Source of the DNA: an uncultured Alphaproteobacteria bacterium
Lineage (GTDB): Bacteria; Pseudomonadota; Alphaproteobacteria; Rs-D84
Length of the DNA: 36,847 nucleotides
Direction of reading: 5' to 3'
Assembly (NCBI GenBank): GCA_944389495.1
Contig: CALXMN010000008.1
Span: 1 to 36,847 of the forward strand
The translations under genes and the position numbers were made by a program. Position 1 is the stretch's first letter; the number at the start of each line of letters is the position of its first letter. Positions 1 to 36,847 of this stretch are shown piece by piece. The notes under the pieces were generated by a model, which was given only the letters and a program-made list of their open reading frames with translations, was not told the DNA's origin and did not search any database.

Positions 1-39
1 CTTGGAAGGCTTGCATACTAGCCTTTGTACTATGCCCGC
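1..39 (-). tRNA. tRNA-Gly(TCC), 5' part, cut by the window edge
   Basis: Read on the minus strand from 39, the sequence has a 7-nt acceptor strand GCGGGCA, the TA of positions 8-9, a D-arm with a GG-containing loop (30-15) and the anticodon arm CAAGC followed by loop CTTCCAA, which ends at the window edge. The loop gives anticodon TCC, that is glycine (GGA). The sequence closely follows typical bacterial tRNA-Gly(TCC). The 3' half lies outside the window, so the fold is not fully verified. A good promoter lies directly upstream. Confidence 0.8.
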
Positions 40-59
40 AACAAATTCAAAGCCCTGTG

Positions 60-87
60 ATTATATACTAAATTTACACAAACGCAA
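60..87 (-). promoter_or_regulatory. Promoter of tRNA-Gly
   Basis: On the minus strand a -35 box TTGCGT (87-82) and a perfect -10 box TATAAT (65-60) are separated by 16 bp. The expected transcription start is about 53, some 14 nt before the tRNA 5' end. The same 16-bp spacing recurs at the other tRNA promoters in this window. Confidence 0.65.
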
Positions 88-116
88 GCATTTATTACAC
101 AGGGCGAATTTTTCAA

Positions 117-953
117 TTATCTTATTCCGTGAATAATATCTTCCAAACTAAGCAGGAAATTCATATCATATCCACGTGCCTTTAAGCGTTGCAACACCAA
201 ATGTGCCAAGTTTGCCACCCCAAGCCGTTTATACACCTCTACCACAGTGACAATTTCATCTGGTTTCATATGCTCGGCCGGTGTCAGTGCCATTGCTATT
301 GCCAATTCACGAATTGCGGCACGCGAATACGCGGCACGATTATCACGACATCCATATTCATACAACACAGAATACGTATTCGCATTATGCAAGAAATCAT
401 CATACGCATACGCATTTGTATCAATATTTTGCATTACACGGTTTTCAATCGTTTCACAAATTTTTTCATCGGAATAAAGATATTCAATTGATGTCATTGC
501 GCTGCTGTTTGGGGAAAAAGCGGCATCCAATCCTTCGGCAATTGTTTGTTTACGCACAGACATATCTGTAAAGAATTTTGCATTTTCTGCACACCCGTAT
601 TGGGCCAAAACCGCATAAATTCGCGATGCATCATATTGTGCCATTACATCGGTCGAACTGTCATCAACAATACCGGCCATCAAAGTATCTTCTATAACTG
701 CACAAGCCGGTCGCACAGATGATTCTGTTACCTCTTCCGCCTGGACCGCATCCCCCATATTCGCCGGTGCAGAATCTTCAAGTGTAACCTCGTCATTATA
801 TGTCAAATAACGATTACCAATTATTCCACCATCATACAGAACCCAGGCCGCTGCCCCACAAACTACCAACAACACCATAAACATCCACAACCACACACGT
901 CCACGATGCGTTTTCTTTTGATTTTCTGCTGTTGATTTTATTTTTTCTTTCAT
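117..953 (-). CDS. Membrane-anchored envelope protein with two Cys-containing repeat modules
   Basis: 278 residues, family not recognised. A basic N-terminus is followed by one membrane segment (about residues 20-42), so the rest is probably periplasmic. Two homologous modules follow, about residues 80-145 and 163-225. Each begins C-x-x-I-E and contains a Y-x-(V/T)-(L/M) helix, then G-C-(A/R)-(E/D)-N, then a basic/Ala helix. The 242-residue protein at 1897-2625 carries one copy of the same module, so the two are paralogues. The tail is helical and TPR-like. The start follows a Shine-Dalgarno sequence GGAGAG. It is the last gene of a leftward run that includes Lol genes and a secretin, and secreted or outer-membrane-assembly work is only an inference from these neighbours. 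Confidence 0.8.
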   Translation of the reverse strand: MKEKIKSTAENQKKTHRGRVWLWMFMVLLVVCGAAAWVLYDGGIIGNRYLTYNDEVTLEDSAPANMGDAVQAEEVTESSVRPACAVIEDTLMAGIVDDSSTDVMAQYDASRIYAVLAQYGCAENAKFFTDMSVRKQTIAEGLDAAFSPNSSAMTSIEYLYSDEKICETIENRVMQNIDTNAYAYDDFLHNANTYSVLYEYGCRDNRAAYSRAAIRELAIAMALTPAEHMKPDEIVTVVEVYKRLGVANLAHLVLQRLKARGYDMNFLLSLEDIIHGIR

Positions 954-981
954 TTGACTCTCTCCTCTATATTTAAAGAAA

Positions 982-1236
982 TCATCTTATCGGCGGGAAA
1001 CAATTTCCCCCACCGCTTGGGCAACAATTAAATCCCAGATCGCCCATATCTGTATACACCTCGCCCGGGCAGCAACCATTTTTGTCGGGTGCGCTTCCAT
1101 CCGCACAGGCAACGGCAAAATCTGTGCTATGTGCATTGTTTCCGGCACATACGGCAATCCCAGCACCAACAATTCCACCCGCAACAAAGCACACAATTGC
1201 CATACAAATTATTTTCCAATCTGGTTTCTTTTTCAT
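982..1236 (-). CDS. Small anchored protein with a six-cysteine domain
   Basis: 84 residues. A lysine-rich start, one hydrophobic segment (about residues 8-31) and then a compact domain with cysteines spaced C-x10-CC-x14-CC-x6-C, ending in C-F-P-P-I. Exactly the same spacing, with shared D-G-S, G-C-C, T-D-M-G, C-C-P and P-P-I elements, forms the C-terminus of the neighbouring 223-residue protein. The even cysteine number and likely export suggest three disulfides. The start ATG overlaps the stop of the upstream gene (ATGA), so translation is probably coupled. I know no named family for it. It has no prepilin-peptidase site, so it is not an obvious pilin. Confidence 0.8.
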   Translation of the reverse strand: MKKKPDWKIICMAIVCFVAGGIVGAGIAVCAGNNAHSTDFAVACADGSAPDKNGCCPGEVYTDMGDLGFNCCPSGGGNCFPPIR

Positions 1237-1904
1237 AATGCATTACCACTATTTATTGGTGGATAACAGGTTCCCCCATCATCCGGACAACACGCAAACA
1301 CCAAATTTCCCATATCAGTAAACGTTTCCCCTTCGCAACAGCCGAATTGATTTGGCTTGCTGCCATCTTCACAAAGTCCAGATGCAACATTTCGTGCGGC
1401 GGTTTCTTCATCAACCTCTACTGTTTCAGATTTATCTATTTCTTCACAATCGGCATCATATTGATTTTGCAAAGGTTCTAATTCCGCCGTTGATGCCCCG
1501 TTTTTGGTTAATGAATCAATATCCGTCTTTAATTCATCACACAGTTCGCGCCGTCCATTTAAATATTCATCTAACACAGTTCTGGTTGTAACAACAACTG
1601 TTTCCACCTGGGGGGTGGCGGCAACGGGCGTTGATGCGGCGGCCACCGTTGCAACGGATATACGACTGGTTGTTGTGGCGCGTCGTCCGGCCGCAGAACG
1701 TGAACAATCGGCACGATATTGCGCCTGTAACTGTGCCAATTCCGTGGATTGTTCCGCACTGGGCTCCTCTATGGCAACCAGTTCATTTATACGTGCCTGG
1801 ATTGCGGTACAATCAACCCGACTGGCGGAATCCGCCGCACCGGCCACACCGGAAATCATCATTACCGAAAAAGCAATTAAATATTTTTTCATCGCATTAT
1901 TCAT
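1233..1904 (-). CDS. Exported protein: two Cys-bracketed helical hairpins plus the six-cysteine domain
   Basis: 223 residues. A signal peptide spans about residues 1-23 (cleavage after A-G-A). Two repeats follow, about residues 31-66 and 120-151. Each is bracketed by cysteines and ends Q-Y-x-A-D-C, a pattern expected for a disulfide-stapled helical hairpin. A linker rich in Ala, Thr and Val lies between them. The C-terminus (about 178-216) is the C-x10-CC-x14-CC-x6-C domain also found in the 84-residue neighbour. The first 8 bases overlap the end of the upstream gene. A second ATG at 1892 would also give a signal peptide. The family is not recognised, and an envelope location is inferred. Confidence 0.8.
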   Translation of the reverse strand: MNNAMKKYLIAFSVMMISGVAGAADSASRVDCTAIQARINELVAIEEPSAEQSTELAQLQAQYRADCSRSAAGRRATTTSRISVATVAAASTPVAATPQVETVVVTTRTVLDEYLNGRRELCDELKTDIDSLTKNGASTAELEPLQNQYDADCEEIDKSETVEVDEETAARNVASGLCEDGSKPNQFGCCEGETFTDMGNLVFACCPDDGGTCYPPINSGNAL

Positions 1905-2625
1905 TTATTATTTGTTCCATCTGCAGTATAAATTCCGTTGCAGGGTTTACTAATTGTTCAACCTTGTTCAAAAATTCACGTGCCTCTTGCTGCATATCTA
2001 ATTTTTTAAATGTATCTATTACGATTTCCGCATCGCGTTGACGCATATTTTCGGTTGGTCGTAATGCATTTGCGATTTCCAGTTCCCGCAATGCCAATGT
2101 TTTATACATTTCTGAATTTTCCGCACATCCGCGTGTGGCCATTGTGCTGTACGTATCGGCATTACGCAGATGCAGAATATATTCCGTACTGTCTTCGGGT
2201 GCCAATCTTTGTTTCAATAATTGTTCTATGCGCATACAGGTGGAAACAATACCTTCATTTTGTGGTGCCACAGATGCGGGCGTTGCATTTTTTTCAATGA
2301 TAACCAAGCGTCCTGCACACCCATCAGAATATGCCGCATTTAAATTATTTAACATTTCTATGTTTTCTGCGGTTGCACCGTTTGTTGTGATATTTACAAT
2401 TTCATTTGCAATTGCATCACATTGTTCGGCATCCATTGCGCCACGACGCATATTATCCGCCGAATACGTAAGGCCCAAAATCAGTCCGCACGCGAACAAT
2501 CCGGCCAACGCAATTGCGCCCCAGATTTTATGCCCGACGCTGCAACAATTAATTGGACACTCGGCGACCTTTTTATTATTTTTTACGGTCTGACCTTTGG
2601 ATGTTTTTTTGGTTGTTTTTTTCAT
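1897..2625 (-). CDS. Membrane-anchored envelope protein, paralogue of the 278-residue protein
   Basis: 242 residues. The N-terminus is rich in Lys and Thr, and one membrane segment lies at about residues 33-55. Next comes a Cys-bracketed hairpin (about 68-102) of the kind found twice in the 223-residue neighbour. It is followed by one copy of the C-x-x-I-E ... G-C-A-E-N module (about 129-190) found twice in the 278-residue protein. It thus joins features of both neighbours. A strong Shine-Dalgarno sequence, AAGGGGGG, precedes the start. It sits 31 bp downstream of lolD and looks like part of the same transcript. Function unknown. Confidence 0.8.
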   Translation of the reverse strand: MKKTTKKTSKGQTVKNNKKVAECPINCCSVGHKIWGAIALAGLFACGLILGLTYSADNMRRGAMDAEQCDAIANEIVNITTNGATAENIEMLNNLNAAYSDGCAGRLVIIEKNATPASVAPQNEGIVSTCMRIEQLLKQRLAPEDSTEYILHLRNADTYSTMATRGCAENSEMYKTLALRELEIANALRPTENMRQRDAEIVIDTFKKLDMQQEAREFLNKVEQLVNPATEFILQMEQIINE

Positions 2626-2656
2626 AACCGTCCCCCCTTGTTAATACCATTATACA

Positions 2657-3367
2657 CTATTGTACAATCCCATCGCAAATTGTAATTTTTCTGTCTGCCC
2701 TTGCCGCCAGATTCATATCGTGCGTCACAAACAACATTGCCATTTTTTTACGTCGCACTAAATCCAGCAACAAATCAAACACAGCCATTGCGTGATTTGG
2801 GTCCAAACTTCCGGTTGGTTCATCGGCCAACAATATTTCCGGATTATTCGCCAATGCACGTGCAACGGCGGTACGCTGTTGTTCACCACCGGACATTTCG
2901 CCCGGCAAATGCGAAGCCCTGTGTGCAACACTTGCGGCACGCAGTAATTTCGTTGCGGCGTTGGCGGCCGTACGTTCGTCAACCCCATTGGCCAACATAG
3001 GCAACATAACATTTTCCAACGCGGTAAAATCAGATAATAAATTATGCCGCTGGTATACGAAACCTATCTTTTGCCGTCGCATCATAGTACGCATCTCATC
3101 ATCCATTTTCTGAACGGGCGTACCAGATAACAAAATACTGCCACTGGTTGGCTTATCCAACAATCCAACACATTGCAGCAACGTAGACTTTCCACTGCCC
3201 GACGGGCCAACTAACGCAATAATTTCCCCGCGTCGCAAATCAAATCCGCCCCCCCGCAGGATATGCAGTGGTTGCCCCCCCTCCATAAAAGTCTTTTTAA
3301 TATCGCGCACCGACAGAACAACATCACCACGTGAAACCTTGGACAAAGAACTTAAAATATTTGCCAT
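2657..3367 (-). CDS. lolD: Lipoprotein-releasing ABC transporter ATPase LolD
   Basis: 236 residues, normal for LolD. It powers release of mature lipoproteins from the inner membrane towards LolA. The Walker A motif GPSGSGKST is at about residues 54-62, the signature is MSGGEQQR, the Walker B region is LLADEPTGSLD, and the H-loop is in FVTHD. The MacB/LolD/FtsE subgroup is clear, and the permease directly upstream assigns it to Lol. The start has the Shine-Dalgarno sequence AAGGAA. It lies 12 bp after the permease gene. Confidence 0.93.
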   Translation of the reverse strand: MANILSSLSKVSRGDVVLSVRDIKKTFMEGGQPLHILRGGGFDLRRGEIIALVGPSGSGKSTLLQCVGLLDKPTSGSILLSGTPVQKMDDEMRTMMRRQKIGFVYQRHNLLSDFTALENVMLPMLANGVDERTAANAATKLLRAASVAHRASHLPGEMSGGEQQRTAVARALANNPEILLADEPTGSLDPNHAMAVFDLLLDLVRRKKMAMLFVTHDMNLAARADRKITICDGIVQ

Positions 3368-3379
3368 TTATATATTCCT

Positions 3380-4633
3380 TTATTCGTTGCGCAATACATC
3401 GACTGGATCGGTACTGGCGGCCTTCCACGCGGGGTACAGTGTTGCCAAGAATGCCAATAATATTGCAATCAGTGCAATTCCAACAACATCGCTGAACACC
3501 AACTTGGACGGCAATTCGGATAAATAGTATAATTCAGCCGGAAATAAATCACGACCCGTCGCCCATTGAAAGAACTGTCGTATTGGTTCAATATAAATTG
3601 CGATAATAACCCCAAACAATGTTCCAAACACCGCCCCCAGCACCCCAATACTGGTACCCGATAAAATAAATATTTTCATCATAGATCGCCGCGAAACACC
3701 AAATGTTCGCAGTACAGCAATATCTTTGGATTTATCTTTGACCAGCATAACCAAACTGGACACGATATTAAATGCCGCCACAATCACTATTAACATTAAA
3801 ATCAAGAACATAACATTTGATTCCACCTGCAATGCACCAACAAATCCACGATTCAAATCACGCCAATCACGCACAACAAAACCATCGGGCAATAACCGCG
3901 CCAACGCATCACGAACCTCGGCCGTTTCTTCGGGATTTTTCAAGAATAAATCAATATGCGTAACCGCCCCGGGTATATTCAGATATTTTTGTGCGGTTTC
4001 CAATGGCATAAAAATATACCCAGAATCATATTCGTACATTCCCATAAAGAACGACGACATCACCGGATACGACATAATCCGTGGCATTGAACCGAATGGC
4101 GTTGGCGTCGCATTATTTGCCGAAATCAAAGAAATTTGATCCCCCATACCAACACTTAATGCCCGCGTCAAAGACGCACCTGCAACCAATTCGCCATCCT
4201 GGATTTTATCCAATGCCTTGCCATAAATTTTGGTACCACTGACCGATTTTGCGGCCAAATCAGACATACGTATTCCCCGCACCATTGCGCCGGTATTATT
4301 ACCATTCGCAGACGCCATAACCTGGCCCTCGGCGATTGGAACAATTCCAACCGCATTTGCGGCAACCACCTTGTTTTGTTTCATTTTATCAATCAAGAAA
4401 TCATAATCGGTAATTGCACCATCTTGATAATAAACAACAACGTGCCCATTCATACCAACAATCCGCGACAACAGTGTATCGTGAAAGCCGCCCATAACAG
4501 ACATCACAACAATCAGTGTTGCCACCCCCAACGTTATACCAATCAGTGACACCCACGAAATCACAGAACCGAATCCGCGCCGACGTGCACGCAAATATCT
4601 GAACGCGATTTTTCTTTCCAATTTTGAAAACAT
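3380..4633 (-). CDS. Lipoprotein-releasing ABC transporter permease, LolC/LolE family
   Basis: 417 residues with the LolC/E layout: N-terminal helix (about 24-50), a large periplasmic domain, and three C-terminal helices in the FtsX-like region. The opening K-I-A-x-R-Y-L-R-A-R-R and the segment S-W-V-S-L-I-G-I are typical. With LolD it extracts lipoproteins from the inner membrane. Only one permease gene is present here. A single LolC/E (or LolF-type hybrid) acting as a homodimer is possible, but a second gene could lie elsewhere. A G-rich Shine-Dalgarno sequence precedes the start, 11 bp after the secretin gene. Confidence 0.9.
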   Translation of the reverse strand: MFSKLERKIAFRYLRARRRGFGSVISWVSLIGITLGVATLIVVMSVMGGFHDTLLSRIVGMNGHVVVYYQDGAITDYDFLIDKMKQNKVVAANAVGIVPIAEGQVMASANGNNTGAMVRGIRMSDLAAKSVSGTKIYGKALDKIQDGELVAGASLTRALSVGMGDQISLISANNATPTPFGSMPRIMSYPVMSSFFMGMYEYDSGYIFMPLETAQKYLNIPGAVTHIDLFLKNPEETAEVRDALARLLPDGFVVRDWRDLNRGFVGALQVESNVMFLILMLIVIVAAFNIVSSLVMLVKDKSKDIAVLRTFGVSRRSMMKIFILSGTSIGVLGAVFGTLFGVIIAIYIEPIRQFFQWATGRDLFPAELYYLSELPSKLVFSDVVGIALIAILLAFLATLYPAWKAASTDPVDVLRNE

Positions 4634-4644
4634 TTACGCCCCCC

Positions 4645-5997
4645 CTATATATTTGCGCCCAAAAATTCGCGCAACGCATCCCCAACCAATGACATATCGG
4701 TCCCTGCGGGCATCTGTGTTGCATCAACAATCGATATTATACGTGGCGACATAAACACAACCAGTTCTGCAAACGGACTGATTAAAGTTTCTGGTGTTGT
4801 CACGAACGAATGCGTTGGAATACCGATTATTACATAATTATCACCTACATCGGACGGAATATTAAACGAAGACAATTCACCATTACTTGTACGCAGAACA
4901 ATTTTTGCATCAATTTTATCTTTGCCACCATAATCACCATACGTACCGGTTGCCCCTATGACCAGATCTGTTTCCAACCTGTCTTCTTTGCTGCATTGAC
5001 CAATATCAAAGCGCGATTGCCAACCATTTGGGATAACAAAAGTTCCCTGGGAAATAAGAACAACATTTGATTGCTGGGCCAAAAATTCTTGTAATGTTTT
5101 TGTGTTAATTTCCGGACTGACCACAAGTGCACGTCCCACAACCCCGGGTATGGACATCTTGATATTTTTATCCCCAAACGCCGGCAGCAAATTCATCCAA
5201 ATAATGGGATTATCCGTACGCGGATAAACACGATAAACATCCACATCCCAGGCAATCATATATTTTTTCGATGCAATATCAGAAATTATTTTCATAACTT
5301 CCCGCTCGGTCTGATAATTACCTTCAAAGACCATTGTTTTATCCTGCCAATCAACCAACAAATTACGAACATCTGCACCGTGCATCGCATCCAACAAAGC
5401 CATTATAATACTTTCATTTTTCGGCATTTTTATCATCCACTTGGCCCTGTGGTCCAAGTGGATTTCTGCATTTACCGCATCATAAGAATAATATACACGA
5501 CCCATTTTTGACATCAATTCGACCGTATCGGCCAGATTACCGGTCGACACCGTACCAGATATGGTTTGTGTAACCTCTCCATCTTCTATGACGGAAATAT
5601 CGGTTCCATCCAATAATTTATCCAAAGCCTCTTTAACTGTTAATTCTTTGAATTCATAATCCGTAACCATTAAATCCGCAGGCAACGGATCCCCCATCCC
5701 AAGTCGCACCATTTCTATTTTTTCCTCTGGCACAACAGAAACGACGGTCTGATTATCCCAATCAACTGTACAACGTTTTGGCAATTCTATTGAAAATCTT
5801 TGTGCTGTATCGGTTGTTAATGCGGCCTTTTTCGGGAAAATCGGCACAGAATTTTCATCAATAACAAAGTTTTCCACAACATTTATTGTATCATACTGGG
5901 GAACATCTTGTTGCTGACGCTGTTGTGCACACCCCAAGAACAATCCGGCACCCACGACCAGTAAAACAAAACCGCCAAAACATCTAACCAACTTCAT
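4645..5997 (-). CDS. pilN: Outer-membrane lipoprotein secretin, PilN/BfpB-like (type IVb pilus)
   Basis: 450 residues. The signal peptide ends F-L-G-C, so Cys23 is the probable lipidated residue. An STN/N0-like region (about 110-180) has the pattern V-K-E-A-L-D-K-L-L-D-G-T, followed by N1-type segments. The C-terminal third has the secretin ring signature, with a region ending S-P-F-A-E-L-V-V-F-M-S-P-R-I-I. In R64-type thin pili, PilN is the lipoprotein secretin. The matching pilO-P-Q-R genes lie 19 kb away in this window, so this is probably their outer-membrane channel. It is followed 11 bp later by the Lol permease gene. The family match is by motif, and the exact subfamily is inferred. 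Confidence 0.75.
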   Translation of the reverse strand: MKLVRCFGGFVLLVVGAGLFLGCAQQRQQQDVPQYDTINVVENFVIDENSVPIFPKKAALTTDTAQRFSIELPKRCTVDWDNQTVVSVVPEEKIEMVRLGMGDPLPADLMVTDYEFKELTVKEALDKLLDGTDISVIEDGEVTQTISGTVSTGNLADTVELMSKMGRVYYSYDAVNAEIHLDHRAKWMIKMPKNESIIMALLDAMHGADVRNLLVDWQDKTMVFEGNYQTEREVMKIISDIASKKYMIAWDVDVYRVYPRTDNPIIWMNLLPAFGDKNIKMSIPGVVGRALVVSPEINTKTLQEFLAQQSNVVLISQGTFVIPNGWQSRFDIGQCSKEDRLETDLVIGATGTYGDYGGKDKIDAKIVLRTSNGELSSFNIPSDVGDNYVIIGIPTHSFVTTPETLISPFAELVVFMSPRIISIVDATQMPAGTDMSLVGDALREFLGANI

Positions 5998-6022
5998 ATT
6001 GTCCCCTTACCCTTTGCATTTA

Positions 6023-6349
6023 TCAAATATTCATAACCCGTTCAAATTCCGCCAGTGTCATTTCATAGAACGGTTTTTGTGTCGGTGTTGTTAAATCACG
6101 CACACGTTCATACTGTTCGCCAAAGCGTTTTATAACGGCGGCCACATCTGCGGGAACGGCATTTTTATTTGCATCCATCAATCGCCGTCCATATTCATAA
6201 ACATATTCCAACACATCCGCCAGAAAAAAACGTCCAACATAATTTTCCACCGCAATTCCGCCCTTTTGAACACATATTGCAGACATAACCATTGTCATCT
6301 GGTTATACAGGTTGGCTAACTTTATAAAATTCTGAACCGTCAACGCCAT
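6023..6349 (-). CDS. Hypothetical protein, first gene of the secretin-Lol run
   Basis: 108 residues, not recognised. It looks like a small soluble, mostly helical protein, with no signal peptide or membrane segment. The start has AGGAAA upstream, and a TTGCCT-18-TATAAT promoter lies 29-58 bp before it. The secretin gene follows after 25 bp, so it is probably co-transcribed with it. A role in secretin or pilus assembly would be guesswork. Confidence 0.75.
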   Translation of the reverse strand: MALTVQNFIKLANLYNQMTMVMSAICVQKGGIAVENYVGRFFLADVLEYVYEYGRRLMDANKNAVPADVAAVIKRFGEQYERVRDLTTPTQKPFYEMTLAEFERVMNI

Positions 6350-6377
6350 TGATATTTCCTATATTCTCTTTTATGCT

Positions 6378-6407
6378 ATTATAAAAACTATTGCCCCCCA
6401 AAGGCAA
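6378..6407 (-). promoter_or_regulatory. Promoter of the leftward secretin-Lol run
   Basis: -35 box TTGCCT (6407-6402), 18-bp spacer and perfect -10 TATAAT (6383-6378). The predicted start at about 6371 leaves a 22-nt leader containing AGGAAA before the ATG at 6349. Its -35 box forms one arm of the inverted repeat ATTGCC-n7-GGCAAT (6390-6408), whose other arm is the -35 box of the rightward promoter. Confidence 0.65.
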
Positions 6408-6419
6408 TTAAATTATAAT
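6391..6419 (+). promoter_or_regulatory. Promoter of the rightward lipoprotein gene, leaderless type
   Basis: -35 box TTGCCC (6391-6396), 17-bp spacer and TATAAT (6414-6419). Only seven bases separate the -10 box from the ATG at 6427, so transcription should start at or next to the start codon. There is no Shine-Dalgarno sequence. Confidence 0.7.
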
Positions 6420-6426
6420 ATAAAAT

Positions 6427-6807
6427 ATGAGAATTCATTATATTATGTTTGCCCTTGTTTTGGCCGGGTGTGCATCTGCGAACCGGGGCAGTATTGATGA
6501 CGCAACCATTCTTAATTGGGAAAACGAATCCGTCACAATGGAACAATTCGTCCGCGATCACAAGGCGTGCCTTGGTATAAACAAGCCATCATATATGCCC
6601 CGTTCACGAATTTCCAAATTACTTGCCCCAAATCAAAGCGGTGTTATGCCTGATTGGGATGGGCTGTGGGTAACATTCCAATCGAATGAATACAAAGACA
6701 TTGGACAGCGTGCATTATTATCCGTACCGCGTAACACAACGTCTAAATCGGTTGGTGCGTATCGTAAATGTATGTTTCGGCGTGGCTATCTGTTACGTGC
6801 ATCTTAA
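6427..6807 (+). CDS. Small lipoprotein of unknown function
   Basis: 126 residues. A short signal peptide ends in the canonical lipobox L-A-G-C (Cys15). The mature part has two cysteines (in K-A-C-L-G and R-K-C-M-F) that could form a disulfide. The family is not recognised. The mRNA is probably leaderless, because the -10 box ends 7 nt before the ATG and no ribosome-binding site is visible. It lies just upstream of ftsQ, which has its own promoter. Confidence 0.8.
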   Translation: MRIHYIMFALVLAGCASANRGSIDDATILNWENESVTMEQFVRDHKACLGINKPSYMPRSRISKLLAPNQSGVMPDWDGLWVTFQSNEYKDIGQRALLSVPRNTTSKSVGAYRKCMFRRGYLLRAS

Positions 6808-6825
6808 AATTTTGGGTCTGTGCCC

Positions 6826-6854
6826 TTTCCAATATTAATATTTTGTGATATAAT
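6826..6854 (+). promoter_or_regulatory. Extended -10 promoter of ftsQ, leaderless type
   Basis: The -10 region is TGATATAAT (6846-6854), an extended -10 of the TGn-TATAAT type. A weak -35 box, TTTCCA (6826-6831), lies 17 bp upstream. Seven bases separate the -10 box from the ATG at 6862, the same geometry as at 6427. Confidence 0.6.
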
Positions 6855-6861
6855 TAGCCGT

Positions 6862-7542
6862 ATGAAACGTTCGATATGGTTTTGGCTGTATTTTATTGTT
6901 GCAATAATTATTGCTGTATATTTTGCAACGCGGATTTTTTTGGTCTGTACGGGCCACGGAAAATTATCCTATGTGCGAAACATTTCTATCAGTGCCGATA
7001 CCGCGAACAAAGATTTAACCCCCGTTGCCGCGGCGGCGGCCGTTGCCCCCGGCACCCGCGCCTTTGGTCAAACATTGGATGAAATAAACACACGAATTGC
7101 ATCCAGTCCCGGGGTAAAAAATGCGGCCACACGCCGTCTGGCCAACGGCAATCTATCTGTACGTGTTGAATTATACCGTGCGGTTGCACAATGGACGGAT
7201 GGGGAACAGTACTATCCGTTATCCGCGGATGGAACGATTGTAAATCGTCCCGCCATCACACGCAATCCGAACACGGTTGTTTTCCGTGGTCCGGTCCCCA
7301 AAGATATATCGTCAATAACGAATACGGCCCATAATATTGTTGGCGACTTGGATTATCTGGAATTTATTGAGAATCGTCGTTGGAATTTGCACACGACGGG
7401 TGGCATAACGGTTATGTTACCCGAAGAAAATCCCAATGCGGCAATTGCATCATTAATAATACTTAACAAGAATCATCAAATTTTATCCCGCGATATTGAT
7501 GTAATTGATATGCGCGACGATGCCCGAATATTAATAAAGTAA
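6862..7542 (+). CDS. ftsQ: Cell division protein FtsQ
   Basis: About 227 residues from the ATG at 6862. An in-frame ATG at 6820 is unlikely because the -10 box lies between them. One membrane segment near the N-terminus is followed by a periplasmic POTRA-like region (about 30-100) and the FtsQ C-terminal domain. That domain shows the usual pattern: Y-Y-P-L-(x)-A-D-G-T near the middle and I-D-V-I-D-M-R-D-D-A-R at the end. It links cytoplasmic FtsA/FtsZ to the septal wall machinery. It is small and divergent. The ftsA-type gene starts 8 bp downstream, the normal dcw order, but ftsZ is not next. Confidence 0.8.
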   Translation: MKRSIWFWLYFIVAIIIAVYFATRIFLVCTGHGKLSYVRNISISADTANKDLTPVAAAAAVAPGTRAFGQTLDEINTRIASSPGVKNAATRRLANGNLSVRVELYRAVAQWTDGEQYYPLSADGTIVNRPAITRNPNTVVFRGPVPKDISSITNTAHNIVGDLDYLEFIENRRWNLHTTGGITVMLPEENPNAAIASLIILNKNHQILSRDIDVIDMRDDARILIK

Positions 7543-7550
7543 GTAAGATA

Positions 7551-9332
7551 ATGAACCTTGCTGATTCATCTTTTTTGTGTCTTGACATTGGCACCAGTGG
7601 TGTTCGTGGCATTGCGCATCGTGTACGTGGCGCACACCTGGCCAAATCTGCGATGTATTCGGTTGACAGTTTTGACACCGTATTTGCCTTGAAATCCGTC
7701 ATAGATGAACTTGAGCATCAAATTGGCGATCATTTTGATTACGCATATATTACTGGTAACCTTGGTGCGGCGATATTTAAAATAAGTCCAAAGACAAAAA
7801 ATTGGCGTGGCGAACATAAAATAAACCAATCAGACATTACTGCGATGATTTCACAGATAACGCCACCAGATGGATTTTATCCAATACACATCGTACCATT
7901 ACGCTATGAAACACCAAACGTGCCAAAATTATATTCACCAATTGGATATACAGACAACGGTCTGACCGCAATATTTGGCACAATATTTTATTCCACAGAA
8001 TCAATTGGTAAAATAACATCAATTTTACACGCCGCCCATATCCAGCCATATTCTTTTTACGATCCGCATTTTCTGCAAAATTCTGTGATGCACACAAAAA
8101 AAAGTGCCGAAATGTATATTGATTTTGGCGCCCAGTTTACGTGTGTTTCGATATGGTTGGATAATGGCCCAATCTTTTTTCAAAAGATTCCTTTTGGCGG
8201 CACAGACATAACACGTGACATATCAGAAAAATTAAACATAAACTTTGACGATGCCGAACGAATTAAACGTAATGTTGGCGGTCTGATGTCACGCGAAATG
8301 GATCGATTTACCCCTGCGGATACAGAATATGACTTTTCACGTGCCGACGTAAACAATATAATTATTCCAAACATTGTTGACCTGTGCGGACGAATCAAAG
8401 ACGCCTGTACCGCGCCATTTAAACATCGCACCCCAAATAAAATCATAATATCGGGTGGTGGTGCAGAAATGGATTCTGTACGTGATTTTATTGAAAATGT
8501 ATTTGGAATTCCGGTACAAAATGCGACTCGTGCGGGCACGGTTCAATCATTATCATCATATATTTGGGCATCAGAATCTGCGCACCGTAACGCATACGCC
8601 GCCCGCAGCGAACGCATCAAAAACATATATGATCACGTTACCAAGTTATTCAAACCGCGTCGTAAAAATCAAATCCGCTTTATCCCCATTATGCCCAGCA
8701 CATTATGTTTTGATATGAAAAGTCCTGCCACATATTCCACATTTCGTGCGGGTGGCATATCTATGATACACGTTGACATTATGGATGGATTATACGTGGA
8801 AAACATTCGTGGCGGCATACCAGAATTAAAATACATTCGTGCACATACACCCGCGCATTTACACGTACATTTAATGACAGAAAGTCCCGACGTATGGGCA
8901 TCTGATGCGATTGCGGCGGGTGCGAACACAATAATTGTATCAACGAATACATCTGGGGTACGCGCCGCAATTCGCCTTATACACGGTGCGGGTCGACGCG
9001 CAGGCGTTGCAATAAATCCAGAATCATCATTGGAAATTTTAAAACCAATCTTGCGTGAAATTGACGAGGTTATGATTATGTCCGTTACCCCGGGCGCCGC
9101 CGGCCAAGAATTTAACGACGCGTGTCTGCACAAAATATCTGTTTTGGCGGCAACGCGTAAAAAATATGGATTAAAATTTTTAATTTCTGTTGATGGTGGA
9201 ATCAACCCCACAACATCCCAACGTTGTTGGGCGGCGGGCGCCGATTTATTGGTCAGTGGCTCGTACCTGGCACACAGTACGGATTTTCCATTGGCGGTAC
9301 AAAGTTTATTAAAAACCGTACCTGAAAAATAG
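7551..9332 (+). CDS. FtsA fused in frame to ribulose-phosphate 3-epimerase (Rpe)
   Basis: 593 residues with two complete parts. Residues 1-370 are FtsA-like: phosphate-1 motif D-I-G-T-S-G-V-R (12-19), the SHS2 (1C) region, phosphate-2 region Y-I-D-F-G-A (189-194), adenosine motif I-I-S-G-G-G-A (299-305), and a basic amphipathic stretch (355-372) like the FtsA membrane-targeting helix. Residues 377-590 are Rpe: P-S-T-L, H-V-D-I-M-D-G (metal ligands H407, D409), H-L-M (H440), S-V-T-P-G-A-A-G-Q, V-D-G-G (D548) and a phosphate-binding V-S-G-S. Rpe interconverts ribulose-5-P and xylulose-5-P. FtsA tethers FtsZ to the membrane. The reading frame is open throughout, with no start context needed at the junction. 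It lies 8 bp after ftsQ. Confidence 0.9.
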   Translation: MNLADSSFLCLDIGTSGVRGIAHRVRGAHLAKSAMYSVDSFDTVFALKSVIDELEHQIGDHFDYAYITGNLGAAIFKISPKTKNWRGEHKINQSDITAMISQITPPDGFYPIHIVPLRYETPNVPKLYSPIGYTDNGLTAIFGTIFYSTESIGKITSILHAAHIQPYSFYDPHFLQNSVMHTKKSAEMYIDFGAQFTCVSIWLDNGPIFFQKIPFGGTDITRDISEKLNINFDDAERIKRNVGGLMSREMDRFTPADTEYDFSRADVNNIIIPNIVDLCGRIKDACTAPFKHRTPNKIIISGGGAEMDSVRDFIENVFGIPVQNATRAGTVQSLSSYIWASESAHRNAYAARSERIKNIYDHVTKLFKPRRKNQIRFIPIMPSTLCFDMKSPATYSTFRAGGISMIHVDIMDGLYVENIRGGIPELKYIRAHTPAHLHVHLMTESPDVWASDAIAAGANTIIVSTNTSGVRAAIRLIHGAGRRAGVAINPESSLEILKPILREIDEVMIMSVTPGAAGQEFNDACLHKISVLAATRKKYGLKFLISVDGGINPTTSQRCWAAGADLLVSGSYLAHSTDFPLAVQSLLKTVPEK

Positions 9333-9370
9333 CCACCACATATATTGGAATTTATTTAATTTAAATTTTA

Positions 9371-9769
9371 TTATTTTATAACAAGTGTGCGCGCATCACC
9401 ATCACCCGATATATATATATGAATTGTGTTTTCCGGTAATATATCCGCGGCAATATCGGGCCATTCGATTAAAGTAATATCATTTTGCACTGCGTACGGC
9501 AACCCAATTTCAACCAATTCAGATTTATCTTCTATGCGATATAAATCAAAATGTGAAATCCCGTCATAATTTTGCACAATTGTAAACGTGGGACTTGGTA
9601 CAACGGTATCCGCCCCCCGCAGCGTTTGGATTATTGTTCGCGCAATTTCTGATTTTCCCATTCCCAAATCACCGTGCAGTGCAACGACCACCGGCGCGGT
9701 CAACTTTTTTGCGAAATCCCGTGCAAAATTACGCGTATCTTGTATATTTTTTAATTCAATTTTTTTCAT
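9371..9769 (-). CDS. tsaE: tRNA threonylcarbamoyladenosine ATPase TsaE
   Basis: 132 residues, slightly short for TsaE. The Walker A motif G-D-L-G-M-G-K-S (33-40) has Met and Ser where Ala and Thr are usual. S-P-T-F-T-I-V-Q, H-F-D-L-Y-R-I and I-E-W-P-D are the family's other signatures. It acts with TsaB, TsaC and TsaD in making t6A at position 37 of ANN-decoding tRNAs. It converges on ftsA-rpe, with 38 bp between the stops and no clear terminator there. It has its own promoter and a weak ribosome-binding site (GGAAC). Confidence 0.9.
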   Translation of the reverse strand: MKKIELKNIQDTRNFARDFAKKLTAPVVVALHGDLGMGKSEIARTIIQTLRGADTVVPSPTFTIVQNYDGISHFDLYRIEDKSELVEIGLPYAVQNDITLIEWPDIAADILPENTIHIYISGDGDARTLVIK

Positions 9770-9826
9770 CTGGTTTGTTCCATTATTATGTATCTGTAAT
9801 CCGGAACCAACGGGATTACATTTGAT

Positions 9827-9854
9827 ATTCTACGCAGATAATTTATTATTTCAA
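9827..9854 (-). promoter_or_regulatory. Probable promoter of tsaE
   Basis: -35 box TTGAAA (9854-9849), 16-bp spacer and -10 TAGAAT (9832-9827). The leader of about 50 nt contains a 7-bp inverted repeat (9796-9802 with 9813-9819) of unknown meaning. The stretch from 9835 to 9918 shows no gene and no clear uvrB terminator. Confidence 0.5.
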
Positions 9855-9918
9855 TTGCACCCCCACGTGTCCATTGCACAATTGCGAGATATATAAACCA
9901 TTAACATTTACATTATCC

Positions 9919-11913
9919 CTATTCCAACAATAATAAATCATCCTCCATCTTATGAATCGCGTCACGCAATTCAGCCGCCCGTTCAAATTCCAGATTTTCG
10001 GCCGCATCACGCATTTGTTTGGTTAACTTTTTAATTTCTTTACGCAACGTATCTGCGTCCATTACACCATCACGAGTATAAACAAAACGACGTTTTTTAT
10101 CTGTCTTTTCAGATTTATCGCCAACCTCGGCAAACACGGCCTTGGTAACTGTTTTTGGTGTAATATTATGTTCCTGATTATATGCCATTTGCTTTTCCCG
10201 ACGACGCGCCGTTTCATCCAACGCCGCCCGCATAGAATCCGTAATCGTATCGGCATATAAGATAACCCTTCCATTTGCATTACGTGCCGCCCGCCCAATT
10301 GTCTGGATAAGCGAACGTGTTGATCGCAAAAAGCCCTCTTTATCTGCATCCATAATTGCAACCAATTCACATTCCGGCACATCCAAACCTTCGCGCAACA
10401 GATTAATACCAACCAAAACATCAAATTTACCCAAACGCAGATCTCGCAACAATTCGATACGTTCCAACGTTTCAATATCACTGTGCAGATATTTTGCACG
10501 AACGCCATTTTCAACGAAATAGTCGGTTAATTGTTCCGCCATTTTTTTAGTCAAAGTTGTAACCAACACCCGCCCTTTGACTTTCTTGACTTGGTCCAAC
10601 AAATCATCAACCTGATGCGCGGTGGGTCTGACCTCGCACTCTGGATCCAACAAGCCAGTTGGTCGAATAACTTGTTCGGAAACAATTCCACCCGATTGAT
10701 TCAGTTCCCATTCTGCGGGTGTTGCCGATACAAATATTGTTTGCGGCCGCAACGCATCCCATTCTTCAAACGTCAGCGGTCTGTTATCTATACAGGCGGG
10801 CAACCGAAATCCATATTGTGACAAAGTTTCTTTACGCGCACGGTCCCCCCGTGACATTGCCCCAATTTGCGGAACGGTAACGTGACTTTCATCAATAAAC
10901 AAAACTGCATCACGTGGCAAATATTCAAACAATGTCGGTGGTGGCTGTCCCGGTGCCCGCCCAGATAAATATCGTGAATAATTTTCAATTCCCCGACAGG
11001 TACCGGTTGATTCCATCATTTCTATATCAAAATTCACCCGTTCACGTAAACGTTGTTCTTCGATATATTTCATATTTTTGTGAAAGTATTCCAACCTGTC
11101 CCCCAGATCCGCCCGGATTTGCCCGATTGCCTGTAATATAGACGGCATCGGGGTTGCATAGTGTGTATTCGGATAAACTGCAATTCTGTCCAGTTTACGT
11201 AACTTGGCCCCGGTCAACGTGTCAAATTCCCAAATGTCTTCGATTTCATCGCCCCAGAAAGAAATTTTCCATCCCCGGTCCTGGGAATGCGACGGGAACA
11301 AATCCAACGTATCCCCCCGCACCCGAAAATTACCACGTTCAAATGCGGTATCGTTTCTTTTATATTGAATATCGACCAATGCGTGCATAACATCCGTGAT
11401 ACTTATTTTATCCCCCGCGTGCAATACAACCTTCATCCCAGAATATTGTTCGGGCGATCCCATACCATATATTGCCGACACAGACGATACGACGACCACA
11501 TCGCGTTCTTCCAGCATTGCGCGCGTTGCACTGTGTCGCATACGATCCAGTTGTTCGTTTATTGATGCATCTTTATCAATATATGTATCGGTTGTTGGTA
11601 AATATGCCTCTGGCTGGTAATAATCATAATACGAAACAAAGTATTCAACGTGATTATTTGGGAAAAAAGATTTCATTTCTGTATACAACTGGGCGGCCAA
11701 GATTTTATTTGGTGCCATAATCATTGCGGGTCGTCCCAATTCCGCGATAATATTTGCCATTGTAAATGTTTTACCAGACCCGGTTACCCCCAACAAAACC
11801 TGGCTTCTGCGTCCATCACGAACACCGGCGACCAATTCAGAAATCGCCTGGGGCTGGTCCCCCATAGGTTTATAATCACTTTGAAGATCAAATATTTTTT
11901 TATTCACAAGCAT
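9919..11913 (-). CDS. uvrB: Excinuclease ABC subunit B (UvrB)
   Basis: 664 residues, full length. It is the damage-verifying helicase-like subunit of nucleotide excision repair. Walker A G-V-T-G-S-G-K-T is at 42-49. The beta-hairpin region ([10 protein letters not shown]), the D-E-S-H box, the motif-VI region Q-T-I-G-R-A-A-R-N and a C-terminal UVR domain ([12 protein letters not shown]) that binds UvrC are all present. An alternative GTG start two codons in (11907) would lie 7 nt after a TATATT -10 box and fit the leaderless pattern seen elsewhere. I kept the ATG at 11913. Confidence 0.95.
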
Positions 11914-11954
11914 TAATATAATTCATTATAATCAAAATACAAGGGAATAGAGAA

Positions 11955-14429
11955 ATGGCATTAAAACCCCGCTATAAACGCAGAATATTTTGGTCTATAA
12001 TTATAACGTTCGGCATATTTATTATGGCGTTGGTTTTTATTCCGCCAATGATAAACTTAAATTACCTTGGACCCAAGATAACCCAAACAATTGCCGAACA
12101 AACCGGCATAGAAACAAAAATTAACGGCGATATACATTTCAGTCTATTGGGTCGTGCAACCATTGTTGCGCACGACGTTGCGATTCCACACGGAACAATT
12201 GATTCATTAATGTTTTCCATACCATTAACGCACATTTTTAATCTGGATGACGCGCCACTGACGGGCGATATAACGGTATATCGTGCGAACATAACGATCT
12301 ATAATTTAATGCCCCAAAATTTTAATTATCCGATTGAAATACATAATTCAATTATACACTTTAAGAATCGCGATTTTGAAATTATAGACGCAACAATGAA
12401 TGACGGTCATCTTACGGGCGTTGTTCGCACGGCCCAGCATAAATATGACATAGATTTTGAAAACGATAATTTCTATATTCGTAATCAAAACGATAAACTG
12501 GAAATATCTGGTCGCCTGTATACAGATGGTGCGGTACGCGGACAAATATCTATGGAAACAGACAATATAAATCGCTGGTTCGGATTCAATGAACCGGTAA
12601 TAGATAAAACCATCGACCTTACTATGCAGTTTGATTGGGATGGTGGCCGCGGTTGGGCATTTAAAAACATCCAGATGAAAAAAATATCTGGCGACATAAT
12701 AATAAATCCGAACGGCACAAAAAATGTAAAATTACGTGGTCACGATATAACATACGATTTATCATTTTTAATGGAACCATCACGTATATACTATCAAACA
12801 AAATTTGATTTAGATTTTACGGGCGACATAAAATTCGGGCAAAAAACATTTCATCATCTGAATATAAACGCAACCGGCACACGTGATACCCTTGAAATTG
12901 ACAGCATTGTTGCCGACGACATCGCCATTACAGGTGGAAAGATAGATGCATCTGGTGCCAAAGACATAATGATAACGATGCCATATAACGGCATACCTGC
13001 AACGTGCCTGTTTTATGGCACCCCGGAAAAATGGCGTTGCGAACGCTTTTCATACCAAGATTATGTTGGTGCAATATCCGTATCACCCAAAGAGTTTGAT
13101 TTATTGGTATATTCACAAAAACCGTCACCAAACCGTGATGACGCAATTAAACAATTATTAAAACTTGCACCACGTGGGCACATAGATTTTGAATTTGCAG
13201 ACATTGCCGGCACCTATGATGTGAACGGCGATAAAATAACCCCCAAGTACAGATTTGCCAATAACAAAACCCTGTATTGGTTAAATCCCAACATAAAACA
13301 AATTCCCCAATTTATGCGTAACGCGATTGGCAACTTTTCGTGGGACGGCGACATAATGCACTTTGTTCCCGATTCAAAACGTTGGGAATTATATTTAACG
13401 GACAAAAGTTTTTCTATATCTGGCCAAAATGCCAAAGATTGGTTTCCGGGTCTGGATATGCAGGCATTTAATAACCTTGTATACACTGTATCTGGTTCAT
13501 ACAGTGGTGACACTGTATCAAATCTTGAAATAAAAATTGCCGACCATAAATTTGTTGGTCGGTTAAGCGGTAATAACATAACCTTGCATACGGATATATT
13601 GGATTTAGATTCTTTTATAAACCAAAATTATTTGGATAATTATGAAGAATTATCTTTTTTAACGGCGTCCCCGATTACAATACCTTTCAGTTTTCCGATT
13701 AACATATCTTTATCTGCGGATGTATTGATATATAACGGCAACATATTCCGCAACTTTATATATTCTTTAAAACCGAACATCCAGACATTTTCTATAATGG
13801 ATACAAACCGTGGAAATTTGCTGGCGACATTATCACGCGATGGTAACAAGTATAATATCTTTGCACAATTAAATCGATTTGTTCTTGATGGAACATTGTT
13901 AACAAGTCAAATGCCTTTAAACGTTCGTGATACAAGCATTACCGGCGAAATAGATATGCGCACATTCGGAAACATTGCCCACGACATAGAATACAATATG
14001 CACGGCGAACTGGATTTAACCTTTAATGATGGATACTTAATGGGCATTGGCACAGACGGATTCTTTGCCGCCGCACCACAAATCACAACATTTAACGCAG
14101 AATATGCATTATCATACGCACTGGATGGTGGTGAATCTGCAATAAAAACAATGCGTGTTATTGGTAAATACGCCAATGGTAACTTTATAACCAGTACCCC
14201 AATTGAATTACGTTTACGCCATACGGACGCAATCGGCGAATTGGAAATCCAAGACGGTCAAATGTCTGCATTATTTAAATTGACCCTGCGCGGAACATCG
14301 CCAAAACCATCACCAATTGAATTGCAAATAAATCCAGACGGTTCACGTGGATATCTATTAACAGAAATTATGTCAAATTTTGATCCGACATTTATGCGCG
14401 ACTTTGTTCGCACACATAATAAGTTCTAG
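11955..14429 (+). CDS. AsmA-family envelope protein
   Basis: 824 residues. A basic N-terminus and one membrane segment (about 10-32) anchor a very long periplasmic part rich in beta strands. The opening after the anchor (I-T-Q-T-I-A-E-Q-T-G) and a G-(D/E)-(I/L)-D repeat character throughout are typical of AsmA proteins. These belong to the bridge-like lipid transfer group implicated in moving phospholipids to the outer membrane. The C-terminus holds the usual AsmA_2-like part (G-E-L-D-L-T-F-N-D-G). I see no in-frame GCT codon in it. The stop TAG shares CTAG with the stop of the convergent gene. TATAAT lies about 24 bp before the start, and GGGAATAGAG is a weak ribosome-binding site. Confidence 0.8.
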   Translation: MALKPRYKRRIFWSIIITFGIFIMALVFIPPMINLNYLGPKITQTIAEQTGIETKINGDIHFSLLGRATIVAHDVAIPHGTIDSLMFSIPLTHIFNLDDAPLTGDITVYRANITIYNLMPQNFNYPIEIHNSIIHFKNRDFEIIDATMNDGHLTGVVRTAQHKYDIDFENDNFYIRNQNDKLEISGRLYTDGAVRGQISMETDNINRWFGFNEPVIDKTIDLTMQFDWDGGRGWAFKNIQMKKISGDIIINPNGTKNVKLRGHDITYDLSFLMEPSRIYYQTKFDLDFTGDIKFGQKTFHHLNINATGTRDTLEIDSIVADDIAITGGKIDASGAKDIMITMPYNGIPATCLFYGTPEKWRCERFSYQDYVGAISVSPKEFDLLVYSQKPSPNRDDAIKQLLKLAPRGHIDFEFADIAGTYDVNGDKITPKYRFANNKTLYWLNPNIKQIPQFMRNAIGNFSWDGDIMHFVPDSKRWELYLTDKSFSISGQNAKDWFPGLDMQAFNNLVYTVSGSYSGDTVSNLEIKIADHKFVGRLSGNNITLHTDILDLDSFINQNYLDNYEELSFLTASPITIPFSFPINISLSADVLIYNGNIFRNFIYSLKPNIQTFSIMDTNRGNLLATLSRDGNKYNIFAQLNRFVLDGTLLTSQMPLNVRDTSITGEIDMRTFGNIAHDIEYNMHGELDLTFNDGYLMGIGTDGFFAAAPQITTFNAEYALSYALDGGESAIKTMRVIGKYANGNFITSTPIELRLRHTDAIGELEIQDGQMSALFKLTLRGTSPKPSPIELQINPDGSRGYLLTEIMSNFDPTFMRDFVRTHNKF

Positions 14430-14788
14430 TTATTATGTAAACACCGTTGCCTTAACATATCACGTGTAATAATATTACCACAATCATCGGCATAATAACG
14501 ACATCCACGTCCAACCGGTACGCTGTAAAACCCGCCCGCAAAAAACTTTATGCCACGCATACGTCGCACCAGCATTTTATTTTTTCCGATTAAATCAACA
14601 ACCCGTCCACAAAAAATCAGATTAAAAAATCCACACAATCCACACGACGTGACACGCGGTGCATACAAAACATTTCCACGCCGTTCCAAACGTGACAGAT
14701 TATACGCATCTGGATGCGATTTTAATACATTTTTCTGATACTCGCTAAGCCCCATCATATTTGCCAATTTATCAATATCTGATTTCAT
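14426..14788 (-). CDS. Hypothetical protein with a C-x-x-C and paired cysteines
   Basis: 120 residues, not recognised. The N-terminal 35 residues look like a helical segment. The middle contains T-S-C-G-L-C-G-F-F-N-L-I-F-C-G, a possible metal or disulfide site. The C-terminal part has G-C-R-Y-Y-A-D-D-C-G and a further Cys near the end. There is no signal peptide, so a zinc site is more likely than disulfides. The start follows AAGGAT. It converges on the AsmA gene, and both TAG stops overlap within the palindrome CTAG (14426-14429). Confidence 0.65.
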   Translation of the reverse strand: MKSDIDKLANMMGLSEYQKNVLKSHPDAYNLSRLERRGNVLYAPRVTSCGLCGFFNLIFCGRVVDLIGKNKMLVRRMRGIKFFAGGFYSVPVGRGCRYYADDCGNIITRDMLRQRCLHNN

Positions 14789-14856
14789 TTGTGTATATCC
14801 TTGATAGAAAATTATATTTCCACCACATACACAGTTTAATAGGTTTGATTTCTTAA

Positions 14857-14888
14857 TAAGAAAAATTGGGGACCTTTGTCCCCAATTA
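14857..14888 (-). terminator. Terminator of aspS
   Basis: A perfect 10-bp stem (14865-14874 with 14879-14888) with loop AAAG is followed on the minus strand by a T-rich run. It starts only 4 bp after the aspS stop. Confidence 0.85.
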
Positions 14889-14891
14889 CCA

Positions 14892-16661
14892 TTATCCCTT
14901 TTTTCGAACCTGGATATGCGTTTCGCGCAACTGGGTTTCCGTAACGGGGCCCGGACTGCCCATCATCAAATCTTGTCCACGTTGATTTGTCGGGAACGCC
15001 ACGACCGCGCGCAGATTTGGTTCGGCCAACATAATTTGCACCAATCGATCCAGTCCGAACGCACACCCACCGTGCGGCGGCGCGCCATATTGAAACGCCG
15101 TATACATACCACCGAATTTCTGTTTAACAATTTCTTCATCATAACCGGTTATTTCGAAACACCGCAACATAACATCTGGATTATAGTTACGTAATCCACC
15201 GCTGCATATTTCGGCACCATTTAATACCATATCAAATTGCGCGGCCTTAATAGACAAAGGATCTTTTGTTTTTAACTCTTCTAATGTTGCCATCGGATAT
15301 GAAAAAGGATTATGTGTAAATGCCAACCCGGTTGGTGATTCTTCATCTTCTTCAAAGAACGGGAATTCTTCTATCCAACACAGACGGAATTCTTTTTCAT
15401 CAATCAGGCCCAAATCATCGCCCAACTTATTACGCAATTTACCGGCGGCCTTGGCGGCGGCATCGGGCGCATCACAGATAAAGAACAAAGATGAATTATC
15501 GCCCGAGATTTCACGCAGTTTTGCGATTCTGTCCGCGTCCAACTTTTTTGCAACCGGTCCCTTGGCTTCATCTGCAAAAACGATGTAACCCAATCCACCC
15601 AGTCCCAGTTCTTTAACCGCATAATCACCCAATTTATCAAACCACGAACGCGGTTTATCCGCACTGTTTGGTGCCGGAATTGCACGTACAATACTGCCAT
15701 TTTCAATGGCATTTGCAAAAATGCCAAAATCAGACCCACGGAAAATTTCTGTTACATCTGAAATTATAATCGGGTTACGCAAATCTGGTTTATCAGAACC
15801 ATATTTCAACATCGCCACATCAAACGGAATATGTGGAATATCATCACAGATTTTTGCATCTGGCACAAATTCACGAATAATTTGCGGCATTAAAGTATTA
15901 CCAACGGCCTGGATATCCGGCAAATCAACAAAAGACATTTCCAAATCCAATTGGTAAAATTCCAACAATCTGTCTGCGCGCAAATCTTCATCACGAAAAC
16001 ACGGTGCAATTTGAAAATATCTGTCAAAGCCAGAAATTTGCAACAATTGTTTAAATTGCTGTGGTGCCTGGGGCAAAGCATAGAACATACCGTGATGATT
16101 GCGTGACGGCACGATAAAGTCACGTGCACCTTCGGGACTGGACGCAGTTAAAATTGGTGTTTGAAATTCTGAAAAACCCATTTCCCACATTTTGTCACGA
16201 ATGAATTTAATCATACGATTACGCATTAAAATATTGTTATGCAAAGATTCACGACGCAAATCGATATATCTATATTTTAAACGCAGGTCTTCGGACACAG
16301 TATCATCATCACCAAACACCTGAAACGGTAAAACATCGGCACTTGTTAAAACGTGCCAATCCGTAACCTTTATTTCAATTTCACCGGTTGGGATTTTATC
16401 ATTAACGGCGGCGGCATCACGCGCAACCACAGTACCTGTAATTTGAATCACAGATTCCGGTCGCACACGTTCCATTTCCTGGTTACCACCATCAAACACA
16501 CACTGGGTAATTCCATAATTATCCCGCAGGTCAACAAACAATAAAGCCCCGTGGTCACGCTTGCGATGTACCCATCCTGACAACGTCACTGTTTCGCCAA
16601 CATTTGATTTATTCAATTCACCACACGTGTTGGTTCTGTATTTAGATTTCAAAGATAACAT
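14892..16661 (-). CDS. aspS: Aspartyl-tRNA synthetase
   Basis: 589 residues from the ATG at 16661, which follows the ribosome-binding sequence AAAAAGGGACC. An in-frame upstream ATG at 16712 lies in the regulatory leader and is unlikely. It is a class II enzyme of the long bacterial type: N-terminal OB fold (G-W-V-H-R-K-R-D-H-G), motif 2 (F-R-D-E-D-L-R-A-D-R), the bacterial GAD insertion, and motif 3 (G-L-D-R-L-V-Q-I-M). It charges tRNA-Asp. Whether it also charges tRNA-Asn cannot be told by eye. It is preceded by a T-box-like element and by tRNA-Thr in the same direction, and it ends in a strong terminator. Confidence 0.96.
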   Translation of the reverse strand: MLSLKSKYRTNTCGELNKSNVGETVTLSGWVHRKRDHGALLFVDLRDNYGITQCVFDGGNQEMERVRPESVIQITGTVVARDAAAVNDKIPTGEIEIKVTDWHVLTSADVLPFQVFGDDDTVSEDLRLKYRYIDLRRESLHNNILMRNRMIKFIRDKMWEMGFSEFQTPILTASSPEGARDFIVPSRNHHGMFYALPQAPQQFKQLLQISGFDRYFQIAPCFRDEDLRADRLLEFYQLDLEMSFVDLPDIQAVGNTLMPQIIREFVPDAKICDDIPHIPFDVAMLKYGSDKPDLRNPIIISDVTEIFRGSDFGIFANAIENGSIVRAIPAPNSADKPRSWFDKLGDYAVKELGLGGLGYIVFADEAKGPVAKKLDADRIAKLREISGDNSSLFFICDAPDAAAKAAGKLRNKLGDDLGLIDEKEFRLCWIEEFPFFEEDEESPTGLAFTHNPFSYPMATLEELKTKDPLSIKAAQFDMVLNGAEICSGGLRNYNPDVMLRCFEITGYDEEIVKQKFGGMYTAFQYGAPPHGGCAFGLDRLVQIMLAEPNLRAVVAFPTNQRGQDLMMGSPGPVTETQLRETHIQVRKKG

Positions 16662-16664
16662 TTT

Positions 16665-16758
16665 GGTCCCTTTTTGTTTTGGGCACCATTTTATAGAAAA
16701 AGGCACCCACATTTTAACCTCAGGGGCGCAAAGATTTCATTTGCGCGGTGCCACCCCG
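16665..16758 (-). promoter_or_regulatory. T-box-like tRNA-sensing leader element of aspS
   Basis: Read on the minus strand, 16758-16721 folds exactly like a T-box antiterminator. A1 helix CGGGG (16758-16754) pairs with CCCTG (16725-16721). The 7-nt bulge is TGGCACC (16753-16747). The A2 helix GCGCAAA pairs with TTTGCGC. The bulge begins TGGC, complementary to a tRNA 3' end GCCA, and bacterial tRNA-Asp has discriminator G. Downstream, GGGTGCC (16708-16702) and GGTGCCC (16687-16681) can each pair with the GGCACC of the bulge. CCTTTTT can mask the Shine-Dalgarno AAAAAGG (16675-16669). No U-run terminator is visible, so translational control is more likely. The specifier loop upstream (16759-16835) is not resolved, though GAC triplets are present at 16803-16801 and 16799-16797. 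Confidence 0.75.
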
Positions 16759-16835
16759 ATTTATTACTTTGAATGGGATTTGCGGACTCCGTGGTTGTCG
16801 GTCACATCATTGCCCCCGCCCCCAAAAAATTCATC

Positions 16836-16909
16836 TGGTGCCCTAAGCAAGAATCGGACTTGCGACTCGTCCTTACCAAGGACGTGTTTTACCACTAGAC
16901 TATTAGGGC
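16836..16909 (-). tRNA. tRNA-Thr(GGT)
   Basis: 74 nt with CCA encoded. Acceptor GCCCTAA pairs with TTAGGGC, with discriminator A. The anticodon arm is CGTCC/GGACG around loop TTGGTAA, which gives GGT (threonine, ACC). The T-arm is GCAAG/CTTGC. The D-arm is weakly paired. It points towards aspS and its 3' end is about 78 nt before the T-box-like element. I see no promoter in between, so the tRNA may be processed from the aspS transcript. Confidence 0.88.
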
Positions 16910-16922
16910 ACTTGTACCGCCA

Positions 16923-16950
16923 ATTATAAATGCCATACATAAAAAATCAA
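16923..16950 (-). promoter_or_regulatory. Promoter of tRNA-Thr, possibly also of aspS
   Basis: -35 box TTGATT (16950-16945), 16-bp spacer and perfect -10 TATAAT (16928-16923). Transcription should start near 16916, about 7 nt before the tRNA. No separate promoter is evident between the tRNA and aspS. Confidence 0.7.
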
Positions 16951-16961
16951 GAATAAATATT

Positions 16962-16988
16962 AAAAAAACGCCCCGCACTTGCGGGGCG
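16962..16988 (-). terminator. Terminator of the 193-residue protein gene
   Basis: A perfect GC-rich stem CGCCCCGC/GCGGGGCG (16988-16981 with 16976-16969 on the minus strand) with a 4-nt loop is followed by seven Ts. It lies 17 bp after the stop at 17006 and insulates the tRNA-Thr promoter. Confidence 0.9.
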
Positions 16989-17005
16989 ATTCAACAGACA
17001 CCTTT

Positions 17006-17587
17006 CTATTCTATACAGCAATTAACCGCATTTTTAACCCAACGCTTTAAACGCGACATTTTTCCATCGCCACCGGGTAAATCTTCTGCCTCTGCATCAC
17101 TCATATCTAGGATTGCGGATGTATTTTTATTATTTTCTGCCCCCGGGTTATTTTTTACCCACTTAACATCCATTCCACCATTTATCATTCCCATATTCAA
17201 CCCCCAGAATATGCAATATAAACCATACGACCGATCAAACAAATCGTATGCACCCTTTTTATCCCCCGCGGCCAATGCCTTGGTTCCAACCTCGAACAAT
17301 CGCATAGACGCCGCCAACAAATGTTTGGATATACACCAAACCTCTCCTTCATAAGACGGGATAATTTTTTGCATCATTTGTTTACGCTGTTCACGCACAT
17401 CATTAATCAGATCATAAAATTGGTGTTTACCTGTTTTTGCACCCGAAAACATCAGATGTTCTTCGATTGAAATCAGGTTCATAATACCAATGGTTAAATC
17501 CTGGTCAGATGATAAATCTTTGGGATTAACCTTTTTTGCCGCATCCAGTTTTTCAACAAATTCTTTTACGTTCTTGATTTTTTCCAT
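17006..17587 (-). CDS. Conserved helical protein, partner of the CPxC membrane protein
   Basis: 193 residues from the ATG at 17587, which has GGGGTG as ribosome-binding site. A longer start at 17629 would overlap the upstream gene. It has no signal peptide. Most of it looks like an all-helical bundle, with a conserved-looking core that includes N-L-I-S-I-E-E-H-L and G-E-V-W-C-I-S-K-H-L-L-A-A-S-M-R-L. From memory, similar proteins occur next to similar CPxC membrane proteins in Candidate Phyla Radiation genomes. This needs a search. It follows the membrane protein gene after 17 bp. The tail is acidic and then basic, with C-C-I-E at the end. Function unknown. Confidence 0.8.
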   Translation of the reverse strand: MEKIKNVKEFVEKLDAAKKVNPKDLSSDQDLTIGIMNLISIEEHLMFSGAKTGKHQFYDLINDVREQRKQMMQKIIPSYEGEVWCISKHLLAASMRLFEVGTKALAAGDKKGAYDLFDRSYGLYCIFWGLNMGMINGGMDVKWVKNNPGAENNKNTSAILDMSDAEAEDLPGGDGKMSRLKRWVKNAVNCCIE

Positions 17588-17604
17588 TTTTTCACCCCAT
17601 ATTT

Positions 17605-18117
17605 TTAAAAACATACACACATCCACCAACTGGCCAAAGCCAACACAACAACCGGCAACACAACCCGTTCAAATGGGAAATGCGCGTGTCCACCATTTTT
17701 ACGCTTCATCCATTCATACAGTTTTTCAACCAATATGAACAAAATCATCCCGATCAATGCACCCAACAATATTGGGTCAATATATAAAATTCCACAAACC
17801 CATACAGGACTGTAATCAATATCACCGACATAGGCAAATCCAATCATTGCCACCGATATTGCGATTAACAATGCATTACGACCCCAAAAATTCCATCCAC
17901 GTTTATCAAAATACTTGATTGCCCAATACCCCAACAATGTCAACAACGCCCCGGCCCAAAGTCCAACCACAGATGTCGGCACCCCCAACGATTCCGCAAC
18001 ACCAACACCCGCACCAATTGCAATTGTACATATCGGACAGGCCGGATTTGCAAACGCCCCCATCGGAACCAATGCCCCAAAGGCACCCGCCAACAACTTA
18101 CCAAATCTTGGCATCAT
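17605..18117 (-). CDS. Multi-pass membrane protein with N-terminal C-P-x-C
   Basis: 170 residues with about four or five membrane segments. Near the N-terminus, after a short hydrophobic stretch ending A-F-A, comes N-P-A-C-P-I-C-T-I-A-I-G-A-G-V-G-V. This C-P-x-C is thioredoxin-like in form and sits at the start of a helix. A Trp-rich C-terminus contains C-V-C-F. A redox or metal role is plausible because an ArsR-type regulator is divergent from it, but it is not shown. The strong Shine-Dalgarno AAAGGGGG precedes the start. The regulator's repeat array (18153-18192) lies 36-75 bp upstream. Confidence 0.8.
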   Translation of the reverse strand: MMPRFGKLLAGAFGALVPMGAFANPACPICTIAIGAGVGVAESLGVPTSVVGLWAGALLTLLGYWAIKYFDKRGWNFWGRNALLIAISVAMIGFAYVGDIDYSPVWVCGILYIDPILLGALIGMILFILVEKLYEWMKRKNGGHAHFPFERVVLPVVVLALASWWMCVCF

Positions 18118-18152
18118 ATTAAGAACCCCCTTTCTTCAATATAATAAATTTA

Positions 18153-18192
18153 ATACATATAAAAATTTATACATATTATTTATAATACATAT
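18153..18192. promoter_or_regulatory. Three ATACATAT repeats at 16-bp spacing, candidate operator array
   Basis: The 8-mer ATACATAT occurs at 18153-18160, 18169-18176 and 18185-18192, exactly 16 bp apart. The first and third copies extend to TAATACATATAAAAA. The array lies between the divergent CPxC membrane protein gene and the tandem-HTH regulator, where the leftward promoter should be. A fourth perfect copy lies at 19015-19022 and a 7/8 match at 19056-19063, upstream of the 63-residue gene. Binding by the regulator is inferred. Confidence 0.6.
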
Positions 18193-18211
18193 AAAAAAGT
18201 CAAATAATTTA

Positions 18212-18240
18212 TTTACGATAAAAAAAAATAATGTTATATT
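18212..18240 (+). promoter_or_regulatory. Promoter of the tandem ArsR-type regulator, leaderless type
   Basis: -35 TTTACG (18212-18217), 17-bp spacer and extended -10 TGT-TATATT (TATATT at 18235-18240). Six bases separate it from the ATG at 18247, and there is no Shine-Dalgarno sequence. Confidence 0.6.
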
Positions 18241-18246
18241 AATAAT

Positions 18247-18915
18247 ATGTCTGAACACGTATTACCCGAAGTAAAAATAAAATCCCAATTACCGGAACCT
18301 GTTATGGCACGCGCGGTACGTGGTTTGACATATATTGCACATCCACTGCGTTTGCGAATATTGGAATTTTTGGATGTGAATGGGATGTCATCTGTATCGG
18401 CGATTTCACGCGGTGTCGGTGCGGAACAAATGATAATATCCCAATCCCTGCGCAAGATGCGCGATGCCCACCTTGTACAAACACATCGTCGTGGCATATT
18501 TATATATTACGAGATATGTGAAGAATACCCCGCAAGCATATTTGTATGCCTGCGAAAATTATTTGGCCATATGACGGACCAATTAAAATTTTTACGCACA
18601 AATTATCGCGAGATATTGCCAACTGATTACACAACGATGGCAGCGAACCGGATAAAACTGTTTGCCAACTATGACAAAATGCGAATATTGGAATATTTGA
18701 CCTATCACGGTGAATCGTGTGTATCAGAAATTGTTGACGGCACCAACCTGCCACAAACCAAGGTATCACAATATCTCAAGAAACTTGCGGATGATGATTT
18801 TGTAAAATCGCGCCGCGATGGGCGATTTATATACTATTCAATAACGGCGGGTGTTCATAAAACCACAATCGGATGTATTCATAAACGTTACGACAACGTC
18901 GGTGACGGATTCTAA
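18247..18915 (+). CDS. Transcriptional regulator with two ArsR-type winged-helix domains
   Basis: 222 residues. Domain 1 (about 20-100) contains H-P-L-R-L-R-I-L-E-F-L, a recognition helix around M-I-I-S-Q-S-L-R-K-M-R and a wing ending G-I-F-I-Y-Y-E-I. Domain 2 (about 128-205) repeats this: Y-D-K-M-R-I-L-E-Y-L, T-K-V-S-Q-Y-L-K-K-L, R-D-G-R-F-I-Y-Y-S-I. Most ArsR proteins have one domain and dimerise, so this is a covalent pseudo-dimer, or it binds two sites. The classic ELCVC metal site is absent, and the few cysteines are scattered. It diverges from the CPxC membrane protein operon, with the 16-bp repeat array in between. Probable local repressor. Confidence 0.85.
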   Translation: MSEHVLPEVKIKSQLPEPVMARAVRGLTYIAHPLRLRILEFLDVNGMSSVSAISRGVGAEQMIISQSLRKMRDAHLVQTHRRGIFIYYEICEEYPASIFVCLRKLFGHMTDQLKFLRTNYREILPTDYTTMAANRIKLFANYDKMRILEYLTYHGESCVSEIVDGTNLPQTKVSQYLKKLADDDFVKSRRDGRFIYYSITAGVHKTTIGCIHKRYDNVGDGF

Positions 18916-19151
18916 ATACTGATATTTTATTATTTACTCATTGAAATTAATATATTTTTTATTTATAATATAAACATATGTTTATCCTTAATAATTTAAG
19001 AATGATGAAATAAAATACATATCCAAAAAAACAAGATTATTATAAATTAAACCCAATACATAAAAAAACACCACAATGTATATCTAACATAGTTGCAAAA
19101 CAACGTTGTTTTACATTTTCTCGTTAACCACAACAACCAAGGAGAAAATTA
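18916..19151. other. AT-rich intergenic region with palindrome and operator-like repeats
   Basis: There is no gene in these 236 bases. They hold a perfect 16-bp palindrome ATAAACATATGTTTAT (18970-18985), one exact ATACATAT (19015-19022) and a near copy (19056-19063), matching the array upstream of the ArsR-type gene. The end of the region provides a strong Shine-Dalgarno sequence, AAGGAGAAAA, for the next gene. I see no convincing terminator for the regulator. Confidence 0.5.
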
Positions 19152-19343
19152 ATGCTAAAAAACGAAGTTCTGACCCCTGAAATAATTGAATCAATTGATA
19201 ACACTATTCGGTTGATGAAAAACCTGCACCCCACTAACGAGCAAGATAAAAAACATATCGCCGGTCGTATTGCCGCACTGGAATGGATAAAAACAGGTCA
19301 AGGCGGAAAAATAATAGTAAACATCCCGCACACAGACGATTAA
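19152..19343 (+). CDS. Small hypothetical protein
   Basis: 63 residues, not recognised. It is charged, helical in its first two thirds, with no signal peptide or membrane segment. Evidence that it is a gene: a strong AAGGAG ribosome-binding site, a clean stop, and a rho-independent-type hairpin 18 bp after the stop. The operator-like repeats upstream suggest that it may respond to the neighbouring ArsR-type regulator. Confidence 0.65.
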   Translation: MLKNEVLTPEIIESIDNTIRLMKNLHPTNEQDKKHIAGRIAALEWIKTGQGGKIIVNIPHTDD

Positions 19344-19360
19344 AACTTCAAAACATTATA

Positions 19361-19387
19361 AAAACCGGCCCAGGCCGGTTTAAATTT
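19361..19387. terminator. Bidirectional terminator between the 63-residue gene and tRNA(CAT)
   Basis: Stem AAACCGGC/GCCGGTTT (19362-19369 with 19374-19381) with a CCAG loop. On the minus strand the stem is followed by Ts, serving the tRNA. On the plus strand it is followed by TAAATTTT, a weaker run. Confidence 0.75.
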
Positions 19388-19464
19388 TGGTAGCGAAGGA
19401 GGGACTTGAACCCCCGACACGCGGATTATGATTCCGCTGCTCTAACCACCTGAGCTACTTCGCC
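19388..19464 (-). tRNA. tRNA with CAT anticodon (elongator Met, or Ile2)
   Basis: 77 nt with CCA encoded. The acceptor GGCGAAG/CTTCGCT has a G-U closing pair. The anticodon arm is GCGGA/TCCGC around ATCATAA (anticodon CAT), and the T-arm is well paired. Elongator Met and lysidine-modified Ile2 tRNAs share this anticodon, and I cannot decide by eye. It is not the initiator, which is at 33051. Confidence 0.9.
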
Positions 19465-19474
19465 AATGTCCCGC

Positions 19475-19502
19475 ATTATATCAAAGAAATTATTAAATGC
19501 AA
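19475..19502 (-). promoter_or_regulatory. Promoter of tRNA(CAT)
   Basis: -35 TTGCAT (19502-19497), 16-bp spacer and -10 TATAAT (19480-19475), ending 10 nt before the tRNA. Confidence 0.7.
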
Positions 19503-19576
19503 GCAAAACAATCCCAAATAAAAACACACCGAATTTATTCACAGATAAAATCATTATAATTTTTAACAAATTCTTA

Positions 19577-19605
19577 TTGCAAATATTCTTTATATAGTAT
19601 ATATT
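19577..19605 (+). promoter_or_regulatory. Promoter of the PagL-like gene, leaderless type
   Basis: -35 TTGCAA (19577-19582), 17-bp spacer and -10 TATATT (19600-19605). Six bases lie before the ATG at 19612, and there is no Shine-Dalgarno sequence. Confidence 0.7.
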
Positions 19606-19611
19606 TCGCAT

Positions 19612-20172
19612 ATGAAAAAAATCGTTATTTCCGTATGCACCCTGATTTTTTGTGCATCCGCGGCATTTGCGGATGCAAATCCATTTATGGGCGAACACAA
19701 AAATCAAATTGCCTTTAACCTGGGCCAGGGTGTAAACAGTGGTTTTTTAATTCCGCCCCCGACCCAGTTGGTTCCATTTTATATACTGCACGTCCAGTAT
19801 TCACAACCAACAACATTTTTCAAACTTCCCGCACGCCAGTCAATAAACATTGCCCAAACATTGGGATTTGGCGAAAGATACGGATGGGATTGGGATAAAT
19901 ATACAATTCCTATGATTTTTTTAACCGAAGACATCGCCCTTGCCCACGGGAAAAATTGGTATTTTTCAACGGGGATTGGAATGGGACTCCAGGCACAACA
20001 AAACGAACGTCTTGGCGCAAAATTATTATTCCAATTTAAATTAATTGGCGGATACAGAATAAATGACAATTGGGGTCTGGAAGTATTTATCCAGCATTTT
20101 TCAAACGCGAACACGGCCCCTGAAAATTATTCATACGCATTTTACGGTGCTGGATTTACGTACAGTTTTTAA
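19612..20172 (+). CDS. Outer-membrane beta-barrel, acyloxyacyl hydrolase (PagL)-like
   Basis: 186 residues. The signal peptide is about 1-20 (cleavage at A-F-A). The rest has alternating hydrophobic strands and ends in an aromatic Y-S-F, as expected of an outer-membrane barrel. Near the end F-I-Q-H-F-S-N-A-N resembles the H-x-S-N-A motif holding the catalytic His and Ser of lipid A 3-O-deacylases (PagL), and a Glu follows in A-P-E-N. PagL removes the 3-linked acyl chain of lipid A. It is longer than classic PagL. The motif makes this probable, not certain. It appears to be a single-gene unit. Confidence 0.65.
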   Translation: MKKIVISVCTLIFCASAAFADANPFMGEHKNQIAFNLGQGVNSGFLIPPPTQLVPFYILHVQYSQPTTFFKLPARQSINIAQTLGFGERYGWDWDKYTIPMIFLTEDIALAHGKNWYFSTGIGMGLQAQQNERLGAKLLFQFKLIGGYRINDNWGLEVFIQHFSNANTAPENYSYAFYGAGFTYSF

Positions 20173-20207
20173 TACCAAGCAATAAATAACACATTAACAC
20201 CTGTACA

Positions 20208-20870
20208 TTACCAATCAATTGGTGTTTTTCCGTGCGCAACCAGATATTCATTTGCCCGTGAAAAATGATGATTATCAAAGAAACCGCGACTGGCCGACAA
20301 TGGCGATGGATGCACACTTTTTAAAATTAAATTTTTATTCGGATCAACAAATTCCGCCTTGCGTTGGGCATAACTGCCCCACAGCATATATACAATATTT
20401 TCACGTGCCGCAACCACACGAATAACGGCATCTGTAAACTGTTCCCATCCACGACCAACGTGTGACGCGGCCCGATGCGCCGCAACGGTCAGTGTAGAAT
20501 TTAATAACAACACACCCTGGCTTGCCCAAGATGTTAAATCACCGTGCGTTACCGACGCCCGCCCCAAATCATTTTGAATTTCCTTGTAAATATTAACCAG
20601 TGATGGCGGAATTGGTGTTGGCGGCAACACAGAAAAACACAATCCGTGCGCCTGACCCGGCTCGTGATATGGATCTTGTCCGATAATAACGACCTTGACA
20701 TTTTCCAACGGACATAAATTAAAGGCATTAAATATATTTGCCGGCGCAGGATAAACCGTATGTCCCGCCAAATATTCCCCACGAACAAAATCAGTCAACT
20801 TAATAAAATAATCTTTATCAAATTCTGGTGCCAATGCGTCTTTCCACGATTGTTCTATTTTCACATTCAC
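20208..20870 (-). CDS. ung: Uracil-DNA glycosylase (family 1)
   Basis: 220 residues, normal for Ung. It removes uracil from DNA. The water-activating loop G-Q-D-P-Y-H is at 64-69, the Leu-intercalation loop [12 protein letters not shown] is near the C-terminus, and L-N-S-T-L-T-V is also in place. The start ATG overlaps the stop of the upstream glycosylase-like gene by 4 bp, suggesting coupled translation of two base-excision-repair proteins. No clear terminator follows the stop. Confidence 0.96.
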
Positions 20871-21544
20871 GACAAAGTCCTTTTTTCCAAACCATCATCC
20901 ACAACAATCAATTTATTTTGACAGGCTTTCCATAATACCACATCAATATATCCACGTGGTAATCCCGTGATTGCAACCAATTGGTTAAACATATCATCAC
21001 AAACAGACTTGATATTTTTGCTTAACTTTTTATTATCAATTTCCGCGCTTAATGCCGGATTTTGTGCATACACAACCCCCAAACGCTGGATCCAAATATC
21101 ATATTTCACCACATCTTCGCCAAGGTTACGCGCCAAATGATTTGCGGTAATTTTTCCAATATGTGGTAAATGCATCAGATAATTTATACGTGCATTTGTA
21201 TCATTCAATGAATAATATTCATTTCTGAATTGCGCACGATTATCCCAAATTTTACAAATCGCATTTATTTTGTTTTTATTATGAAACAGTGCAAACAACC
21301 CGTTAAAATCAGCCCCTTTTGCATAAAGAAAGTTCATAATTTGTGCGTGAATTTTTTTTGCGGTTTTTTGCGAAAAGCCGCCTGCCAAGATTACATATAC
21401 ACAGTTTTCTGCAAATGCATCTGACGACAAAATTTTTCTTTGCGATAAAATTTTGCGTATTTCATCAAACGATTGTGCATCGGAATCCAATCCCATTTGG
21501 CGCAAACGTTTATCCAAGTCAAAAAACCAATCAGCGGTAAACAT
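20867..21544 (-). CDS. Helix-hairpin-helix DNA glycosylase-like protein
   Basis: 225 residues. Residues 126-141 ([12 protein letters not shown]) form a helix-hairpin-helix, and D149 in V-K-Y-D-I-W-I-Q-R aligns with the catalytic Asp of the HhH-GPD superfamily (V-D-T-H-V in EndoIII). The position of the EndoIII catalytic lysine is Ile here, which points to a monofunctional glycosylase. There is no C-terminal iron-sulfur cysteine cluster, so it is neither EndoIII nor MutY. It is more remote from AlkA/OGG types. Its start directly abuts the upstream stop, and it is coupled to ung downstream, supporting a base-excision-repair role. The substrate is unknown. Confidence 0.7.
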
Positions 21545-21856
21545 TTATTCGTTTTGCTGTTCTTTACCCATTGCCAAAATATTGGTAACTGACATTGTTT
21601 GTCCCGCCTGGGCACGCAGTTTATTTTTGGCATTAATAAACGCATTCTTTTTTTGTTGTGTTATGCCCAATTGTTTTTCCAGTTCTTGAAACCGCGCCAA
21701 TTTTTCTGGGGTTTTATCATTATGCGAAAAAATTTCATATTCCAATTGGTGATATTCACGCCACAACGCATCATTTTCCAGACGCTGTGGCGCAGCATTA
21801 TTAAGATGTATTTCACCATATTCATCAACATAAAAATCATTTTCGTTTTCAGGCAT
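21545..21856 (-). CDS. Hypothetical protein of the gyrB operon
   Basis: 103 residues from the ATG at 21856, which has GGGGA in front. An ATG four codons earlier (21868) lacks a ribosome-binding site. It is acidic at the N-terminus (V-D-E-Y-G-E-I-H) and then coiled-coil-like (about 30-85). It has no signal peptide. It sits 18 bp after gyrB and abuts the glycosylase gene. Not recognised. Confidence 0.75.
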   Translation of the reverse strand: MPENENDFYVDEYGEIHLNNAAPQRLENDALWREYHQLEYEIFSHNDKTPEKLARFQELEKQLGITQQKKNAFINAKNKLRAQAGQTMSVTNILAMGKEQQNE

Positions 21857-21874
21857 AAATTTCCCCATTATTTA

Positions 21875-24274
<2,400 letters not shown>

Positions 24275-24301
24275 TTAAAATTCCTTTCTTTTTTCTATGG
24301 A

Positions 24302-24330
24302 AGAATAGCAATTTATGCTATAATTATCAA
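24302..24330 (-). promoter_or_regulatory. Promoter of the gyrB operon
   Basis: -35 TTGATA (24330-24325), 17-bp spacer and -10 TATTCT (24307-24302). The extended -10 box of the rightward gene (TGC-TATAAT, 24316-24324) lies inside the spacer of this promoter, so the two should compete for polymerase. Confidence 0.6.
24316..24324 (+). promoter_or_regulatory. Extended -10 promoter of the RusA-like gene
   Basis: TGC followed by a perfect TATAAT (24319-24324). No good -35 box is visible, consistent with an extended -10 promoter. It leaves a leader of about 18 nt with AAGGGGAT before the ATG at 24349. Confidence 0.55.
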
Positions 24331-24348
24331 GAAAAAAGGGGATAAAAT

Positions 24349-24918
24349 ATGCGATTCAAATTACTGTATTTTGGCGACATTTTAATCAATCCGAAAAAGC
24401 GTTCTCAGCATATATCCGACATACGTATGCAGTTCCATCCACAATTAAAAAAATTGTTGGAACACCAACCGTGGGACAATATGACAAAATATATGATACC
24501 AACCGCAACAAAAAGCCCCATTACCACACGGCACGTGGGCGGCATTGATTGGAATCCTATTATTACCCCCAATTTAAAACTATTGGCAGAAATAGACATT
24601 CAAATGATGCACCCGGAAATTGTCGGTCTGCCACACAGCGACATTGACAATCGTGTAAAAACGATATTGGATGGCCTGCGTTGTCCCCAGAACGAACACG
24701 AAATTGGCGAAAATACACCACGTGACATTGGCCCAATCTATACATTATTGGATGACGATCATCTTATAACTCGCCTGTCTGTTAATACAAGCCACTTGTT
24801 ATCCGCAAACCTGTTCAATCCGAACATTGCGCATACACCCGATACAATATTTATGATGTTGGACATAAACGTTCGTGTTGCCGAAGGAACTTTGGAAAAC
24901 CTGCCATTTATGGTATAA
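24349..24918 (+). CDS. RusA-like Holliday junction resolvase homologue
   Basis: 189 residues. Residues 98-104 read D-I-D-N-R-V-K and are followed by L-D-G-L, then L-D-D-D at 134-137. RusA has D-x-D-N-x-x-K ... D-A-L ... L-D-D, with the two Asp, the Lys and the later Asp needed for metal binding and catalysis, so the active-site set appears complete. RusA-fold enzymes cut four-way junctions and are mostly prophage-borne at about 120 residues. This one is longer, with an N-terminal extension and a roughly 15-residue insertion before L-D-D-D. It stands divergent from gyrB, away from phage genes. A metal-dependent nuclease is likely, and junction specificity is inferred. Confidence 0.65.
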   Translation: MRFKLLYFGDILINPKKRSQHISDIRMQFHPQLKKLLEHQPWDNMTKYMIPTATKSPITTRHVGGIDWNPIITPNLKLLAEIDIQMMHPEIVGLPHSDIDNRVKTILDGLRCPQNEHEIGENTPRDIGPIYTLLDDDHLITRLSVNTSHLLSANLFNPNIAHTPDTIFMMLDINVRVAEGTLENLPFMV

Positions 24919-24949
24919 AAGTGTGGCGGAAAAAGTAAAAACTTTTATA

Positions 24950-24985
24950 TGTGCCCTGATATAAATATTTTTATGTCAGGACACT
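24950..24985. terminator. Imperfect hairpin between convergent genes
   Basis: CCTGATATAAA and TTTTATGTCAGG form an imperfect inverted repeat with an AT-rich loop, flanked by GTGC and ACAC. It covers the stop codon of the pilR-like gene and lies 32 bp after the RusA-like gene. It may end both transcripts. The U-run is poor. Confidence 0.4.
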
Positions 24986-26044
24986 TGTAATTTGATCCTG
25001 CATCTGGAACGTTCCCAAAACAACCCACGCAATAATTGCAGAAACCAACAATATACCTATGCTGTTCATTACATTTGACACAGATTCCATCTTGCGAACG
25101 GATTCATCCAAATAATCATTTGCCACCCGTCCAAGATTTTCATCAAACCCGTTCATATCTGCATAAATTGCCAAATCCCCAATAATTTCTGTATTTGGGA
25201 AATCGCGTCCTGTACGATTTAATGCCACACCCAAATTCGCGCCATTTGCGATATAGTGTAACGTATCTTCCAAAATATCACGCATATATTTATTTGAACT
25301 GTCGGCCAACATACGCATTGCATCGGGAATTGTAATTCCTGCGGCAACCATTGCCGACAAACTCATCAGCCACCCAACCGACATCTGAATTTTATAAACA
25401 TTCCACGGCGGTAATTTATCAAACAACGTTCGCATTCGTCCGGACCAGTTCGGTAAACTTATCCAAATTACTGCAACAATAAATGCGAAAATTCCCAAAA
25501 CAACATACCAATATTTAATCGAAAATTCAGACAACCATATCAAAGATGTGGCCATTCCGCGCCAAATCATATTATCGCCTGCAATTTCTGCCAACGGCGG
25601 CACCAGATAAATCCCCACCAGCATAATTATACCAAACGTCAGCATCAGCAAAAACAACGGATACGCGATTGCCCCAACCATTGCGCGCCGAATACGTGTT
25701 GTACCATCAACAACGCGACTTACATTTTCCAACGCCACCACCAAATCAGACAAATTTCCAGACGTTACCAACAATGTTTCTTCTGGTGGCACCCATCCGC
25801 GCGTTGCATCTGAAAAACTCATTCCGCGTTCCAGATTTTTCTGCCATTCACGCATAACAATTGCAAAAGGTTCATTTGGCTTTTTACCATTGTGCGATTC
25901 AATCGCCTCAAGCCGCCCCAGCGCATCCATCAACGTAAAATCATTTCGCAACAGCGACGCCAATTTTCGTGCGGTGGCCATACGTTTTTCTGTATTTAAT
26001 CTGAAAACCAGTTTGGCGTACCATAAATCCATTTTGGTTGTCAT
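24971..26044 (-). CDS. pilR: Type IVb pilus inner-membrane platform protein PilR (GspF family)
   Basis: 357 residues from the ATG at 26044, which lies 1 bp after the pilQ stop and has GGGGGTG in front. An upstream in-frame start at 26077 would overlap pilQ by 32 bp. It has two T2SSF-type cytoplasmic domains and three membrane segments (about 150-180, 200-225 and at the C-terminus). P-P-E-E-T-L-L-V-T-S-G-N-L lies in the first domain, and N-x-x-G-(I/V)-L near the C-terminus. PilR/PilC/GspF proteins form the platform on which the ATPase drives pilin polymerisation. Last gene of the pilO-P-Q-R operon. Confidence 0.85.
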   Translation of the reverse strand: MTTKMDLWYAKLVFRLNTEKRMATARKLASLLRNDFTLMDALGRLEAIESHNGKKPNEPFAIVMREWQKNLERGMSFSDATRGWVPPEETLLVTSGNLSDLVVALENVSRVVDGTTRIRRAMVGAIAYPLFLLMLTFGIIMLVGIYLVPPLAEIAGDNMIWRGMATSLIWLSEFSIKYWYVVLGIFAFIVAVIWISLPNWSGRMRTLFDKLPPWNVYKIQMSVGWLMSLSAMVAAGITIPDAMRMLADSSNKYMRDILEDTLHYIANGANLGVALNRTGRDFPNTEIIGDLAIYADMNGFDENLGRVANDYLDESVRKMESVSNVMNSIGILLVSAIIAWVVLGTFQMQDQITSVLT

Positions 26045-26045
26045 A

Positions 26046-27683
26046 TTAATACACCCCCGGTCTGTCCAGCAATCCAACCCAGCGCTCTAATTCATCAACG
26101 CCGATAATTCCCTGTAACATCAAAGATGTTGCGGCCTCTTTCAACGTACGTCCATCCATTTCTTCCAACCAGTACTTATATGCACCATCGGTATTTCCGG
26201 CCAATGCCATACGTAAAAATTCACTGTTAGTTATGATTATTTCGCCTGCCTTGATACGTCCCAACGTCCCTGTACCCTTGCATTCTTCACATCCGGCACC
26301 ACGGATATAAACCTGGCGCAAACCCAATTCACCAAATGCATCAAGAACACGATTATATTCCGGGGCCTCGGGATGATCAATCAATCGTTCGCGACAATGC
26401 GGGCACAGTTTTTTAAACAATCGCATAGAAATCAATCCACGCATCAATGTTTCTTCTTTTAATTTAAATGCCTCTATACCCAAATCCAACAAACGTGTCA
26501 GGGCCGACATTGCCGAATTTGCGTGCAAAGTTGTCCAAACATTATGCCCCGACAATGCACCACGCACGGTTAACTGTGCGGCGGCCAAAGTACGAATTTC
26601 GCCCACCATCAATGTATCTGGATCACTTCGCAGCGCGGCGGCCAACGCCTCGGTATACTTTTCTTCACGTTGTTCTTCGTTATTCGTATTAACCACGGGC
26701 ATCTGATGCGCGCCAAAAATTTTTTGTTCGACGGGATCTTCCACCGTAATCATATTAATTTCATAGTGATGTTCTTTTAACATCAATGACATATTACGCA
26801 CCAACGTGGTTGATTTACCTGAACTTGTTGGTCCGGCCACAATAACCAAACCTGTTGGATAAGAACGCAACCGCATTAATAACTTTTGTTCATATTCACC
26901 GAATTCCTGTTCAGTTTTAATCCCCTCAGACGGATTATCATACAACAATCGCATAACGACATAACGACTGCCAAACGCGATTGGATTAAATTGCATACGA
27001 ATACTAAGAATACCCCGCGGCAGGTATAAATCTTTGGTTCCGCGTAACGGTGTTCGCCCATCCTTTTGTGCAAATTGATATTCATTCTGGGCATAGTTTG
27101 CATTCGACATATCCGACGACGCAAACGCAGCCCGAACAAAAGATTCCCCCCACCCCGAGTTATATTCCAACACGGGTTGCATACTGCCATCTATACGAAA
27201 ATAAATTGTTGTCTGATCTGCGACCTCTATGTGAATATCAGAAACCTTTTGTGCTGCGGCCTTGGCGATAATATCGACAAAGTCCTTTTGCATTTGGTTA
27301 TCATAATCCTGGCGTGAACGTGAAATTGATCCCAAATTACCTTCATACGCCTTGTAAATACTGGAAACCAGGCCCAAATCGGAATAGAACGGCACCCGCA
27401 TTGGACGTGCACGCTTTTTTAATAAATCCAGAAAAGCCAACACCCGTCCATCATATCGATGTGTACGTGATATTATAATTTCCCCACCGGAAAAATAGGC
27501 AACCAAACCTTGGGTATCCTTGGGCAATTCTTGTTCCGCCCCGGTTGCGGTTAATAATCGATTTCCATTTGAAAACAGATAGTCAACAATATCCTTGTTA
27601 TCGGCGTTTTCCAACCCCGTCGGCACAGATGGCTTATTCGCCACCGGAATATTATTCAAGACATTGTTTTCTGCTTCATTCAT
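26046..27683 (-). CDS. pilQ: Type IVb pilus assembly ATPase PilQ (GspE/PilB family)
   Basis: 545 residues. The N-terminal domain is followed by N2 (K-V-S-D-I-H-I-E) and the RecA-like core. Walker A G-P-T-S-S-G-K-S-T is at 284-292, the Asp box contains I-T-V-E-D-P-V-E, Walker B is L-M-V-G-E-I-R-T, and the His box has T-T-L-H-A-N-S. A C-terminal zinc site has C-P-H-C ... C-E-E-C. It powers pilus extension. In R64 nomenclature the ATPase is PilQ, not to be confused with the secretin PilQ of type IVa pili. It lies 9 bp after pilP. Confidence 0.9.
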   Translation of the reverse strand: MNEAENNVLNNIPVANKPSVPTGLENADNKDIVDYLFSNGNRLLTATGAEQELPKDTQGLVAYFSGGEIIISRTHRYDGRVLAFLDLLKKRARPMRVPFYSDLGLVSSIYKAYEGNLGSISRSRQDYDNQMQKDFVDIIAKAAAQKVSDIHIEVADQTTIYFRIDGSMQPVLEYNSGWGESFVRAAFASSDMSNANYAQNEYQFAQKDGRTPLRGTKDLYLPRGILSIRMQFNPIAFGSRYVVMRLLYDNPSEGIKTEQEFGEYEQKLLMRLRSYPTGLVIVAGPTSSGKSTTLVRNMSLMLKEHHYEINMITVEDPVEQKIFGAHQMPVVNTNNEEQREEKYTEALAAALRSDPDTLMVGEIRTLAAAQLTVRGALSGHNVWTTLHANSAMSALTRLLDLGIEAFKLKEETLMRGLISMRLFKKLCPHCRERLIDHPEAPEYNRVLDAFGELGLRQVYIRGAGCEECKGTGTLGRIKAGEIIITNSEFLRMALAGNTDGAYKYWLEEMDGRTLKEAATSLMLQGIIGVDELERWVGLLDRPGVY

Positions 27684-27692
27684 ACCCGCGCC

Positions 27693-28391
27693 TTATTTGG
27701 ATTTAGTAATATTCAGCGTCTGTGTATCTTCACCATTTGTGAACACCACACCTTCGTCCAAAGATATTGACTGAACGGTATATCCATCGACCACTTTTCC
27801 GACACTGACGGTTCTGTTTTGTCCAGTTGCCAGATTTTCAATTGTTGCCTGCAATTGTGCACCGGCACCAATTACATTAACCAATCTGTACGATTTATCA
27901 AAATTAATTGCCGACACATCATCCAAATCCGATGTTCCTGATGAAGTTGTTGTAACGGCGCGCGCACGTGATTGCAATTCTTCGGTTTGTGCCTCTAACT
28001 CTTCTTTTTCACGTTCCAGTTTTGCGGCCTCGGCCTCTAATTTTGCCTGGGCATTTTCCAATTCTTGCTGTTGTTGTTCCGCCCGACCCGACAATTCATC
28101 TATTTCCAGATGCAATTTAATTTTTTCTGCGGCCAATCTGTCCAGTTCCAAGTCCAATTGTGCACGTTCTTTTTCCAATTCCATTAAAACTTTTTCTTGT
28201 TCCAAATCTGTAATTTGTTGAAACAAAGACCCCGAAACATCATATGCGGCAACCGCATCTGCAGAAACGGCCTCCATCTGGGCGGCAATATCTGCATCAT
28301 CCTGGGCCACATCATTGGCCTGTGCATACATCGGCACCACCATAAGAATTGAAAACAAAAGCACTGATACAAACGTCTGTTTATTTCGCAT
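27693..28391 (-). CDS. pilP: Type IVb pilus biogenesis protein PilP
   Basis: 232 residues. The signal peptide is about 1-25 (A-Q-A-N). A long coiled coil (about 60-145, rich in Glu, Leu, Lys and Gln) and a Ser/Thr linker follow. The C-terminal PilP-type beta domain (about 168-228) has Y-R-L-V-N-V-I-G ... L-Q-A-T-I and V-D-G-Y-T-V-Q-S-I. In R64-type systems PilP is a periplasmic component linking the inner-membrane complex to the secretin. It overlaps pilO by 11 bp. The assignment rests on the C-terminal pattern and on the gene order. Confidence 0.75.
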   Translation of the reverse strand: MRNKQTFVSVLLFSILMVVPMYAQANDVAQDDADIAAQMEAVSADAVAAYDVSGSLFQQITDLEQEKVLMELEKERAQLDLELDRLAAEKIKLHLEIDELSGRAEQQQQELENAQAKLEAEAAKLEREKEELEAQTEELQSRARAVTTTSSGTSDLDDVSAINFDKSYRLVNVIGAGAQLQATIENLATGQNRTVSVGKVVDGYTVQSISLDEGVVFTNGEDTQTLNITKSK

Positions 28392-29646
28392 AGATTATCA
28401 CCTCATAGTTCCAATTACGTGTCGATGCATCCCACGCACAACGCGTCATATACACCCCGCCAAAATCATCAAAAATCTTCATAAAATTTATCGGATTTAA
28501 CTTAGATTCCGCCCCAACCTCTACTATATCCAAATTTACCGTATCAACACCATTGGTCAACGTATCAGTTACCATTTGTGCCTCGACCGGCATACCCGCA
28601 TTTTGAAACACTGTAAGCACGGAACGCATCAATGTTTCAACATCACGTTCATCCAGCGACGCCCGTATCGGCGCATCTGGTAAGGTCACACGCACAAACA
28701 ATGAATCATCGCTTTCTTGTTGAACGAATGCCCCTGGCATAATTTCGGTTGCAACTGCATAGAAGTCATTCAAACTGCCATATGTATCACGTTTAAAAAC
28801 CGCATTGGCGTGTGTTTCACCACATTCGGCAGAAACCTGACCCCATCCGGTAATCGGCTGCATCAGAAAGGCAATTGCTTTGTAACAATTTTCGGCACGA
28901 ATTTCCACATCTGGCAAATATTCATATGGTAAAACAATTGGTTCCACCTGGGGCGCACGTTCTATTTCAAACTGTACATCCAGTTCTTTATTTTTCTCTG
29001 CGACCTGACGCTCATATTCTGCGGCAACCTCTGGACTGATTTGTGAAATTTCAATTTTTGGAGCGGCCATTTCCCGCAAAGGCTCGCGAAAAAAACATAC
29101 TGTACACAAAACGAATACTAATACCAACGCACTGGACGCAACGATTGCACTTGTACGACTTATTGGTCGCAATGTTGCCCGTGGTCCACGCATCAATAAA
29201 TCGCCCAAATTACGTTCAACCGCACGTGGCATTCCCCATGTACCGGGCGCGAACAACGCCCCCCAATCTGGTATTTCTGACAATTTAAAATATTCCGCAC
29301 GTGCATCTTCTGCGCGTTCAAATAATTTATCTTCAAGAATAACACCATTACGTACCGCAACCAGATAAAAAAACTTATCAACCGCAAACACGGCCAAGAA
29401 AGACGTATATTCGCCCAATGCGTCTGTAACGGCGGCGGCGGCACTGTCCATACCGCTGCGATGTCCCATTTTTTTGGACCCCAGTCCAACCATCGCCCGA
29501 TATTCGGTATATAAATTTAATTTCTTGTCCACACCACGCGCCAACGTACGTGCATACGTACGCGCAACATAGCCCGCACCCGTTGGTTGCCAAAACAAAC
29601 CAACGGCATATTTTTTTCTGTCAACAGTTATAACCTGACCTGGCAA
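28381..29646 (-). CDS. pilO: Type IVb pilus accessory protein PilO (PAP_PilO family)
   Basis: 421 residues. The N-terminal cytoplasmic domain (about 1-160) has the PilO2 hallmarks: an opening G-L-F-W-Q-P, G-S-K-K-x-G-H-R-x-G and an actin-like/PilM-like fold. One membrane segment (about 170-192) follows, then a periplasmic part with a coiled region and a C-terminal domain that contains W-G-Q-V-S and ends W-N-Y-E-V-I-I-Y. The start is TTG at 29646 after a purine-rich GAGAGAGAA. First gene of the pil operon, with its own promoter. It is the inner-membrane organiser of R64-type thin pili. Confidence 0.82.
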   Translation of the reverse strand: MPGQVITVDRKKYAVGLFWQPTGAGYVARTYARTLARGVDKKLNLYTEYRAMVGLGSKKMGHRSGMDSAAAAVTDALGEYTSFLAVFAVDKFFYLVAVRNGVILEDKLFERAEDARAEYFKLSEIPDWGALFAPGTWGMPRAVERNLGDLLMRGPRATLRPISRTSAIVASSALVLVFVLCTVCFFREPLREMAAPKIEISQISPEVAAEYERQVAEKNKELDVQFEIERAPQVEPIVLPYEYLPDVEIRAENCYKAIAFLMQPITGWGQVSAECGETHANAVFKRDTYGSLNDFYAVATEIMPGAFVQQESDDSLFVRVTLPDAPIRASLDERDVETLMRSVLTVFQNAGMPVEAQMVTDTLTNGVDTVNLDIVEVGAESKLNPINFMKIFDDFGGVYMTRCAWDASTRNWNYEVIIYAK

Positions 29647-29671
29647 TTTCTCTCTCTGCTGTTATTAAATA

Positions 29672-29701
29672 ATTATAACATAAAAAAACTGTCTTTGGCA
29701 A
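29672..29701 (-). promoter_or_regulatory. Promoter of the pilO-P-Q-R operon
   Basis: -35 TTGCCA (29701-29696), 18-bp spacer and perfect -10 TATAAT (29677-29672). The leader is about 18 nt to the TTG start. Confidence 0.65.
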
Positions 29702-29710
29702 ACACAGAAT

Positions 29711-29743
29711 AACAAAAGAAACCCGCCGAACAGTTACGGCGGG
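29711..29743 (-). terminator. Terminator of the lpxK-lpxC operon
   Basis: Perfect stem CCCGCCG/CGGCGGG (29743-29737 with 29728-29722) and an 8-nt loop, followed on the minus strand by TTTCTTTTGTT. It lies 23 bp after the stop of the lipoprotein gene and just upstream of the pil promoter. Confidence 0.85.
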
Positions 29744-29765
29744 AAAATTTTATAACCCCAAGTGC

Positions 29766-30206
29766 CTAGCATCCACCCATACCACCGTACATTGTATTTG
29801 AACAATTTATCTGATGTTCAACCAAAACCGGGGTTGCGGTAATACTGCTGCCACCATCTTTGGCGGTACGAACATTATTTGGATGTGGACAATCATAAAC
29901 ATTTGCAACCAATACAAAAGAACGTTCCGGACCAAAAATTACCCATTCATTTGGACGTGTACGTTGACTGGTTATCCAATATGCATTACCTGGTCGCGCC
30001 TGGTCTGCGATTCTGTTTTCAAGATATACACGCGCATCATCGGAATCGTATACCGAAACCTCTGATTCAATTTTATAAAGGAATGTACAACCAATTGGTT
30101 CTGCCTCTAACTGGGTGATATATTGACTGCCGTTTTCGTGCTTGATTAATCCGCCGCACGCGGTCAACCCAACCAGCATCATTAAAAATACGAATACATT
30201 TTTCAT
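29766..30206 (-). CDS. Small lipoprotein, DUF4156-like
   Basis: 146 residues from the ATG at 30206. An ATG three codons earlier (30215) lies inside the ribosome-binding sequence AGGAT. The signal peptide ends L-T-A-C (Cys17). The mature part contains G-C-T-F-L-Y-K-I, an A-R-x-Y-L-E-N helix, N-A-Y-W-I-T and a VANVYDC strand, in the style of DUF4156-type outer-membrane lipoproteins. It lies 25 bp after lpxC and is followed by a strong terminator. Function unknown. Confidence 0.75.
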   Translation of the reverse strand: MKNVFVFLMMLVGLTACGGLIKHENGSQYITQLEAEPIGCTFLYKIESEVSVYDSDDARVYLENRIADQARPGNAYWITSQRTRPNEWVIFGPERSFVLVANVYDCPHPNNVRTAKDGGSSITATPVLVEHQINCSNTMYGGMGGC

Positions 30207-30230
30207 TTTAACCATCCTGATAATTAAAAA

Positions 30231-31172
30231 TTACTTTGATTCAATTATATCATAATTTGCCGCATCACTGAACAACTTTTTCAACACCAGGTTATTTAAC
30301 GCGTGACTGCCCTTGAAAGAAGTTAATTTACCGACAACAAATCCCCCCGATGTGTACATATCACCGATTGCATCAATTATCTTATGTCGCACAAATTCAT
30401 CGGGCCAAATTGTTTTATTTAACGTATCATCACCATTATTATTCAAAGCAATAACATTTGTTTCATCGGCCCCCCGTGCCATACCACGACGTTTAAGATA
30501 TTCCCATTCTGAATATTTACCAAACGTGCGTGCCCGTGCAATATTTTTAACAAAATTTTCAACTGATTTTTTTGTTCCATCAAACGAGTAAGAATATGTC
30601 TGATTCCCTATAATTTTTTCTGGATAAATTAATGTTGCGGTTATATCCAATGTTTTTGCATCATTCGGTTCCAACATAACATAACCATTACTTTTACGTC
30701 CGGCAAGTGTATTAATAATCCACCATTTTGCGCGCACAACCCAATTCATTCCACGGCGCAGTTCCGCCGCCCGTGCAATAACCGGACGCCGCACAACAAT
30801 TTTACGTCGCACCCCCCCCGTTACCCCGGCACGAACAAATAAATCATAGAATTGGGCGGCACTGCCATCAAGAATTGGTGTTTCTGCGCCATCTATTTCT
30901 ATTACGGCGCTATCAATACCGACCATAAACAATGCCGCCATAAGATGTTCAATTGTTTGAACGTGCGCCCCCGTAACACATCCAATTGTTGTATTACGCA
31001 TTTTTGTTTCGCCAACATTATCGTACGTTGCCATAATCGGGTCTGAATTTTTCAAATCAACCCGTTTAAAAAAAATACCAAACACTTTGGACGGTCGCAC
31101 AACCATATCTACGGGTAAACCTGAATGAATTCCACGACCAGTTATTTTTACCAATTTTTTTAATGTAGACAT
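30231..31172 (-). CDS. lpxC: UDP-3-O-acyl-N-acetylglucosamine deacetylase LpxC
   Basis: 314 residues from the ATG at 31172, preceded by GGGGGA. A longer start at 31199 lies within lpxK and is unlikely. It catalyses the committed step of lipid A synthesis. Zinc ligands and catalytic residues are present: H-V-Q-T-I-E-H-L, the later H-K-I-I-D-A-I-G-D and G-S-H-A-L-N-N. The insert I and II regions are normal. Its start overlaps the end of lpxK by 13 bp. In many alphaproteobacteria lpxC follows ftsZ. Here it sits with other lipid A genes instead. Confidence 0.95.
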   Translation of the reverse strand: MSTLKKLVKITGRGIHSGLPVDMVVRPSKVFGIFFKRVDLKNSDPIMATYDNVGETKMRNTTIGCVTGAHVQTIEHLMAALFMVGIDSAVIEIDGAETPILDGSAAQFYDLFVRAGVTGGVRRKIVVRRPVIARAAELRRGMNWVVRAKWWIINTLAGRKSNGYVMLEPNDAKTLDITATLIYPEKIIGNQTYSYSFDGTKKSVENFVKNIARARTFGKYSEWEYLKRRGMARGADETNVIALNNNGDDTLNKTIWPDEFVRHKIIDAIGDMYTSGGFVVGKLTSFKGSHALNNLVLKKLFSDAANYDIIESK

Positions 31173-32074
31173 TTTACTTTTTCCCCCAACCATTCCCAAA
31201 AATTATCATCAATTGTAATATCAAGCCGTGCATATTTTATTTTATTCTGCATTTTTGGCGGCAAACGCATCCAATCTTTTTCCGTTGTGATTAACTTTGC
31301 CCCGCGCCGTTGTGCAATATTAACAAGTTTATTTAAATCATCATCCGTATATTGATAATGGTCTGCAAATGCACGTTTTCCAACAAGATTTTTTAATGCG
31401 CCAAAGAATTTTTTTGGATATCCAATTCCCGCAAATGCATAAAGTTTTTCATTTTCGTCGTATGGTGAAATTGTTTTCGCAGTCGCATAAAACACTGGGA
31501 TTCCATCAGGCAATTTAAATTTTCGCCGTGTACGTGCGCGACGAATAACAATTACGGCATCTGCCCGCCGTATTGCCCGCCGCGGTTCCCGCAAAGGTCC
31601 GGCCGGCAATAAAAACCCATTACCATACCCCAAATGCTGGTCAAACACCAACACAGAAATATCCTTTTTTATACGCGGGTTTTGAAAACCATCATCCATA
31701 ACTATTGGACCTGTTTCATTCTGTTGACGATTTAATAAAACAAGATTGCTTTTTCTGTCACCAACGTGCACTTGGAATCCGGCACGTGCCAACATTGCAG
31801 CCTCGTCCCCGACATTTCCTGTTTTTGCACTTTTCTTATATCCCCGCATAACAATTGGCGCATCCAAGAATTCCGCGATTGCACGTACAATCGGTGTTTT
31901 TCCCACCCCACCGGCCAAAATATTTCCAACACATATTATTTTTCGACGCGACTTATATACACCTATTTTTCGAAACAAGAAAACGATTTTGGCAAAAAAA
32001 TAATAAATCCACGACACCGGCACCAATAAAAATGCCAGTGGCGTTTTATGTAAAAACCACCACGGTGTTTTCAT
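31160..32074 (-). CDS. lpxK: Tetraacyldisaccharide 4'-kinase LpxK
   Basis: 304 residues. One N-terminal membrane-associated helix (about 13-33) is followed by the P-loop G-N-I-L-A-G-G-V-G-K-T-P, D-D-G-F-Q-N-P and T-T-E-K-D-W-M-R-L near the end. It phosphorylates the 4' position of the lipid A precursor at the inner membrane. The start has GAGGAT. It lies 3 bp after the acyltransferase gene and overlaps lpxC. Confidence 0.95.
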   Translation of the reverse strand: MKTPWWFLHKTPLAFLLVPVSWIYYFFAKIVFLFRKIGVYKSRRKIICVGNILAGGVGKTPIVRAIAEFLDAPIVMRGYKKSAKTGNVGDEAAMLARAGFQVHVGDRKSNLVLLNRQQNETGPIVMDDGFQNPRIKKDISVLVFDQHLGYGNGFLLPAGPLREPRRAIRRADAVIVIRRARTRRKFKLPDGIPVFYATAKTISPYDENEKLYAFAGIGYPKKFFGALKNLVGKRAFADHYQYTDDDLNKLVNIAQRRGAKLITTEKDWMRLPPKMQNKIKYARLDITIDDNFWEWLGEKVKCLH

Positions 32075-32077
32075 TTT

Positions 32078-32893
32078 TTATCCTCGACGCTGTCCAGTTT
32101 TTTTCATTTTTGCCTTTTTAATTTTTTTTGCGGCCCGTTCTGCACGACGTTTATCTTTGTATTCTGCAGATGTTAAATCCTGTTCAACCTTGAACAGATT
32201 AAACTCTCCATCCATTTCACGAACCTGTCGCACCATAATATCTTCTATACGTTTTCTGATTTTTTCAAATTCAGTTGCATTAACCTTGGAATCAATAAAG
32301 ATAGGTTCCCCCACTCTACACGTAATTGTGGAAAAAGGTAATGCGACTAAATACCTGTCCCATCTGTCCTGGAACCAGGCACGTGATGCCGAATAACATA
32401 CCGGAATAATTGGTGCACCGGTCATTTTTGCAAAATACAATGCGCCATCTTGCACCCGCAAAGATGGCCCACCCGGCCCATCGGGTGACAAGCACACAGA
32501 ATAATCACCCCGACGCAGGATTCGTACCCCCTGTCTAAGCACAGAAATTCCACCTTCGGACGTACTGCCATAAATAGATTTCAAACCAAACAACCGCTGT
32601 AACTTTGCCATCATACGTCCATCTTTATGCCGCGACGCCACGGCATATGCCCGCATTCCCCCCAAACAAACGATTGGTGACAACATCATACTGCGCCCGT
32701 GCCAAAAAATAAAAATTGCGGGTCGCTTACGATATTTTTTAAATGTTTCCCAATTTGTAATTTTCTTGCGACAGGTAAAATATACGAACCATATGGCAAC
32801 AGCCATCAGTCCCGCCACCACCCATTGAAAAAACGACAGGCGTAATACAGGTTCCCAAAAAGCCTTCCATAATTTTCTAAATTTTTGATACAT
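32078..32893 (-). CDS. Lysophospholipid acyltransferase-like protein (DUF374/LPLAT)
   Basis: 271 residues. One membrane segment (about 20-40), then F-W-H-G-R-S (the acyltransferase His region), S-R-H-K-D-G-R-M-M, I-Y-G-S-T-S-E-G-G, and S-P-D-G-P-G-G-P-S, the DUF374 signature. A basic Ala/Lys-rich tail ends the protein. DUF374 proteins are LPLAT-superfamily acyltransferases often found with lipid A genes, and a late acylation of lipid A or glycerolipid is plausible. First gene of the operon with lpxK and lpxC. The ribosome-binding site is weak and no sure promoter is visible in the 157-bp gap to tRNA-fMet. Confidence 0.85.
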   Translation of the reverse strand: MYQKFRKLWKAFWEPVLRLSFFQWVVAGLMAVAIWFVYFTCRKKITNWETFKKYRKRPAIFIFWHGRSMMLSPIVCLGGMRAYAVASRHKDGRMMAKLQRLFGLKSIYGSTSEGGISVLRQGVRILRRGDYSVCLSPDGPGGPSLRVQDGALYFAKMTGAPIIPVCYSASRAWFQDRWDRYLVALPFSTITCRVGEPIFIDSKVNATEFEKIRKRIEDIMVRQVREMDGEFNLFKVEQDLTSAEYKDKRRAERAAKKIKKAKMKKTGQRRG

Positions 32894-33009
32894 AACATAA
32901 ATCTCTTATACAACTAACTTTTTGGATTCTAGCAGTAAAAAAATCATATTTCAAGACACTATAGGAATACGTTTTTTTCACATAAAAAATAATAAAACAA
33001 TAAAAAAGA

Positions 33010-33037
33010 TTGACAAATATCGAAAAAATGATAAAAT
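33010..33037 (+). promoter_or_regulatory. Promoter of tRNA-fMet
   Basis: Perfect -35 TTGACA (33010-33015), 16-bp spacer and -10 TAAAAT (33032-33037), 13 bp before the tRNA. Confidence 0.75.
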
Positions 33038-33050
33038 AAACCCCATTCGC

Positions 33051-33127
<77 letters not shown>

Positions 33128-33133
33128 AGATTT

Positions 33134-33157
33134 TCCGCAGTATTCTGCGGATTTTTT
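33134..33157 (+). terminator. Terminator of tRNA-fMet
   Basis: Perfect stem TCCGCAG/CTGCGGA (33134-33140 with 33145-33151), loop TATT, then a run of Ts. It starts 7 bp after the CCA end. Confidence 0.9.
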
Positions 33158-33195
33158 ATTACTTTAGTTTTCCCTAATTTTATCACTTTTATTCT

Positions 33196-33214
33196 GGGGC
33201 TACCCAGGGGCTAC
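33196..33214 (+). repeat. Two direct GGGGCTAC repeats near the presumed att site
   Basis: GGGGCTAC at 33196-33203 and 33207-33214, 11 bp apart (about one helical turn), in a gene-free stretch 70-90 bp from the tRNA 3' end. In-phase direct repeats here would suit arm-type sites for an integrase or excisionase. This is an inference. Confidence 0.4.
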
Positions 33215-33290
33215 TCCAAGAACTATTATTTTATTGCAAACACGTCCATATCAAATAAACTGAATAACAACAGAAACAAGGATTTTTAAT

Positions 33291-33869
33291 ATGAAACGAA
33301 CATATTGTTCCATTCAGGAAGCTGTTGTATGGATTGCTTTTCGCGGTGAAAAACTTACAACAGAAGAATGGCTTAAAAGAAGTGATGAATTAGAACCTGC
33401 TACAGAGACATTACTAGAAGCCATAAAAATTGGTGCTATACACGCTACTGGAATCAACAGCAGAAGCGGAAAACGTACATCAGTTACAATAGCTCCACCA
33501 TCTATAATCGAATACAGTACCAATTCTATAACCTATGAAGATGATTTCTACTATGCAGGCGAACTTGGTATGCCAATTTTTACAGAAGTAGAAGTATTAA
33601 TAGAAAATCTAAAAGACGGTTTTCCTCCAAAACATCCAATCAAAACAGCGAATGACGAATATACTACCCCATATCTTGAAATAGCTAAAAAAATTATAAA
33701 ACAGGAACACATATCAGATACTAATCAAGGAAAAAAAGAACTTTTAGTTGCAGAAATTGAAAAAGAAATGGAATTGCGAGGATTACCCAAATCCAAATCA
33801 ATGGCAACCAAAATTGCTACCATAATTCGTAAACCAGAATCACAAAAAGGTGGTTGGAAAAAGGGTTAA
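33291..33869 (+). CDS. Hypothetical element-borne protein
   Basis: 192 residues, not recognised. It opens Y-C-S-I-Q-E-A-V-V-W-I-A-F-R-G, then runs through a helical and a beta-rich middle to a C-terminal helix-turn-helix-like stretch (about 145-185) ending in a basic tail. The start is preceded by AAGGA. Its heavy GCT use marks it as foreign to the genes on the left. As the first gene of the element beside the tRNA it could be regulatory, but I cannot show this. Confidence 0.75.
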   Translation: MKRTYCSIQEAVVWIAFRGEKLTTEEWLKRSDELEPATETLLEAIKIGAIHATGINSRSGKRTSVTIAPPSIIEYSTNSITYEDDFYYAGELGMPIFTEVEVLIENLKDGFPPKHPIKTANDEYTTPYLEIAKKIIKQEHISDTNQGKKELLVAEIEKEMELRGLPKSKSMATKIATIIRKPESQKGGWKKG

Positions 33870-33956
33870 CCCCTATTTAAAACACAAATCTTTTTTATCC
33901 TTATTTTTCCCAGAAATTCAATCTTTTTTATGGGTTTACCCCAAGTGGGTTAAACC
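33863..33956 (+). promoter_or_regulatory. Three related GGGTTnAMC-type sites before the HTH gene
   Basis: A perfect palindrome GGGTTAACCC (33863-33872, spanning the stop of the 192-residue gene), GGGTTTACCC (33932-33941) and GGGTTAAACC (33947-33956). The last two form an imperfect hairpin with loop CAAGT. The 12-mer AATCTTTTTTAT also occurs twice (33887-33898, 33920-33931). Candidate operators for the element's regulator. Confidence 0.4.
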
Positions 33957-33994
33957 GCTTTATCCAAGACAAAATTCTTTTTCTCCCCTACATT

Positions 33995-34219
33995 GTGCTC
34001 AACCAAAGGAGGTTAAATATGAATAACTACCTAACAACGGTCGAGCTATCTAACTTACTGAAAATCAAACCGAACACATTGGCAACTTGGCGTATAAACA
34101 GAACTAGCCCATTTAAATGGGTAAAGGTCGGAAGACGTGTTTTATATGACACTACCGAAGTAATAAATTACCTGAAGCGCCAACAACACGATAACACTCA
34201 TAACAAAGAGGTAGAATAA
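33995..34219 (+). CDS. AlpA-like helix-turn-helix protein
   Basis: 74 residues. The core (about 4-62) is a MerR-like winged HTH of the AlpA/excisionase group: L-T-T-V-E-L-S-N-L-L-K-I-K-P-N-T-L-A-T-W, then F-K-W-V-K-V-G-R-R-V-L-Y-D, then a helix with V-I-N-Y-L. Such proteins are excisionases or regulators of integrase and replication genes in satellites and integrated plasmids. The frame opens at 33995, but the ATG at 34019 has a near-perfect Shine-Dalgarno sequence, AAAGGAGG, in front, which makes M-N-N-Y-L the likely start (66 residues). Its last base overlaps the next gene start. Confidence 0.8.
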   Translation: MLNQRRLNMNNYLTTVELSNLLKIKPNTLATWRINRTSPFKWVKVGRRVLYDTTEVINYLKRQQHDNTHNKEVE

Positions 34220-35079
34220 TGGATTTTTTATATACAGCCCTAACAGAGAATAACATTCCCTACCCTCCATGTGTAAATTTTGACGGTTTTACCAGATGGG
34301 GAAAGAACAAACGTTATTGGCTTTTTCCAGTAGGCGAAGGATATATTTTTGGCGACTGGTCACAAAACACGCGTGCTTTTGCATTTCCTAAAAACGCCAA
34401 AACTGTCACTTCACAACAACTACAGGAAATCAAAGAAAAAATACATACCGAACAACAACACTTTAAAAACGCACAAAAAATCGAGCAAATTCACATTTCT
34501 GACAATGTAATAAAAAGAACACCCTCTCTTTTTGATGCACCTAAGGCACATGAATATTTGAAAAAGAAACATATTTTACCATTGTCTGCAAAATACGATG
34601 CACCAACGGATAATTTAGTAATACCTTTATATGATACTAACGGCAAGATATGGTCATGGCAAACTATATCTTCCAATGGTAAGAAATACTTTCTAAATGG
34701 CGGAAGAACCAAGGGTTGTTTTCACCCAATAGGAGATTTAACACCAACTATCATTGTTTGCGAGGGTTTTGCCACAGCCGCCACAATATATCAAGCAACT
34801 GGTTTATACACAATCGCTGCAATGAATGCTGGAAATATTGAACCTGTTGTAGATGCAATAAGTAAAAAATATCCCAGCGCAAATATCATTATAGCTGCTG
34901 ATAACGACTGGGAAAAAGAAGTAAATGTCGGGAAAGAATCAGCAAAATCTGCGGCAAAACAACACAGGTTAAAAGTGATACTGCCACCGAACATAAGGGG
35001 GGTATCCGACTTTAATGACATTCACGTAAGATACGGTATTGACACTGTAAAAAATCAACTACAAGGAGTACTATCATGA
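34219..35079 (+). CDS. Toprim-domain primase-like protein
   Basis: 286 residues. The N-terminal third resembles the non-zinc leader of plasmid/phage primases (G-F-T-R-W-G-K-N-K-R-Y-W ... G-D-W-S). A Toprim domain (about 175-270) has I-V-C-E-G-F-A-T-A-A-T (catalytic Glu), then I-I-I-A-A-D-N-D-W (the D-x-D region) and G-V-S-D-F-N-D. It lacks its own helicase, but the next gene supplies a RepA-type ATPase, an arrangement common in integrated plasmids and satellites. It overlaps the HTH gene end by 1 bp (the ATG shares the A of the preceding TAA) and the next gene start by 4 bp. Confidence 0.85.
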   Translation: MDFLYTALTENNIPYPPCVNFDGFTRWGKNKRYWLFPVGEGYIFGDWSQNTRAFAFPKNAKTVTSQQLQEIKEKIHTEQQHFKNAQKIEQIHISDNVIKRTPSLFDAPKAHEYLKKKHILPLSAKYDAPTDNLVIPLYDTNGKIWSWQTISSNGKKYFLNGGRTKGCFHPIGDLTPTIIVCEGFATAATIYQATGLYTIAAMNAGNIEPVVDAISKKYPSANIIIAADNDWEKEVNVGKESAKSAAKQHRLKVILPPNIRGVSDFNDIHVRYGIDTVKNQLQGVLS

Positions 35080-36119
35080 AAACAGAAGACATTATTGCAC
35101 AACAGATTGACTACACACCTAACATTTTTTCAGCTGATACCCTACTAAAAATGGATATACCAGAGATAGAGTGGCTATTGTACCCACTAATACCACAAAA
35201 AGGGATTTCTCTTGTATCTGCTGCACGTGGTGTAGGTAAAAGTTATTTTGCAATGGCGGCAGCTATTGCAACCGCATCAGGATTTAATTTCCTCGGTTTT
35301 AAAGCTGATAAACCACGTAGAGTTCTATACATAGACGGAGAAATGAATGGAAAAACACTACAGGATAGAATGAATCAACTAATCGCAGGTTTTGAAAAAG
35401 AAGGAAAGAAAGTCAACAGAGATAATCTTTTTATTTTTGGATCAGATTTTCAAGGCGACAACCCTATGATAAACTTCTACAACGAAAATGATTGGGATGT
35501 ATTAGAGCAAGCTATCACGAAACTTGGTCATGTAGATTTAATAATAGTGGATAATGTATTCACTCTATATGAGTGCCAAGACGAAAACTCTGCTGCAAGT
35601 TGGCAAAAGTTTAACAAATGGTCTTTAAAACAAAGACACAAAGACCGTTCTGTAATGTGGGTTCATCATACAGGTAAAGATATCGAACGTGGCGGCCGAG
35701 GATCGTCTGCAATAGAAACACTGCTAGATACATCTTTGCTATTAAAAACTCCACAAGGCCATAACCCAAAAAATGGCGCAGCAATAATTGCCAGATACAC
35801 AAAAAGCAGAAGTGTAGCTGGTAAATCTGTTGCATCATTTGCGGCACGTCTTATTTCAGAACAAGATAATGACACAGGAAAAATAATTTCATCATCATGG
35901 GTTTTACAAGACACACCTATGGAAGAAATAGAAGAAAAGGTGAAACCTATAATGGACTTGCTATATGAAGGTAAAAATGTAAAAGAAATATCTAAAATTA
36001 TAGATATTTCGCCAGCAACAATATACAGAATTCTGAACGATGCAGGAATCAAGAAACCTGATAAAATCGCAAAAGAAGCTGCACAAGAAAAAGAAACCTA
36101 CAAAGAAATTGAAATATAA
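35076..36119 (+). CDS. RepA-like hexameric ATPase/helicase (AAA_25) with C-terminal HTH
   Basis: 347 residues. The RecA-like core has Walker A S-A-A-R-G-V-G-K-S-Y (about 46-55), then L-Y-I-D-G-E-M, Walker B L-I-I-V-D-N-V and H-H-T-G-K (about 200). This is the RSF1010 RepA/AAA_25 replicative helicase pattern. The last 60 residues hold a resolvase-type HTH (V-K-E-I-S-K-I-I-D-I-S-P-A-T-I-Y-R-I-L), which is unusual and could give sequence-specific origin binding. It is coupled to the Toprim gene by a 4-bp overlap. Confidence 0.85.
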   Translation: MKTEDIIAQQIDYTPNIFSADTLLKMDIPEIEWLLYPLIPQKGISLVSAARGVGKSYFAMAAAIATASGFNFLGFKADKPRRVLYIDGEMNGKTLQDRMNQLIAGFEKEGKKVNRDNLFIFGSDFQGDNPMINFYNENDWDVLEQAITKLGHVDLIIVDNVFTLYECQDENSAASWQKFNKWSLKQRHKDRSVMWVHHTGKDIERGGRGSSAIETLLDTSLLLKTPQGHNPKNGAAIIARYTKSRSVAGKSVASFAARLISEQDNDTGKIISSSWVLQDTPMEEIEEKVKPIMDLLYEGKNVKEISKIIDISPATIYRILNDAGIKKPDKIAKEAAQEKETYKEIEI

Positions 36120-36128
36120 CACGACAAA

Positions 36129-36169
36129 TTCTCATTTTCTCACAATATATAAAGGTGAGAAAATGAGAA
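36129..36169. terminator. Perfect 15-bp inverted repeat between convergent genes
   Basis: 36129-36143 is the exact reverse complement of 36155-36169, with an 11-nt AT-rich loop. It lies 9 bp after the RepA-like gene and 20 bp from the convergent gene. It could end both transcripts. The U-runs are short, so a cruciform or binding site for the neighbouring HTH ATPase is an alternative. Confidence 0.55.
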
Positions 36170-36189
36170 AAACGTTTATAGACCGTTTA

Positions 36190-36702
36190 TCAGAATAAAA
36201 CTGTACTCATTCCACCAAAAAAACTTTGCAACCAAGGAGCACCTGAATATTCTGGAATATGATCGTATCCAATAAAATTGTCTGCATTTATGCCTTGATA
36301 ACGTTCCGCAATCTGAGAAGCTATTTTTTCTGGATCTGGAGAATCAGTTACGACATTAGTAACTTCTGGCAAGCATGGTTTGTCTATTTTATATTCAGCA
36401 ACTGGGTAAAAACGACTTTTGCTTTCTAAATAAAACCTATTTGCATCATCACCTACGGTATGAATATTTGCATTTACCCTTTCTCCAGGCAAACCTCCTT
36501 CAAACTGCTGCCATTCCCTTTGTGTAGAATCAATAACCACAGAATCAGGATGTGCAACAGGATCATTTAATTCAACAATCGGTTCAGAGTTTGGCGCCTG
36601 CAGGGAATGAAACTGTGTTCCATCAGGAATATTTGATAAAGCAGAAGACGCAAAAGCTTCATTACCAACTAACAAAAATAACAATAAAGAAAATTCTAAC
36701 AT
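36190..36702 (-). CDS. Exported protein of unknown function
   Basis: 170 residues from the ATG at 36702. This start has AGGTAG in front, lies 7 bp after the stop of the upstream gene, and gives a signal peptide (L-E-F-S-L-L-L-F-L-L-V-G ... A-F-A-S). Longer starts at 36726 and 36750 would overlap the upstream gene. The mature part is hydrophilic and contains one cysteine (D-K-P-C-L-P-E). It may be an envelope part of a transfer apparatus, given the membrane protein upstream, but I do not recognise it. Confidence 0.7.
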   Translation of the reverse strand: MLEFSLLLFLLVGNEAFASSALSNIPDGTQFHSLQAPNSEPIVELNDPVAHPDSVVIDSTQREWQQFEGGLPGERVNANIHTVGDDANRFYLESKSRFYPVAEYKIDKPCLPEVTNVVTDSPDPEKIASQIAERYQGINADNFIGYDHIPEYSGAPWLQSFFGGMSTVLF

Positions 36703-36709
36703 AAAAACT

Positions 36710-36847
36710 CTACCTTTTGCTTTCATTAAACCCAGCGATGATATATTCAACGGTTTTTGCTGCTATAAAAGGCAAAACAAACGCTAACAAACATAGTGCT
36801 AAAACAAACTTATCTGCAACAAAAAGAACACAACAAACAGACAATAT
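36710..36847 (-). CDS. C-terminal end of a membrane protein (partial)
   Basis: An open frame enters from the right edge (minus strand) and ends TAG at 36712-36710, giving at least 45 residues. It is hydrophobic and contains at least one membrane segment (L-C-L-L-A-F-V-L-P-F-I-A-A), ending in a short charged tail (G-F-N-E-S-K-R). The frame is too short to have been listed as a complete gene. Its stop lies just before the next gene's start, so the two are probably co-transcribed. Family unknown. Confidence 0.6.
   Translation of the reverse strand: MLSVCCVLFVADKFVLALCLLAFVLPFIAAKTVEYIIAGFNESKR

Follow-up and report, generated by a model that had tools for sequence, protein, structure and literature searches.

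Four classes of T-box riboswitch have been described, and their binding of tRNA is augmented by an elbow platform, a stem II S-turn, or both (PMC10482949). Described T-boxes have at least one such auxiliary grip (elbow platform or stem II) beyond the codon-anticodon contact. In Nocardia, binding fell by more than 1000-fold when stem II and the IIA/B pseudoknot were lost (PMC10482949). Helix A2 begins with a G-U pair that has been described as the main sensor of the 3'-aminoacyl group, and the purine string is defined as RRRxG, stem III, and AA (PMC7583486). A 2008 survey reported 2 T-boxes in 125 proteobacterial genomes, both of them deltaproteobacterial and upstream of leuA (PMC2494555). Our search of the open-access literature found no published report of T-boxes in Alphaproteobacteria.

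The present study examined a stretch of 36,847 nt (hereafter, the window), which is contig C8 of a 905-kb genome (96.8% complete). The nearest named relatives of this genome are uncultured Alphaproteobacteria MAGs, several of which were obtained from animal guts. The leader of its aspartyl-tRNA synthetase gene, aspS, contains an element of approximately 110 nt that we compared with known systems. Class III T-boxes, as in the translational ileS leaders of Nocardia farcinica and Mycobacterium tuberculosis, share a short stem I without an elbow platform, a K-turn, an apical specifier, an antisequestrator with a 7-nt UGGN bulge, and probable Shine-Dalgarno control (PMC10482949, PMC10651847). However, the window's type has no stem II, IIA/B pseudoknot, or stem III, its helix A2 starts with G-C instead of G-U, its specifier loop is 9 nt long rather than 5-6, its specifier is GAC or AAC, and its host belongs to Alphaproteobacteria. 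A single-stranded linker at the place of stem II is shared with class II, represented by Bacillus subtilis glyQS (PMC10482949), whereas glyQS is glycine-specific and has a long stem I with an elbow platform as well as stem III, none of which applies to the window's type. Since the elbow platform, stem II, and stem III are all lost, the window's type, as judged from its predicted structure, fits none of the four described classes and is closest to class III in stem I and to class II in the linker.

Two other systems are comparable in part. The leuA T-boxes of Geobacter and Pelobacter occur in hosts then counted as Proteobacteria; however, these are Deltaproteobacteria, the gene is biosynthetic, and the elements were described as typical T-boxes (PMC2494555). 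The SAM-I riboswitch of Xanthomonas campestris is also a proteobacterial leader that directly senses an uncharged (initiator) tRNA and acts mainly on translation (PMC7270179), but it is a metabolite riboswitch with another fold and tRNA as its second ligand.

Architecture of the aspS leader

The features identified are listed in Table 1. An earlier note on this DNA had claimed an antiterminator consisting of a 5-bp helix, a 7-nt bulge, and a second helix before aspS, and all of these parts were found where it had placed them, on the minus strand. A single copy of the consensus GGGTGGNACCRCG is present in the window, compared with 0.0 per simulated window. Two pairs of helix A1 change on both sides among relatives, one from C-G to U-A and the other among A-U, G-U, G-C, and C-G. 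The pair at the base of helix A2 is G-C in 35 of 35 leaders and not the G-U wobble; by eye, G-U was found at this position in two leaders (L207 and L223) of aspS2, a second synthetase gene described below.

Table 1. Features of the aspS leader and adjoining genes in the window
Feature	Position	Strand	Evidence
Whole minimal T-box element	16719..16825	-	Covariance model R1, 100.8 bits, E 2e-22 in own genome (this copy is in the training alignment of R1)
Antisequestrator/antiterminator (A1, bulge, A2)	16721..16758	-	RF00230 match
Helix A1	16758-16754 with 16725-16721	-	100% of cells paired (35 aligned leaders)
Helix A2 (GCGCAAA/UUUGCGC)	16746-16740 with 16732-16726	-	95.2% of cells paired
T-box bulge UGGCACC, 7 nt	16753-16747	-	Invariant in the alignment
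A-rich linker AAAGUAAUAAAU at the place of stem III	16759..16770	-	Conserved columns in the alignment
Stem I, approximately 38 nt	16782..16819	-	Pair counts, GA/GA motif census
Stem I lower helix	16812-16815 with 16784-16787, then 16818-16819 with 16782-16783 past a 2-nt bulge	-	
K-turn-like motif, AAU-GA-U opposite G-GA	16811-16806 opposite 16790-16788	-	GA/GA census
Stem I 3-bp hairpin	16805-16803/16793-16791	-	100% paired
Specifier loop ACCGACAAC, 9 nt, apical	16794..16802	-	Loop census, 114 leaders
Specifier codon GAC (Asp), followed by A16796	16797..16799	-	Census of 114 leaders
Possible outer closing helix GGG/CCC	16823-16821 with 16777-16775	-	Alignment by eye; in part of the genus only
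Element 2, GGUGCC, complement of T-box GGCACC	16702..16707	-	1:2 duplex -11.4 kcal/mol in window
Element 3, GGUGCCC (GGUGCC copy 16687-16682)	16681..16687	-	2:3 -14.1 and 3:4 -10.0 kcal/mol in window
Element 4, Shine-Dalgarno AAAAAGGGACC	16675-16665	-	Sequence; kept in most of the genus
aspS, bacterial-type aspartyl-tRNA synthetase, 589 aa	14892..16661	-	PRK00476, 738.5 bits
tRNA-Thr(GGT), directly upstream	16836..16909	-	ARAGORN; Rfam RF00005, 63 bits

The linker AAAGUAAUAAAU is similar to the RRRxG...AA purine string except that the stem is missing; AAAG...AA is conserved and stem III is absent in the window's type. Only approximately 11-15 nt separate stem I (or the outer helix) from the AAAG of the linker, and stem II with its S-turn and the IIA/B pseudoknot are absent.

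The earlier note regarded the stem I region as short and left the specifier unplaced. Stem I was located in the present study, and the specifier is now assigned to GAC in its apical loop. Among relatives, stem I consists of a 5-7-bp helix that is almost free in sequence, three unpaired bases, GA opposite GA, 3 bp, and a 9-nt loop, the consensus of which in the leaders of genus g1 is ACUGACAAC. A census of 114 distinct leaders gave GAC in 96, AAC in 18, and nothing else, with C always the third base; the matcher required [GA]AC plus a purine, and the lack of other codons is partly by construction. The next base is always a purine (A in 108 and G in six). The K-turn sequence NNN-GA-N opposite N-GA was present in 113 of the 114 leaders under a matcher that demanded GA. 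Seven further leaders were rejected for K-turn or stem variation (UA replaced GA in four), and all seven likewise read GAC or AAC. The specifier and its neighbors may form four to six contiguous pairs with the cognate anticodon loop.

Conservation and covariation

We collected 37 aspS loci from g1, of which 35 were distinct over the element and were aligned (alignment A1). The antisequestrator and short stem I were present in all 37 leaders first examined. In the alignment, 96.3% of pair cells were standard and 11 of 20 pairs changed on both sides, giving 114 cells with both-sided changes that were spread over all four helices. The lower helix of stem I was 92.4% paired, and five of its six pairs showed both-sided change. 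The covariation score for the 35 leaders was 0.524, compared with 0.21 +/- 0.015 for shuffled alignments and at most 0.12 with partners slid; the structure was drawn from the same sequences, which favors the unslid version, although the margin is large nonetheless. Therefore, the check on relatives' aspS leaders proposed in the earlier note had a positive outcome: the helices covary and the bulge is invariant. Its reading of the leader as a T-box-like riboswitch is supported because relatives conserve the bulge, helices, and specifier with compensatory changes, and longer relatives match the full RF00230 model.

Distribution

In the own genome, RF00230 matched the antiterminator as its sole hit (model positions 183-216, 20.1 bits, E 0.009), well below the gathering score of 93, which is a curated score and not a defining anatomical feature. 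The T-box covariance-model search that had been suggested thus returned this element and no other in the genome. When the entire window was searched against Rfam with the gathering scores applied, only tRNAs were returned, and the partial T-box match appeared only in a permissive search. No second T-box was found in the window's own genome.

Within the order, R1 matched 160 out of 190 genomes, covering nearly the whole genus and most genera of the family. In a 385-genome sample of the class, it matched the own genus and gave two weak matches, one of which (G278) is a real T-box before aspS, while the other lies in unrelated sequence. Weak R1 matches in G433, G001 C3, G099 C2:190392, and G113 fell in unrelated sequence, and we attributed them to chance. 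RF00230 matched eight genomes of the class sample, one of them above the cut-off, and these matches included aspS leaders in families f94 and f95. One of 398 in the Pseudomonadota sample matched, and it belonged to the same genus. The earlier note had placed the T-box outside the usual phyla, and the alphaproteobacterial relatives bear this out; T-boxes also occur in a few other alphaproteobacterial families.

The RF00230 matches in the class sample also included two transcription-type T-boxes, the downstream genes of which were named by eye from translations. In G407 (L237), a T-box of 110.3 bits, above the Rfam cut-off, precedes a DAHP-synthase-like gene (aroF) and has a terminator hairpin with a U-run. 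In G039 (L241), a T-box with a terminator hairpin and U-run precedes an archaeal-type tyrosyl-tRNA synthetase gene (tyrS). Both were possibly acquired horizontally.

We consider the identification of the T-box to be strong. Its extension to this phylum is likely new, and the minimal architecture is likely the real novelty. T-box control of synthetase genes would thereby extend into Alphaproteobacteria, which have rarely been examined for such control.

Longer relatives

Longer leaders were found before aspS in G036, G035, G278, and family f95, and before aspS2 in many genomes of family f1. aspS2 is the gene for an additional synthetase of the archaeal type, annotated as aspartate--tRNA(Asn) ligase (PRK05159, 434-452 bits). 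The longer leaders contain, in order, the same stem I, stem II with AGUAGAA or UUAUUAGAA, CCGGGUAAGCCCGUUA with the F-box CCGUUA, and usually stem III. They matched RF00230 over positions 1-219 with 26.6-55.9 bits, below the curated cut-off, and end-to-end matches before aspS or aspS2 had E values of 9.7e-10 and 1.1e-6. These full-length alphaproteobacterial T-boxes have the stem I hairpin, UGGC bulge, gene function, and GAC or AAC specifier in common with the window's type. In contrast, they have not lost stem II, which contains an AGUA/UUAUUAGAA strand, or the F-box hairpin CCGGGUAAGCCCGUUA, and stem III is also retained in many of them. Model R2, which represents the stem II domain with its S-turn and IIA/B pseudoknot, had no match in the own genome.

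Intermediates were also identified. The leader in G044 keeps stem II and is missing the F-box hairpin, while that in G047 (L234, before aspS2) has stem I and stem III and no stem II, which may mean that a different family lost stem II independently. A graded series from the full to the minimal T-box is present within one family. G089 carries both forms in one genome, a minimal T-box on aspS and a full T-box on aspS2. Such a combination, in which the full aspS2 element is class-III-like, occurs in some genomes (L247 and other aspS2 leaders, L245-L274). In G186 (L201, L185) and G190, one full and one minimal element are arranged back to back, each on a different strand.

tRNA specificity

The earlier note matched the UGGC of the bulge to the GCCA end of tRNA-Asp. 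The match holds, although tRNA-Asn fits equally: in the own genome, tRNA-Asp (loop CUGUCAC) and tRNA-Asn (loop CUGUUAA) both end in GCCA. No asnS was found above the cut-off in the own genome or in the same-genus relatives searched, and below-cut-off asnS matches in G007 and G009 were aspS2 or comparable. Since asnS is lacking at this cut-off and gatB is present in the own genome, the AspRS is probably non-discriminating, charging both tRNA-Asp and tRNA-Asn, and both tRNAs would then report AspRS activity.

Among the 20 longer leaders that were read automatically, 19 precede aspS2 and all of these carry AAC; the remaining one (G066), before aspS, also carries AAC. Therefore, the specifier may double as a readout of synthetase specificity, with aspS2 leaders always Asn and aspS leaders Asp or Asn, and the route through a non-discriminating AspRS thereby becomes testable from sequence in uncultured bacteria. 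On an aspS tree (FastTree, 79 rows), the GAC/AAC state changes at least five times versus 8.6 times with shuffled labels, which indicates that, on this tree, the state is inherited but repeatedly switched. We also considered whether AAC is tied to the presence or absence of aspS2. This was unsupported: AAC occurred in 6 of 15 leaders with a detected aspS2 T-box and in 12 of 99 without.

Proposed switch and alternative explanations

Translational control of aspS by the leader is likely, judging from its pairing potential. From pairing and conservation, we propose that GAC in the 9-nt loop of the K-turned stem I pairs with the anticodon GUC of tRNA-Asp, with the purine after the specifier able to pair with U33. 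The GCCA end of the uncharged tRNA would pair with UGGC of the bulge and stabilize the antisequestrator. With the bulge GGCACC (element 1) occupied, element 2 would pair with element 3, the Shine-Dalgarno would be open, and AspRS would be made. When the tRNA is charged, GGCACC would pair with element 2, releasing element 3, which could then cover the Shine-Dalgarno. Where sister genera lack elements 2 and 3, their Shine-Dalgarno reads GGUGC(C), and GGCACC would pair with it directly. Two elements added in series keep the sign of the switch; hence, uncharged tRNA would mean "on" in both designs.

The comparison of leaders is consistent with this scheme in several respects. In 35 of 37 g1 leaders, a 5-7-nt complement of the bulge is located approximately 44-65 nt upstream of the ATG and is followed by a partner capable of forming a hairpin with it, and the 1:2 and 2:3 duplexes are balanced (means of -11.7 and -11.8 kcal/mol). 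The earlier note had proposed that GGCACC competes for two downstream GGUGCC copies; the GGCACC:GGUGCC pairing stands with this conserved complement, and a hairpin between the two copies is also better supported. Its other proposal, pairing of CCTTTTT with the Shine-Dalgarno, was abandoned because the sequence is unconserved among relatives. In the window, element 3 can pair with element 2 as a hairpin or weakly with the Shine-Dalgarno region. Overall, 3:4 pairing is modest (-6.9 versus -4.4 kcal/mol when shuffled). In other f1 genera, a 4-7-nt complement of the bulge (GGUG to GGUGCCA) falls within the Shine-Dalgarno window in 12 of 13 leaders; L182 and L188 have a 4-nt complement there (a weaker level) plus an upstream copy. 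Element 2 is absent from L017 and L020, in which the antisequestrator almost adjoins the Shine-Dalgarno and the last 25 nt before the ATG contain no GGUGCC copy. A partition-function test for Shine-Dalgarno opening in the tRNA-bound state gave no clear opening (mean unpaired 0.35 on and 0.30 off), and minimum-energy folding of the window's whole leader was no better than for shuffles (z -0.55). The low RF00230 score, the missing stem II and IIA/B pseudoknot, which may leave tRNA binding too weak, and the G-C pair in helix A2 likewise count against the scheme.

The same 1:2 helix (GGCACC/GGUGCC) may instead be a terminator in a transcriptional T-box, with no relay to the Shine-Dalgarno. UUUUU directly follows GGUGCC in the window, the majority of described T-boxes control transcription (PMC7583486), and the aroF and tyrS T-boxes of G407 and G039 have clear terminator hairpins. 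However, many relatives have GAAAUC or GUUUCC in place of the U-run, a terminator scan of the window's leader found no terminator-like site, and the complement in sister genera is the Shine-Dalgarno itself, 8-11 nt before the ATG, which leaves no room for a terminator. We regard transcriptional control as unlikely. It is very improbable that a fuller T-box has been decaying here and that the element, as its relic, has lost tRNA sensing. A genome-reduced lineage, the loss of stem II, stem III, and the elbow platform, and the changed G-U pair of A2 are in keeping with decay, but a relic would drift, whereas this element is near-universal in the genus, every helix is kept by compensatory changes, and 114 leaders retain the specifier, the purine after it, and the bulge.

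Synthetases can be autoregulated at the level of translation, as in E. coli thrS, and a small hairpin with a 9-nt loop preceding a synthetase gene may suggest that AspRS binds a tRNA-like leader without any binding of tRNA. We consider this the least probable explanation, with hardly any likelihood. The loop displays the codon GAC/AAC, whereas a mimic would show the anticodon GUC/GUU; the UGGCACC bulge and antiterminator, although invariant, would serve no purpose under this mechanism; and longer relatives match the T-box model from end to end.

The covarying fold, its conservation, the specifier, the match to GCCA, and the alternative complementarities together make it highly probable, in our view, that the leader is a T-box riboswitch pared down to a core and acting on translation, through which the charging of tRNA-Asp (tRNA-Asn in some relatives) governs aspS expression. 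With less assurance, we favor the view that it represents a fifth T-box architecture: a functional tRNA sensor of approximately 110 nt without the elbow platform, stem II/IIA-B, or stem III, reduced from class III in genome-reduced Alphaproteobacteria, with a specifier that moved between Asp and Asn on at least five occasions, since either tRNA can validly report on a non-discriminating AspRS. If this is true, a working T-box without either auxiliary grip would reveal the true core of these riboswitches and be an attractive small target for structural work.

Genomic context

The aspS gene starts at the ATG at 16661 (minus), and the end of tRNA-Thr (16836) lies 11 nt from the T-box element. A promoter scan identified a promoter-like TTGATT-16-TATAAT at 16950-16923 (minus) upstream of tRNA-Thr, and a terminator lies further upstream. 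Therefore, tRNA-Thr and aspS probably constitute one transcription unit, with tRNA-Thr as the first gene. Because of the 11-nt spacing, the 5' end of the riboswitch may be produced by tRNA processing where tRNA-Thr adjoins it. tRNA-Thr is outside the T-box proper; many relatives do not have it at that place. Some relatives (L003, L008, L018, L031, and L033) share the arrangement in which a tRNA-Thr(GGT), preceded by a promoter-like site, sits 11 nt upstream of the T-box. Upstream of the tRNA-Thr/aspS unit, two ORFs (207 and 170 aa; 17006-18117, minus) were without an NCBIfam match. At 18247-18915 (plus) lies a gene for a 222-aa protein with two tandem ArsR-type DNA-binding domains, in which two HTH_metalloreg stretches were matched.
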